Source of the DNA: Candidatus Heimdallarchaeota archaeon
Lineage (GTDB): Archaea > Asgardarchaeota > Heimdallarchaeia > Heimdallarchaeales > Heimdallarchaeaceae
Assembly (NCBI GenBank): GCA_023132955.1
Contig: JAGLXK010000488.1
Coordinates: 1-44,894, forward strand
Direction of reading: 5' to 3'
DNA length: 44,894 nucleotides
In this document: piece after piece, positions 1 through 44,894 of the stretch
Numbering within the stretch: position 1 is the first letter of the stretch
Layout: the number at the start of each line of letters is the position of its first letter
Made by a program: the position numbers and the translations under genes
The notes under the pieces: generated by a model
What the model was told of the DNA's origin: nothing
Database searches by the model: none
Seen by the model: the letters and a program-made list of their open reading frames with translations, nothing else

Positions 1-20
1 AAATCACGGTCCGGCCACCA
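1..20 (+). tRNA. 3' end of a tRNA cut by the window edge
   Basis: The first bases read as a T-loop end (AAAT), the 3' strand of a T-stem (CACGG), an acceptor 3' strand (TCCGGCC), a discriminator A and an encoded CCA. The 5' part lies outside the window, so the isotype cannot be read. Other tRNA genes in this window also encode CCA. Confidence 0.75.
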
Positions 21-61
21 TTCTTCTTATTGTTGTTTATTCTCTTGTTTCAGAGAACTTC

Positions 62-69
62 TTATAAAT
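62..69 (+). promoter_or_regulatory. TATA box of the degV-like gene
   Basis: The sequence TTATAAAT is centred about 26 bp before the ATG at 91, the spacing expected for a leaderless archaeal transcript. It argues against the earlier in-frame ATG at 76, which would lie upstream of the start of transcription. Confidence 0.5.
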
Positions 70-90
70 TAGGAAATGAATGGAAAAACT

Positions 91-957
91 ATGAAAATAG
101 GTTTTGTTACAGATAGTGGTTCAGATATTGATCTTGATTATGCTGAAAAAATAGGTGTGAAAGTTGTTCCTTTGACTGTAACTTTTAGTGATGCAGATGA
201 TGTTGTACATAAGGAGGATAGAAGTTTTGATCTTGATTCCTATTACAGCAAATATGACTCAGTTGGTGATTTCTCTGCAAAAACTGCTCAACCGACCCCT
301 AATGATTTCTTTACTATTTATGAAGAACTAGCAAAAGAAGGAGTGGAAGAAATAATAGTGGTAACCCTAAGTTCAGGTTTAAGTGGAACAATGAACAGTG
401 CACGCTTGGGGGTAAATATGCTTAAGAGGAAAAATGAGACAATTAAAGTTCACCTTGTTGATGCATTGAATGCATCATATTCTGAGGTATTATTGATTGA
501 GGAAGGTTTGAGACTACAAAAGCAAGGTTTAAACGGTAATGAAATAGCAATAAAACTAAGAGAACATGTTAATAACATCAAAACTTACATACTTCTTCCT
601 TCATTGAAATTCTTACGTAAGGGAGGTAGAATCTCGGTGACAAAATACATTCTTGGAACTCTACTAAAAAAGAAACCTATTACAGTTGTGAATGAAGAAG
701 GCAAAAACGAAGTTGCTACAACTGTCACAGAAACAGATGAAGGCATTCTTAAAATTCTTGAATTAACCTCAGAGAATTTTTCTAGATTTCCAAAACAAGT
801 TATTATAATTCATGGTAATAATCTAGAATTTGCTGGGAGAATGGAGAAGCAATTAAAACAGCACTTCCAAGATGTGAAAATAAGAACAAGATGCACAGGT
901 GTTACTATATCTGCACACACAGGTCCAGATGTTGTTGCCTTGGTATCTGAATTCTAA
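91..957 (+). CDS. DegV family protein (fatty-acid-binding, FakB-like)
   Basis: The product of 288 residues begins MKIGFVTDSGSDI, the typical DegV start with the TDS motif. It continues with SAKTAQPTP and SSGLSGT, which in this family surround the bound fatty acid, and LKFLRKGGRIS in the second lobe. Length is normal for DegV. Bacterial relatives (FakB) hold an acyl chain and present it to a fatty acid kinase. No kinase gene is nearby, so the role here is open; binding of a lipid is inferred from the family. An ATG 15 bp upstream (76) is possible, but a TATA box at 62-69 fits transcription starting near 91. A T-rich stretch follows the stop codon. Confidence 0.85.
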   Translation: MKIGFVTDSGSDIDLDYAEKIGVKVVPLTVTFSDADDVVHKEDRSFDLDSYYSKYDSVGDFSAKTAQPTPNDFFTIYEELAKEGVEEIIVVTLSSGLSGTMNSARLGVNMLKRKNETIKVHLVDALNASYSEVLLIEEGLRLQKQGLNGNEIAIKLREHVNNIKTYILLPSLKFLRKGGRISVTKYILGTLLKKKPITVVNEEGKNEVATTVTETDEGILKILELTSENFSRFPKQVIIIHGNNLEFAGRMEKQLKQHFQDVKIRTRCTGVTISAHTGPDVVALVSEF

Positions 958-1072
958 CACCTTTTTATTTTTTCAATTTTTTTATCCATCTTCTTGTATT
1001 GTCTCCCTTATTGGAACTATGGTTATTAGAAAGAAGAGATAATGTTCTAATAAGGTAGGTTAAAAATATATA

Positions 1073-1690
1073 ATGAATGCGATTAATATGAAGAAAGAAA
1101 TGCAAAAACTACTACTTGATCTACCTACTCGAATTGAAACAGAAAGATTAGTTATTAGAAAATATGAGAAAGGGGACGGAAAAGGGTTATACAATTTACT
1201 AGAACGAAATAATAACCGAGAGTTTCTAAAGGATTATGTAGATGAAGCAAACAATGTTTATACAGTAGAAGACGCTGAAATTCGCATTCGTTCATTATCC
1301 GCAGATTTTACCACTCGAACCCGATTTGTTGTAGGGATTTGGTTAAAGAAAACAAATGATTTTATTGGAAATATTTGGATTGAACCCAAAAAATGGGAAG
1401 TACCATCTTTTGAGATTGGATATTATCTCGACCAAGGTTACACAAAGAAAGGTTACGCAACAGAAGCTGTAAAGCAGAGTATGAATTATGTATTTAATGA
1501 ATTGAATGCATACAAAATTATACTGATTACAAGAGACACAAATGTAGAAAGTATTAAACTTGCAGAAAGGTTGAATTTTGCTAAGGAAGGTCACTTGAGA
1601 GAATGTAGTATTGAAGAAGACAAACGTTTTGGGCTGCTTTATTATGGAATGTTAAAATCCGAATATGAAGAAATTAAAGAAAAATCTTGA
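1073..1690 (+). CDS. GNAT N-acetyltransferase, RimJ/RimL type
   Basis: The 205-residue protein starts with the usual RimJ/RimL opening (LPTRIETERLVIRKYEKGD) after a short N-terminal extension. It contains the GNAT core: a strand with GNIWIEP, IGYYLDQGYTKKGYATEAV as the acetyl-CoA pyrophosphate-binding loop (Q/R-x-x-G-x-G/A type), and NVESIKLAERLNF near the end. Such enzymes acetylate N-terminal amines or small amines; the substrate cannot be told. Alternative in-frame ATG codons occur at residues 6 and 10. It converges on the PLP-enzyme gene, with 18 bp between the stop codons. Confidence 0.85.
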   Translation: MNAINMKKEMQKLLLDLPTRIETERLVIRKYEKGDGKGLYNLLERNNNREFLKDYVDEANNVYTVEDAEIRIRSLSADFTTRTRFVVGIWLKKTNDFIGNIWIEPKKWEVPSFEIGYYLDQGYTKKGYATEAVKQSMNYVFNELNAYKIILITRDTNVESIKLAERLNFAKEGHLRECSIEEDKRFGLLYYGMLKSEYEEIKEKS

Positions 1691-1708
1691 AATCTTTAAA
1701 GTAGTTAA

Positions 1709-2803
1709 TCAATCATCCTCTTTCATCACTTTTATTGTTCCATCAAAGAACTTGTGAAATCCTTTTGGTAAGTCTTTGTATTTTGTTTTCTTTACATAAG
1801 GTGCTAAATCAGCAGAACTTTTTGAATTCCAAAATACAACTACTTCATCTTTTGAGATCTTTTCTTTCCTAATATAATCCAAGAGACCACTAAGCGTTTT
1901 ACCAGTATAGACATATTCTAGCTTTAGATAATCTTTCTTAGCTATTTCAATTGCTTCAAATGCTTCTTTGGTAGGAACACCATATTCCCCCCCAAAATAA
2001 GAATGGTCAACAATTAGTCTTTTTTCAAGTTCATTTAACACATCTGGAATAGAGGAGTCTTTCTTTCTCATAATTTCTAATGTTTTTGCTGCTAGATTTA
2101 ATGTAGCTTTTTTAGAGCTCCAAGAAGGGTCAGTTACCCCTATACCCACAATTTGTGTTTTTACTCGTGCTAATTCCAAACCAAGAACCAACCCTGCACA
2201 GGTAGCAAGGGATCCCACTGCCACAAATAGTTTATCTGGTTCAGGAATTAGTTTTGCATCTATCTGTTCTTTAAGTTCAAAAGCCGCATTAACAAAACCT
2301 AATGTTCCCAAAGGAGAACTTGCACCCGTTGTAACGAAATACGCATTTTTATCAAAGAACAATCTTGCTTTTATTGCAAGTTTTCTCCTAAAATTGCTCT
2401 TCATCAAGTTTAATCTTGCACCAAAATAATGATGACAAAGAAGATTTTCCCTCACATGCTGTGATAGTTTCTGTTTTACTAAAAAGAGATGAGTTTCCAA
2501 ACCAAACTTTTTTGAATGTACTGTAGTTGCTAAACCATGATTTGTGCCGATAGCACCCAATGTTAAAATACGCTTTTTCTTCTTTCTTAGAATATCAGCG
2601 AAAACAAATTCATACTTTCGTGGTTTGTTTCCACCATATATGTCGTCTGTTAAATCATCTCTCTTAACCCAAATTTCTTTGTGGTTAAGCTCTTTACTTA
2701 TTTCTTCCATTTTGTGAATTGGAGTGGGGGAGTTAATAACAGAAACCCAAGGAATGCTTCTTAATTTCGGATATTTTCTGAAAAGGGGTATTTCTCCTGA
2801 CAT
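1709..2803 (-). CDS. PLP-dependent D-cysteine desulfhydrase / ACC deaminase family protein
   Basis: A fold-type II PLP enzyme of 364 residues. It shows SPTPIHKMEEIS near the start, WVKRDDLTDDIYGGNKPRK with the PLP lysine in the GGNKPRK segment, GTNHG as a substrate or cofactor loop, VAVGSLATCAGL as a phosphate-binding loop, and a C-terminal YTGKTLSGLL segment. Family members remove sulfide from D-cysteine or deaminate 1-aminocyclopropane-1-carboxylate. The substrate here is not readable from sequence alone. The gene is divergent from the flavin oxidoreductase at 2918. Confidence 0.85.
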   Translation of the reverse strand: MSGEIPLFRKYPKLRSIPWVSVINSPTPIHKMEEISKELNHKEIWVKRDDLTDDIYGGNKPRKYEFVFADILRKKKKRILTLGAIGTNHGLATTVHSKKFGLETHLFLVKQKLSQHVRENLLCHHYFGARLNLMKSNFRRKLAIKARLFFDKNAYFVTTGASSPLGTLGFVNAAFELKEQIDAKLIPEPDKLFVAVGSLATCAGLVLGLELARVKTQIVGIGVTDPSWSSKKATLNLAAKTLEIMRKKDSSIPDVLNELEKRLIVDHSYFGGEYGVPTKEAFEAIEIAKKDYLKLEYVYTGKTLSGLLDYIRKEKISKDEVVVFWNSKSSADLAPYVKKTKYKDLPKGFHKFFDGTIKVMKEDD

Positions 2804-2917
2804 CTAGTATCTTGTTTTCTAGACCAAATAGATACTTTAAGTTTATTGAGCAGATGTGCAACAAATATTTTTATTCTACTTACTGTTTACTTCTTCTTGT
2901 ACAAGGAGATATATCAG

Positions 2918-5287
2918 ATGAAATTATTTGAACCGTTTACAATCAATAAGACAAATCTTAGAAATCGTATTATTATGCCTGGAATGGATACCAATTTTGG
3001 TGATGAAGAAGGTAATGTTCCTGATAAATTGATTGACTACTATGAATTGAGAGCAAAAGGAGGAGTTGGATTAATCATCGTTGAAGGTGCTTTTTTTGAT
3101 AAAAAAGGTGCTGGAACAGCTACTATGCTTAGTATTGAAAGTAATAAGAGAATTAACAAGTTCAAGGAATTGGTTAATGCAATTAAGAAACACGGGGCTC
3201 ATGCTTTAATACAGATATATCATGCTGGTGCTCAAGCTTCCTCGTATATGATAGGTCTTCAAGCAGTAGCGCCTTCAGCTATTCCTTTTGAAATGGCTGG
3301 CGAAACACCAGAACCATTAACTCTGAAACAAATTTCTAAAATTGTAAAGGGATATGGTGAAGCTTGTTTAAGAGCAAAAAAAGCTGGTTTTGATGGTGTA
3401 GAGATTCATGCGGGACATGGTTATTTACTCAATCAATTCTTTTCTTTGAGGACAAACAAACGTGATGATGAATATGGGGGACAATCTTTTGAAAACAGAA
3501 CTAGAGCTGCTGTTGAAGTCATCAGAGAAGTAAGAAAGAAATGTGGTAATGATTTCATAATTGGTTTTAGATTAAATGGTAGTGATTATATTCCAAAAGG
3601 GTTGGAAGTAGAAGACATTATTCAAATTGCACAAATTCTAGAAGATGAAGGAATTGATCTGATAAACATAACGGGAGGGGTTTTTGATAGTCCTGGATTC
3701 CCTGTTGTGCCATATATGAGCTATCCAAAGGGGTGTTTCAGTTATAATGCCCAGCAAGTTAAACAAGCTCTGAAGAAAACACCAGTTGCTGTAGTAGGAA
3801 GAATTAATACAGCAGAAATTGCAGAAGAGATCTTACAACAGGATAAAGCTGATTTGGTATCTATAGGAAGAGCACTAATTGCAGATCCCGAGTTTCCAAA
3901 TAAAATTAAAGCTGGAAAACAAGAAACTATACGCACCTGTATAGGATGTAATGCTTGTTTAAATCAAATAATGACAGAACAACAAGTGCAATGCGCAATT
4001 AATCCAAACTTAATTGGTTCTGATGAAGATATAAAAACTACGAAAGAATCAAAGAAAATTTTGGTTGTAGGAGCGGGTCCTGCGGGCATGGAGTTTTCTA
4101 GAATAGCCAAAATACGCAATCATGATGTACGTGTTATTGAAAAAAGTGCATTCATAGGAGGTTCATTAAATTTTGCAAGAATTGCCCCAATGAAGAAAGA
4201 AGTTCAGAATCTTATTGATTATTATAATTTCACTTTTGATAATCTGAGTATTGAGGTTAAACTAAAAACACCATTTTCAGAAGAGATTCTTTCTGAATAT
4301 AAACCAGATATACTTGTGCTAGCAACAGGTATTACTCCTAAAATTCCAAACATAAAAGGGATTGAAGAAATCAAATATCATCTTTACACTGAAATCTTAG
4401 GTGGAAAAATTCCAAAGGGACAACGAATAGTTGTACTCGGGGGAGATATGATAGGTATAGAAGTAGCAGAATTCCTTTCTTGTGCAAATAAAGAAGTAAC
4501 TTTAATCAGCAAACAAAAGAGATTGGGTGTTGATCTTTACTCTCTTGTCGCAAGAGAAGTGATTACAGCAATAGAAGAAGATGAAGAAATTAACATACTA
4601 CTGGAAACTGAAGTTAAAGAAATAGAAGAAAACAAACTCTCTATAGAACAAAGCGGTCAGAATTCTACAATTGAGTACGATGATATCATTATTGCAACTG
4701 CACAAGCCTCAAATGAAGCGGAAAATCTAGCCAAAGGAAAAATCAGTAAAATCTTCAAAATAGGTGATTGTAAAGAGATTCAACCTCGCAAAATTCTCGA
4801 TTCTGTGCAAGAAGGATATGAATTAGCGAACATTATTGAAACTCCTGAAGCCGATTTGTTATTTGCTGATGAACTTGAACAAAAAGTTGGGGATTTAAAA
4901 TCTTTAATGAGAATAAAGATTAAGCGACGTACATTCACTAACGATGATATACTTGACTATCTAGATTTGCTAGCTCAAGTATGTAATGAGAATGAAAAGA
5001 TACAGAAGAAGAATAAGAAAGCGAAACTAGAGTTCCAAATCTCAATTAGTGATGAGAAATATTACTACATCAAAATTAACAACGGAAATTTCACTACAGG
5101 CGAAGGTAAACTCGAGCAACCAAGTGTGAGAATTTGGATTGATTCATCAATTGCCAGTGGAATATTTATGGGGACTGTAAACGCAGCTTCCGCATACATG
5201 GCTAAAGAAATTAAGTTTGAAGGTTCAATGATGCTAGGTCTTAGGTTTAGAAACTTTACAGATGCAGTGGTGAGTGAACTAGAGTAA
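2918..5287 (+). CDS. NADH:flavin oxidoreductase (2,4-dienoyl-CoA reductase type) with C-terminal SCP2-like domain
   Basis: A 789-residue fusion. Residues 1-330 form an Old Yellow Enzyme barrel (LFEPFTINKTNLRNRIIMPG, IHAGHGYLLNQFFS, GRALIADPEFPNK). Cysteines at 341, 344, 347 and 359 (C-x2-C-x2-C-x11-C) would bind a 4Fe-4S cluster. Residues about 380-660 form an FAD/NAD domain (ILVVGAGPAGMEFSRIA, IVVLGGDMIGIEVAEF). This order matches FadH and trimethylamine dehydrogenase. The last 110 residues resemble an SCP2 sterol-carrier domain (ISDEKYYYIKINNG, ending in an acidic helix). The start is set by a strong Shine-Dalgarno sequence (AAGGAGA) 9 bp before the ATG at 2918; an open frame extends further upstream without support. 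A role in reducing unsaturated acyl or isoprenoid lipids is inference. Confidence 0.88.
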   Translation: MKLFEPFTINKTNLRNRIIMPGMDTNFGDEEGNVPDKLIDYYELRAKGGVGLIIVEGAFFDKKGAGTATMLSIESNKRINKFKELVNAIKKHGAHALIQIYHAGAQASSYMIGLQAVAPSAIPFEMAGETPEPLTLKQISKIVKGYGEACLRAKKAGFDGVEIHAGHGYLLNQFFSLRTNKRDDEYGGQSFENRTRAAVEVIREVRKKCGNDFIIGFRLNGSDYIPKGLEVEDIIQIAQILEDEGIDLINITGGVFDSPGFPVVPYMSYPKGCFSYNAQQVKQALKKTPVAVVGRINTAEIAEEILQQDKADLVSIGRALIADPEFPNKIKAGKQETIRTCIGCNACLNQIMTEQQVQCAINPNLIGSDEDIKTTKESKKILVVGAGPAGMEFSRIAKIRNHDVRVIEKSAFIGGSLNFARIAPMKKEVQNLIDYYNFTFDNLSIEVKLKTPFSEEILSEYKPDILVLATGITPKIPNIKGIEEIKYHLYTEILGGKIPKGQRIVVLGGDMIGIEVAEFLSCANKEVTLISKQKRLGVDLYSLVAREVITAIEEDEEINILLETEVKEIEENKLSIEQSGQNSTIEYDDIIIATAQASNEAENLAKGKISKIFKIGDCKEIQPRKILDSVQEGYELANIIETPEADLLFADELEQKVGDLKSLMRIKIKRRTFTNDDILDYLDLLAQVCNENEKIQKKNKKAKLEFQISISDEKYYYIKINNGNFTTGEGKLEQPSVRIWIDSSIASGIFMGTVNAASAYMAKEIKFEGSMMLGLRFRNFTDAVVSELE

Positions 5288-5375
5288 GTGTGAATGTATT
5301 CAAAGTGATATGAAAAAAACTTAAATAATCTATCTATTGAGTTAAATCATAAAATCAGACTATAGAGGGTCAGTT

Positions 5376-6419
5376 ATGCCTACACTTTTCAAATATGACA
5401 AAGGGATTAAATTCCTCAAAAAACCAGAGAATCTTACTCTCATAGCTGACCCAACAACAGTCAAAGCAGCAGAAAACTGTGACGCAGCTCTCATAACACA
5501 CGCACACACCGATCATTCTCTAGCATTTCCAAATGAAGGAATTAGAGTTTATTCAACAGAGGTTTCAAGTCAGCTTTTTGAGGGATTGACTGCAAAAAAA
5601 ACTAAGAATACAAGATTTGTGGAATTAAATAAAACAACAAACATTAGTGATGTAGAAGTAAAATTAATTCCTGCTGGTCATTTGCTTGGTGCTGCACAGA
5701 TTGTATTCTATTTTGATGATTTAACTATCTGTTACACTGGTGATATAAGTACTGATGAAATGCTTACTGTACCAAGAGCTGCAGTGCCAGAAGACGACAT
5801 TGATATTCTAATTACTGAAGCTACATATGGAAAGGAAGACTTGTTCTTTGATTCTCGAGAAAAAATAAAGGGATCAATTTTAAAATGGGTTGCGGAAAAT
5901 CTTCAAATGAAAAAAGTTCCTGTAATCAACATCGGTCATTTAGGAGCTGCTCAAGAAATTATTGCGTATCTAAATGAAATGTTATCCATTGACATTTACT
6001 GTGATAATAGAACTAGTGAAATAAACAAAGTATACCTTAATGAAGGCCATAATCTTCAGTGGAATCGATTTGATTTATTAAATGACAGTGAATTAAAAGT
6101 TGAAAGAAGTATAGTTCTACTTCCTAGAGCAGCTAAAGAAATTCCTGAGTTTTTGAAATCTCATAAAATCTCCAGAGGAATAGTTACTGGGCAAGCTTCA
6201 CGTTTTGCATATTCGAGTTTTGAACAAGCTTTTTCTTTTTCAATGCATGCTAACTGTAATGAATTGCTTGAATACGTTAAGGTTGTAAATCCCCAGAAGG
6301 TATATACTCTTTATGGTTTTGATTCAGACTTTGCAGCTATTATTAGACAAAAACTCAAATTATTTGCTAGACCTTTAAAAATGTCTAAAAATAGATTAAC
6401 GCTAGAAGAATTTCTTTAG
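5376..6419 (+). CDS. MBL-fold (beta-CASP/exonuclease-like) metallohydrolase
   Basis: The 347-residue protein has the metallo-beta-lactamase metal motif HAHTDH near residue 45, a second histidine in PAGHLLGAAQ, TGDIS with the bridging aspartate, and TEATYG. This arrangement is typical of CPSF-like or Artemis-like nucleases and of the exonuclease family found beside DNA ligases. A C-terminal FSMHANCNELLEYV segment carries a further histidine. Nucleic acid hydrolysis is likely; DNA or RNA preference cannot be decided. It converges on the spt5 gene, with a single base between the two stop codons. Confidence 0.82.
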   Translation: MPTLFKYDKGIKFLKKPENLTLIADPTTVKAAENCDAALITHAHTDHSLAFPNEGIRVYSTEVSSQLFEGLTAKKTKNTRFVELNKTTNISDVEVKLIPAGHLLGAAQIVFYFDDLTICYTGDISTDEMLTVPRAAVPEDDIDILITEATYGKEDLFFDSREKIKGSILKWVAENLQMKKVPVINIGHLGAAQEIIAYLNEMLSIDIYCDNRTSEINKVYLNEGHNLQWNRFDLLNDSELKVERSIVLLPRAAKEIPEFLKSHKISRGIVTGQASRFAYSSFEQAFSFSMHANCNELLEYVKVVNPQKVYTLYGFDSDFAAIIRQKLKLFARPLKMSKNRLTLEEFL

Positions 6420-6420
6420 A

Positions 6421-6909
6421 TTATAGGAGATATTCTTCGTCAGGTTCTTTTTCAACGGCTTTTTCCTTTACCCTAATAGATTCTCCAGAAAGAGTTACTG
6501 GAATTTGTAAATCCATTGCAAGAAGTTCTACAGTGACTTCCTCTTTTCCGACATGGATATCAGTAACTCTTGCTTTGGAACCTTTGAATGGTCCATTTAT
6601 TACTTCCACAATGTCGTTAATATCCACACCCTCAATGACTGGTCTTGGCATTAAGAAATGATCTAACTCATCAATAGGGATTTCTTCAGCTCGAGAAGCT
6701 CTAGGTCGTTTTCGAACATGTCTTACACCTTCTACAAGGATTTCAACATCATCGATGGATTCTGCTTCAACAAAAATGTATCCTTTTAACCCACCTGGCA
6801 CTAAAACAGAATATATTTTAAGATGGGGTCTGTTTTCTGCTCTACGTGCTAAATATTCACTCAATGAATGTTCTTGACCTATTGTTGTTCTAAGAGCATA
6901 GATGGCCAT
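6421..6909 (-). CDS. spt5: Transcription elongation factor Spt5 (NusG homologue)
   Basis: At 162 residues it has the length of archaeal Spt5. Residues 1-90 form the NGN domain (IYALRTTIGQEHS, PGGLKGYIFVEAES), which binds RNA polymerase together with Spt4. Residues about 100-145 form one KOW domain (DIVEVINGPFKGSKARV). The last gene of a minus-strand group uL11, Sec61-gamma, Spt5, it starts 41 bp after the Sec61-gamma stop codon. Co-transcription of the three genes is likely. Confidence 0.95.
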   Translation of the reverse strand: MAIYALRTTIGQEHSLSEYLARRAENRPHLKIYSVLVPGGLKGYIFVEAESIDDVEILVEGVRHVRKRPRASRAEEIPIDELDHFLMPRPVIEGVDINDIVEVINGPFKGSKARVTDIHVGKEEVTVELLAMDLQIPVTLSGESIRVKEKAVEKEPDEEYLL

Positions 6910-6950
6910 GATGTCACTTCGTTTGTTATTTTTTATTATGTGAGGTAAAC

Positions 6951-7151
6951 TTAAGTTGGTGGATTAATTGCATTTATAATTGCATTAAATAGCAAACTAA
7001 GAACATATCCAATCACTCCAATAAGGATTATACCAATTGCGCTCATTTTTACTGTAATGGATAGTTCTCTTCTACTAGGCTTTTTTGCATGTCGAAGTAC
7101 TTTTTTGCTGTTTATGAAAAAGCCTCGTATCTTATAAATCATTTTACTCAT
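6951..7151 (-). CDS. secE: Protein translocase subunit Sec61-gamma / SecE
   Basis: A 66-residue protein with a basic amphipathic N-terminal helix (NSKKVLRHAKKPSRREL) and a single C-terminal membrane helix (IGIILIGVIGYVLSLLFN), the classic minimal SecE/Sec61-gamma layout. It clamps the SecY channel. It sits between uL11 and spt5, where archaea commonly keep it, although the gene order differs from the usual one. Confidence 0.92.
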   Translation of the reverse strand: MSKMIYKIRGFFINSKKVLRHAKKPSRRELSITVKMSAIGIILIGVIGYVLSLLFNAIINAINPPT

Positions 7152-7219
7152 GAATTGTACCTCATTTATCTTTTTTGTTGTATATTTTTATTTGTTCTGT
7201 TGAGTAACAGCCAAAAGAC

Positions 7220-7717
7220 CTATTCCTCTGCAGCAGCTAGAAGCTCGGAATACTTGCCTGCATCAATTTCCTTTTGCACATCTCTGGGATCTTTATCTTC
7301 ACAGGTTACACCCATACATACCATTGTACCCAAGATCTCTTTACATGCAGTGGTTATTGATCCAGCAGTTAAATCCGCCCATTTAGCTTTAGCAGCATCT
7401 ATAAGTTGTGGAAAAGTTATATTGCCAACTATCTCTGTATTAGGATTTCCAGATGCTTTTGTTAAGTTTGCAGCTTTTAGTACTAATGCTGATGCTGGTG
7501 GAATACCAATTTCCAATTCAAACTTACGGGTTTTTTTATCAACTGTAACTTTTACAGGAACCTTCATCCCCTTGTATGCTTCGGTTTGTTTGTTTATCTC
7601 ACTGACAACATCACCCATATTAACACCGAGTGGTCCTAAAGCAGGTCCCATAGCTCCACCAGGAGATGCTTGTCCTCCATCTACTAGTAAATCAACAGTC
7701 ACTAGTTCTTTACTCAT
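7220..7717 (-). CDS. rpl11: Large ribosomal subunit protein uL11
   Basis: The 165-residue protein carries the uL11 N-domain (VDLLVDGGQASPGGAMGPALGPLG), which contacts 23S rRNA and elongation factors, and the RNA-binding C-domain (AKWADLTAGSITTACKEILGTMVCMGV). Length and sequence fit archaeal uL11. It is the first gene of the group reading toward Sec61-gamma and Spt5. In many archaea uL11 instead follows Spt5 and precedes uL1; here uL1, uL10 and the stalk protein are not in the window. Confidence 0.95.
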   Translation of the reverse strand: MSKELVTVDLLVDGGQASPGGAMGPALGPLGVNMGDVVSEINKQTEAYKGMKVPVKVTVDKKTRKFELEIGIPPASALVLKAANLTKASGNPNTEIVGNITFPQLIDAAKAKWADLTAGSITTACKEILGTMVCMGVTCEDKDPRDVQKEIDAGKYSELLAAAEE

Positions 7718-7946
7718 TAGCTTCGCCTCATCTAATAATACTAACTTAAGACAGAAGCAAGATACTTGCTACTTAAAGGTAACGATTTTTAACTAAAGAG
7801 TTTTTCTTTGGAGATTAGGGTTAGTGCTTTTAAGAAACATTCAAAGAATAGGTTTTCATATCTCTTACACTAATTTTTTTCTTTAATCAAAATATTTATA
7901 ATGAAATCTTAGAGTTTCAACTCGTAATGTTTTGGAGTAAAAAACT

Positions 7947-8174
7947 ATGAGCGTAAATAAACCGATGGATATCTTGAATCAAGCAAGAGAAAAAAGAGTA
8001 TTAATTAGACTTCGAGGTAATCGTCGAATGAGAGGTATTCTCAAAAACTATGATATTCATCTTAATCTAACATTAGAAGAAGCAGAAGAGATAGCTTCAG
8101 AAGGAGCAATAAAACTTGGAGACGTAATTATACGTGGTGATAACGTAATTATGATTAGTCCCCCCCCTAAATAA
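7947..8174 (+). CDS. LSm / Sm-like small nuclear ribonucleoprotein
   Basis: A 75-residue Sm-fold protein with the Sm1 motif (VLIRLRGNRRMRGILKNYDIHLNLTL) and the Sm2 motif (GDVIIRGDNVIMI). Archaeal LSm proteins form heptameric rings that bind U-rich RNA. The gene lies 20 bp before the eL37 gene, a widely conserved archaeal pair, so the two are probably co-transcribed. Confidence 0.95.
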   Translation: MSVNKPMDILNQAREKRVLIRLRGNRRMRGILKNYDIHLNLTLEEAEEIASEGAIKLGDVIIRGDNVIMISPPPK

Positions 8175-8194
8175 TTTCAAAAAGGTGAAAAAAA

Positions 8195-8359
8195 ATGACT
8201 AAGGGAACACCATCATTTGGAAGACATAACAAAAGATCAACTCATATAGTTTGTAGAAGATGTGGTCGTCATTCCTACCACAAAAGACATAGAACTTGTG
8301 CATCTTGTGGTTTTGGACGATCTTCAAAAATCCGAAACTATGCATGGCACAGACACTAA
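8195..8359 (+). CDS. rpl37e: Large ribosomal subunit protein eL37
   Basis: The ATG at 8195 opens a 54-residue frame beginning [20 protein letters not shown]. Four cysteines (CRRCG and CASCG) make the zinc ribbon of eL37, and the tail is basic ([12 protein letters not shown]). An AAAGGTG ribosome binding site lies 8 bp upstream. It follows the LSm gene and precedes tRNA-Ala. Confidence 0.95.
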
Positions 8360-8419
8360 AGGGTACGTTTAAGTATACTAGAATGAATTAATCTTTCTTT
8401 TTTAACTACTTCTAAAAGT

Positions 8420-8496
8420 GGGCCGGTAGATCAGTCTGGAAGATCGCTTCCTTGGCATGGAAGAGGCCGCGAGTTCGAATCTCGTCCGGTCCACCA
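8420..8496 (+). tRNA. tRNA-Ala (anticodon GGC)
   Basis: Acceptor GGGCCGG pairs with CCGGTCC and includes the G3-U70 pair that marks alanine tRNAs. The anticodon arm is CTTCC-TTGGCAT-GGAAG, anticodon GGC. The T-arm is GCGAG-TTCGAAT-CTCGT. Discriminator A and CCA are encoded at 8493-8496. No intron is present. Confidence 0.95.
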
Positions 8497-8606
8497 CTTA
8501 AAATCCCTAAATTTGCATATTTCTCTTAATGTATGTAAAAAGAGACCTATAAAAAATGTTCAACTTTGTAAGCCTTCTAAACAAGGTTCATTGCGTGCTT
8601 AAATAA

Positions 8607-8616
8607 ATTTATATAT
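8607..8616 (+). promoter_or_regulatory. TATA box of the solenoid/coiled-coil gene
   Basis: TTTATATATT is centred about 26 bp upstream of the ATG at 8638, consistent with a leaderless transcript. Confidence 0.5.
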
Positions 8617-8637
8617 TGAGATTGTAGTTTAAAATTC

Positions 8638-10323
8638 ATGGAAAAATCTTATGATGAGGACCTTGCTATACTAATGTCAGAAGCACGAGATTTATTTAAA
8701 AGTGCTAATTATGCTGACTCTGCAAGGAAGTATTTAGAGGCTGCTAGAAATCAGGAAGCAACTAGGGGGTTGGCACAAGCCGAGGACTTGTACCATGAAG
8801 CGATTAAGAATTTTATCCGAGCATCAGAAGAAAATAAAGAGAAGAAACAATTTCGTATGAGTTCACAAAATATCTATTATGTTTCCTATATTTTTAAAAA
8901 AATTGGAGCAGTAGATGATTGGAGAGCTGCAACAAATGCTGTGATCGAAGATTTGGTTAATGCAGCACAAGAATATCTATTATGGAATGAATATGATAGA
9001 GGAATAGTACTAATCTCTACTGCATGTTTTTTCTTCTTCTCCATAGAAGAATTTCAGTCTGCTGAACAACTTTACAAGCAATACATTGAGCAAATTCAGG
9101 ATGATCCTGGTTTTACTAGAGCTCAACAAGTTCTGTATGCAGCAGGTCATGCTATTAAAGCTGTGAAAGATTCAGATACAACAGCTTTACTTAATGCTCA
9201 ACAACTAGTTGGTGCCCACCTAAAACCAGGACTATCACAAATTATGGGGGAATTGTTCTTCCCAGCTATTGACGATGCTATGGATATTGTTGTGAAAAAT
9301 TTCAGGTCAAAGGTTAAATTACCAAAAATCGTTCCTGAAGTAAAAATTTCTAGAGATTTAGTACTTGGAGAACCTACAAACGTATCCATAATTATTGAAA
9401 ATGAAGGTGATGGTGAGGCATTTAATCTTATTTTCAGACTCGATTTCCCAGAAGGAATTGATATCATTGATGGTGGATCAGAGATTACAATTGCTAACTT
9501 ACCTGCAAGCCATTCAATTGAACATAAGCTCTCCATACGTTGTTCGCAACCCAATGAAAAAGGAGTTTATGGTTTAAGTGCCACTTTAACATTCTATGAT
9601 CAACTGCAAACTAAGCAAACAATGATGATAGGACCATATGATTTGATATTTAGAGAGAAAAGCTTAACGAAAGGATATGAAGTAGAACTAGCTGACTTAT
9701 CTTCCAAGGGTTTAGAACTCAAGAATCTCATGAGGACAATAGAAATTATTCCTGAAATGGCGACAGATTTAGTCATGAAATTTGTTGAAGATTTGATTAA
9801 AGAATCAGAAGGGATTCTCAATAATGAGGAATTCGAAACTGCTCAAGCCAATATTAACACCATTAACAGAGTTTTTGAAATAATCAACATAGTTTCAGGT
9901 AATGAATTCTTAGATTTGGTTAACACTCAACGAGAAAACTTCATCGAGGAAAGAATTCTTTCGGTTAGCGACAACCTCAAAGAAGAATTTGAGGTACAAA
10001 AAAATCAGTTGAAAGAGGATCAGCTCTTAGAAATTGAGAATTTGAAACAAGGTTTTGAAGAAGAAAAGGAACAATTAGAAGGGAAATTCAACATTCAGAA
10101 AGAAAACGAACAAAGAGAACTCCTGGAACAATTAAAAGAGCAGCAGGAGAAGGAAATTGCTGATGTTACAGAAGAATTAAAAGTTGAAGGAGAAAAAGCC
10201 CTTTCAGAACAAATGGAAAAGCTCGATGAAGAGAAAAAACAAGCTTTACAAGAGCAAGAAACTTTGTTAAGAGACGAATTTCAGAAATTATTATCAGAAC
10301 AACAAGGTAAAAAACGAAGGTAA
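8638..10323 (+). CDS. Alpha-SNAP-like helical solenoid, Ig-like domain and long coiled coil protein
   Basis: I do not recognise a named family. The 561 residues fall into three parts. Residues 1-225 are helical repeats of TPR/alpha-SNAP character (FKSANYADSARKYLEAA, LAQAEDLYHEAIKNF, FQSAEQLYKQYIEQ). Residues about 230-340 form a beta-sandwich (GEPTNVSIIIENEGDGEAFN, LPASHSIEHKLSIR) of the CARDB/adaptin-ear kind. Residues about 440-556 are a charged coiled coil rich in E, K and Q. There is no signal peptide or membrane segment, so it is probably cytoplasmic. The layout recalls eukaryotic trafficking or tethering proteins; that is inference from architecture only. The gene stands alone behind its own TATA box. 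Confidence 0.8.
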   Translation: MEKSYDEDLAILMSEARDLFKSANYADSARKYLEAARNQEATRGLAQAEDLYHEAIKNFIRASEENKEKKQFRMSSQNIYYVSYIFKKIGAVDDWRAATNAVIEDLVNAAQEYLLWNEYDRGIVLISTACFFFFSIEEFQSAEQLYKQYIEQIQDDPGFTRAQQVLYAAGHAIKAVKDSDTTALLNAQQLVGAHLKPGLSQIMGELFFPAIDDAMDIVVKNFRSKVKLPKIVPEVKISRDLVLGEPTNVSIIIENEGDGEAFNLIFRLDFPEGIDIIDGGSEITIANLPASHSIEHKLSIRCSQPNEKGVYGLSATLTFYDQLQTKQTMMIGPYDLIFREKSLTKGYEVELADLSSKGLELKNLMRTIEIIPEMATDLVMKFVEDLIKESEGILNNEEFETAQANINTINRVFEIINIVSGNEFLDLVNTQRENFIEERILSVSDNLKEEFEVQKNQLKEDQLLEIENLKQGFEEEKEQLEGKFNIQKENEQRELLEQLKEQQEKEIADVTEELKVEGEKALSEQMEKLDEEKKQALQEQETLLRDEFQKLLSEQQGKKRR

Positions 10324-10339
10324 GTAATTTTACCAATTT

Positions 10340-10747
10340 CTACTCTTTTTTTAATTTTATTATATTTTGAGTAGTATCTATTACTAGTTTATCTCCCGTT
10401 TTAATTGTAATTGTAACATCATGTTCAGTTTTATCAACAAAGGGAATATTCGCTAGTATTGCTCCAGCTATAACAATTGTTTCTGCCTTATTTGCTATAA
10501 GTGCAAGTGGTGCTACATTATTAACACTTAGGCCATAAATAACATAAGAACCCACGGTTGATCCTTTACTCTCTGGAAACACAAAAATTTTATCAGTAAG
10601 ACTTTCTCCAAATAATGGATTCTCGGAATCAGTTATTATTCCTGTTTCAGCATCAACCCCACCAAAAAACGAAATTGGAATAGGTGAAACTAAAGCAACT
10701 CCCTCTACAGTGCCTTCAACAATAGTACGTATTTTTATTGTTTTCAT
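10340..10747 (-). CDS. Mevalonate-5-phosphate dehydratase small subunit (AcnX small subunit, DUF126)
   Basis: The 135-residue protein matches the aconitase X swivel domain: GTVEGVALVSPIPISFFGGVDAETG, SENPLFGESLTDKIFVFPESKGSTVGSY, and a C-terminal barrel. With the adjacent large subunit it forms the enzyme that converts mevalonate 5-phosphate to trans-anhydromevalonate 5-phosphate in the archaeal mevalonate pathway. Its ATG overlaps the TGA of the large-subunit gene by four bases (ATGA), a sign of coupled translation. Confidence 0.92.
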   Translation of the reverse strand: MKTIKIRTIVEGTVEGVALVSPIPISFFGGVDAETGIITDSENPLFGESLTDKIFVFPESKGSTVGSYVIYGLSVNNVAPLALIANKAETIVIAGAILANIPFVDKTEHDVTITIKTGDKLVIDTTQNIIKLKKE

Positions 10748-11943
10748 TCAGAAACCCTCTCTATAATTTCAGACAAAGAGAGTAAGCTAATTTTATTTGT
10801 ACCTTCTCTAGTGAGATAAAATGCTGCTTTGGCAGAATTGGTCAAAATATTTTTGTAATTTTCTCTAACTACAGGAGATACGACCATGCAAGTATCAGTA
10901 AATATTTTCACTCCTTTTTCCTCCAAATTAGTTAAAAGTTTCTTTGCTTTATCATTTTGCATCAATTTTTGAGAGGAAAAAACCCAGAATTTAATCCCCT
11001 CCTTGATAGACTTATCTCCAAGAGATGAATCAATAAGCTTTATATCCTCAATACTTGTATGAGGACACCCAATTGCCACTAAATTTACTCTTTCCTTTGT
11101 TTGGTTGAAGTGGCTGTATATTTGTTTTTTATCGCTTTCATCGAAGGTAACTGTTTCACTTACAGAACTCAAATCAACTTTTTCAGCTTCTGGTGTATGC
11201 TTTGCAATGTGAAAGTGAGCCACACTTCCTGATGCAGCCATTGCCGCGCCCAACATTTTTACTTGATCAATATTGGCATTTTTTATACTTGTAAAATATG
11301 GGATAATTCCATGAAACTTTTCCCCATACCAGTAGCCCAGAGCGGAGAAATCTGAAAAATGATTAATTGTTGCTTTTACATTTACAACTATTCTAGGAAC
11401 TCTGTTTTCCTTTTTGTGTAGCCCATAATCAGCAGTAAAACCAGTTATAGCTGATGCTAAAGAGGAAGGACCTCCTTCTCTGTTTGTCCTTGCACCATAA
11501 TAAGCGTTAGCTATCGATACAGCTGATGATTCACTCCATGCTAAATGGTCACCAAATTTTGGCTTATGCCCAATCAAGTATGGTGTACAGGTAAGTGTTG
11601 TTTGTATTCCCATTTCCTGATATTGCTGTATAATTCTACGCTGTTTTTCAGCAAAATCATTTTTTATACCCATTTCTTTCCATTTTTTCATATCCATCCC
11701 AGCAGGATTTAACCAGCTAGGGACACTAACTTTGACATTATCTTCAGATAACATATTGAAAAAAGAGAAAATGGGTTCACCAACAGTTAAGTATGAAACA
11801 CCCGCAATTTGTGCATTCTTTATGGGAATAAGTTTTGTTGCACCATTTACTTCACCGATTTTTACAATTAATTGGATGAGTTTAGCAATTGCATGTCCAG
11901 ATTCCCCATCTAGCATCTTCTGTTGTTCTTTGTTAAGAAACAT
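10744..11943 (-). CDS. Mevalonate-5-phosphate dehydratase large subunit (AcnX large subunit)
   Basis: The gene encodes 399 residues from the ATG at 11943 (MFLNKEQQKMLDGESG), the usual start for AcnX. An open frame runs further up to 12009 but overlaps the preceding gene and lacks homology. Cysteines expected to hold the iron-sulfur cluster are visible in TLTCTPYL, IGCPHTS and FTDTCMVVSPVV, and WSESSAVSIANAYYGARTNREGG is a family signature. With the small subunit it acts in archaeal isoprenoid lipid synthesis. The start lies 2 bp beyond the stop codon of the glycosylase gene, so the three genes likely form one transcript. Confidence 0.92.
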   Translation of the reverse strand: MFLNKEQQKMLDGESGHAIAKLIQLIVKIGEVNGATKLIPIKNAQIAGVSYLTVGEPIFSFFNMLSEDNVKVSVPSWLNPAGMDMKKWKEMGIKNDFAEKQRRIIQQYQEMGIQTTLTCTPYLIGHKPKFGDHLAWSESSAVSIANAYYGARTNREGGPSSLASAITGFTADYGLHKKENRVPRIVVNVKATINHFSDFSALGYWYGEKFHGIIPYFTSIKNANIDQVKMLGAAMAASGSVAHFHIAKHTPEAEKVDLSSVSETVTFDESDKKQIYSHFNQTKERVNLVAIGCPHTSIEDIKLIDSSLGDKSIKEGIKFWVFSSQKLMQNDKAKKLLTNLEEKGVKIFTDTCMVVSPVVRENYKNILTNSAKAAFYLTREGTNKISLLSLSEIIERVSE

Positions 11944-11945
11944 AT

Positions 11946-12584
11946 TTACCGCTCCATACTCTTTTTGTTTTGTTCTATACTGTATTGACATCTTTTGTTG
12001 AGTACACAATTAACACACTGAGGATTGCTCTTTATACAATGACTCTTTGCATGTTTCACTATCAACGCATGATATTCTTTATATAACTGTAACTTACTTG
12101 GAAGATTCTTCATAAATAGTCTTTGGAGTTCCAAGTAATTCTTGCCATCGTATAAACCAAGTCTATTCATAATTCGAAATGTATAGGAATCAATTACAAA
12201 ATATTTCTTTTCGAATAAGTAAAGCATAATAGAGTCCGCTGTTTCATCACCCAACCCTTTTATTGATAACAAAGTTTTACGATCAGGTTGTGGGTTGATT
12301 GATAGTAGTTCTATTAGGTTTTTTAAACGTCTAGCCTTTATGCGGTAAAATCCACTTGATTTGATTAGTTTTTCTAATTCCTCAATAGAAATCTTCTGCA
12401 AACATTCCATATTCAAGCAATGTGCATTCTTCAACTGAAGAAGAGCTTTTTCCACATTTTTCCAATTAGTTTGTTGAGTTAATATTGCTCCAATGGCGAT
12501 TTCCAACCCCTTGCCTGGCCACCAGTTTTGAGAACCATATTCTTCATAGAGGTTGTTGTATACGTCCAATAGCTCTTCTCTCAT
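11946..12584 (-). CDS. HhH-GPD DNA glycosylase, endonuclease III-related (MagIII-like)
   Basis: The 212-residue protein has WWPGKGLEIAIGAILTQQT near the N-terminus, the helix-hairpin-helix LSIKGLGDETADSIMLYLF, the catalytic aspartate in VIDSYTFRI, and a C-terminal cluster C-x6-C-x2-C-x5-C (CIKSNPQCVNCVLNKRC) for 4Fe-4S. Bifunctional Nth enzymes have a lysine in the hairpin (GVGRKTA); here the matching position is glutamate (GLGDETA). A monofunctional base-removing enzyme that acts on alkylated or mismatched bases is therefore more likely. It probably shares a transcript with the downstream AcnX genes. Confidence 0.87.
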   Translation of the reverse strand: MREELLDVYNNLYEEYGSQNWWPGKGLEIAIGAILTQQTNWKNVEKALLQLKNAHCLNMECLQKISIEELEKLIKSSGFYRIKARRLKNLIELLSINPQPDRKTLLSIKGLGDETADSIMLYLFEKKYFVIDSYTFRIMNRLGLYDGKNYLELQRLFMKNLPSKLQLYKEYHALIVKHAKSHCIKSNPQCVNCVLNKRCQYSIEQNKKSMER

Positions 12585-12702
12585 AAATACTCCTTGAATT
12601 TTAATCTAAAAAAATTTACTGTTCAAATTTGTAGATTATTTGAACTAAGTTTCATTCTATCTTAAACTTTAAATGATTTATAAAGAAGTAAGAAGCGATT
12701 AA

Positions 12703-13314
12703 ATGACAACAGAAGAACATAATTTTGAATTGATGGAAGTCAAATGTCCTGTGTGCAACAGTACCAATACAAAAATTACACAAAAGATAATGGATATCCC
12801 TCATTTTCCTCAACTTTGGTTTTTCAATATGGTTTGTTCTGACTGTCATTTTAAGCACAATGATTTTATCAATCTCTCATTCAAAGATCCAATCAGGTAC
12901 ATTTACCATGCTGAAAATAAGGATGATTATACAACAAAAATCATAAGAGCTGCTAACGGAACGATAATCTTTCCACAAATAGGGGCTATGATAGAACCAG
13001 GTCCTAATGCGGAAGGTTTTATCAACAATATTGAAGGTATACTTCACGACATTAGAGGAAAAGCGTTTTTCCTCTTAGGTGATGCAGGTTCAGATGAAGA
13101 AAGAGAAAAGATTAGAGGATATGTTAAACTCTTAGATTCTTATATTAAAGATAATCTTCCAATCGATATTGTTGTTGAAGATCCTTTTGGAAATTCATCC
13201 ATCATTCCTGCAGATCCAAATAAACTAGAGACAATTGAACTTTCACAAGAAGAAGCAGAAAAACTAAAGACTGGATTTATTATCTTTGAAAGTGCGAAAG
13301 ATAAAGTTGATTGA
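12703..13314 (+). CDS. ZPR1-type zinc finger protein
   Basis: The 203-residue protein begins with a zinc ribbon (CPVC near residue 16 and CSDC near residue 47) followed by the ZPR1 beta-barrel domain (DPIRYIYHAENKDD, TIIFPQIGAMIEPGP, VVEDPFGNSSII). Archaeal ZPR1 proteins have one such module where eukaryotes have two. Eukaryotic ZPR1 helps fold elongation factor eEF1A; the archaeal role is unproven. An AGAAG stretch precedes the ATG, and an AT-rich promoter-like region separates it from the divergent glycosylase gene. Confidence 0.9.
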   Translation: MTTEEHNFELMEVKCPVCNSTNTKITQKIMDIPHFPQLWFFNMVCSDCHFKHNDFINLSFKDPIRYIYHAENKDDYTTKIIRAANGTIIFPQIGAMIEPGPNAEGFINNIEGILHDIRGKAFFLLGDAGSDEEREKIRGYVKLLDSYIKDNLPIDIVVEDPFGNSSIIPADPNKLETIELSQEEAEKLKTGFIIFESAKDKVD

Positions 13315-13537
13315 AAAACCAATCATATTCATATCAAGGTTTTGAGGTTTTAAAGAGAACCTAATATGCTTGTTAACTACCCAAAAAACTAATTAGCAAA
13401 CAAAAATGAACTTCTTTTTTTGTTATCTGCTAAAATGCGAGAAATTACCTTGATAGTAACTGAAAGTAGAAGAGAATAATTAAAGAGTTACGTGGATAAT
13501 ACAGAAATAATACAAAAACAAATGCATAAATTACTCT

Positions 13538-15664
13538 CTATTCGAGAGTTATTTTCACATCCAAAGCAGATACACCCTTTCCTTCCTCATAAACAAAAAA
13601 TGGATTGATATCTAGTTCCTCTATTTCAGGAAAGTCAGTAACTAATAATGATACTCTAAGTAAAGTTTCATTCACTGCTGCTATATCGGATGGTGGTTCT
13701 CCCCGTACTCCTTTGAGAAGAGTATATGTTTTTGTACGCTGTAACATCTTTTTAGATTCTAATTTTGTCAATGGAGCTAACCCAAAAGCTACATCCTTAA
13801 AGAAGTTAGTATAAACACCTCCCAAACCCACCATAACAAGAGAACCAAATTGAGGATCCTTCATTGACCCTACAATGAGCTCTTTTCCTATCTTTTCCAT
13901 CTTTTGAACATCAACTGCTAGAAGCTTGGTTTCAGGATAATGTTCTTTTGCTTTAGCGGTTATTTCTTCATATGTTTTGGTAGCTTCTTCTTTGCTTTTG
14001 ATATTTAACCTTACTCCACCAATATCTGTTTTATGTATAATATCAGGGCTTGTTATTTTCATTACAACAGGAAAGCCTATTTCCTCAGCTAAAGATGCAG
14101 CTTCTTCTTTTGATCGAGCTAATTTGGTATTAGGAACATAAATCCCATATGCTTTTGCAACGTTAATTGCTTCTGTACCCAATAAGTTCTTCCGCCCTTC
14201 TGATTTAACTTTATCAAAGATACTTCTAACTTGTTCTTTGTCTCTATCTAGATTTGGAATTTTATCATCAACGAGTCTTTTTCTAATTTTATCATATTCA
14301 GCAAGAGCGCCCATTGCTCGCACACCTCTTTCTGGATGAGGAAAACAAGGTATTTTGTTCTTTTTCAAATGATAAATACTTGGTCCTAAAATCTCCCCAC
14401 CTATGAAAACAGTGATAATGGGCTTGTGTGGATATTTTTTACGTATTTCTATTATTTTATCTGAAGTTTCTTGACCCTCAGTCATTGCCTGAGGAGTAAG
14501 AATTAGAATTACACCATCTACATCGTCACTTAACAAGGACAGCTCTAGAACCTTCCCATAATCTTCTGCTTGGGCGGTTCCAAGTGCATCAATAGGATTG
14601 TTGAAGTTTGCAGCTGGTGGTAAGAAGGATTTTAATTTATCTTTAAACTCAGTAGAAAGTGTTGCAAGTTCAAGACCAGATTTTTCTGCTGCGTCTGTAG
14701 CTAATATTCCAGGTCCTCCCGCGTTTGTAATTATAACTATTTTATTTCCTTCAGGAATAGGCATAAAGCTAAAAGCAAAAGCCATATCAAATAATTCTTG
14801 AGCATCATCTGCTCTTATCACACCAGCTTTCTCAAATGCCACATTATAGGTTGTATCTACTCCTGCCATACTGCCTGTGTGCGAGGAAGCAGCTCTTGCT
14901 CCAGCTATTGAACATCCAGATTTTAAGATAATAACCGGTTTTTTTCGAGTGACCGATTTGCAAATTTTGATAAAATCAAGCCCCCTACTTATGCTTTCAA
15001 GATATGCCAAAATTGCTAGAGTGTGCTCATCATCTGCTAACGCTTCAATAAAATCTGTTTCATCTAAATCAGCTTTGTTCCCTAGAGAAACAAAACTTGA
15101 ATATCCAATTCCCTCAGCACAGCTCCAATCTAATATTCCTGTCAACAAAGCTCCACTTTGACTCAGAAATGCCACATCACCCTTAATAGGTGAGCGTTCT
15201 GCAAAACTAGCATTCATAGGAGCAGATGTATCCATAACACCCAAAATATTTGGACCCACAATTCTTATGCCATATTTTCGTGCAATCTCTACAATTTTTT
15301 TCTCTAACTCAGCACCTTCAGAACCAGTTTCTTTAAAACCAGCTGTGATTACAGCAGCATATTTAACGCTTTTTTTCCCCAAATCGTCCATTAATGATGG
15401 GATAAATCTTGCAGGAATACAGATAACAGCTAAATCAACTTCATCTTCAATATCATTTATACTTGCATAAACCTTTACACCCTCAATCTCCCCATATTGA
15501 TCCGCTTTTGGATTTATCGCATAAAGTCTTCCTTTGAAACCGCTTAACACCATGTTTCTTAAGGCAGCATATCCAACTTTCTTCTTATCTGGGCTAGCAC
15601 CAATAATGGCAACACTTTCTGGATGCAATAACTTATCTAATTTAGCTAATGGCAGTATTGTCAC
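13538..15664 (-). CDS. ADP-forming acetyl/acyl-CoA synthetase, alpha-beta fusion
   Basis: The 708-residue protein joins both subunits of the ADP-forming acyl-CoA synthetase. Residues 1-450 contain the CoA-binding domain (LLHPESVAIIGASPDKKKVG) and succinyl-CoA-synthetase-like domains with the phosphohistidine region (ARAASSHTGSMAG). Residues 480-708 form the ATP-grasp domain (GIYVPNTKLARSKEEAA, VVMKITSPDIIHKTDIGGV, LGGVYTNFFKD). Archaea use this enzyme to make ATP from acetyl-CoA or other acyl-CoA esters during fermentation. Substrate range cannot be read. The 220 bp upstream of its stop, next to ZPR1, holds nothing recognisable. Confidence 0.93.
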   Translation of the reverse strand: MTILPLAKLDKLLHPESVAIIGASPDKKKVGYAALRNMVLSGFKGRLYAINPKADQYGEIEGVKVYASINDIEDEVDLAVICIPARFIPSLMDDLGKKSVKYAAVITAGFKETGSEGAELEKKIVEIARKYGIRIVGPNILGVMDTSAPMNASFAERSPIKGDVAFLSQSGALLTGILDWSCAEGIGYSSFVSLGNKADLDETDFIEALADDEHTLAILAYLESISRGLDFIKICKSVTRKKPVIILKSGCSIAGARAASSHTGSMAGVDTTYNVAFEKAGVIRADDAQELFDMAFAFSFMPIPEGNKIVIITNAGGPGILATDAAEKSGLELATLSTEFKDKLKSFLPPAANFNNPIDALGTAQAEDYGKVLELSLLSDDVDGVILILTPQAMTEGQETSDKIIEIRKKYPHKPIITVFIGGEILGPSIYHLKKNKIPCFPHPERGVRAMGALAEYDKIRKRLVDDKIPNLDRDKEQVRSIFDKVKSEGRKNLLGTEAINVAKAYGIYVPNTKLARSKEEAASLAEEIGFPVVMKITSPDIIHKTDIGGVRLNIKSKEEATKTYEEITAKAKEHYPETKLLAVDVQKMEKIGKELIVGSMKDPQFGSLVMVGLGGVYTNFFKDVAFGLAPLTKLESKKMLQRTKTYTLLKGVRGEPPSDIAAVNETLLRVSLLVTDFPEIEELDINPFFVYEEGKGVSALDVKITLE

Positions 15665-15733
15665 CTATTTTGAGCGAATTAAAGAAATAATTTAAACATG
15701 TCGTTAGGAAGTCGCTCTTTTATTCTTCCATTC

Positions 15734-16474
15734 TTACTCCCATGAAATTTTTTGTTCTTCAGTTCCTTTTTCTTTTGAAAGTGAATCTTCTTCAATCATA
15801 TGCTGACTAGCAAGGATTTGAGATATTACAGCAAACAAATCTAAACCTTCTTCATAAATTCCCAACTTCTTGTCAACTAGTTCTCTTGGTAAATTCTTTA
15901 TATCTCCGTGTGGAAAAGCTCCAAATATTAGTAAGGGATTTGTGGATTCAAAAATTATTTTTGAATATTCAAGAGAAGTAAGTTGTTCTCCTTTAACACT
16001 GAACTCAATTATCATGTCATGTTTCTGCCGTAACTCTTCCAGAAGATTCGGAAGTGAACTCTTTGTAAGATTCATTAATACTTCATCTCCTGTTGGAGGT
16101 GATCTTCCATTCTTAAACAGCTGCAAGAATAGACCGTTAAACCGCTCAATGCTTTTCGGTAATCTTATTTCAGGATTGAGATATATTACTCTGTTATCAT
16201 ATGTGTGAATAATCACTTGGAGTCTTTCCTCTCTAGCACAAATAGAACCAAAACAAGACAAGAGAGTGAAATGAACAATATCAGGCCTTCCTCGTCTCTC
16301 AAAATCTGGTAGTCCTCCGATGAGTTGCTTATGATAGTTTACATCTAGCATTACTTCAGATGGTGATTTCTTTAGTTTAGAAAAGAAGTTTCTCACATTC
16401 ATATCCTTCATCAGTTCTTCTGGAAAGGATTCGATAGATGCTTCCGCAAGTAAAATTGTCAGAAATTTCGCCAT
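15734..16474 (-). CDS. nep1: rRNA small subunit pseudouridine N1-methyltransferase Nep1/Emg1
   Basis: From the ATG at 16474 the protein has 246 residues and begins MAKFLTILLAEASIE. Family signatures are LDVNYHKQLIGGLPDFERRG, GRPDIVHFTLLS and the SAM-binding LLIFGAFPHGDI. It is a SPOUT-fold methyltransferase that acts on a pseudouridine in helix 35 of 16S rRNA. An upstream TTG at 16531 would add 19 residues with no homology. It is divergent from lipB. Confidence 0.9.
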   Translation of the reverse strand: MAKFLTILLAEASIESFPEELMKDMNVRNFFSKLKKSPSEVMLDVNYHKQLIGGLPDFERRGRPDIVHFTLLSCFGSICAREERLQVIIHTYDNRVIYLNPEIRLPKSIERFNGLFLQLFKNGRSPPTGDEVLMNLTKSSLPNLLEELRQKHDMIIEFSVKGEQLTSLEYSKIIFESTNPLLIFGAFPHGDIKNLPRELVDKKLGIYEEGLDLFAVISQILASQHMIEEDSLSKEKGTEEQKISWE

Positions 16475-16580
16475 AGATAACCAATTACTACCTATAACGA
16501 ACTCACTTTTCAACTTTACTGATACACACAAGAAACTGACAAACCAAAATTGCTAAAAATACATGTAAAAACAGAAAACA

Positions 16581-17285
16581 ATGAGAAACTGCTATCTTGT
16601 CGAGTACAATCTCCTAGAATATAGTTATTCCCTCGATTTGCAACAGAGGATTAGAAGTAAAAAGGAAAACGACAGTGAGTTTGCCAATTTCTTGTTAGTT
16701 TTACAACACAATCCAATTTTTACAATTGGAAAAAAGGGATCAAGAGAGGATATTTTAGCAACTAATGAAATTCTTGAAGAAGAAGAAATTGACATTATAG
16801 AAGTAAGGAGGGGAGGAGAGGTAACATATCATGGACCAGGACAACTTGTGGGTTACTTTCATCTTAACTTGATAAAGTTGAATATGGGTGTAGATCAATT
16901 TGTTTGGAGTATGGAAGAAACTTTGATTGAATTATTAAAAGAATATAAGATTGAAGGGTGGAGAAAAAAAGGATATCCTGGAGTCTGGGTAGATTACCAA
17001 GGAAGAAAATGGAAGTTGGCGGCAATAGGAGCAAGAGCATCAAAAAGGATTACATCCCATGGTTTGGCATTGAACGTTAATACAAATATGGATCATTTTC
17101 GCTTAATTATTCCTTGTGGGATTACTGAATATGAGCCAATTTCAATGAAACAGGTTCTTGGAAAGTCATTGGACATAAAGGAGATATATGAGAAATTCGA
17201 AAGTGCATTCGAGAAGATATTCAATTTTAAACTAGAAAAAATCACAGAAAATCAATTAGAAGAGATGATTAAGAAAGATGACTAG
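16581..17285 (+). CDS. lipB: Octanoyl-[ACP]:protein N-octanoyltransferase LipB
   Basis: The 234-residue protein has the LipB core: LQHNPIFTIGKKGSREDIL, the substrate loop RRGGEVTYHGPGQLVGY, the lysine region KLAAIGARASKRITSHG, and the acyl-thioester cysteine in IIPCGI. It transfers octanoate to the lipoyl domain of a target protein. The stop codon overlaps the start of lipA by 8 bp, which points to translational coupling. No lipoylated protein (2-oxoacid dehydrogenase E2 or GcvH) is encoded in this window. Confidence 0.93.
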   Translation: MRNCYLVEYNLLEYSYSLDLQQRIRSKKENDSEFANFLLVLQHNPIFTIGKKGSREDILATNEILEEEEIDIIEVRRGGEVTYHGPGQLVGYFHLNLIKLNMGVDQFVWSMEETLIELLKEYKIEGWRKKGYPGVWVDYQGRKWKLAAIGARASKRITSHGLALNVNTNMDHFRLIIPCGITEYEPISMKQVLGKSLDIKEIYEKFESAFEKIFNFKLEKITENQLEEMIKKDD

Positions 17286-18141
17286 GCTCCGAAAACCTGA
17301 ATGGTTACGAATAGGAAGCATGGATAGAGAAAAAATCCGTGAAGTTCAACAAATACTGAGAAAATTAGAACTTCATACTGTATGTGAAGAATCAATGTGT
17401 CCAAACATTGGTAAGTGTTTTGAAAAAAAGACAGCCACCTTTCTTGTTATGGGAGACATATGCACAAGAGATTGTAAGTTCTGTGATATAGATTTTGGAA
17501 GACCTAAACCCTTAGATGAACATGAGCCAGACCATTTACTTGAAGCAACAAAAAGATTAGGGCTAAAGCACGTTGTTATTACTTCTGTAACAAGAGACGA
17601 TTTACCTGATAGTGGAGCAGCTCATTTTGCTAAAATCACAGAGAAGTTAAGGGATTATGACGAGAATCTTATAATAGAACTACTTATTCCAGATTTAAAA
17701 GGCAAAGAACAAGACATTAAAACTGTGGTCGATTCAAAACCAGACATTATTAATCATAATGTGGAAGTAGTCCCTCGGCTCTTCAGAAAAGTTACTCCTC
17801 AAGCAGATTACAAAAAGTCTCTTAGATTACTTAAATTGGTTAAAGAGATGAACCCAGAGCTTCTTACCAAATCAGGTTTAATGGTAGGTTTAGGAGAAAC
17901 AAAGGAAGAAGTTTTGGAAGTAATGAAAAATCTTAGAAAAGTAGATTGTGACATCCTAACTATTGGTCAATATCTTAAACCCCCTAGTTCTGACTTAGAA
18001 ATCGAAGAATTTGTTCATCCTGATTTATTTAAGGAGTATGAAGAAAAAGCTTATGAGATGGGTTTTCAATTTGTAGCTTCAGCGCCTTTCGTTAGAAGCT
18101 CCTTTAATGCGGAAGAAGCAGATTTCTTATTAGAAAAATAA
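17278..18141 (+). CDS. lipA: Lipoyl synthase LipA (radical SAM)
   Basis: The 287-residue protein has both cluster motifs of LipA: CEESMCPNIGKC (C-x4-C-x5-C, auxiliary cluster) and CTRDCKFC (C-x3-C-x2-C, radical SAM cluster). The terminal RSSF motif supplies the serine ligand (FVRSSFNAEEA). It inserts sulfur at C6 and C8 of a protein-bound octanoyl group. The operon with lipB is complete for de novo lipoate attachment. This is the form common in bacteria; a transfer origin is possible but not shown by the sequence. Confidence 0.95.
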   Translation: MTRLRKPEWLRIGSMDREKIREVQQILRKLELHTVCEESMCPNIGKCFEKKTATFLVMGDICTRDCKFCDIDFGRPKPLDEHEPDHLLEATKRLGLKHVVITSVTRDDLPDSGAAHFAKITEKLRDYDENLIIELLIPDLKGKEQDIKTVVDSKPDIINHNVEVVPRLFRKVTPQADYKKSLRLLKLVKEMNPELLTKSGLMVGLGETKEEVLEVMKNLRKVDCDILTIGQYLKPPSSDLEIEEFVHPDLFKEYEEKAYEMGFQFVASAPFVRSSFNAEEADFLLEK

Positions 18142-18360
18142 AATCAAAAAATGCTTCTTCTTGTTTTACTTTTCTTCGGTTATTGGAACTGATTTATCGT
18201 TATTCTTGTACCCTTGTACTAGAGATTGCAAAAAATTGTGGATCGTAAAGAATGCCACATAACACATACATTTACTGTTTTATACTTTTTTAGGAAAAAA
18301 ATAATTGGTGTGATTATTCTATTTATGCAAAAGTGTTGGGGTTTAATACTTGAGAATCCT

Positions 18361-18663
18361 ATGACTATTGTGATAGTTATAGGAGAAAAGAATGAAGAAA
18401 TTGTATTAATCTGCTTAAACTGTGGAGCAGCCGCAAAGTTTGCATGTGAAGAATGTGGGAAACATTTATGTGGCAGGTGCATAAGTAGAGAAAAAAAAGA
18501 TCTGGTTTCAAAAATAGTGTTACCTGCGGGATTATGTAATGGTTGTTCTAAGAATCGTATTGATAGATTCTCTGCAGGAAAAATTAATACCTTGTCTGAA
18601 TCAGTTACAAAATATGCAGAACCCATTATTTCTGGACCGAAAACTAATAGAGACAATCAATGA
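18361..18663 (+). CDS. Small zinc-finger protein (B-box-like)
   Basis: The ATG at 18361 gives 100 residues with a cysteine-rich segment, CLNCGAAAKFACEECGKHLC followed by GRCIS and CNGC, spaced like a B-box-type or similar cross-brace zinc finger. The remainder is low in recognisable features. The open frame extends upstream to 18226, but that part lacks coding character. Function is unknown. It lies 71 bp before the FTR1 gene. Nothing definite is seen in the 219 bp between lipA and this ATG. Confidence 0.6.
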   Translation: MTIVIVIGEKNEEIVLICLNCGAAAKFACEECGKHLCGRCISREKKDLVSKIVLPAGLCNGCSKNRIDRFSAGKINTLSESVTKYAEPIISGPKTNRDNQ

Positions 18664-18734
18664 AAATTGTTTTGTAAAAATGTAACATTCATAAACTCCA
18701 TTTAGTGTTGTTAAATTGAACCAGAGGGGAATTT

Positions 18735-19619
18735 TTGTTTAGTTTAGCAAGTTTTCTGATTACATTGAGAGAGGCTATAGAAGCCACATTAATAGTTGGT
18801 ATTTTACTTGTTTATGTTACAAAAATAGGTGAAAGGAAATTAAAAAAACAAGTGTGGATAGGTACAATTGCAGGTATTGTCCTCTCAATTCTTACAGCTG
18901 TTATCTTTCAATTTGCTTTAGGTGGGTTTGAAAGTTATGAAGAAATCTTTGAAGGTTTTGCAATGATAATAGCTTCATTGTTGCTGACATGGATGATAAT
19001 ATGGATGCTAAAAACAGGAAAAGATGTTCAGAAGAAACTTGAAGAAAAGGTAGACATTTCAATAAAACAACAACAAAAATATGGTTTACTGACACTTGCG
19101 CTAATCTCTGTTCTAAGAGAAGGGGTAGAAACAGTTCTTTTTCTTGCTGGTATTGGGGCTACTGAAGATAGTCCTTGGATTGTTCTTTGGTCAGGATTAT
19201 TAGGAATCGTTGTCGCTTTAGTAATTGCTGTTCTGATTTTCTATTCTGGCAAAAAGATTAACTTACGATTGTTCTTTCTATTTACAAGCATTGTCTTAAT
19301 TATTGTTGCAGCAGGTATGTTTTCTCATGGAATTCACGAATTCCAAGAAATTGGTTGGTTTGGATCTGAAACGCATTGGTTACAAAAACATGCTTGGGAT
19401 ATGAGTGGAATTCTCAACGATAAGACAAATGAACTAGGAAAATTTCTTAGGGCTTTATTTGGTTATCAAGATAAACCAACATGGTTAGAAATAATTGCTT
19501 ATACTGGTTATTATCTAATTCTTAGTTTAATCATAATTGCTTCTTTCTTGCTTACAAAAAAGAGATCAAAAAATAATTGTAGATGTAACAAAGCTTTTAG
19601 AAGAGAAGAAAAAACTTAA
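18735..19619 (+). CDS. FTR1-family high-affinity iron permease
   Basis: A 294-residue membrane protein with seven probable membrane helices. It has two copies of the REXXE iron-coordination motif: REAIEATLIVGIL in helix 1 and REGVETVLFLAGIG in helix 4. This matches the FTR1/EfeU family, which imports iron, usually with a ferroxidase partner. No partner gene is present. The start appears to be a TTG at 18735 with GAGGGGA a few bases upstream. The C-terminus is a short basic cytoplasmic tail with two cysteines. Confidence 0.9.
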   Translation: MFSLASFLITLREAIEATLIVGILLVYVTKIGERKLKKQVWIGTIAGIVLSILTAVIFQFALGGFESYEEIFEGFAMIIASLLLTWMIIWMLKTGKDVQKKLEEKVDISIKQQQKYGLLTLALISVLREGVETVLFLAGIGATEDSPWIVLWSGLLGIVVALVIAVLIFYSGKKINLRLFFLFTSIVLIIVAAGMFSHGIHEFQEIGWFGSETHWLQKHAWDMSGILNDKTNELGKFLRALFGYQDKPTWLEIIAYTGYYLILSLIIIASFLLTKKRSKNNCRCNKAFRREEKT

Positions 19620-19651
19620 AAAAAAGAGAATGAGAGAGTATAAGTAGAAAA

Positions 19652-19781
19652 GGGGCACTAGCTCAGCTCGGTTAGAAGTCAAATGGCTGCGTGCCATTAA
19701 CTAAAAGGCGACTGGCTCATAATTTTGGGCCAAAACTGAGAGACCAGTTGGTCGGTGGTTCAAATCCGCCGTGCCCCACCA
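19652..19781 (+). tRNA. tRNA with anticodon CAT (elongator Met or Ile2), two introns
   Basis: Exon 1 is 19652-19676, exon 2 is 19708-19721 and exon 3 is 19743-19781. After removal of the introns the tRNA has acceptor GGGGCAC/GTGCCCC, D-stem GCTC/GAGC, anticodon arm ACTGG-CTCATAA-CCAGT and T-arm GGTGG-TTCAAAT-CCGCC, with CCA encoded. Intron 19722-19742 (21 nt) sits at the canonical position 37/38 and folds as a bulge-helix-bulge (CTCA/TGAG helix with 3-nt bulges TAA and AGA). Intron 19677-19707 (31 nt) splits the 3' strand of the D-stem. It has a hairpin AATGGC/GCCATT and a TTAG/CTAA helix. The 3' part of this gene is repeated at 22879-22933. Confidence 0.9.
19727..19781 (+). repeat. Left copy of 55-bp direct repeat (tRNA 3' part), putative att site
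   Basis: This segment, from inside the anticodon-loop intron to the CCA end, matches 22879-22933 at 51 of 55 positions in the same orientation. It is the copy that belongs to the complete tRNA. Confidence 0.85.
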
Positions 19782-19787
19782 ACTTCT

Positions 19788-22748
19788 TTAAACACACACT
19801 TTTTCCATCCAATCTACTGAATTTTTCCACGAATAACTTGTTTTTGAATCTAAATTATCTTTACCTTTGCTAAAAACAAGTGGTGCTATCCCCGACTCTA
19901 AAATCTTCAAAATCTTAAGAAATAAAGGATTGTAGTTACAAAACAAAGTTAACTCTGCCTTAATATCACGTATGCTCTCTTTACTAGAATTCTTAAACCT
20001 TATATTGGCAAATGCTGGTAGCACCTCTATCTTTCTGTCAAAAACTTTGCCAGAGTTTTTATTCACTATATAGTGGATTAACCATTTTTGACCTTCAATT
20101 TTTTTTATAGACTTGAATGTTATATTCCATCCAGATTTTATGAAATAGCTATTTAAAATCATATCCTCTGTTAATAGGAAGAGATTCTTCTTCAGATAAT
20201 CCAACAGTGAATTACTAAATTCTTTCCAAACCTCATTATATTCAAAGAACAAGTAGATGAATAATTTCATCATGATTTCTCTGTTTTCACCTCTTAATAG
20301 GTTAAAAGAAATAGCAGGTTTGGAATACAATGTCTCAATTGCATCGTTAATTTCATCAACATGGCTTAACATCTCTCTTATTCTTTCTATATACATCTCT
20401 CTTGCCTTCACCCCTTTTTTTCCCGCACGTATTCCATCGACTCTGCAGAATCTAAATTTCAATTCAGAATGCCTTGTTGACGATTTTCCTGACTTTATTG
20501 CTATAGGGAATGTAGATAGAACATTTCGATCTAAGAATCTATTTATGCTAAAAATCTCATTGAAGTCAATCTTGATATTTAAATATGGATTTTCCATTGA
20601 AGAAAGATTTTTATCATCGCCAAATGTTCTTACTGGATTACTTTTCTCATCCAGAAATATTAGCGACCTAACTAAATCTCCTTGTTCAAACAGGTTCTTA
20701 CGAAGTTTTAACCTTGTGTTCCCTTTTAGCAAATACAAAATGCTGAATATAAGGGAGTGTTCAGGATCAGTCTTTACTTTTTGTTCGAAATCTTCTTCCG
20801 AAAAATCTTTAGAAGTCATTTCTTTAAGGAAATCTAATACTTCTTTATCATTATAAGAAAATAGTTTTTTGAACGCTAGTTCCTTGGTTTCACTTAATTT
20901 TATAGGATTGTTTCGACTTATTTCCTTTAGTTTGCCATAAAGAGGTAGTTTCCAAACGTAATTCGTTGTATATGGAATTGCTGAATACATCTTTTGGTTT
21001 TTCTCAAGCCATAGTTTAACATTTGAAATATCTTCTGAAGCAATTTCACTACATACAAACGTTTTACCATCTTTGAGCATCTCAAATGATGTAAAGTTTT
21101 TGCTATCTATAAGATACTGATAGATTTCGTGAAGGATCTTATTATATGCAAACAGGAGAGATTCAATGTATTTAGGAGAAGCTACAGTCTCTTCAATTTT
21201 ACAATTTCTACTTATTGAGATAGACTTGAAAATAGAGTTCAGTTGATAGTATAATTCTGAATTAAAAACTGAATGAGTTTTTTGTATTTTCTTAAGTAAT
21301 TTCTGTGAATACCCTTCAATTGATACAATATAATCTCCTTTTTCATTTTTTATAGGTTTGAAAGAAAATATTTCACCAATAATACAAAGGGGTTGTTCTT
21401 TTCTATTTATGATATCTAGATGATTGATTACTTTCGATTCGTCACTTAGTGTATAACCATTCTGCATCAAGGCTATCAAACGATGGTTGTCTTTTGCAGA
21501 TTTAATTAATTTCCTTGTCAATTGTTTTGCATTCGGAATCTTATTTCTCTCCAAACCAAAAATTAGGTCATGTTGATATTTCGTTGATTTCATTTTTTGC
21601 AGAAAATTGTTACCCTGTGCATCATAGTAATAGGTATATCGTTTAAACAAAGAATTAGAAAAGTCAATGCTTTGAAGTACTGTAAACCCTATTTTCTGAA
21701 GAATATCTTGAAACTTATTGTTAGTACGTTTTTGAGCTAGATTAAAAACTGATTTATGTAGAGGATCACCTATATTTTTGAAGTTTTTACATATAGAATA
21801 ACTGCCACCACATTTTTGTTCTGAAAACCATAATTCGAATTTATTGCGATTAAGTAAAGTAAAATAAGAATCAAAACCTAAAGATACGCTGGATTTGAAC
21901 CTAGAGAAATCCGAATGAACAATTACTTTTTGACTATCCTTTGAAATGTGTTGTTTTCCTCTAAACTCATCTCGATCATGATTTATTTTTATCCAAACAT
22001 TCTGGAAGAACTCATGCATAGATCCATAATCAAAACCTAACACTTTCTTATCAAAATCAGACATGCAAGCCAAGTAGATGGTAAATATTCTAGCTTCTTC
22101 ATGAGTTAAATCATGCTTCTTCCTAATATTTTCAGTTATATCCGAACCATGTTTGTTGAAAAATTCCCTTGTAATTTTTCGTTTATGATCTTCATCATAT
22201 CCTTTTCCAAAAAGAACATTTCTTGTATAAGAATCATAGATTTCCTTAGAAAATTTCAAACTTTCTTTGAACAAATACTCCCCAAAAAGAATTCCTTTTT
22301 TGTTTTCAATTATTGGTCTCAGATTTTTTATGTGTTCCTTCCAACTCTTTAGGCTACTGTTATCATTTATAATATCACTAATTGACCTCATTTTAGGAAA
22401 GAACAATGAATTTACAAGCTTCACAAAGGATTTGTCATTATCTGGTAAAGTGTTGTATTTGCTTTCTGTTAAGTTTTCTAAAGCTCCCCAGGAGAGGTTA
22501 TCATCAAATTCAATACAGACAATTTGTATTTCATTTGAGTTGATAGTTTCAAGGCCTGAATTCTCTTCTGTTCCTTCGACTAATTTTGCTTTATTGTGTT
22601 TCTGGAGCTTTTCTATATTCTTTTTTGTTTTTTTGATAAATTGGAGAACTTCTTGTACTTCTCTTTTCATTTCTTCGATTTCTTTTATTCTGGTATGTTT
22701 ATCCGCAGTATTCTGTGTATTTACCTTGAGATTAATTTCAATCACCAC
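19788..22748 (-). CDS. Orphan 986-residue protein carried by the tRNA-linked element
   Basis: I do not recognise this protein. It starts at a GTG, with a GAGGAAA stretch some 15 bases upstream and a TATA-like sequence near 22826-22834. Residues about 20-60 are a charged helix likely to coil (EIEEMKREVQEVLQFIKKTK). The rest is a soluble mixture of helices and strands rich in K, N, S and F, with no signal peptide, membrane helix, zinc motif or P-loop. Segments with clustered conserved-looking residues are VIVHSDFSRFKSSVS near residue 275 and RHSELKFRFCRVDGIRAGKK near 756. Codon use is more AT-rich than the flanking genes. It ends 7 bp from the tRNA CCA, so it fills the element almost completely. 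Confidence 0.7.
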   Translation of the reverse strand: MVIEINLKVNTQNTADKHTRIKEIEEMKREVQEVLQFIKKTKKNIEKLQKHNKAKLVEGTEENSGLETINSNEIQIVCIEFDDNLSWGALENLTESKYNTLPDNDKSFVKLVNSLFFPKMRSISDIINDNSSLKSWKEHIKNLRPIIENKKGILFGEYLFKESLKFSKEIYDSYTRNVLFGKGYDEDHKRKITREFFNKHGSDITENIRKKHDLTHEEARIFTIYLACMSDFDKKVLGFDYGSMHEFFQNVWIKINHDRDEFRGKQHISKDSQKVIVHSDFSRFKSSVSLGFDSYFTLLNRNKFELWFSEQKCGGSYSICKNFKNIGDPLHKSVFNLAQKRTNNKFQDILQKIGFTVLQSIDFSNSLFKRYTYYYDAQGNNFLQKMKSTKYQHDLIFGLERNKIPNAKQLTRKLIKSAKDNHRLIALMQNGYTLSDESKVINHLDIINRKEQPLCIIGEIFSFKPIKNEKGDYIVSIEGYSQKLLKKIQKTHSVFNSELYYQLNSIFKSISISRNCKIEETVASPKYIESLLFAYNKILHEIYQYLIDSKNFTSFEMLKDGKTFVCSEIASEDISNVKLWLEKNQKMYSAIPYTTNYVWKLPLYGKLKEISRNNPIKLSETKELAFKKLFSYNDKEVLDFLKEMTSKDFSEEDFEQKVKTDPEHSLIFSILYLLKGNTRLKLRKNLFEQGDLVRSLIFLDEKSNPVRTFGDDKNLSSMENPYLNIKIDFNEIFSINRFLDRNVLSTFPIAIKSGKSSTRHSELKFRFCRVDGIRAGKKGVKAREMYIERIREMLSHVDEINDAIETLYSKPAISFNLLRGENREIMMKLFIYLFFEYNEVWKEFSNSLLDYLKKNLFLLTEDMILNSYFIKSGWNITFKSIKKIEGQKWLIHYIVNKNSGKVFDRKIEVLPAFANIRFKNSSKESIRDIKAELTLFCNYNPLFLKILKILESGIAPLVFSKGKDNLDSKTSYSWKNSVDWMEKVCV

Positions 22749-22878
22749 GAAGAAACTTGATTTCCTCTAAGTTGTAAAAATGAAAAGTTTCAGATTCATT
22801 TAACATTAAATGATTAAAATGATATAAAAACGTGGTAAAAATTAAACTATTTTGTAATTAAGCTTGTAGAGTTATTAT

Positions 22879-22933
22879 GAGCCAAAACTGAGAAACCAGA
22901 TGGTCGGTGGTTCGAATCCGCCGTGCCCCACCA
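22879..22933 (+). repeat. Right copy of 55-bp direct repeat: detached tRNA 3' part
   Basis: It contains the 3' part of the tRNA intron, the 3' anticodon strand (CCAGA instead of CCAGT), the variable loop, the T-arm (TTCGAAT loop), the acceptor 3' strand GTGCCCC and ACCA. No 5' half lies upstream, so it cannot make a tRNA by itself. It marks the distal end of the element. Confidence 0.85.
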
Positions 22934-22993
22934 TTTTTGTCAAATACTAAAGGTTAAAACTCTTTTTTGTAAAAATAGCTATTAAGTGATTTT

Positions 22994-23509
22994 ATGAGTA
23001 AGGTATTAGTTTCTTATCAAACATTATATGGGGCAACAAGAGAAGCTGCTTCTGTAATTGCAGATACTCTTGAGAAGGATTACGGATTTCAAGTTGATCT
23101 ATATCAGTTAGAAGAAAATAAAATTACTCCCGATTCTTCTGATTACGAAAGCATAATTATTGGAAGTTGCATTTTCCATGGAAAGTGGGGAAAAAGTGCT
23201 GAAGAATTTCTGAGAAATGATTTTACTAACAAGAATGTTGCTGTTTTCGTTTGTGCAGGTTTCGCTGGAGAAGAAAGACTTCACAATCAAGCACATCGAG
23301 TTTTCCTTGAAGAGGTCTTAGAGAAGTATCCACGGTTAAAACCAGTTTCAATGAAAGCCTTTGGTGGAAGAGTGCCAAGAGCAAAAATTCCTCATATTTG
23401 GTATCTGCAAACAACGAAAAAGATGCCAAGTTTTGGTTATGATACTAGAAATTTGGAAAAAGTCAAGGAATGGGCTCATGAACTAGGAAGCTTATTTCGC
23501 AAAACCTAG
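22994..23509 (+). CDS. Flavodoxin-domain protein (HemG / menaquinone-dependent protoporphyrinogen oxidase-like)
   Basis: The 171-residue protein starts MSKVLVSYQTLYGATREAAS, a flavodoxin FMN phosphate loop (S/T-x-T-G-x-T type, here YQTLYGAT). SIIIGSCIFHGKWG and VFVCAGFAGEERLHNQ form the other two flavin-binding loops. Length fits Flavodoxin_5 / HemG-like proteins. The electron partner is unknown. It lies just outside the tRNA-linked element and 97 bp before the R15P isomerase gene. Confidence 0.85.
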   Translation: MSKVLVSYQTLYGATREAASVIADTLEKDYGFQVDLYQLEENKITPDSSDYESIIIGSCIFHGKWGKSAEEFLRNDFTNKNVAVFVCAGFAGEERLHNQAHRVFLEEVLEKYPRLKPVSMKAFGGRVPRAKIPHIWYLQTTKKMPSFGYDTRNLEKVKEWAHELGSLFRKT

Positions 23510-23575
23510 TAGAAAATTTGTTCAAACCGCAAGTCTTTATAAACGGGTTTTATATTGATGTTATTATCTTTAAGA

Positions 23576-23586
23576 TATATATAAAA
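23576..23586 (+). promoter_or_regulatory. TATA box of the R15P isomerase gene
   Basis: TATATATAAAA lies about 26 bp upstream of the TTG start at 23607. A GGTGA ribosome binding site also lies between them. Confidence 0.45.
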
Positions 23587-23606
23587 TACCTAATAGGTGA
23601 ATTACA

Positions 23607-24542
23607 TTGGATTCAGCATTTCAACAAGTTGTTGAAGATATACGAACCTTGAGAATTCAAGGAGCTACAAATATCGCAATTGAGGGGGTAAAAGCCTTTG
23701 CTTCATTAGCTACTCGTCTTGAAGTTTCCTCATTAGATAATCTCTTTGAAGAACTGGAAAAAGCTAGATACATTTTAGCTACAGCTAGAGCTACTGAACC
23801 TGCTCTTCGAAACGGTTTGAGATATGTTATTTATAATCTGCATGAAAAAGCAAATTCTGTTCAAGAAGCCAAAGAAATTGCTAACTCATTTACTCAAGAG
23901 TATGTTAACCTACTCAAAGAATCGAAAAGGAAGGTTATTTCCTATGGTGCCCATAGAATTAAACCAGGAAGTACTATTATGACCCATTGTCATTCTTCTT
24001 TATCTACTGGGGTCATTCTAGAAGCACATAATCAAGGCAAAGACATACGAGTTTTCTGTACTGAAACTCGCCCCTTATATCAAGGACGAATTACTGCCAA
24101 AGAATTAGTTGAAGCAGGGATTACAACTACTCAAGTTGTTGATAGTGCAATGAGATGGGTATTGAATAGGCATGATGTTGACATCATAATTACGGGAGCA
24201 GATGCAATTACAAGTCAAGGTACAGTCATTAATAAAATTGGAACACGGTTATTAGCTCTTGCTGCTAAAGAAATGGATATACCATTTTATACAGCGATTA
24301 ATCTCCTAAAGTATGATCCTGAAACGAGTATTGGCAAACTATCAGAAATAGAAATGAGAGCAGGAACAGAAATTTGGGAAAATCCTCCAGAAGGATTGAA
24401 TTTTCTAAATCCTGCGTTCGAAACTGTGTCCTCTGATTTGATTGATGGTATAATAACAGAATCAGGTGTTTTTTCACCTTCAATAGTTTATATGATAATT
24501 AAGGAGAAGTATCCCTTTATGATAATTAGTGAGGATACATAG
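23607..24542 (+). CDS. Ribose-1,5-bisphosphate isomerase (e2b2)
   Basis: The 311-residue protein belongs to the eIF2B-alpha-like isomerase family: TIMTHCHSSLSTGVILEA, VFCTETRPLYQGR, ADAITSQGTVINKIGT, and a C-terminal ENPPEGLNFLNPAFETV. This archaeal branch converts ribose 1,5-bisphosphate to ribulose 1,5-bisphosphate in the AMP pathway, feeding RuBisCO. It starts at TTG after AGGTGA. Only 29 bp after its stop is a copy of the first codons of the RuBisCO gene, so an isomerase-RuBisCO operon was probably the original state. The third enzyme, AMP phosphorylase, is not in the window. Confidence 0.9.
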   Translation: MDSAFQQVVEDIRTLRIQGATNIAIEGVKAFASLATRLEVSSLDNLFEELEKARYILATARATEPALRNGLRYVIYNLHEKANSVQEAKEIANSFTQEYVNLLKESKRKVISYGAHRIKPGSTIMTHCHSSLSTGVILEAHNQGKDIRVFCTETRPLYQGRITAKELVEAGITTTQVVDSAMRWVLNRHDVDIIITGADAITSQGTVINKIGTRLLALAAKEMDIPFYTAINLLKYDPETSIGKLSEIEMRAGTEIWENPPEGLNFLNPAFETVSSDLIDGIITESGVFSPSIVYMIIKEKYPFMIISEDT

Positions 24543-24569
24543 AACATTTATGATTAATTTTGGTGACAA

Positions 24570-24615
24570 ATATGAAAGATAAATATAAAGAATTACTAGT
24601 TGCTCGTTATTATGT
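24570..24615 (+). repeat. Left copy of a 46-bp perfect direct repeat (RuBisCO 5' end)
   Basis: Identical to 29422-29467 at all 46 positions. It begins two bases before the ATG and ends within codon 15. No similarity is seen upstream of the repeat. Confidence 0.9.
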
Positions 24616-24658
24616 GGAACATGTAAAAAGTGTTGATGTAGCCGCAGAGGAGAACTGA
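24570..24658 (+). pseudogene. Truncated 5' copy of the RuBisCO large-subunit gene
   Basis: The ATG at 24572 opens a 28-codon frame, MKDKYKELLVARYYVEHVKS followed by eight residues and TGA. The first 20 residues equal those of the intact RuBisCO at 29424, and the next eight (VDVAAEEN against VEQAGEDI) are still alignable. Bases 24570-24615 are identical to 29422-29467; beyond that, third positions and then whole codons differ sharply. It is a leftover or element-borne 5' fragment. Confidence 0.85.
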
Positions 24659-24677
24659 AAAAACTACTTCAATGATA

Positions 24678-25898
24678 CTATCTAAATGACACTTTATAAT
24701 ATTTCCTAATTTCTTCTTCTGTAGCTATAGTTATAGCTGGATAAACTCTTGCTTTTAATTTCTTAGCCTTTTCAATAATTTGTTGTCCCTGATTCTTATC
24801 TTTACTTTGTAAAAATTCCTTACCAATAATACTGAGAATATACCAATCTGTAAAATTCTCATTCTGCAAAATCTTTTCATAGTATTTAATTCTTTTTTCT
24901 GTATCTTCTTCTGTAACTTTTTCTATCTCAAACCATCTACCATAATGATAGAGAGCATAAGGATTGTTGGGTTCTAGAGAAACAGCTTTTTCAAGACATT
25001 TTGTCCCTTCTTTATGTTTACATTTTCTGAAAAGAGCATGACCTAGTTTTATTGTTTCCTCTACACGATTAGGAAAACTATGAAAGTTTTCACATGCTTC
25101 ATCAAAAGCAATTCTAACCTCTTCAATAGAACCAATTATTTCTTTCATTCGCAAATTTATTGTCCATAAAAAGAGGTTGTCGAAGACCGTATAGCGAGGA
25201 TCATGGTGAATGTAAGGAAGATAGTATTCTTCTTTGTCATAATAAACTCTATGAAGATCCGTTCCATCTGATAGTAAGAAATATAGTATTTTCCCCAAAG
25301 AGTAAATATCCAACTTACAGGAAACTTCATCAAGCCTACCAAGTTCTGTATCTGGATGCGAATAGATTTTTGAGCCTACCCTTTCATTGGTAGTAGTAAA
25401 ACGTGCAGTTTCATCCTTAATAAAAACTATTCCAAAATCTGCAATTTTGGGGATTCCTTCTTTCATGAGGGTATTTGTTGGTTTAAGGTCTCTATGAATT
25501 ATCGGTGAATTATTATTATGTAGTGATTCTACACCATCCAATATTTGATGAAAGAGATTAATTTTTTCATCAAAAGATAGCTTGTTTTGACTTAGATATT
25601 TTGATAGATTTGTATCAGCTTTTTCCATAACAAAATAATAAATCTCGTCCGTACATTTTCCCTTATCTACATATTGAATAAAATTTTTATGAGGTTTTAA
25701 ATCTAAAAGATATTCTTCCTTTTCAAATCTTTTTTTTACTTTTTCTTTATCTTTTCTTCTTTTATACTTTCTCAAATCAACTATTTTGATCGCATACTCT
25801 TTATCATCTAAAACTTTTCTTGCAGAATAAACTACTCCTTGTCCTCCACTACCAAGATAGTCCTCGTTGCTATATTCCCACCCTTTACAATTATACAT
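24678..25898 (-). CDS. Hanks-type serine/threonine protein kinase with C-terminal TPR region
   Basis: The 406-residue protein has a complete kinase core. The glycine loop GSGGQGVVY is at residues 16-24, lysine 38 lies in AIKIVD, the catalytic loop HRDLKPTN is near residue 135, and DFG is near 154. Then GSKIYSHPD and LDIYSLGKILYFLL form the activation segment and helix F. Residues about 270-400 form TPR-like helices (LGHALFRKCKHKEGTKCLEKA, NNPYALYHYGRWFEIEK). No membrane helix is present, so it is cytoplasmic. Kinases of this eukaryote-like type are scattered in archaea and frequently mobile. It lies inside the RuBisCO island. Confidence 0.9.
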   Translation of the reverse strand: MYNCKGWEYSNEDYLGSGGQGVVYSARKVLDDKEYAIKIVDLRKYKRRKDKEKVKKRFEKEEYLLDLKPHKNFIQYVDKGKCTDEIYYFVMEKADTNLSKYLSQNKLSFDEKINLFHQILDGVESLHNNNSPIIHRDLKPTNTLMKEGIPKIADFGIVFIKDETARFTTTNERVGSKIYSHPDTELGRLDEVSCKLDIYSLGKILYFLLSDGTDLHRVYYDKEEYYLPYIHHDPRYTVFDNLFLWTINLRMKEIIGSIEEVRIAFDEACENFHSFPNRVEETIKLGHALFRKCKHKEGTKCLEKAVSLEPNNPYALYHYGRWFEIEKVTEEDTEKRIKYYEKILQNENFTDWYILSIIGKEFLQSKDKNQGQQIIEKAKKLKARVYPAITIATEEEIRKYYKVSFR

Positions 25899-26165
25899 AT
25901 AATGAACGAATAGTATATTATTAAAAATTATACTATTATTTCAAAACTTGCTTGATATCTAACTATCAGCATTATACATTTGTGATTTGACCAAACCACT
26001 AAAACTTAGAGGAAAAAGGAAGAAATGAATAGATTATTACAATGTAATTGAGAATTTGAAGAGTTATTAAAGGTAAGATGATAACTTGATGTTTTTGATT
26101 TTTTTGCAAAGCCATCGTTACACAATTAGAAGATTAAGCACACACGGAATAAAAGTTTACTATTA
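25899..26165. other. Non-coding stretch between kinase and subtilase remnant
   Basis: These 267 AT-rich bases separate divergent genes. A TATA-like ATAATATACT near 25912-25922 could serve the kinase on the minus strand. No ORF, tRNA or repeat is seen; the missing 5' part of the subtilase gene is not recognisable here. Confidence 0.4.
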
Positions 26166-26693
26166 GTGATACTATGCATTCCGAAACAACAGAACTGTGA
26201 CATTGCACAATTCAATCTTTCTGAAATAGAAGTGATAGTTCAAATAACAGAGACATATATTGGTGAACCTATTATTACACGGATATTTGTATCAATATCA
26301 TACCTTGTTTCTAAAAAGACCTTTGCTAGGAATTCTATTTCTTGTTCTACTAATTGCTTGCTCGTTGAGATATATTGGCTTGCACCCGGAAATGGAGTAC
26401 CTGTTTTAACACAACCTTATAGAGATATTATCCTTGGCGTTTACAGAGGAACTTGGGTATATATGGCAGGAACTAGCATTAGTACACCCTACTTAGCGGG
26501 TATAATTGCATTAATTATAACTGGATACCATAATGGGTTAGGTTCTTATACAGATCCTACTGTGCAAAAGGTAATAGATATCCTTCAATATGCAAGTTCA
26601 AGAAGTACTTTTGACCAAGAAATGGGATATGGATACGTTGATGCTTACTTAGCTTATGGGAGAGCATATACGGAGGGGAGATTAGCAACCTAA
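26166..26693 (+). pseudogene. Remnant of a subtilisin-like (S8) serine protease gene
   Basis: Only the last third looks like a subtilase: LAPGNGVPVL, then GTSISTPYLAGIIALI, which holds the active-site serine, and a final YGYVDAYLAYGRA segment like the end of S8 domains. The aspartate and histidine of the triad are absent. The first 60 residues read poorly and contain a cysteine cluster not typical of the family, and no convincing start codon or ribosome binding site precedes them. The gene is therefore 5'-truncated, with a possible frameshift before residue 75. Confidence 0.75.
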
Positions 26694-26768
26694 ATGGTTT
26701 TATGTGTTATTGTACTAGTATAATTAAAAATCAGTTGTTAGAATTAGAGAGTAAGGAGGAAGGATAAT

Positions 26769-27446
26769 ATGAATAAAAAAATAGGTAAATTCTTGACTAT
26801 ATCGCTAATAGTGCTTACACTTTTACTCCCATATACGATGGTAGTAGAAGGGGAAGAATCAACTATTGCTTCTAGAATCTCAGAAATTTCTGAAGTTTCT
26901 GTACTTCACAATTCATATTTTAGTGAACCCAATACCACTTTGTTTGATATAAATGTAACAGTAGAAATTTTAAATAAAGAAGCTGAAAATCAAACAGTCA
27001 CTGAAATATCTGATTATATTCCAAAGGTTTTCATTAATGCATCACTTGAGAACCAATCATTGGAATTTGAACGATTAGGATATGTACACTCAACAGTTAT
27101 GAAATATACTTATCAACCGGGCATTACAGTTGAATATAGTTATGTTGTGTTCTATATTAATCAAACGGATTTAGATCAACTTCCAAATGGCAATTACACC
27201 CTTTGGAGACCAATCAATACTGCTTATCAGTGGTTAAATACTACTAAAGCAGAAGTTTTAATGACTATAATCACTGTGACTTCTGGTGTGTTGAACATAA
27301 CTTATATGGATTTTGATTATAATCCTACTGAAGTAACGAGTACCTCATTCATGACCCCAATAGTATTCTTTTTGTTATTTTCATTAATGGTTGCAAGTAA
27401 CATAAGGAGAAAATCACTGTATAATCAAAAAGAAGTATCTAAGTAA
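26769..27446 (+). CDS. Secreted or surface protein with signal peptide and C-terminal membrane anchor
   Basis: I do not recognise the 225-residue product. It has an N-terminal signal sequence (KIGKFLTISLIVLTLLLPYT), an outer domain of about 170 residues with several N-glycosylation sequons (NTT, NVT, NQT), and a C-terminal helix (SFMTPIVFFLLFSLMVASNI) followed by a basic tail. It is thus a type I single-pass protein. An AAGGAGGAAGGA ribosome binding site precedes the ATG. It follows the subtilase remnant by 75 bp; a protease/surface-protein partnership before the protease decayed is possible. Confidence 0.7.
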   Translation: MNKKIGKFLTISLIVLTLLLPYTMVVEGEESTIASRISEISEVSVLHNSYFSEPNTTLFDINVTVEILNKEAENQTVTEISDYIPKVFINASLENQSLEFERLGYVHSTVMKYTYQPGITVEYSYVVFYINQTDLDQLPNGNYTLWRPINTAYQWLNTTKAEVLMTIITVTSGVLNITYMDFDYNPTEVTSTSFMTPIVFFLLFSLMVASNIRRKSLYNQKEVSK

Positions 27447-27547
27447 AATATCCAGAATACTAAATATCCAAAACTACGAAATACAAAGTAGATGACGATA
27501 TTTTCTCTTCTAATACTTTTTCAAATAAAGACAAAAAACTGTTATTT

Positions 27548-29293
27548 TTGGGATGTGACTACAGTCATCTAGATAGAAATCTAGAGTTGTTTATTGGAAA
27601 CTCAGAAATCTTAAATAAAGCAGGATTGTTTGAGCAATCAGAATACGAGAAATACAGAGACAGGTATAACTCTAATGTTAATTTAAAGACTTCTGGATTA
27701 GTTTTGTATACCTCAATACAATTTATTTACTTTATTAAAGTATATTATTCTAAAGCAACGCAAGAAGAGATAATACCCTGTGTTCTACCATTGTCCTACA
27801 ATTATAGGGACAGAAGAACAAAAATATACATAGAGATTCAGCACAATCTAAATTCAGAAGACAACAAGTATGATTTGTGTAATTTGGTAGAATTTCTTAG
27901 TACTCAAAAAACAAATAATAAAATTATTAATTCCTTTTCTGGAGCAAATGCTCTAGGAATTTATGATGAGAAAAAGGATATTTTTGTTGATCTTCAGGAT
28001 TTATTAGCATACCAGAATAAGGAATTATACGATAGTATTAAAATTGATGCAATAAACTCCGTAATTGAGTTAAATAAGCACAAGAAAGTATCAAATAATG
28101 TATCAAAAGGAGTTATTAATCCGTTAAAAAGCACTAAAATCTTAGCTCCATATTTACCTGTATCTATTCGTTTTGATGAGCAAGAGCATTATAATTACAT
28201 TACATTATCCAAGTACAATCTTGATGGAATGTTTAGAACGTTAACAAATTCCTTGAATAAGAAAGAAACTTCATCATATATTCTTGATGATAATTTTGAT
28301 GTAAGATTAATAGAAATTCTAGGAGCAAGCAGAAAACAATTAGCTACAAATAAAGGAGTTAAGCAACTATTTCTTCGTAATCCTGAACTGAAGGAAGTAC
28401 TAGTACTAATGAACGCACGATTAAATGGGAAGAAATACGATGATTCTTCTTCGGAGGTTAACAATTTTGCTAATGTAAAATATATTCATAGCTTGATTAA
28501 TGAATATTTTAATAATTATGAAGGAAAGAGAGACAAACGCACTAGACTTTATAATTTGAACAATTACGGAGGAGTTAGTATTGATGATCAAATTATTACT
28601 TTGTTATCTTTATTCGCATTCAAATTATATGATTGTATAACAAATTATGGTCGTTATACTCATTCCTTTGAACATTTAAAATCTGAAAAAGATACCTCAA
28701 GAGACGATCCTTGGATATATAGAATTTCCATTAATTTTCAAAGTATAGCTAGACAAGAATGGAACAAATTCATAACTTGGTACCTTAATCATGATGTTTT
28801 TCTTGAAAGTGAGTTGCATATAAACACCATATCGAATTATTTGGATTATAATAAAATAAATAAAAAGACCAATCCTTCTGTTTTCGGTATTCTTACTAGT
28901 TTCCAGCACATCTTTTTTAGCAAGGAATCTATGCCTTTGGTAAATCAAAACAAAGAACTATCAATAGAGCAAAAGGTTTCTAAAATGCAATATGACTACA
29001 TATGGGCTGAAGTAGAAAAATACAATATATCTCTTTTCAATAAATTTAATCTTGTAAAATTTGCATTCTATGACACAGTCATTAGAGTGCGGTGTTCATT
29101 AATGAATATTGGTACTAAGAAACGTAAATACTACTTCCAATCAATTGATAATTCTGTAAGAAAAGTCCTTAGCTCACTTACAGAAAATGATAATTCAATA
29201 AATGATGAAAACGCAAACTGTATAATAGACCTTGAAAAAGCAAGATTGCTTAGTTATATGACTAATACTCAATTAATACAAAGACAATATTAA
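27548..29293 (+). CDS. Orphan 581-residue protein of the RuBisCO island
   Basis: I do not recognise it. It is a soluble protein rich in N, K, Y and I, with no signal peptide, zinc motif or nucleotide-binding loop. Recognisable segments are LKTSGLVLYTSIQFIYFIKVYY near residue 50 and IDDQIITLLSLFAFKLYDC near 350. The only start offered is a TTG at 27548, but the same frame stays open with coding-like sequence back to 27464 and has no ATG, GTG or TTG there. The gene may be 5'-truncated or begin at a non-standard codon. Codon use is strongly AT-biased (many ATA, AAT, TTA), unlike the neighbouring metabolic genes. Confidence 0.6.
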   Translation: MGCDYSHLDRNLELFIGNSEILNKAGLFEQSEYEKYRDRYNSNVNLKTSGLVLYTSIQFIYFIKVYYSKATQEEIIPCVLPLSYNYRDRRTKIYIEIQHNLNSEDNKYDLCNLVEFLSTQKTNNKIINSFSGANALGIYDEKKDIFVDLQDLLAYQNKELYDSIKIDAINSVIELNKHKKVSNNVSKGVINPLKSTKILAPYLPVSIRFDEQEHYNYITLSKYNLDGMFRTLTNSLNKKETSSYILDDNFDVRLIEILGASRKQLATNKGVKQLFLRNPELKEVLVLMNARLNGKKYDDSSSEVNNFANVKYIHSLINEYFNNYEGKRDKRTRLYNLNNYGGVSIDDQIITLLSLFAFKLYDCITNYGRYTHSFEHLKSEKDTSRDDPWIYRISINFQSIARQEWNKFITWYLNHDVFLESELHINTISNYLDYNKINKKTNPSVFGILTSFQHIFFSKESMPLVNQNKELSIEQKVSKMQYDYIWAEVEKYNISLFNKFNLVKFAFYDTVIRVRCSLMNIGTKKRKYYFQSIDNSVRKVLSSLTENDNSINDENANCIIDLEKARLLSYMTNTQLIQRQY

Positions 29294-29394
29294 TAATAGT
29301 GTTTTGTTTAGCTTTCCATTCCTTTTTCTTTATTAAACCTTTAAACCAGATATTACTTTCATTTTATTATTCGAAAACTAGACAAATCATATTG

Positions 29395-29402
29395 TTTAAA
29401 AT
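29395..29402 (+). promoter_or_regulatory. TATA-like box of the RuBisCO gene, inside the island
   Basis: TTTAAAAT is centred about 25 bp before the ATG at 29424. It lies in island sequence, so the island probably carries the gene's own promoter. Confidence 0.4.
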
Positions 29403-29421
29403 GGTACAGAATGAGTGTTTT

Positions 29422-29467
29422 ATATGAAAGATAAATATAAAGAATTACTAGTTGCTCGTTATTATGT
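29422..29467 (+). repeat. Right copy of the 46-bp perfect direct repeat (RuBisCO 5' end)
   Basis: It covers the first 14 codons of the intact RuBisCO gene plus two bases on each side. It equals 24570-24615. Confidence 0.9.
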
Positions 29468-30680
29468 AGAGCACGTAAAGTCCGTGGAACAAGCTGGGGA
29501 GGATATCGCGGACGAAGAAAGCGTTGGTACATGGACCAAACTTACTACAATTGAAAACACAGAGATAGACATTATTCCTAGATTAAGAGCTGAGATTCTG
29601 GATACCAAGGTTATTGGTGACCACGAAGGATATCAGAGTGGAGAAGTATTAATTGGATTTAAGACAGAAACTTTTGATACAGAAGCAGGAATTACAAGTA
29701 TTTTGTCCATGTTAGCTGGTAACCTATTTGGTTTAGGAGCACTTCGCAATATACGATGGGTTGATGTAGAATTTCCCAGAAGTATTGCAGAAAACTTTCC
29801 AGGACCAAAATTTGGAGTACAAGGAGTACGTAAAATCTTAGGTACTGACAAAGGTGAATTTCCAAATCGTCCTCATTTAGGAACAATTGTTAAACCAAAA
29901 ATGGGATTAACAGCAAAAGAATGGGCTCAAGTAGCTTATGAAGCGGCTATCGGTGGTGTAGATTTTATCAAAGATGATGAAAATCTAAGTAGCCAACCTT
30001 TCTGTCCAATAGCAGATAGAACCGTTGCAGTATTAGAAAAGATGGATCAAGTGAAAGAAGAAACAGGAAGAACTGTAATCCATGCAGTGAATGTAACCGC
30101 AAAACATGATGTCATGTGGAGAAGGATAGAGGAAGCTATCGATAATGGGGCTAAATGTTTGATGATAGATGTTATTCTTACTGGATTTCAAGAATTAGCT
30201 CAAATGGCAGCTGATCCAAGTGTAAAGGTACCAATTCATGTTCATAGAACTATGCATGCAGCTTTCACTCGTAATAAGAAACATGGTATTTCCATGTTAC
30301 CAATTGCTAAAATAGTCCGAATGGTCGGTGGTGATCAATTGCATATAGGCTCGTATGGCCAAGGCAAAATGGACACAGAATTAGATCTTGAACTTCAAAT
30401 TAAAGATGCTATGCTTAACCCAATGTATGAATTTAAACCAACTTTTCCAGTTGCATCAGGGGGATTGTATCCTGCGAAAGTACCTAACTTAGTGAAACAT
30501 GGTGGTGATAATATCATAATTCAGGCAGGAGGAGGAATTCATGGACATCCTGATGGTACAAGAAAGGGAGCAATGGCAATGAGACAAGCTCTAGATGCTA
30601 CACTCAAGGGCATTTCCTTGGAAGAATATGCAAAAGAGCATGTAGAACTCGCCAAAGCACTTGAAAAATGGGGCAACTAA
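29424..30680 (+). CDS. rbcL: Ribulose-1,5-bisphosphate carboxylase, form III (archaeal)
   Basis: From the ATG at 29424 the protein has 418 residues, normal for form III. Catalytic motifs are intact: GTIVKPKMGL (both active-site lysines), GGVDFIKDDENL with the carbamylated lysine 183 and metal ligands D185 and E186, HRTMHAAFTR, the loop-6 lysine in GQGKMD, and ASGGLYPAKVP. It fixes CO2 on ribulose bisphosphate made by the upstream isomerase during AMP salvage. A GTG at 29415 is in frame, but the duplicated 5' fragment has no matching codons upstream of the ATG, which supports 29424. The gene is followed by a T-rich terminator-like tract. Confidence 0.95.
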   Translation: MKDKYKELLVARYYVEHVKSVEQAGEDIADEESVGTWTKLTTIENTEIDIIPRLRAEILDTKVIGDHEGYQSGEVLIGFKTETFDTEAGITSILSMLAGNLFGLGALRNIRWVDVEFPRSIAENFPGPKFGVQGVRKILGTDKGEFPNRPHLGTIVKPKMGLTAKEWAQVAYEAAIGGVDFIKDDENLSSQPFCPIADRTVAVLEKMDQVKEETGRTVIHAVNVTAKHDVMWRRIEEAIDNGAKCLMIDVILTGFQELAQMAADPSVKVPIHVHRTMHAAFTRNKKHGISMLPIAKIVRMVGGDQLHIGSYGQGKMDTELDLELQIKDAMLNPMYEFKPTFPVASGGLYPAKVPNLVKHGGDNIIIQAGGGIHGHPDGTRKGAMAMRQALDATLKGISLEEYAKEHVELAKALEKWGN

Positions 30681-30905
30681 CCCACTTTCTTTTTCAATTT
30701 TTAGCACTCATTTTTTGGTAGTGATTTTTACAAACTCTTAAATTATATACACACTACCTTTAAACCTCATAGAAATTGTAGCTATTATCTAATTGAAATT
30801 TTGACAATCTAGAACAATTTTTGATTTACCAAAAGGATGCAAAGAAATCAAATCATGAACAGAAAGATTAAAAATATAAGTAAAACAGATGGAAGTAGAA
30901 AAAAT
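30681..30905. other. Spacer between RuBisCO and tRNA-Gly
   Basis: A T-rich tract (about 30686-30716) can terminate the RuBisCO transcript, and TTAAAAATATAAG near 30868-30880 is a plausible tRNA promoter. No gene is seen. Confidence 0.4.
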
Positions 30906-30979
30906 ACGCTAATAGTCTAGTGGCAGGACTTCGCCCTTCCAAGGCGGGAACCCGGGTTCAAATCCCGGTTAGCGTACCA
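30906..30979 (+). tRNA. tRNA-Gly (anticodon TCC)
   Basis: Acceptor ACGCTAA pairs with TTAGCGT, so the first pair is A1-U72 rather than the G1-C72 usual for glycine tRNAs. The anticodon arm is TCGCC-CTTCCAA-GGCGG, the T-arm CCGGG-TTCAAAT-CCCGG. Discriminator A and CCA are encoded. No intron is present. Confidence 0.92.
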
Positions 30980-31071
30980 AATCTTTTTTAATACTTCTTT
31001 TTTAATGTGTGTTTTTAATCATCATCAAACAGAAAAGATAAATATTGCTTCTAAAATACAACCTTACTCGT

Positions 31072-31146
31072 GCTCGTGTAGTCTAGTTGGTAGGACTCAG
31101 CCCTGCCACGGCTGGAACCCGGGTTCGAATCCCGGCGCGTGCACCA
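31072..31146 (+). tRNA. tRNA-Gly (anticodon GCC)
   Basis: The anticodon arm is CAGCC-CTGCCAC-GGCTG and the T-arm CCGGG-TTCGAAT-CCCGG, with ACCA encoded at 31143-31146. The acceptor GCTCGTG against CGCGTGC has a T3-T70 mismatch (31074 and 31140) and a T6-G67 wobble pair. It lies 92 bp after the other tRNA-Gly and 108 bp before ftsZ. Confidence 0.9.
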
Positions 31147-31186
31147 TTTAATTTTCTCTTATAACACTTATAAACAAAAAAATGTA

Positions 31187-31212
31187 ATACTGACGAGTCT
31201 TCTCGGTCATAT
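31187..31212. promoter_or_regulatory. Inverted repeat before ftsZ
   Basis: ATA-C-TGAC-GAG, loop TCTT, CTC-G-GTCA-TAT can pair with two single-base bulges. It lies just downstream of a TATA-like CTTATAAAC (31168-31176), near the expected start of transcription. It could be an operator or a structure in the leader. It is weak evidence. Confidence 0.3.
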
Positions 31213-31254
31213 TTGTGTTGTTATGTTAGTTATCGAAAGCTTCTCTGAGAATAT

Positions 31255-32418
31255 ATGGATGAACATTATATTATTAATATTGATGAAGAAGAGGATAATG
31301 TTTCTAACCGTAATGAGCCAAATACATTCGATAGTGACGATACGGATAAAGAACTTGAAAAATTATTGGTGAATCAATCAGGTTCTTCTGATCGCTTTTC
31401 AAGTAGTTCTGTCGATTCATACATTCAACAGGTCCTCAAAACAAATAGAATCCTAGCTATTGGTGTAGGTGGTGCTGGTTCTAATGCCATTAACAATATT
31501 GTAACACGTGGAGGGATTATTGGAGCAACTACTGTAGCTGTTAATACAGATGCTAGACACCTTCTAAGTATTCAAGCAGAACGAAAACTACTCATAGGTA
31601 GAGAATTAACAAATGGAACAGGAGCAGGAAATGATCCCAATATAGGTCGTGCTGCAGCTGAAGAAAATGAAGAAGACATGAGAGAGTTGGTCAGAGGAAA
31701 TGACCTTGTTTTTGTTGCTTGTGGTCTAGGAAAAGGTACAGGAACTGGAGCAGCGCCTTACGTTGCTAAGATTGCACAAGAAGAAGGATGTTTAGTTGTA
31801 AGTGTTTGTACTTTACCTTTTGCATCAGAAGGACAATCAAAAATGGATGCAGCTTTGCAAGGTTTAGATGAATTAAATGAACACTCTAATACTGTTATTG
31901 TGGTTCCAAACGAAAAACTACTGATGTATGCACCAGATTTTACACTCTGGGATGCATTTAAACTGGCTGATGATGTTCTAATTAATGCTGTCGTTGGACT
32001 AACGGAATTAATAGTACTCCCTGCAAGAGTTAATGTCGATTTTGCCGATACCAAGAAGATATTGAGCCGTAGTGGTCCTGCAGTCATTGGTGTTGGACAT
32101 GGAAAAGGCGAGAATCGAGCTATACAAGCAATAACCAATGCATTATCAAATCCCTTACTTGATATAGATATTAATTCATCAACAGGCGCGCTTGTTAACA
32201 TTAAGGCTAATAAGAACATATCAATGACTGAAGTCGATACTATAACAACTATGATTACAGATCAAATCAATCCAAAAGCAGAATTTGTTTGGGGTTGTAA
32301 TATTGATGAAGTCATTCCAGATGATGAACTATCAGTAACCGTGGTAATTGCTGAGGTAAAATCCTTGTACTTAACTAAACCTGATGAAATATCTATTGAA
32401 GCATTATGGAGAGATTAA
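31255..32418 (+). CDS. ftsZ: Cell division GTPase FtsZ
   Basis: The 387-residue protein has the tubulin/FtsZ core: RILAIGVGGAGSNAINNI, NTDARHL (T3), the GTP loop GLGKGTGTGAAP (T4, with K in place of the usual second G), VPNEKLL, and the synergy segment NVDFADTKKIL with the catalytic aspartate. Residues 1-60 are an acidic, serine-rich extension without homology. It polymerises at the division site. A stop codon 9 bp upstream makes 31255 the only ATG start. It is followed by an orphan gene and RNA-processing genes. Confidence 0.95.
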   Translation: MDEHYIINIDEEEDNVSNRNEPNTFDSDDTDKELEKLLVNQSGSSDRFSSSSVDSYIQQVLKTNRILAIGVGGAGSNAINNIVTRGGIIGATTVAVNTDARHLLSIQAERKLLIGRELTNGTGAGNDPNIGRAAAEENEEDMRELVRGNDLVFVACGLGKGTGTGAAPYVAKIAQEEGCLVVSVCTLPFASEGQSKMDAALQGLDELNEHSNTVIVVPNEKLLMYAPDFTLWDAFKLADDVLINAVVGLTELIVLPARVNVDFADTKKILSRSGPAVIGVGHGKGENRAIQAITNALSNPLLDIDINSSTGALVNIKANKNISMTEVDTITTMITDQINPKAEFVWGCNIDEVIPDDELSVTVVIAEVKSLYLTKPDEISIEALWRD

Positions 32419-32485
32419 GTAAACTCTTCTCCCCCAAATTATTTTTGGGTTTTTATGCTCTTTTCTATATATATTGTTAGATACT

Positions 32486-33607
32486 ATGTCAAAATTTCAA
32501 ATTCACCACACAGAGGATTTTATTTTATTAGAATCTGATAATCAAGCAATTTCAGTTATTGGTTTTGCATTAACTAAGATGGAAGAAGGGGTTCTCACAC
32601 AACTTTCTAAAAGAATAACAAATTATTTTGATTCTTTTGGTTATTCTTACGTTATTCAAATGACTGAAACATCAATGAAACTCTACTTGATCATTTCAGC
32701 ACAGAATGCAGGTGAAGTAATAAGCGAAGTATCAAATCTTCTAGATAGAATGCAAAAAATTACCCCAGTAAGTCCATTTTTGGTTATATCACAAATAAAC
32801 CACCACAATATTGCTGAAAGCTTACAAGAAAGCTATTTTTCTCCTATTCGGAAAACATCAGAACCCCGAATTATCAAAATGGGAAAGAATTTCATGGTTT
32901 TCTCTTCTATAGTTTTTTCAGGAGAAGAATCTAATCAGCTTACAAGATATTTTCAAGATTTGTTAGCATTTAAACATTGTAATCTAAATCTAAGTTCAAG
33001 AATTCTTAAGAAAGGAAAGAATAAAGCTGGGAAACAAAATAAAGGGATTTTATTGACATACAGTTCTTCAGAATTTGATAATTGTATAGACTATTTACAG
33101 CAATTGAAAATAATATCTCTACAATATAAAGAAAAGATGGTGTTTTCGATACGATTTCATTCCTTAAATGAAATAAAACGCAGTAAGATCCTCTTACTTC
33201 TGGGATTACCTAATAAGTCAGAGATGCAGCTTTCTTGGGATTCATATTTCAAAATTGAGAAATTTATACCTTGTATAAAGCCAAGTTTAAAGAAAAGAAC
33301 GAAACCAATGAAATCCATACGCAAGAAGGAAATCCCCCATTATAATAGAAATAGATTATTTCCTCTTTTGAAGAGTGTAAGATTACCAGTCTTTATGAGA
33401 AGGAAAACAAATCCTGATCAAGAAATTAAGAAAGAATCAACAATTGTCCTAGCAATGGAACAAAAAGAAATGGAGAATGAAGGGGAATCTATACTTGATT
33501 CTGAAAAAAACACAAAGGAACAAGGTACAATATTTCCCTTTGGTCAAGTTGTTTCTGAAAGGAAAATGAAAAAACTAATCAAGAATATTCCTCCACCACC
33601 TCCTTAG
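32486..33607 (+). CDS. Conserved-looking orphan protein of 373 residues
   Basis: I do not recognise it. It reads as a cytoplasmic alpha/beta protein, with two similar halves possible: IGFALTKMEEGVLTQLSKRI near residue 30 and FSSIVFSGEESNQLTRYFQD near 140. It then has a very basic, disordered region (KPSLKKRTKPMKSIRKKE) and a charged tail that ends in five prolines. The ATG at 32486 is preferred over a TTG at 32474 because a TATA box (CTATATATATT, 32465-32475) lies too close for the latter. It sits between ftsZ and the RNase P protein gene; a role with either is not shown. Confidence 0.65.
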   Translation: MSKFQIHHTEDFILLESDNQAISVIGFALTKMEEGVLTQLSKRITNYFDSFGYSYVIQMTETSMKLYLIISAQNAGEVISEVSNLLDRMQKITPVSPFLVISQINHHNIAESLQESYFSPIRKTSEPRIIKMGKNFMVFSSIVFSGEESNQLTRYFQDLLAFKHCNLNLSSRILKKGKNKAGKQNKGILLTYSSSEFDNCIDYLQQLKIISLQYKEKMVFSIRFHSLNEIKRSKILLLLGLPNKSEMQLSWDSYFKIEKFIPCIKPSLKKRTKPMKSIRKKEIPHYNRNRLFPLLKSVRLPVFMRRKTNPDQEIKKESTIVLAMEQKEMENEGESILDSEKNTKEQGTIFPFGQVVSERKMKKLIKNIPPPPP

Positions 33608-33708
33608 AGATAAATCCTTTTTCTTCAAATTAACATTTGGTTCTAAAAATAAAATGAAAAGAAATGTTGATAAGGTGATTTTTTCTCATCCAATAGGGAA
33701 GAAACAAC

Positions 33709-34098
33709 ATGTCTAATGAAAAAACATCTCACCCACGTACAAGGAAGAGAAAGAATCGAAGAAAAAAGTTTCAGGTTTTGTCTCAAGAGGATTTCAAAGC
33801 ACAAATTGTTTCTTTACTCATAAAAGCAGATAAAATTATTTCAGAGGATATGGAAAAAGCCCAGCAGTTTGCTAAACAAGCACGTAAAATCCAAATGAAA
33901 ACTAGAATAAAATTCCCTCCAGAATGGAAAAAACGATTCTGTAAACATTGTAAAGCATTCCTTTATCCAGGAATTAATAGCCGAGTTAGACTTTCATCTA
34001 CAAACAGAGTGATTGCCATCAAATGTAACCACTGCAACAAGTATACAAGAATACCCTACTATAGAAAAAAGGAGGTTAAGAATGAACAACACCATTAA
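33709..34098 (+). CDS. rnp4: Ribonuclease P protein component 4 (Rpp21/Rpr2)
   Basis: The 129-residue protein has a basic N-terminus (RTRKRKNRRKKF), a helical segment (KADKIISEDMEKAQQFAKQA) and a zinc ribbon with CKHCKAFL and CNHCNKYTRIPY. This is the layout of archaeal Rpp21, which binds Rpp29 and the specificity domain of RNase P RNA for tRNA 5' maturation. Its end overlaps the next gene by 17 bp, so the two are translated from one message. Confidence 0.92.
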   Translation: MSNEKTSHPRTRKRKNRRKKFQVLSQEDFKAQIVSLLIKADKIISEDMEKAQQFAKQARKIQMKTRIKFPPEWKKRFCKHCKAFLYPGINSRVRLSSTNRVIAIKCNHCNKYTRIPYYRKKEVKNEQHH

Positions 34099-34336
34099 CA
34101 AAATACGTCATGAACCATCAAAAATGCGTATAGGAAAAAAGGGTATTACTGAAAACATCATTCACGAAATAGAGAATGTACTGAAAAGGGATAAGGTAAT
34201 AAAGATAAAATGCTTACAGGTTGTTCCTTCAGAATCTGTAAAAGATATAGCAGAAAATATATCTAAATTAACAAATAGTAGAATTGTGGAAATTCGAGGA
34301 AAAACTATAATTTTAGCTCTGCAAGGCATGGAATGA
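34082..34336 (+). CDS. CRM-domain (YhbY-like) RNA-binding protein
   Basis: An 84-residue protein. The ATG at 34082 follows AGGAGGTTAAG, so the longer open frame from 34013 is not used. GKKGITENIIHEIENVL is the CRM loop motif (GKxGxT), and KVIKIKCLQ and NSRIVEIRGKTIILAL complete the fold. Bacterial YhbY binds pre-50S ribosomes, and plant CRM proteins help splice introns. An RNA-binding role beside Rpp21 fits. The polysaccharide deacetylase gene starts 10 bp after its stop codon. Confidence 0.88.
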   Translation: MNNTINKIRHEPSKMRIGKKGITENIIHEIENVLKRDKVIKIKCLQVVPSESVKDIAENISKLTNSRIVEIRGKTIILALQGME

Positions 34337-34346
34337 AACTAGAGAG

Positions 34347-35240
34347 TTGTGTTACTTGGTTTATATCTTTGTATGTATTGACTTTGATAGGGATTATGCA
34401 CTACCAATCAAAAACAGTAAACATGCTATTAGTTATCCGCTTAAAGAACAACCAAATGAAATTCTCAGGGATCCAAAATTATCAGCTTCTCTTAAGGGAA
34501 CACTTGATTGTTTTGAACCCTTTATCAATTGTTTAACTGATTTCAACCTTCCTTCAACCTTTTATTTTGAAGCAAGAAGCTTGAAACTATTAAAAGAAAC
34601 TAATTCAAAATATGTATCTCTTCTTAAAAAGCAAATATTTGAACATGGAGTACATGGTTTTGATCACGAGGATTTGACAGGGAAAGAAACAGGGATAGGT
34701 TTTAATAGAGATGAGGAATCACATATTATCAAGAGGGCACAAGCGGAAATTGAATCTATTCTAGATACGAAAGTATATGGATTTAGAGCTCCTTATATGA
34801 GAAACACCGTTAATACATTCGACATATTAAATGAACTAAATATTCGGTATGATAGTTCTTTGTATGTAGAAGCTGAGGGTGCTATAAAACCATATAGAAT
34901 AAATGGAAACCTTATGGAATTTCCCGTTATCAAAACACCAAAACAAAGTATAATGGAAGGGATGTATACTTATCTTTGGGCTTTGTTCGAAGGCAAAAGA
35001 AAAGAAGAAGATGTCATAAATAATTACCTCCAACTTGTTAAGAACTCTCAACATGATGATTCATATATTTCGATTAATCTTCACTCTTGGCATTTTTCAT
35101 ATAATATCTCTCAAGGAAGATATCTTTCGAAAGTGGAAATTCAAGAAAATGTTCAAATCTTTGAGAATCTTATAAGTAAACTACAAGAAACTGGAAAAAT
35201 AACTCTATCAACACCAAAGAAGTGGCTAGAAGAAAGGTAA
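34347..35240 (+). CDS. Polysaccharide deacetylase family (NodB-like) protein
   Basis: A 297-residue CE4-fold protein. IDFDRD near residue 12 is the metal-binding acidic motif, HGVHGFDHEDL is the H-x3-H type metal motif, and YGFRAPYMR holds the catalytic-site arginine and proline. NLHSWHFSYN near the end carries the final histidine. It starts at a TTG, since no in-frame ATG precedes the first strand. There is no signal peptide, so it acts inside the cell or on lipid-linked sugars, as in the family that deacetylates glycan or aminosugar intermediates. Its end overlaps the convergent methyltransferase gene by 15 bp. Confidence 0.85.
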   Translation: MCYLVYIFVCIDFDRDYALPIKNSKHAISYPLKEQPNEILRDPKLSASLKGTLDCFEPFINCLTDFNLPSTFYFEARSLKLLKETNSKYVSLLKKQIFEHGVHGFDHEDLTGKETGIGFNRDEESHIIKRAQAEIESILDTKVYGFRAPYMRNTVNTFDILNELNIRYDSSLYVEAEGAIKPYRINGNLMEFPVIKTPKQSIMEGMYTYLWALFEGKRKEEDVINNYLQLVKNSQHDDSYISINLHSWHFSYNISQGRYLSKVEIQENVQIFENLISKLQETGKITLSTPKKWLEER

Positions 35241-37556
35241 TTTGTTCGAATCTATCCCTAGAGTTTTTCTTATCTGTTTAACATCTTTAAAAGCAGCAAT
35301 TTGCTGGATTTCATCTAAAATCATCTTTTCTGTAATCATCTTTTCCCAACAATGCATTAAATCCTTAAAATTAGCTTCTGTCTCTTCCTTAACTTGGAAT
35401 AATAACAAATTCTCTTTGATAGTGTCATGCAATTGTGTTGAAAGAGATTCTCTGAAATATGTCTCATAGACAAGAAAATCGAGAATATTTCTCATGATAA
35501 GGACCATACTTTTGGTTTGTTTAGAATCTAAAGAAAATTTCAATGCATTAACTAAACCAGCACCAATTTCAAGAAAAACTGAATTGTCTTCACATTTCAT
35601 AATAGGAAAAATCGAAATTTGGTTTGGTCTAAAATCGTACAGGTTGTATACTTTTTTGTTCATTATTCTACTATAATAGGAAAGTAATTCTGAATTTAGA
35701 ACTGTCAAGAGATAAAACCACCCTATTTCTTTAGTAAAAGTGTCTTGAATAACCAAACTAATTACATCGGTTTCATTAATCGTAGGGGGAGATTCTAAGC
35801 CAAGTAAAGCGAATTTGTTACTATCTGCTTGATATGGGCAAACAATTTTGGGTATGTTTTCAATTAAACTCAAAGATCTATATGCAGCATAGTCGTAGAA
35901 ACTCTTCAGACCATACTTCTTCTGTGTTTTTTCAAGAGTTCCTTTGAAATTAAGCAGATACTTCTTAATGTTCGGATAATCCATTATATCCCTGTCTTTT
36001 AGAAATATCCAAAATTCATCTCTTAATCTCCAATGATAAGGAGAGATGTCACTATTCTTGATCAGATGTCTTAAACAGTCTTTTTCTTCCTCCTCCAATT
36101 TTACTGTTAGATTATTTGCTCCCACATATGTTAAATCTGATATATGTTTTAATTTAAAGATCCTATTATTTCCAGTTGAACATCCTTTACCAATTTTACA
36201 AATTCCTGAAAAATCTCCGTATTTCTTATCATCTCCTAGGTGATAATCAGCTCTTTTACTAATCTGGGTTATAATAGGATTTATTTCAAAAACCCATTTT
36301 TTTTCTGAAAGGTTTGACTGACGTACTTTTGTGTGTTTCAATCTGGTTTTATTGATAGATTGTATGGAAGATTCATCTTGAGCAAAATAAACATCAAATG
36401 GTAAGTTTCTTGGTTTAGATTTTCGTAGGATAACAATGGCGGTATCTACTCCCAATTTATTTTCAGCTGATGAAAAAAGAGTTCTATTACTTCTAAAGTC
36501 AATAATTTCAAGTATTTCAGAATTTAATAATATGTGATTCCTCAATCTATTGCTGTCATTACCCTCAAGCCAGTACCTAGGGGTAATGAAGGAAACTATG
36601 CCTTTGGAATTACATAAATCTAGACCCCTTTCCCAAAAAACATTAGATATATCCCCATTGGGATTATATGTATCATAAAGTTTGGAATATGCTTTTCTTC
36701 CAGAGAGATTCATACGTTTTACATTGATATAGGGGGGATTTCCAATTACTACATCAAAACCACCCATCTTAGATACTTCGGGAAAGATGTGATTCCAATT
36801 TAATGGGGTTTCATTTCCCAACCATGTATTTACTCCTTCCCGGCTACTAGAGGGCATTCCATTAAGAATTGACTTTCTATAATTCAAAAAACTAGAACTG
36901 ATCTCTGTATTTTGCTCAAAAGAAAAACCAATTAAGCTATTTCCTACTTTGAAATTGAAAGTGGACAGAATAATTTGTTTCTCTTTTAGAAGCTTAAGAG
37001 CTTTTTCAGCGAATTTTAACTTTGCCAATTCAGTTGAAACTGATGACAAATCTGTCCCATAAAGATTGTTAGAAATAATTGAATTTACTATTAATTTCTC
37101 AGCATTTCTTTTTGTGAAATCTTCTAATAAAGGTGTTTTTTGAATTTCATCTTCTAGAATTGAAACAGTAGTTTTGTATAATGAAAAAAGATAATCGAAG
37201 CTATGTAAGAGAAAAACACCCCAACCCATAGCTATATCGCAGATCGTAAAATTAGGTAAAACTTGGTTAAACAAAATAGAAAATATTGCAGGATCTTGAT
37301 CACATTCAAAATCATTAAAATCTTTGAATTGTCTTTTAGTCACCAATTTGTTTAGTTTACTAAGGAGAGAATGAGAGATGGTTTTTTCAACCATGTATTG
37401 TGCAATAAAACCTGGAGTATAATAGCTACCTGTCTTTCTTCTACCGCTGGATGCTAAGGATATGTCCAATTTCTCTTGTATCACTTGTATATCTGTTTCA
37501 ACTTGATGTAGAAAATACTCGTTTACGAAATTCAAACAAATCATCTTCACATTCAA
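35226..37556 (-). CDS. Orphan N6-adenine DNA methyltransferase (Eco57I/TaqI type) with target-recognition domain
   Basis: The 776-residue protein has the SAM and catalytic motifs of gamma-type adenine methyltransferases: KTGSYYTPGFIAQYMVEK near residue 45 (motif X), CDIAMGWGVFLLH near 155 (motif I, usually D-P-A-C-G-S-G), and VIGNPPYINVK near 272 (motif IV). Residues about 440-700 form a TaqI-like recognition domain (GCSTGNNRIFKL). No PD-(D/E)XK nuclease domain precedes the methylase, and no restriction gene is adjacent. It is therefore a solitary methylase or a relative of phage-defence methylases such as PglX. A TTG (37556) or the ATG at 37544 may be the start. Confidence 0.85.
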   Translation of the reverse strand: MNVKMICLNFVNEYFLHQVETDIQVIQEKLDISLASSGRRKTGSYYTPGFIAQYMVEKTISHSLLSKLNKLVTKRQFKDFNDFECDQDPAIFSILFNQVLPNFTICDIAMGWGVFLLHSFDYLFSLYKTTVSILEDEIQKTPLLEDFTKRNAEKLIVNSIISNNLYGTDLSSVSTELAKLKFAEKALKLLKEKQIILSTFNFKVGNSLIGFSFEQNTEISSSFLNYRKSILNGMPSSSREGVNTWLGNETPLNWNHIFPEVSKMGGFDVVIGNPPYINVKRMNLSGRKAYSKLYDTYNPNGDISNVFWERGLDLCNSKGIVSFITPRYWLEGNDSNRLRNHILLNSEILEIIDFRSNRTLFSSAENKLGVDTAIVILRKSKPRNLPFDVYFAQDESSIQSINKTRLKHTKVRQSNLSEKKWVFEINPIITQISKRADYHLGDDKKYGDFSGICKIGKGCSTGNNRIFKLKHISDLTYVGANNLTVKLEEEEKDCLRHLIKNSDISPYHWRLRDEFWIFLKDRDIMDYPNIKKYLLNFKGTLEKTQKKYGLKSFYDYAAYRSLSLIENIPKIVCPYQADSNKFALLGLESPPTINETDVISLVIQDTFTKEIGWFYLLTVLNSELLSYYSRIMNKKVYNLYDFRPNQISIFPIMKCEDNSVFLEIGAGLVNALKFSLDSKQTKSMVLIMRNILDFLVYETYFRESLSTQLHDTIKENLLLFQVKEETEANFKDLMHCWEKMITEKMILDEIQQIAAFKDVKQIRKTLGIDSNKLPFF

Positions 37557-37602
37557 TTAATCCTTTTTCTCTTTTTCGTATGGTTTTTTGTCTTAGGGTT
37601 AG

Positions 37603-37722
37603 GTTTTTTTAATTAGAAACGTTGTAGAACTTTATCTTAAGAAAGGTACAATTGATGAAACAACTATGGTTCTTGCATGTGAATTAATAAAAGTTGAACT
37701 AATTGCCAGTTCATCAAGTTGA
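37603..37722 (+). pseudogene. Possible C-terminal gene remnant
   Basis: A frame open from a TAG at 37600 to TGA at 37722 reads NVVELYLKKGTIDE, then TTMVLACELIKVELIASSSS, which has the look of the end of a real protein. It has no usable start codon before the internal ATG. Between methyltransferase and Roadblock genes, it may be the tail of a gene cut off by rearrangement. Confidence 0.3.
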
Positions 37723-37744
37723 AGTCAATTAATTGTTCTAGAAA

Positions 37745-38122
37745 TTAACGATATGTAAGAATTTTAGATATCTTTGCTGAGGTACGTTCCATATCTAAGA
37801 ACAACAGACCAATCTTTGTATCAGTTGTTGCACTTACTGTTAGAACCGCATTCTCTCCTGCTTGCATGGAAATTATGTAACCATGATCCCCCTCTACAAA
37901 AATTTTCTTTAGTAGACCCTTGTTAAGTTCTGTAGATACTCTTTCTCCCAAGGAAAGCATAGCCGCAGTCATTGCAGCAAATCTAGTTTCTTCTACTCTC
38001 TCCAAAACTAAAGATACCAATGGAAGTCCCTCCAAAGATACTACAGCTACGTCTACTATCCCTATTGATCTATAACGTAATTCATTGATGCATTCCATAA
38101 GTTCTGCATTGATTGATTCCAT
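37745..38122 (-). CDS. Roadblock/LC7 domain protein
   Basis: The 125-residue protein shows the Roadblock fold: a helix (INAELMECINELRYRSIGIV), strands around VAVVSLEGLPLVSLV, the long helix RFAAMTAAMLSLGERVSTEL, and AVLTVSATTDTKIGLLFLDM at the end. Archaeal and bacterial members pair with small GTPases, and Asgard genomes carry many. No GTPase gene is present in this window. The ATG at 38122 is favoured because TTTATAG lies about 20 bp upstream; a TTG at 38149 would add nine residues. Confidence 0.9.
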   Translation of the reverse strand: MESINAELMECINELRYRSIGIVDVAVVSLEGLPLVSLVLERVEETRFAAMTAAMLSLGERVSTELNKGLLKKIFVEGDHGYIISMQAGENAVLTVSATTDTKIGLLFLDMERTSAKISKILTYR

Positions 38123-38226
38123 TCCATATTGTGAACTATAAATTGACAAAGTCTATCACTGATCTACTGATAAAATTGCACTCACACATAAAAGGGCAAC
38201 AAAAAAAAGAGGAAACCAAATACCAT

Positions 38227-39117
38227 TTACTTCTTTTTCTGAATTTCTTTTGATAGTTTGTTAGTCAAATCACTAATTATTTTCTTCCTTTCACCAAGAT
38301 CAACTGGGAATGGCAAGACCTCAGTTGGTGTTGCTAGCTTAAGAATGTCATCTGTTGTGGTGACTTTATTACGATTGATTGAACGGTAGTTGTCAATAGC
38401 TCTGAAGTATGCATCTGGTTCATAGACGAAAAGAGAACCAGGGCCTACAATAATTACAGCATTTGATTCCCGGATACACCATGCAGGGTGAGCTGAATTG
38501 TTAAAGCTTTCAACTACAGTGATATCTGAATGTTCTTTCACATAATCAAACGAAGTCTTAGTAGCTTTTGCATAAAACTTATCGTTCAAAGAGTAGAACT
38601 CTTGATCATTTTTGAAATATTTGATCTCTTTTGCTTCTTCTAGGATTGGATCTGTAAGAGTTTGATCATTCCAAAACTTCTGGTTCTTATAGATTGGTTC
38701 ATTCACTAAAAAGCAAGATTCAATTTCAGATTCTGATTTACAAATTGTAAAACGTTGCATTAAAGAGACACTACTAGCATAGCGAGAGAAAAGTGTTTTA
38801 ATTGCCCCCTCTTTATAGAAATTGTACGGTAGCGCTTGAGTATTAAGTTTGTGAACAGGATTTGCCAAAATCGTAGGAATTTCTACTGACGAAGGTTCCA
38901 TTAATTTTACAATATCTAAAGAAACCAAATTACCATGGTTCTTGACATTTTCCTTTATCTCTTCATAGTGAAAGAACAGGTTGTTTCCACTTAAAGGCTT
39001 AAAGGGTGCTGTTTTCATCGAAAGATCTTTTTCAAAAGAAGAGATAATTTCTTTTGCAAAAGTAGTTTTTCCTGAATTATATTCAAATAGGCCTCCAATG
39101 AAAACTATGAATGTCAT
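38227..39117 (-). CDS. P-loop NTPase resembling dethiobiotin-synthetase-like proteins
   Basis: The 296-residue protein starts with a Walker A motif (GGLFEYNSGKTTFAKEI), followed by FKPLSGNNLFFHYEEI, which resembles the substrate loop of BioD/CobQ-type ATPases. ITVVESFNNSAHPAWC carries a candidate Walker B-like strand, and ESNAVIIVGPGSLFVYEP follows. No biotin gene is nearby, so biotin synthesis is not implied. The length is greater than BioD. Likely an archaeal ATP-dependent ligase or nucleotide kinase of unknown substrate. Confidence 0.75.
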   Translation of the reverse strand: MTFIVFIGGLFEYNSGKTTFAKEIISSFEKDLSMKTAPFKPLSGNNLFFHYEEIKENVKNHGNLVSLDIVKLMEPSSVEIPTILANPVHKLNTQALPYNFYKEGAIKTLFSRYASSVSLMQRFTICKSESEIESCFLVNEPIYKNQKFWNDQTLTDPILEEAKEIKYFKNDQEFYSLNDKFYAKATKTSFDYVKEHSDITVVESFNNSAHPAWCIRESNAVIIVGPGSLFVYEPDAYFRAIDNYRSINRNKVTTTDDILKLATPTEVLPFPVDLGERKKIISDLTNKLSKEIQKKK

Positions 39118-39237
39118 TGTAATTACCTACAACAATAAAATATGCACTGTTGATATATGTTTCGAAAGTGTAAATAGAGGAAACTTATCCAGAGAAGCTT
39201 ACAAATGAGGGGTGCCGAGAATATGTAGAAGTTCAGG

Positions 39238-39528
39238 CTAAATTTCTATTCCAATTTCATTGCTTTTATAGAAAACTATCAACCGCTCTTTGAAGTATTC
39301 TCTCAACTTTTCTATAACATCATCAATTTCTTCTAGCTTATCTTGATCTTTTGATTTCTTCCACTCTTTGTAGTGATCATAAGCAATAGAGCTCTTAGAT
39401 GCAGTTTCTTTTACTAATTTTTCCCTGTATAGCAATATTGTGTCTCCCTTAATTTTGATAGACTTATAGAATGGCTCATGTTCCATCTTTTCTTCCTGAC
39501 AGATTTTAGTAATCACATCATAAACCAT
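39238..39528 (-). CDS. Small acidic/basic helical protein, unknown function
   Basis: From the ATG at 39528 (RBS GGTGAT eight bases upstream) the protein has 96 residues. It is charged and mostly helical in the second half (DHYKEWKKSKDQDKLEEIDD, VIEKLREYFKERLI), with no cysteines except one near the start. I do not recognise a family. Confidence 0.55.
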   Translation of the reverse strand: MVYDVITKICQEEKMEHEPFYKSIKIKGDTILLYREKLVKETASKSSIAYDHYKEWKKSKDQDKLEEIDDVIEKLREYFKERLIVFYKSNEIGIEI

Positions 39529-39651
39529 AATAATCACCATTTTTCAGATATTTTATTCAACTATTGTCTACTTTTTTCTCGTCTTTAAGCATATAAATCG
39601 CTATAATACCTAAAGAATATATAAAAAAATCTCTTGGAATAAAATAGAGTT

Positions 39652-39690
39652 TGGAGCGGGGTCGGAGATTTGAACTCCTCACATTCCTTT
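39652..39690 (-). pseudogene. Detached 3' end of a tRNA
   Basis: On the minus strand the sequence reads T-stem 5' AGGAG, loop TTCAAAT, T-stem 3' CTCCG, acceptor 3' ACCCCGC, T, CCA. The outermost T-stem pair is A-G. No GCGGGGT acceptor 5' strand, D-arm or anticodon arm is found within 150 bases upstream on that strand or downstream on it. It is a fragment, like the one at 22879-22933, and may mark the edge of another integration. Confidence 0.6.
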
Positions 39691-39702
39691 TTCTAAAATG
39701 GG

Positions 39703-39762
39703 GAAGCTAGCTATAGAAAGAGATTCATCGACTAAAATGTTATCTTGTGTATAACTAGCTTC
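39703..39762. repeat. Inverted repeat beside the tRNA remnant
   Basis: GAAGCTAGCTAT at 39703-39714 pairs with ATAACTAGCTTC at 39751-39762 (one G-U or mismatch), with a 36-base loop. It lies between the tRNA remnant and the pilin-like gene and may be a terminator or an element end. Confidence 0.35.
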
Positions 39763-39833
39763 AAAAGAGATATCATAACTCACCTTATAAACTCACTAAA
39801 AATTGAAATTTCTTTAAATTAGAAGAAAAGACT

Positions 39834-40004
39834 TCACCCGAAAATATCATCAAATTTGACTGCAGACCAATCTATTAAGCTGAAAATTAGTGCAAAGATT
39901 ATAGCAAAAATAACGATAGCAATACCAATAAGTAGAATCTCTTCTAGAATGGGGCCTCCTCTTTTCTTTGATCTTAAAGTCTTAAGAAATTCAATTATGA
40001 ACAT
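39834..40004 (-). CDS. Small type IV pilin-like or membrane protein (56 residues)
   Basis: The ATG at 40004 opens a 56-residue frame. MFIIEFLKTLRSKKRGGPIL is followed by EEILLIGIAIVIFAIIFALI and a short tail ending in FDDIFG. A basic RSKKRGG before GPILEE and a hydrophobic helix is reminiscent of archaeal class III signal peptides (cleavage before a residue with Glu at +5), so it may be a minimal pilin-like subunit. It may equally be a plain tail-anchored membrane peptide. GAGAAAG precedes the ATG. The plus-strand frame over it is a shadow. Confidence 0.6.
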   Translation of the reverse strand: MFIIEFLKTLRSKKRGGPILEEILLIGIAIVIFAIIFALIFSLIDWSAVKFDDIFG

Positions 40005-40070
40005 CTTTCTCAATATAGAAATGCAAAGTTTTTATTTAAACCCAACAAGATTCAGATATTGTAGATATGA

Positions 40071-40092
40071 TTTTACTCAGTTTATAAATGAA
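40071..40092 (+). promoter_or_regulatory. TATA box within a 22-bp repeat, before the RING protein gene
   Basis: CTCAGTTTATAAATGAA carries TTTATAAA (40081-40088), about 29 bp before the ATG at 40115. It matches 42951-42972 at 21 of 22 positions. The TATA box overlaps an earlier in-frame ATG at 40088, which therefore cannot be the start. Confidence 0.6.
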
Positions 40093-40114
40093 TTTTCAGA
40101 TTATAATACAGATA

Positions 40115-42811
40115 ATGAGAAACACAACTAGAAACATGTTATTGGTGTTAACACTCTTTTGTTTTACCAGTTCTTTAGGTATTGCAAGAAATCAAAATAA
40201 TGTTCCTAACCTCCTTTCTACTTATGACACTACTATCATAGATGAAAATATACTGTATTCTTATGACTCAACTTCTGTAAAACAAAATTTTACTTTTGAA
40301 CTAGTCAATCTTGAACTTCTAGAATATAATAGTTTAACTATATTCTTTCTCTTTTCTGGTGATAGGACTGACTCAAATGGATTAACAATTGTTTTGTATT
40401 TGGACACTACTGAAGTAGAAATTAACATTAACCGTATTTATCAGGATTCTTATGAACACTCTCTTTCTAAATCATTTTCCTATCCTCAAAACTTCATCGG
40501 TTCGATGATTATTACTGTTTCATGTGAAGGTAAAACATCTTATTCCATTAATTCTGGTACTATTCAAATATTCAGTAAATCAACAATTGACACAATTCCA
40601 ATTCCTATTCTTGATAAGTACTCAACGCCCCTTCCTTGTAATCCTGGTCAAATAGGTTATTATGGATATATTTCAGGTGTCAGAAGCGATTATATTGAAA
40701 CAGCTGTTTATTCTGTTAATGACACCACCACATTAAATGTCACTCTTTCTTTTACAGCAAACTCCTTCTATGCCTTCTCTCAATATATAGAAGTAAAAAT
40801 TAACAACACGATCATCATCATTGAAAGCTTTTCTGATAATCCATCTATTATTGTCTCTTTATCTATCCCATTAGAGCAGGGGGTGAACATAATTCGTTTT
40901 TATTTCTGTGTTAACATGTGCATGGATGAGATATGGTTTACTAATATAGCTCTATCAGGAAAGCTTCAATTTCTCGAAGACCAAATCCCAGAAGATTGTT
41001 TTGATTGGTTTTCTTGTAATAATCCTTCAGTAAATTACCCCTTTAATTTATCATTACTAAAACCCTTTTCTAACATTAATGAGCAGAATTTACACGTCTC
41101 GTTATATTATGGTTATGTGGGCTCAGTAATCTTACCTACCTTAGATTATGAGTTATTATCAGATTCTGAAGTCATCTATTCAGGAACAGATCTGTTTAAT
41201 TACCCTAATGGAATTTTCATTGACACTTACACTGTGAATTATTTTTCTGAAATTGCTTTTCGTGTCTATGGAACAGCAACGAGAGAGGGTATTTTCTACT
41301 TACTCAATACTTGTAAGATTGAGATAGAACCCATTCCAACATTTGATGAGAACGATACACTAGAAAAAACCGTAGTCTCTTCAAAAAATTATGAAACACC
41401 AACTATAGGAGCTTTAACAGTTAAATTCACAGATGGTTTCTATCTTGATTCTGATTCAGCCACTTTCAATCTTTCTTTCTCCATAAAACTATACAATGAG
41501 TTTTACTCACCTGTTAATCAATTCATTTTGAGAATTAAGATAGACAATAATCAGGTTTTCTTTCAATTATTTAATGATAAACAAACAATCAATGATGGAG
41601 TAATCATAGAATTAAACCAAGGCTATCAAGAAATAGAAATACTATTATTAATTTACGGAGAAGGCTTAGTAGTTACAATAGAGGAGCTTAGTTACATACT
41701 TGCAGCAACTTCTGAGGAAGTTGTCACATCGACGAACCCCTTTGAACTTCCTAACCTAAACAGTGACTCAAAACCTTTCAAGCCTTCAATAACAACTCTG
41801 ATGAGTATTAGTTTCCTTCTAGATGCAATAGCATTAATTGTTCTAGTAAGACATTTAGACAAGAAAAACAAAGGAACAAACAGGAATGCTCAAGTAAAAC
41901 TTGATGACGAAGAATACGAACTTCATTTCAATGGAGGATATGTTAAAACAGAGCGGTTCTTCAATTTCAGTATTTTAGGTAACTTGAGAAAAATTCTGTT
42001 AGGAGCTACTGTTGTTTTCATAATCCTAAAAAACGTGGGATTCTGGCTAGTTCTTGAGAGATTAGTTTCAATAGCTAACAGTGATAATACTGATTTTGAG
42101 TTTGTTATCTTGGGTAAAATCTCGTTCAATGCTTTTACAACAATACTCTTTGCTTCTACTTTCTTTTGGTTTTCAGTAGTGCTCAACACTTCTACAAATA
42201 CCTTTTACAAGGATCTCCATAGTATAAACAAGTCTATTTTTAGGCTTACAAAATATGGCTTCTTTTTGTCTGGATGGCTTCTATTCATCTATCTGAATAA
42301 GAATTATGCAGGAAAGCTATTTCCATGGTCAATTATTATTTCGGGATTATTTTTAATGCTGTTTATGAGATATATGAGATTTGGAAAGCAGAGAAAAGAA
42401 CAAAGCGAACCTTCACTTGCTGAGTTTTTCACAAATCAAGGAGTAGTCCTCAGAAAAATTAAGCAGAGTAAACTACTAGAAAATCCTAGGAAAGAGGTAA
42501 AAATCATTGTAGAAAAAGACACTGTTAAGAACATTAAGAAACTAGATGAAGAGTTGTTCTGCTACTTCTGTGATGCTCTACTTGAGATTGTTGAAGACGG
42601 CGGTCCTCTTATCTGTTTAAACTGTGGGAAGAAAACTAGAAAATGTGAAATTTGTATGAAGTATATGGTTGCAAATGATGAGCTAGTTCAGATAGTAGAC
42701 TGTGGTCATGTCTTCCACAAGAATCACTTAATTGAATGGATGAAAGTGAAAGAAATATGCCCTATATGTAAAATAGAATTAGATGAAAATTCAGTTTTGA
42801 GGTATTATTAA
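40115..42811 (+). CDS. Membrane protein with large outer domain and cytoplasmic zinc ribbon plus RING-H2 finger
   Basis: An 898-residue protein. Residues 1-24 are a signal peptide (NMLLVLTLFCFTSSLGIA). Residues 25-555 form an outer beta-rich domain with many N-glycosylation sequons and a few cysteine pairs. Five membrane helices follow near 558-582, 626-650, 668-692, 713-728 and 735-755, which puts the C-terminus in the cytoplasm. There C816, C819, C834 and C837 form a zinc ribbon, followed by a RING-H2 finger: C844-x2-C847-x15-C863-x-H865-x2-H868-x2-H871-x10-C882-x2-C885. A tryptophan lies two residues before the C7-C8 pair region (LIEWMKV), as in true RING-H2 E3 ligases; the sixth ligand is His instead of Cys. 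A membrane ubiquitin-ligase role is inference. Confidence 0.82.
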   Translation: MRNTTRNMLLVLTLFCFTSSLGIARNQNNVPNLLSTYDTTIIDENILYSYDSTSVKQNFTFELVNLELLEYNSLTIFFLFSGDRTDSNGLTIVLYLDTTEVEININRIYQDSYEHSLSKSFSYPQNFIGSMIITVSCEGKTSYSINSGTIQIFSKSTIDTIPIPILDKYSTPLPCNPGQIGYYGYISGVRSDYIETAVYSVNDTTTLNVTLSFTANSFYAFSQYIEVKINNTIIIIESFSDNPSIIVSLSIPLEQGVNIIRFYFCVNMCMDEIWFTNIALSGKLQFLEDQIPEDCFDWFSCNNPSVNYPFNLSLLKPFSNINEQNLHVSLYYGYVGSVILPTLDYELLSDSEVIYSGTDLFNYPNGIFIDTYTVNYFSEIAFRVYGTATREGIFYLLNTCKIEIEPIPTFDENDTLEKTVVSSKNYETPTIGALTVKFTDGFYLDSDSATFNLSFSIKLYNEFYSPVNQFILRIKIDNNQVFFQLFNDKQTINDGVIIELNQGYQEIEILLLIYGEGLVVTIEELSYILAATSEEVVTSTNPFELPNLNSDSKPFKPSITTLMSISFLLDAIALIVLVRHLDKKNKGTNRNAQVKLDDEEYELHFNGGYVKTERFFNFSILGNLRKILLGATVVFIILKNVGFWLVLERLVSIANSDNTDFEFVILGKISFNAFTTILFASTFFWFSVVLNTSTNTFYKDLHSINKSIFRLTKYGFFLSGWLLFIYLNKNYAGKLFPWSIIISGLFLMLFMRYMRFGKQRKEQSEPSLAEFFTNQGVVLRKIKQSKLLENPRKEVKIIVEKDTVKNIKKLDEELFCYFCDALLEIVEDGGPLICLNCGKKTRKCEICMKYMVANDELVQIVDCGHVFHKNHLIEWMKVKEICPICKIELDENSVLRYY

Positions 42812-42999
42812 AATAGAAAAATAATAGGACTATAATTGGACTGTTAAAACCTCTCATGTCCCCAAAGTATCATAAAAGAAGGTTTTTGAGAAGAAAATCA
42901 AAAGAAATAGAGGCTAGATAATACATAAATAATTCAAAAAGAATCATTTTTTTTTCTCAGTTTATAAATGAAAGTACATATGATATTAGCAGTTACATT
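42812..42999. other. Spacer before the TnpB-like gene
   Basis: 188 AT-rich bases without a gene. A run of nine T residues precedes the 22-bp repeat at 42951-42972. Confidence 0.4.
42951..42972 (+). promoter_or_regulatory. TATA box within the second 22-bp repeat, before the TnpB-like gene
   Basis: TTTATAAA at 42961-42968 lies about 35 bp before the ATG at 43000. The surrounding 22 bases differ from 40071-40092 at one position. Confidence 0.55.
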
Positions 43000-44894
43000 A
43001 TGTCCTCTCAAGCAAAACAAACATTAGTCACTCGCACTTATCAAATGGGTGTCAGGTTTGAAGGTACTAGAGAGGAACGTAGGAAAGACGAAAAAGAAGC
43101 TAACCAACGAATAAAAGGTTTGCAAGTTCAACAAGAAGATATTATCCGCGACAAGAAAGCTATCAACGCAGCAATGGTTTTGGCAAGAACAGATCCAAAT
43201 TTGAATGCAAAGATGGGTGCTTCCTCTATTTCTAAAATTACCAGGAATTCTAGAAACATCACTCAAAGTGCTTATTATTGGCTCTTTGTTGCAGCTAAAG
43301 GAACGGTTGATAGAGAGAAGAAAGTCGAGGATTTCTTTAATCAACTTTTACAACGACCTGAACAAGCTGTTGAATGGATAATCTTTGGTCGAAGTCCAAG
43401 AATGGAAAAGTATCTCTACAAGAAGTGGGAAGTTAGCAGACTTTATGTCATCAATCTGATAAACAGAACAAGAAGACAGATAGACAAATATTGCCCTAAT
43501 TCATTGAAATTCAACACTAAACTCCCCCTATTAACACAAAAAGAAATAGAAAGAGCTATTATCCGCTATTACAAGAAACTATGCGAAGAACTAACTTCTA
43601 CTCAACAAGGTAGATCTTTGAAAGATTTTCTAGAGAATACAAGACTATTAACAGCAAATGTTACAGCTGTTGCCCCAATGCTCACCTCATGGAATAATGT
43701 TGAACATCCTTCTCGTTGGAAAAGTATGAAAGAACTAAACAGAAGAATCGCAGAAGTGGTGGGAAAACCAAGTAGAATGTTTTTCTCAGCTTTGAGGACT
43801 ATAGTAGTCTTCGCACTCTTTCCGCAAATAGGAGAGACTGTCAAAAAAATACTTGAGAAAACACATCCAGAAAAAGTTGTCAATCCACCATATAGAAGAA
43901 AGAAGAAAGGAAGAGCACCAATTATATTGTTAATGAACGAAAGATTTGTTGTCATGAGACCAGGAAATTCTGAACACATGACATTTCTTGCAAGAGCTGA
44001 TGGAGAATTTGAAATAGGATTCTTGTTGAAAAATCATCCAAGGATAACGGCAAAACTTGTCTTTTCAAAAAAAGTGAGAGGGTATTTGCTTAATGGAGCA
44101 AGAATAAGAGTCCTCTATATCCGCTATAGTTCAGCACCAAGTTACAAAGTAAGAGTATCTGTTGTTCTAGAAGGACCGCAAGAAATTTTCATCGGTACAA
44201 AACTTACAAGAGAATTTGCTAAGAAAATCAAAGTTCCTAAATCAGAATATATGGGAGTAGATGTCAACCGCATAGGAAAACAAATGGTAGCACTTTCAAA
44301 TGATGTTAAACTACCAAAAGAACTTCTGACTTTAACAGAACGATATTATAAACTATCAAAGACGAAGATACCAGAATTAAGCTATAGTTTAACAAATAAA
44401 GGAAAGAAGAAAGACTCCTATAGTTACGTTAAAACGAAAGGAGAGCTTTCAAGAGTTACTCAGCGAAAATTCCGAATTCTAAAAGAAATAAAGAGCATTC
44501 TACCACATTTCCTAGCAGCTGTTATGGTAAAGGCAAAGTGTAAAGTGCTTTTCCAAGAAGATCTAGAAATAGATCCAAGAGGAAAAAAAGGAGCACTAGC
44601 AAAAGCAATCAGAACAATGCCAAAAGGAGCATACATATTCGAAAAAGCTGTATTAATTGCTTCAAGTATTTTAGGATACGAAATAAAACTAATGAGAGTT
44701 GATTCGAGGGGAACAAGCAGATATCATAATGGATGCAGAGGAACATTAGAAAGATCGCTAAAGAGATACGATAGAGCTAGATGTAGAAAGTGCGGAAATA
44801 TTGTAGATACTCATGTGAATTCCGCAAAGAATGTTAGAGATATTGGAATAAAGTTATTGCAATTACAAGATCACTCCTCTCCGCATGTGAGGAG
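43000..44894 (+). CDS. TnpB/Cas12-like RuvC nuclease, 3' end beyond the window
   Basis: The frame from the ATG at 43000 is open for 631 codons to the window edge. The C-terminal half has a split RuvC fold: D421 in MGVDVNRIGKQMVALS (RuvC-I), E520 in VLFQEDLEI (RuvC-II) and D603 in IVDTHVNSAKNV (RuvC-III). Between the last two is a zinc ribbon with HNGC and CRKC in place of the usual two C-x2-C pairs. Residues 1-400 are helical and basic, and longer than in TnpB (about 400 residues in total), closer to compact Cas12 size. No tnpA or CRISPR array is in view. RNA-guided DNA cutting is inferred from the family. Confidence 0.82.
   Translation, partial: MSSQAKQTLVTRTYQMGVRFEGTREERRKDEKEANQRIKGLQVQQEDIIRDKKAINAAMVLARTDPNLNAKMGASSISKITRNSRNITQSAYYWLFVAAKGTVDREKKVEDFFNQLLQRPEQAVEWIIFGRSPRMEKYLYKKWEVSRLYVINLINRTRRQIDKYCPNSLKFNTKLPLLTQKEIERAIIRYYKKLCEELTSTQQGRSLKDFLENTRLLTANVTAVAPMLTSWNNVEHPSRWKSMKELNRRIAEVVGKPSRMFFSALRTIVVFALFPQIGETVKKILEKTHPEKVVNPPYRRKKKGRAPIILLMNERFVVMRPGNSEHMTFLARADGEFEIGFLLKNHPRITAKLVFSKKVRGYLLNGARIRVLYIRYSSAPSYKVRVSVVLEGPQEIFIGTKLTREFAKKIKVPKSEYMGVDVNRIGKQMVALSNDVKLPKELLTLTERYYKLSKTKIPELSYSLTNKGKKKDSYSYVKTKGELSRVTQRKFRILKEIKSILPHFLAAVMVKAKCKVLFQEDLEIDPRGKKGALAKAIRTMPKGAYIFEKAVLIASSILGYEIKLMRVDSRGTSRYHNGCRGTLERSLKRYDRARCRKCGNIVDTHVNSAKNVRDIGIKLLQLQDHSSPHVR
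44874..44894. repeat. Hairpin at the window edge inside the TnpB-like gene end
   Basis: CTCCTC at 44874-44879 pairs with GAGGAG at 44889-44894 around TCCGCATGT. It lies within the open frame, near where IS200/IS605 elements keep a subterminal hairpin overlapping the tnpB 3' end. Confidence 0.4.

Follow-up and report, generated by a model that had tools for sequence, protein, structure and literature searches.

The 44,894-nt stretch of Candidatus Heimdallarchaeota DNA analyzed here (the window; contig C432 of a 3.58-Mb archaeal MAG) carries an insertion whose position within a conserved gene is fixed; the end of this gene has been replaced by an element-borne version while the old end has been displaced. 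We lean toward the interpretation that this is a one-gene integrative element and that the insertion is directed by its protein, which probably belongs to a new family of nucleases or recombinases. The mobility of the element is well supported, although no excised circle has been observed and sequencing reads were not searched for one. The role of the protein itself as the mobilizer is inferred, without a catalytic test, because its gene is the only one common to such elements, sits against the end of the target, and tracks the target. All of the genomes are MAGs, and contig breaks and misbinning affect single cases.

The target in the window is an intact tRNA-Met(CAT) gene (positions 19652 to 19781, plus strand, including the CCA), which forms the left end of the element in reconstituted form. 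ARAGORN called it as tRNA-Met(cat) when introns were allowed and missed it when they were not. Removal of two introns, one of 31 nt in the D arm (19677 to 19707, plus strand) and one of 21 nt in the anticodon loop (19723 to 19743, plus strand), yields a canonical 78-nt tRNA-Met that folds correctly. The anticodon-loop intron and the 3' exon (19722 to 19781, plus strand), which have the element-type alleles CCAGTTGG and TTCAAATCC, make up the left copy of a direct repeat. Its right copy, at the other end of the element, is a displaced tRNA 3' fragment (22874 to 22933, plus strand) with alleles CCAGATGG and TTCGAATCC, the same as those in the full tRNA of G020. In a repeat search, this was the sole long direct repeat between 18.5 and 24 kb (19722 to 19795 and 22874 to 22947; 85% over 74 nt), and when trimmed it comprises 60 nt, with 55 of 60 positions identical (91.7%; E = 4e-15). 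The two copies were also the only strong matches to this tRNA in a search of the whole genome of the window. Short tRNA-end matches in G003, G006, G013, G014, and G017 were rejected as detached fragments and belong to functional tRNA-Val genes.

The first-pass annotation of the window had described a 55-bp repeat of the tRNA 3' part that begins in the intron of the tRNA and had proposed that the attachment site includes intron sequence. The repeat is real and does start in the anticodon intron, but it is ~60 nt long (22874 to 22933), and the gene has two introns, not one. The proposed attachment site holds for the matching block only, and the exact crossover point within the tRNA gene could not be placed, since some tens of nucleotides separate the left breakpoint from the right one: the left switch lies in the D-arm intron, as seen in the divergence profiles of two genome pairs, whereas the start of the right copies is either in the anticodon intron or at the beginning of the 3' exon. 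The suggestion that the right copy might be part of a second functional tRNA fails, as that copy has no 5' half.

The space between the repeat copies is nearly filled, as had been noted before, by a single gene of 986 codons (19788 to 22748, minus strand, GTG start), and no other gene was found. Its stop codon lies 6 nt from the CCA of tRNA-Met, and a TATA-like sequence (22821 to 22830, minus strand), identified in an alignment of the right ends and conserved in G008, G011, and G019, is located ~45 nt inside the right repeat copy and is inferred to be its promoter. The initial statement that no integrase could be recognized was upheld: no tyrosine or serine integrase was found inside the element with Pfam, NCBIfam, and PADLOC, and the 986-residue protein had no significant match in these databases or in PDB sequences. 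Its single weak PHROG match (E = 5e-4) is to a family of unknown function. The element also lacks a Y1 transposase or TnpB gene of the kind found in IS200/IS605 or TnpB elements. Two scans of viral contigs, with protein and alignment queries, gave no relative of the protein, and one scan of genome contigs gave relatives only in Heimdallarchaeota MAGs.

The neighborhood of the tRNA shows conserved synteny: an acyl-CoA synthetase-like gene, lipB, lipA, an FTR1-like permease gene, the tRNA, a flavodoxin gene, an eIF2B-like gene, and a RuBisCO gene. In seven congeners (G001, G003, G004, G007, G010, G013, and G015), the site is empty and the flavodoxin or eIF2B-like gene directly follows tRNA-Met; empty sites were what the original proposal of an element in an intron-containing tRNA gene had called for. 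The site is occupied in the window, G008, G011, G012, G019, and G047 and decayed in G014 and G020; in all of these, the family gene or its remnant is directly 3' of the same tRNA-Met. The close homologues are always convergent with the tRNA and 5 to 7 nt from its CCA, so the expectation that homologues would lie beside tRNA genes in other species was also borne out. Fragments of the tRNA are present on the far side in G008, G011, G019, and G047 and are followed by the same flank as in the empty sites. Related species thus have the site either empty or occupied, and the intact tRNA and the displaced fragment in the same direction, together with the empty sites in relatives, satisfy two parts of the Islander criterion; the third, a recognizable tyrosine or serine integrase inside the element, is lacking. 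As for single cases, the G008 copy of the gene is divided between the ends of two contigs, which share an identical 138-base overlap, and the element of G047 has one extra gene, encoding a TcmP/radical-SAM fusion. G047 is classified in another family, its contig resembles the genus of the window, and it may be misbinned.

The decayed sites are more complex. In G020 (contig C26; L056 9647 to 13117), the flavodoxin gene is preceded, in order, by a 5' tRNA fragment, a complete tRNA, what remains of the family gene, TnpB-like ORFs, and a short remnant of the tRNA end. In G014 (contig C378; L055 10882 to 11288), tRNA-Met and the element remnant lie in reverse orientation with respect to their neighbors, lipA and the eIF2B-like gene. 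A TnpB/Cas12f-like protein related to the TnpB-like ORFs of the G020 site is encoded at the contig end of the window (43000 to 44893).

The element and its flanks have different histories. Between the sister genomes G011 and G012, dS is 0.03 in the FTR1 gene and 0.06 in lipA but 0.91 in the element at the shared site, so the element turns over independently of its host. Between the window and G011, dS is 0.69 in the element and 0.06 to 0.23 in the majority of the flanking genes, with lipA (0.63) as an exception. The dN of the element gene (0.14 to 0.16) is approximately one-seventh to one-fifth of its dS, so the protein is under purifying selection. The divergence between G011 and G012 starts inside the D-arm intron of the tRNA, the FTR1 side being nearly identical. 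The window and G008 differ upstream but show no differences between the anticodon stem and a point at least 370 nt into the element, which points to a recent exchange of the element plus the 3' part of the tRNA. In the right fragments of the window, G008, and G011, 42 nt of the 3' exon are identical and have the alleles CCAGATGG and TTCGAATCC, whereas the left tRNAs of these three genomes have CCAGTTGG and TTCAAATCC. The intact G020 tRNA also carries CCAGATGG and TTCGAATCC. These represent the ancestral tRNA allele, kept in the right copies of three genomes. The allele pattern fits an incoming element that would have brought a new tRNA end and displaced the old one. The element is exchanged between species independently of its flanks, and the 3' part of the tRNA travels with it. 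It has to be asked whether the gene could instead be an ordinary, vertically inherited neighbor of tRNA-Met and the right copy an unrelated tRNA pseudogene derived from a local duplication. The close homologues are indeed all beside the same tRNA; however, sister genomes have empty versus occupied sites, the dS of the element is many times that of the flanks, remnants mark the far end precisely in four of the genomes, and equivalent remnants occur at four more targets. We consider this model hardly credible, as it is already contradicted by the disagreement between the flank and element histories.

The second target is the fumarase beta-subunit gene. A subfamily of 909 residues is encoded between the two fumarase subunit genes in G000 (contig C483), G001, G002, G004, G008, G009, and G011, and a displaced 3' piece of the beta-subunit gene lies beyond the 909-residue gene wherever the far side is assembled. 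The site is empty in G005, G007, G010, G012, and G013 and in C371, a second contig of the genome of the window itself. Where the site is occupied, the full beta gene ends in ~120 nt of element-type sequence that is 60 to 69% identical to the displaced copy in the same genome, whereas the displaced copies and the empty sites share a common host-type sequence. The 5' part of the beta gene follows the host (97% identity between G011 and G008; 95% between G011 and G012). Both junctions fall at Pro-Glu-(Ser/Cys)-Leu-Trp codons in six genomes, and at six loci, the element consists of one gene with nothing else inside. As judged from these sequence comparisons, the element demonstrably supplied a foreign 3' end that was joined at one fixed point.

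Alternatively, a circular DNA that happened to carry a gene fragment could integrate by a single homologous crossover of the Campbell type in the shared gene, without a dedicated enzyme, and the repeats of ~40 to ~880 nt, with copies that have diverged by up to 30 to 40% as if a foreign fragment had been carried in, are compatible with this. However, six genomes have one and the same short stretch as the fumarase switch point, the extreme 3' end of a gene is the site in five cases, the same family is present each time, and the tRNA match of 40 to 60 nt is short for homologous recombination. We regard such an enzyme-free origin as improbable.

In addition to tRNA-Met and the fumarase beta gene, members of the family are found at tRNA-Gln, tRNA-Arg, 16S rRNA, formate-THF ligase, and Ras-like GTPase genes, and a displaced copy of the target end is present on the far side at five of the seven targets. 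The repeat is 882 nt long at the formate-THF ligase gene (G011 and also G016), where the end of the family gene adjoins that of the ligase gene; 418 nt around a 9.4-kb element with cargo at the Ras-like GTPase gene (G012); and 103 nt (97% identity) at the 3' end of 16S rRNA with its spacer (G018 and also G015 and G004). At tRNA-Gln (G007 and G018) and tRNA-Arg(TCT) (G022), the stop codon is 6 to 7 nt and 0 nt, respectively, from the tRNA end, and no displaced copy was seen in the assembled sequence. For pyruvate phosphate dikinase (G001) and ribosomal protein S12 (G002), there is adjacency only. Homologues in a fixed, non-tRNA context had been named in advance as grounds for refuting the element, and the fumarase, formate-THF ligase, and Ras-like GTPase loci partly meet that description; because the anatomy of duplicated gene ends is identical there, these copies extend the interpretation instead. 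Distant homologues in such contexts were accordingly dropped as evidence against mobility once displaced gene ends had been found at them. A tRNA-Gln(TTG) gene (L087 8944 to 9053) has an apparent T-loop intron and was not called by ARAGORN.

The family gene is the only one common to the elements at all of these targets (seven or more), and its 3' end is usually within 0 to 25 nt of the end of the target. As a control, 108 other long ORFs in the same regions were examined for a direct repeat between their 4-kb flanks, and seven had one, three of them being inside the same elements and two representing one further insertion in the window. The protein clade predicts the target: for the six targets that have at least two members, the family tree requires five changes, which is the minimum, compared with a mean of 12.7 and a lowest value of 9 in 2,000 label shuffles. 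The host genomes are scattered on this tree, while the clades match the targets one to one; G011 alone has three members at three targets, each of which clusters with members from other species that share its target. Such a pattern would also result from vertical descent at fixed loci, but the mixture of empty and occupied sites and the contrast in dS argue that descent does not explain everything.

The chief rival is a passenger model in which the ~900-residue protein is cargo, for example, a defense or conflict nuclease, and the integrase acts in trans, being encoded elsewhere or lost. Other inserts of the same anatomy do without the family, many integrases are found in Heimdallarchaeal genomes (PMC8813620), and the family also forms the C-terminal domain of large proteins that have extracellular and membrane segments, a layout that would suit receptors or secreted effectors. 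The inserts with duplicated gene ends but no family gene (24570 to 29503 in the window and one at fumarase in G003) also make a shared trans-acting system possible. Against this model, no other gene is shared by the elements at the seven or more targets, the 3' end of the family gene is mostly 0 to 25 nt from the target end, its clades track the targets, and it is alone inside the elements at six fumarase loci. We consider the passenger model unlikely on balance.

Family profiles were built in steps and searched in 227 Asgard genomes, 17 of which had relatives, nearly all of them of the genus of the window and one being the related complete genome G022. In these profile searches, the family (~900 residues) was found only in Heimdallarchaeia. 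All intact members covering the region have GFD followed, after 12 to 17 residues, by [E/D]-x-K, and mostly a Glu in the helix preceding GFD. In the window protein, these are E246, D293, E310, and K312, and the GFD...EQK motif, identified in family alignments, occupies codons 291 to 312 (21813 to 21878, minus strand). The criterion for PD-(D/E)xK enzymes, D-x(n)-(E/D)-x-K on a beta hairpin and often an upstream helix Glu, is fulfilled: almost all members that span the region have the D and [E/D]xK, and a hairpin is predicted; the G022 fragment has N in place of the motif E. Two AlphaFold models, one full-length and one of a domain, were poor (mean pLDDT, 44 and 54), and the second shows only the motif-bearing hairpin. 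The putative nuclease fold therefore rests on the motif alone, and a restriction endonuclease-like fold is not established. A tyrosine recombinase was rejected, since no conserved R...HxxR...Y was seen in the family alignment when read by eye, and we found no sequence likeness of the family to any known recombinase or DNA-integrating enzyme. In some cases, the family member is the C-terminal domain of a giant ORF (2979+ and 1428 to 1873 aa), and the large family proteins contain extracellular and membrane segments. The family domain ends the ORF of 2979+ aa beside tRNA-Gln and is also present as a fragmented gene beside tRNA-Arg(TCT) in G022.

We infer that the protein could recognize a short site in one conserved gene, cut it by means of its PD-(D/E)xK-like center (E246, D293, E310, and K312), and then join or recruit a copy of the element, circular or from a donor, that carries a diverged downstream gene end. 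The target would remain functional, and once altered, it may no longer be cut. The protein might act either as a recombinase or as a homing-type nuclease relying on host repair. In its broadest form, which we put forward only tentatively and with somewhat less than even confidence, the proposal is that the ~900-residue family is an undescribed class of site-specific integration enzymes with a PD-(D/E)xK-like center, distinct from the tyrosine, serine, and DDE classes; that it is a one-gene mover, each clade being dedicated to one conserved gene end; and that, as the terminal domain of giant aloposon-like proteins, it is their missing integrase.

Elements that use tyrosine or serine integrases are known to integrate at gene ends and to restore the gene. 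Archaeal tRNA islands have SSV-type or pNOB8-type tyrosine integrases, intron-containing tRNA genes are known targets, and the candidate integrase is the gene that lies closest to the reconstituted tRNA (PMC8371274; PMC4383910). The element described here resembles these islands in having a regenerated tRNA at one end and a displaced 3' fragment at the other but differs in that it has no tyrosine recombinase and its family lacks the signature of one. Homing endonucleases are likewise one-gene selfish units with a nuclease-like center, and coconversion of the flanks would look similar; in this case, however, the target is kept whole by a carried-in end and not by an intron or intein, and cutting has not been shown. 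Prophage e14 moves by a conventional integrase. Like the present element, it provides its target, a protein-coding gene, with a 3' end that differs slightly from the old one, but it is a larger prophage of a bacterial host. Its insertion in icd leaves the old gene end (163 bp) displaced (PMC6379469). A 1.8-kb insertion at the multi-intron tRNA-Thr gene of Ca. Caldiarchaeum (Sugahara et al., PMC3293823) is similarly small and archaeal, and intron sequence was exchanged between element and host; it differs in that the 5' rather than the 3' fragment is displaced and no single-gene family was identified.

The aloposons of Ca. Heimdallarchaeum consist of tandem genes for proteins of 3,000 to 6,000 aa plus four upstream genes; at their sites, a tRNA lies downstream of the characteristic long genes, and one is located between 16S rRNA and tRNA-Arg(TCT) (PMC8813620). 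That description does not mention direct repeats, attachment sites, or a nuclease (PMC8813620). Aloposons and the present element occur in the same archaeal group, both have a tRNA downstream of a long gene (at 6 nt here), some family members end giant ORFs, and 16S rRNA and tRNA-Arg(TCT) are both also targets of the 986-aa family. In contrast, the window has a single 986-codon gene and no tandem giant genes, and the four conserved upstream genes, including that for a MinD/ParA-like ATPase, are absent between the tRNA copies. We do not classify the window element as an aloposon; by analogy, it may work like a stripped-down relative (Otus/Ephialtes were not compared).

If the interpretation is true, a single long gene of unknown fold would represent new DNA-joining or DNA-cutting machinery and a candidate mobilizer for the aloposons of Heimdallarchaeia, which are relatives of the eukaryotic lineage. 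Because the clade predicts the target, the family would also offer ready-made pairs of a protein and a short target site. In the tRNA-Met case, tRNA introns are exchanged together with a mobile element, a route of intron transfer that has been proposed but rarely documented.

Two inserts without the family gene were also observed. In G003 (contig C76; L175 4971 to 9987), the fumarase alpha-subunit gene is duplicated as a 1,006-nt repeat (88%) around two ORFs, one of which has a prenyltransferase-like toroid domain. The second insertion of the window (24570 to 29503) is bounded by an 82-nt direct repeat (24570 to 24651 and 29422 to 29503; 83%) that corresponds to the 5' end of the RuBisCO large-chain gene (29415 to 30680), and it is absent from G011. 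Inside it are a kinase-TPR gene, a fragment resembling a subtilase gene, and two further ORFs, one of 225 aa and the other a 581-aa orphan (27548 to 29293). A relative of the orphan forms the C-terminal part of a 1,448-aa ORF just upstream of RuBisCO in G002 (contig C296), and a weak relative occurs in a 3,625-aa ORF in G021 (contig C114); the orphan could possibly represent a second family with the same habit.

Follow-up and report, generated by a model that had tools for sequence, protein, structure and literature searches.

Between a gene for a ribose-1,5-bisphosphate isomerase-like protein and its usual operon partner, RuBisCO, the stretch of DNA analysed here (the window, 44,894 nucleotides, which is the entire contig C432) carries an island that is a mosaic of a protein kinase gene, a truncated subtilase gene, a membrane protein gene and the C-terminal part of a giant gene. 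The genome is that of an Asgard archaeon, with Candidatus Heimdallarchaeota as its nearest relatives. The reading that we favour, at a little under an even chance, is that this island represents a decayed giant-gene mobile module, related to the aloposons, whose right end lies within the 5′ coding region of RuBisCO. The evidence comes from the two RuBisCO starts that frame the island, from the corresponding loci of relatives, and from a short segment of the RuBisCO gene that appears to have been rewritten.

The island lies between two exact copies of a 46-bp stretch (24570..24615 and 29422..29467, both on the forward strand, with starts 4852 bp apart), as the earlier note had claimed and as a repeat search confirmed; a DNA search of the whole 3.58-Mb genome bin finds this stretch in these two places only. 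The right copy opens the complete gene for the RuBisCO large chain (29424..30680, forward strand; 418 codons; Pfam RuBisCO_large, 1e-78) and runs on beyond the repeat as VEQAGEDIADEE. The left copy translates beyond the repeat as MKDKYKELLVARYYVEHVKSVDVAAEEN followed by a stop, and thus belongs to a stranded RuBisCO 5′ fragment (24572..24658, forward strand) that comprises codons 1–27, as far as 24652, and then a single N residue and the stop. A protein search recognises these 27 codons as RuBisCO at E = 3e-7, far above chance, and the earlier description of the left copy, in which roughly one base in three differs directly after the repeat while the stretch still encodes RuBisCO-like sequence before a stop, with a sharp step from identity to divergence, is correct. 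Both copies are mosaic, and they switch at one common point, nt 44–46. In the left fragment, 34 of the 36 bases from nt 45 to nt 80 are as in the relative's locus L050, and the fragment breaks off within a conserved motif, AAEE|ICDEE. Because the 44 coding bases of the repeat are identical in relatives of the same clade (e.g. L033, L035 and L039), integration at a core site is unnecessary to account for the repeat, which may simply be two RuBisCO starts, reaching from the start codon up to a variable segment.

Comparison with relatives places the island within a well-conserved gene pair. In 15 of the 19 loci examined from the same family (L033–L039, L041–L046, L048 and L050), the isomerase gene lies ~30–40 bp 5′ of a single intact RuBisCO gene; the spacing is 186 bp at L049, and the remaining three loci (L040, L047 and L051) are occupied. 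Since the nearest relatives, at loci L033, L035 and L036, have an uninterrupted isomerase–RuBisCO pair, it is the window that carries an insertion; the isomerase DNA of these three is 96–97% identical to that of the window (23607..24542, forward strand; IF-2B family, Pfam IF-2B, 4e-69). The proposal that an insertion splits the pair, and the expectation that related genomes would have an uninterrupted locus with about 29 bp between the genes, are both borne out, with a spacing of ~30 bp in the 15 loci. A tandem duplication of RuBisCO with one copy in decay would explain why the left fragment is RuBisCO-like and degenerate, but we find it scarcely credible: tandem RuBisCO genes occur at this locus in none of the relatives examined, only 27 codons are present, and the break is sharp. 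A search for RuBisCO remnants in the intergenic regions of L051 and L049 found none. It is very improbable that the left junction is an assembly chimera. The kinase gene and the left junction are indeed seen in this genome bin only, but the right junction is found again in independent bins, and the stranded fragment continues a resident isomerase flank that is ~97% identical to those of relatives.

Within the island, the first gene encodes a Ser/Thr protein kinase with a TPR tail (24678..25898, reverse strand; Pfam Pkinase, 3e-32) that has no close homolog in the genus (best other match, 31%) and is related in sequence to kinases of an anti-phage library. It is followed on the forward strand by a 5′-truncated fragment of an S8-type subtilase gene (26166..26693; Pfam S8, 5e-5), a gene for a small membrane protein whose family is multi-copy (26769..27446), and a giant-gene remnant that encodes the C-terminal ~604 residues (27479..29293). 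The subtilase and membrane protein part (26374–27509) is 93% identical in nucleotides to an intact subtilase–membrane–giant module in genome G001 (L139), in which the giant has 2268 aa and a kinase gene also lies upstream; the homology of the subtilase fragment to this module runs from 26374 onward. The membrane-protein family, with up to 12 matches per genome in the genus, often sits between a subtilase gene and a giant gene, and pieces of the subtilase–membrane–giant arrangement are multi-copy and shuffled over the genome. The suggestion that the island is a mobile element holds in part: the cargo is probably related to mobile elements of Heimdallarchaea, but a Pfam domain search recognised no integrase or transposase among the island genes.

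The affinities of the giant gene can be traced stepwise. The remnant is 55% identical to the C-terminus of a protein of >1448 aa at L040, which is 28% identical to one at L076, which in turn is 30% identical to a tandem giant of 6099 aa encoded by the complete Ca. H. endolithica PR6 genome; the chain is transitive, and other larger homologs, of >3600 and >5200 codons, are present in genome G021. At the PR6 locus, the tandem giants are preceded by a subtilase, an Mrr-type nuclease domain, a DUF4145 protein and a MinD/ParA-type ATPase, and aloposons are likewise described as having a MinD/ParA-like gene upstream of their tandem giants (PMC8813620). On the strength of this chain, the giant of the window is probably a distant relative of the giants of Heimdallarchaeum mobile elements (aloposons). 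The remnant matches nothing in Pfam or PADLOC, and its larger homologs have no credible match there; a search of viral contigs with the remnant gave no match. A PDB match of one giant homolog to Cmr4 was weak (E 0.03) and was dismissed as chance. The giants of relatives have in common a conserved G-x-D...D...E-x-K pattern, which is PD-(D/E)XK-like, in a region for which the fold model reaches a pLDDT of only 42.

It is informative to set the window beside systems in which mobile DNA is associated with a specific gene. Aloposons, as described by Wu et al. in 2022, carry tandem giants of 3,000–6,000 aa, of which Otus and Ephialtes have been named, together with four consecutive upstream genes that include one for a MinD/ParA-like ATPase, and they integrate at tRNA sites downstream of the giants (PMC8813620). 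The window resembles them in that its giant, which probably belongs to the same wide family, forms the 3′ part of the module and immediately precedes the target site, in that a subtilase gene lies upstream (as in the PR6 tandem-giant locus), and in that the host belongs to the same archaeal family. However, the window has its target at the 5′ end of a protein gene and not at a tRNA gene, the nearest one downstream being a tRNA-Gly gene at 30906; there is one truncated giant of ~604 residues instead of two of 3,000–6,000 aa; and the MinD/ParA ATPase and the four-gene block are absent, the upstream genes being those for the membrane protein, the subtilase fragment, the kinase and the isomerase. 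Because the two have the target position and probably also the family of the giant in common, but not the defining features that could be tested, we do not file the island as an aloposon. The published tRNA sites downstream of giants (PMC8813620) do raise the thought that the true site is provided by a pair of tRNA-Gly genes that follows RuBisCO (30906 and 31072), with RuBisCO itself inside the element; this pair is present in the window, L040 and L051, and the 3′ third of RuBisCO and the DNA downstream of it have been exchanged as well. We consider this quite improbable, as the isomerase and RuBisCO genes form the resident arrangement in genomes without an insert and a repeat search of 20000–34000 found no displaced tRNA-Gly fragment.

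An SXT/R391 element in prfC supplies that gene with a new 5′ end and promoter. The window is similar to these integrative conjugative elements, which reside in prfC (PMC2786100, PMC2791158), in that a conserved gene is targeted at its 5′ end and the flanking ends are near-identical, and it differs from them in that the island has neither the tyrosine recombinase Int nor conjugation genes and measures 4.8 kb as opposed to ~100 kb. There is a likeness, too, to a mobile gene that adjoins a conserved gene with a locally altered target. Freestanding homing endonucleases of T4-like phages behave in this way (intronless homing), lying beside a conserved gene whose target stretch differs in carriers. 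No homing endonuclease is found in the window, however, and the PD-(D/E)XK-like pattern occurs in the giants of relatives only.

The other occupied loci show that the contact between giant gene and RuBisCO is recurrent. In three genomes (those of the window, L040 and L047), the 3′ end of a giant gene lies 131–174 bp upstream of RuBisCO and is followed by an alignable promoter-like stretch and then by RuBisCO. At L040 (genome G002), the giant frame exceeds 1448 codons, the contig ending inside the gene, and its stop lies ~174 bp before RuBisCO; no orthologous isomerase was found in G002, in which the contig ends at the left side of the insertion. The contig of L047 (G010) opens with 20-odd bases (TAATACAAAGACAATATTAAT) that appear to be the very end of this giant gene and lie 132 bp before RuBisCO. 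L051 (G007) has the promoter region and RuBisCO start of L047 and a different insert, made up of a 137-codon frame and a gene for a beta-propeller-like protein. The left boundary in L051/G010 lies in the isomerase–RuBisCO spacer, ~15–20 bp 5′ of the RuBisCO start, with no RuBisCO fragment; the left boundary of the insertions is thus not fixed. The earlier note expected other strains to carry different cargo, and giants or other inserts are indeed present at L040, L047 and L051, but these are not framed by the repeat as far as they can be read. Furthermore, because the giant–RuBisCO junction is common to the window, G002 and G010, it is older than, and independent of, the 46-bp repeat of the window, and did not arise through the event from which the repeat results.

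The stretch between giant and RuBisCO contains a TATA-like sequence, TTTAAAAT, at 29395..29402 on the forward strand, ~26 bp 5′ of the RuBisCO ATG, a spacing typical of an archaeal TATA box when the transcript starts at the ATG. A similar box lies at the aligned position in L040, L047 and L051. The new TATA box noted earlier is therefore present and recurs in giant-linked loci, and a promoter role for it is plausible; RuBisCO has apparently been given a new promoter by the island.

Directly after the right copy of the repeat lies a segment (29468..29516, forward strand; EQAGEDIADEE) that is foreign when compared with its ~98%-identical flanks. With the island removed, the window is 94–100% identical to L033, L035 and L036 upstream of RuBisCO nt 1 and 98–100% identical over nt 1–44; identity falls to 53–80% over nt 45–89, returns to 93–100% from nt 90 to about nt 800, and is mostly 77–90% beyond. 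The 48 nt of the right copy that start at nt 43 are 62% identical to the nearest relatives, which on either side reach about 96–98%, and look foreign, and no tract below 62% (in 48-nt windows) is found in the isomerase, flavodoxin, FtsZ or orf32474 genes. Within codons 20–31, the part that is rewritten, the motif AAEE[IV]CDEE is present in 15 of the 16 uninterrupted RuBisCO genes, the exception being L039, which has AGEDIADEE. This is also the sequence of the window and L040, and L047 and L051 have AAVEIVEEE. A rewritten segment thus accompanies four of four occupied loci versus one of 16 uninterrupted ones (hypergeometric, ~0.001, for loci that are not independent and represent about three lineages). 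Within the rewritten DNA, L040 equals L039 over 33 bp, from which the window differs at two bases. The rare codons there (GCG, ATC and GAC, at 6%, 15% and 18% of their families) are common to the window and L040, even though the flanking RuBisCO DNA of these two is for the most part only ~75–85% identical. Among 21 genomes, the pattern is confined to RuBisCO genes, those of G000, G002 and G012, and no source for the segment was found among RuBisCO genes of other archaea. A comparable pattern is seen between the RuBisCO genes of L051 and L044, which are 53–87% identical before nt 105 and mostly 92–100% identical beyond it (lowest, 86%).

In the account that we favour, the module would have entered by recombination inside the RuBisCO 5′ coding region, such that the resident RuBisCO start gave way to a promoter, a start codon and the first ~31 codons brought in by the module. 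Resident codons 1–27 would have stayed behind on the left, beside the isomerase gene, the gene having apparently been opened within AAEE|ICDEE, where the stranded fragment ends. As this rewriting removes a motif conserved in uninterrupted genes, an occupied gene may thereby be shielded against a further entry. If the two RuBisCO starts then recombined with each other, the module could be deleted and the operon restored with the rewritten segment kept, giving an allele such as that of L039, and later decay would have cut the giant to ~604 residues and removed the front part of the subtilase gene. Because the stranded fragment is like L050 and not of the closest-clade type, the resident gene would already have been mosaic. 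In addition, L040 and the window agree more closely in the segment than in the adjacent promoter and giant sequences, so that it has not simply travelled together with these. We also count against this account that no recombinase was recognised in the island, that the left boundary varies (L051), and that only about three lineages are involved.

The 46 bp may instead constitute a recombinase core, as first proposed, though no recombinase was recognised in the island and the left boundary is different in another lineage. A circular element whose site is the first 44–46 bp of RuBisCO would have integrated within that core, the resident gene would have been of the L039 type (AGEDIADEE), and the left VDVAAEEN stretch would belong to the element. 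The perfect 46 bp with a step on both sides, and the aloposons reported at tRNA sites downstream of giants (PMC8813620), are in keeping with this, and it gains support from the left stretch being L050-like, and so foreign to the clade, rather than clade-like. L039, which has an isomerase gene, 29 bp, and a RuBisCO gene with the right-hand AGEDIADEE segment and no island, would be an empty site that is actually observed and has the right-hand sequence needed; it fits such a site and, just as well, the scar that would remain after loss through the repeats. However, integration at a core would have to do with an island in which no integrase is recognised, with a giant–RuBisCO junction in G002 and G010 that comes without evidence of a 46-bp repeat, with the different left boundary in L051/G010, and with a rare allele present beforehand in both G002 and the window. 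We hold it to be doubtful, and prefer entry with rewriting because AGEDIADEE goes with giant-linked loci, whereas uninterrupted loci have AAEE.

There may also be no dedicated element, and the locus may instead be a recombination hotspot in which homologous exchange is combined with illegitimate joining of giant-gene fragments. RuBisCO breakpoints at nt 45, at nt 90 and near nt 800 (where identity drops from 97% to 82%), another that falls on the start codon (in L034/L037), the second tract of L039, the multi-copy and shuffled subtilase–membrane–giant pieces, and the irregular left ends are all consistent with this. Even so, a hotspot leaves unexplained why giant 3′ ends recurrently abut RuBisCO with a similar promoter-like stretch, and why the conserved motif is lost in occupied genes, and we judge it unlikely.

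It is also worth considering a second place within RuBisCO. A 3′ fragment of the gene, beginning at codon ~324, lies in G007 (contig C24) beside a SIR2-like gene (recognised by eye only) and a giant gene; another, from codon ~321, lies in G021 (contig C98), where a neighbouring gene has a homolog in the PR6 giant locus and a giant-like start is 4.7 kb away. In L039, codons ~317–332 form a rewritten tract that is unique to this locus. The same search with FtsZ as a control found one full copy and no fragments in each of the 21 genomes of the genus. The 3′ fragments from codon ~320 and the L039 tract are suggestive of traces of a second place. One can imagine, as a speculation that we think unlikely, that RuBisCO is a repeated docking site (at codons ~27 and ~320) of a family of Asgard giant-gene elements, which would exchange the end of the gene for a rewritten copy that confers immunity to re-entry. 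If the account that we favour is right, giant-gene modules of the archaea closest to eukaryotes can dock at a gene of central metabolism, where its coding sequence starts, and in doing so a module would change the promoter and N-terminus of RuBisCO and part the gene from its operon partner. With its empty, occupied and scar alleles, a single genus would then offer a testable handle on aloposon-like movement.

Relative to its nearest relatives, the window is exchanged over the last third of RuBisCO and the region downstream of it (30220-30680), with identity falling from 97% to 82% and then to ~50%. At two uninterrupted isomerase-RuBisCO loci (L034 and L037), the isomerase is 81–83% identical at the protein level, yet RuBisCO is 94% identical, a disparity that marks a further breakpoint at the RuBisCO start. 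At L039, also uninterrupted, RuBisCO codons ~317–332 (L039:2800-2860) are rewritten, with AEIEAEAPHLKGALLNQF in place of DTELDLELQIKDAMLNPM; this tract is unique to L039, the remainder of the gene is conserved, and downstream of the gene lies a module of membrane protein, subtilase and giant-gene fragment.

Displaced RuBisCO 3′ fragments, starting near codon 320 and with a giant gene in the vicinity, occur at L144:2393-2581 (G007:C24) and L145:6678-6964 (G021:C98); comparable displaced fragments of FtsZ were absent from the 21 genomes searched. The translated starts of L145 and another relative's locus, L076, resemble sequencing-adapter remnants, and the tail of L113 is unrelated sequence, so contig ends in these bins should be read with caution.

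Adjoining the operon, a 986-codon gene (19788-22748) is much more variable than its neighbours, with 82% DNA identity to L036, a near relative, and some alignment windows near 52%.

The window's membrane protein (26769-27446) belongs to a family that has as many as 12 matches in a single genome. Its members frequently sit with a subtilase on one side and a giant gene on the other, and pieces of them are shuffled among loci; one piece, in G011:C184, is 98% identical. In the giants of L040 (L040:1028-2260), L076 and L090, a conserved G-x-D ... D ... E-x-K pattern (alignment A3) resembles that of PD-(D/E)XK nucleases.
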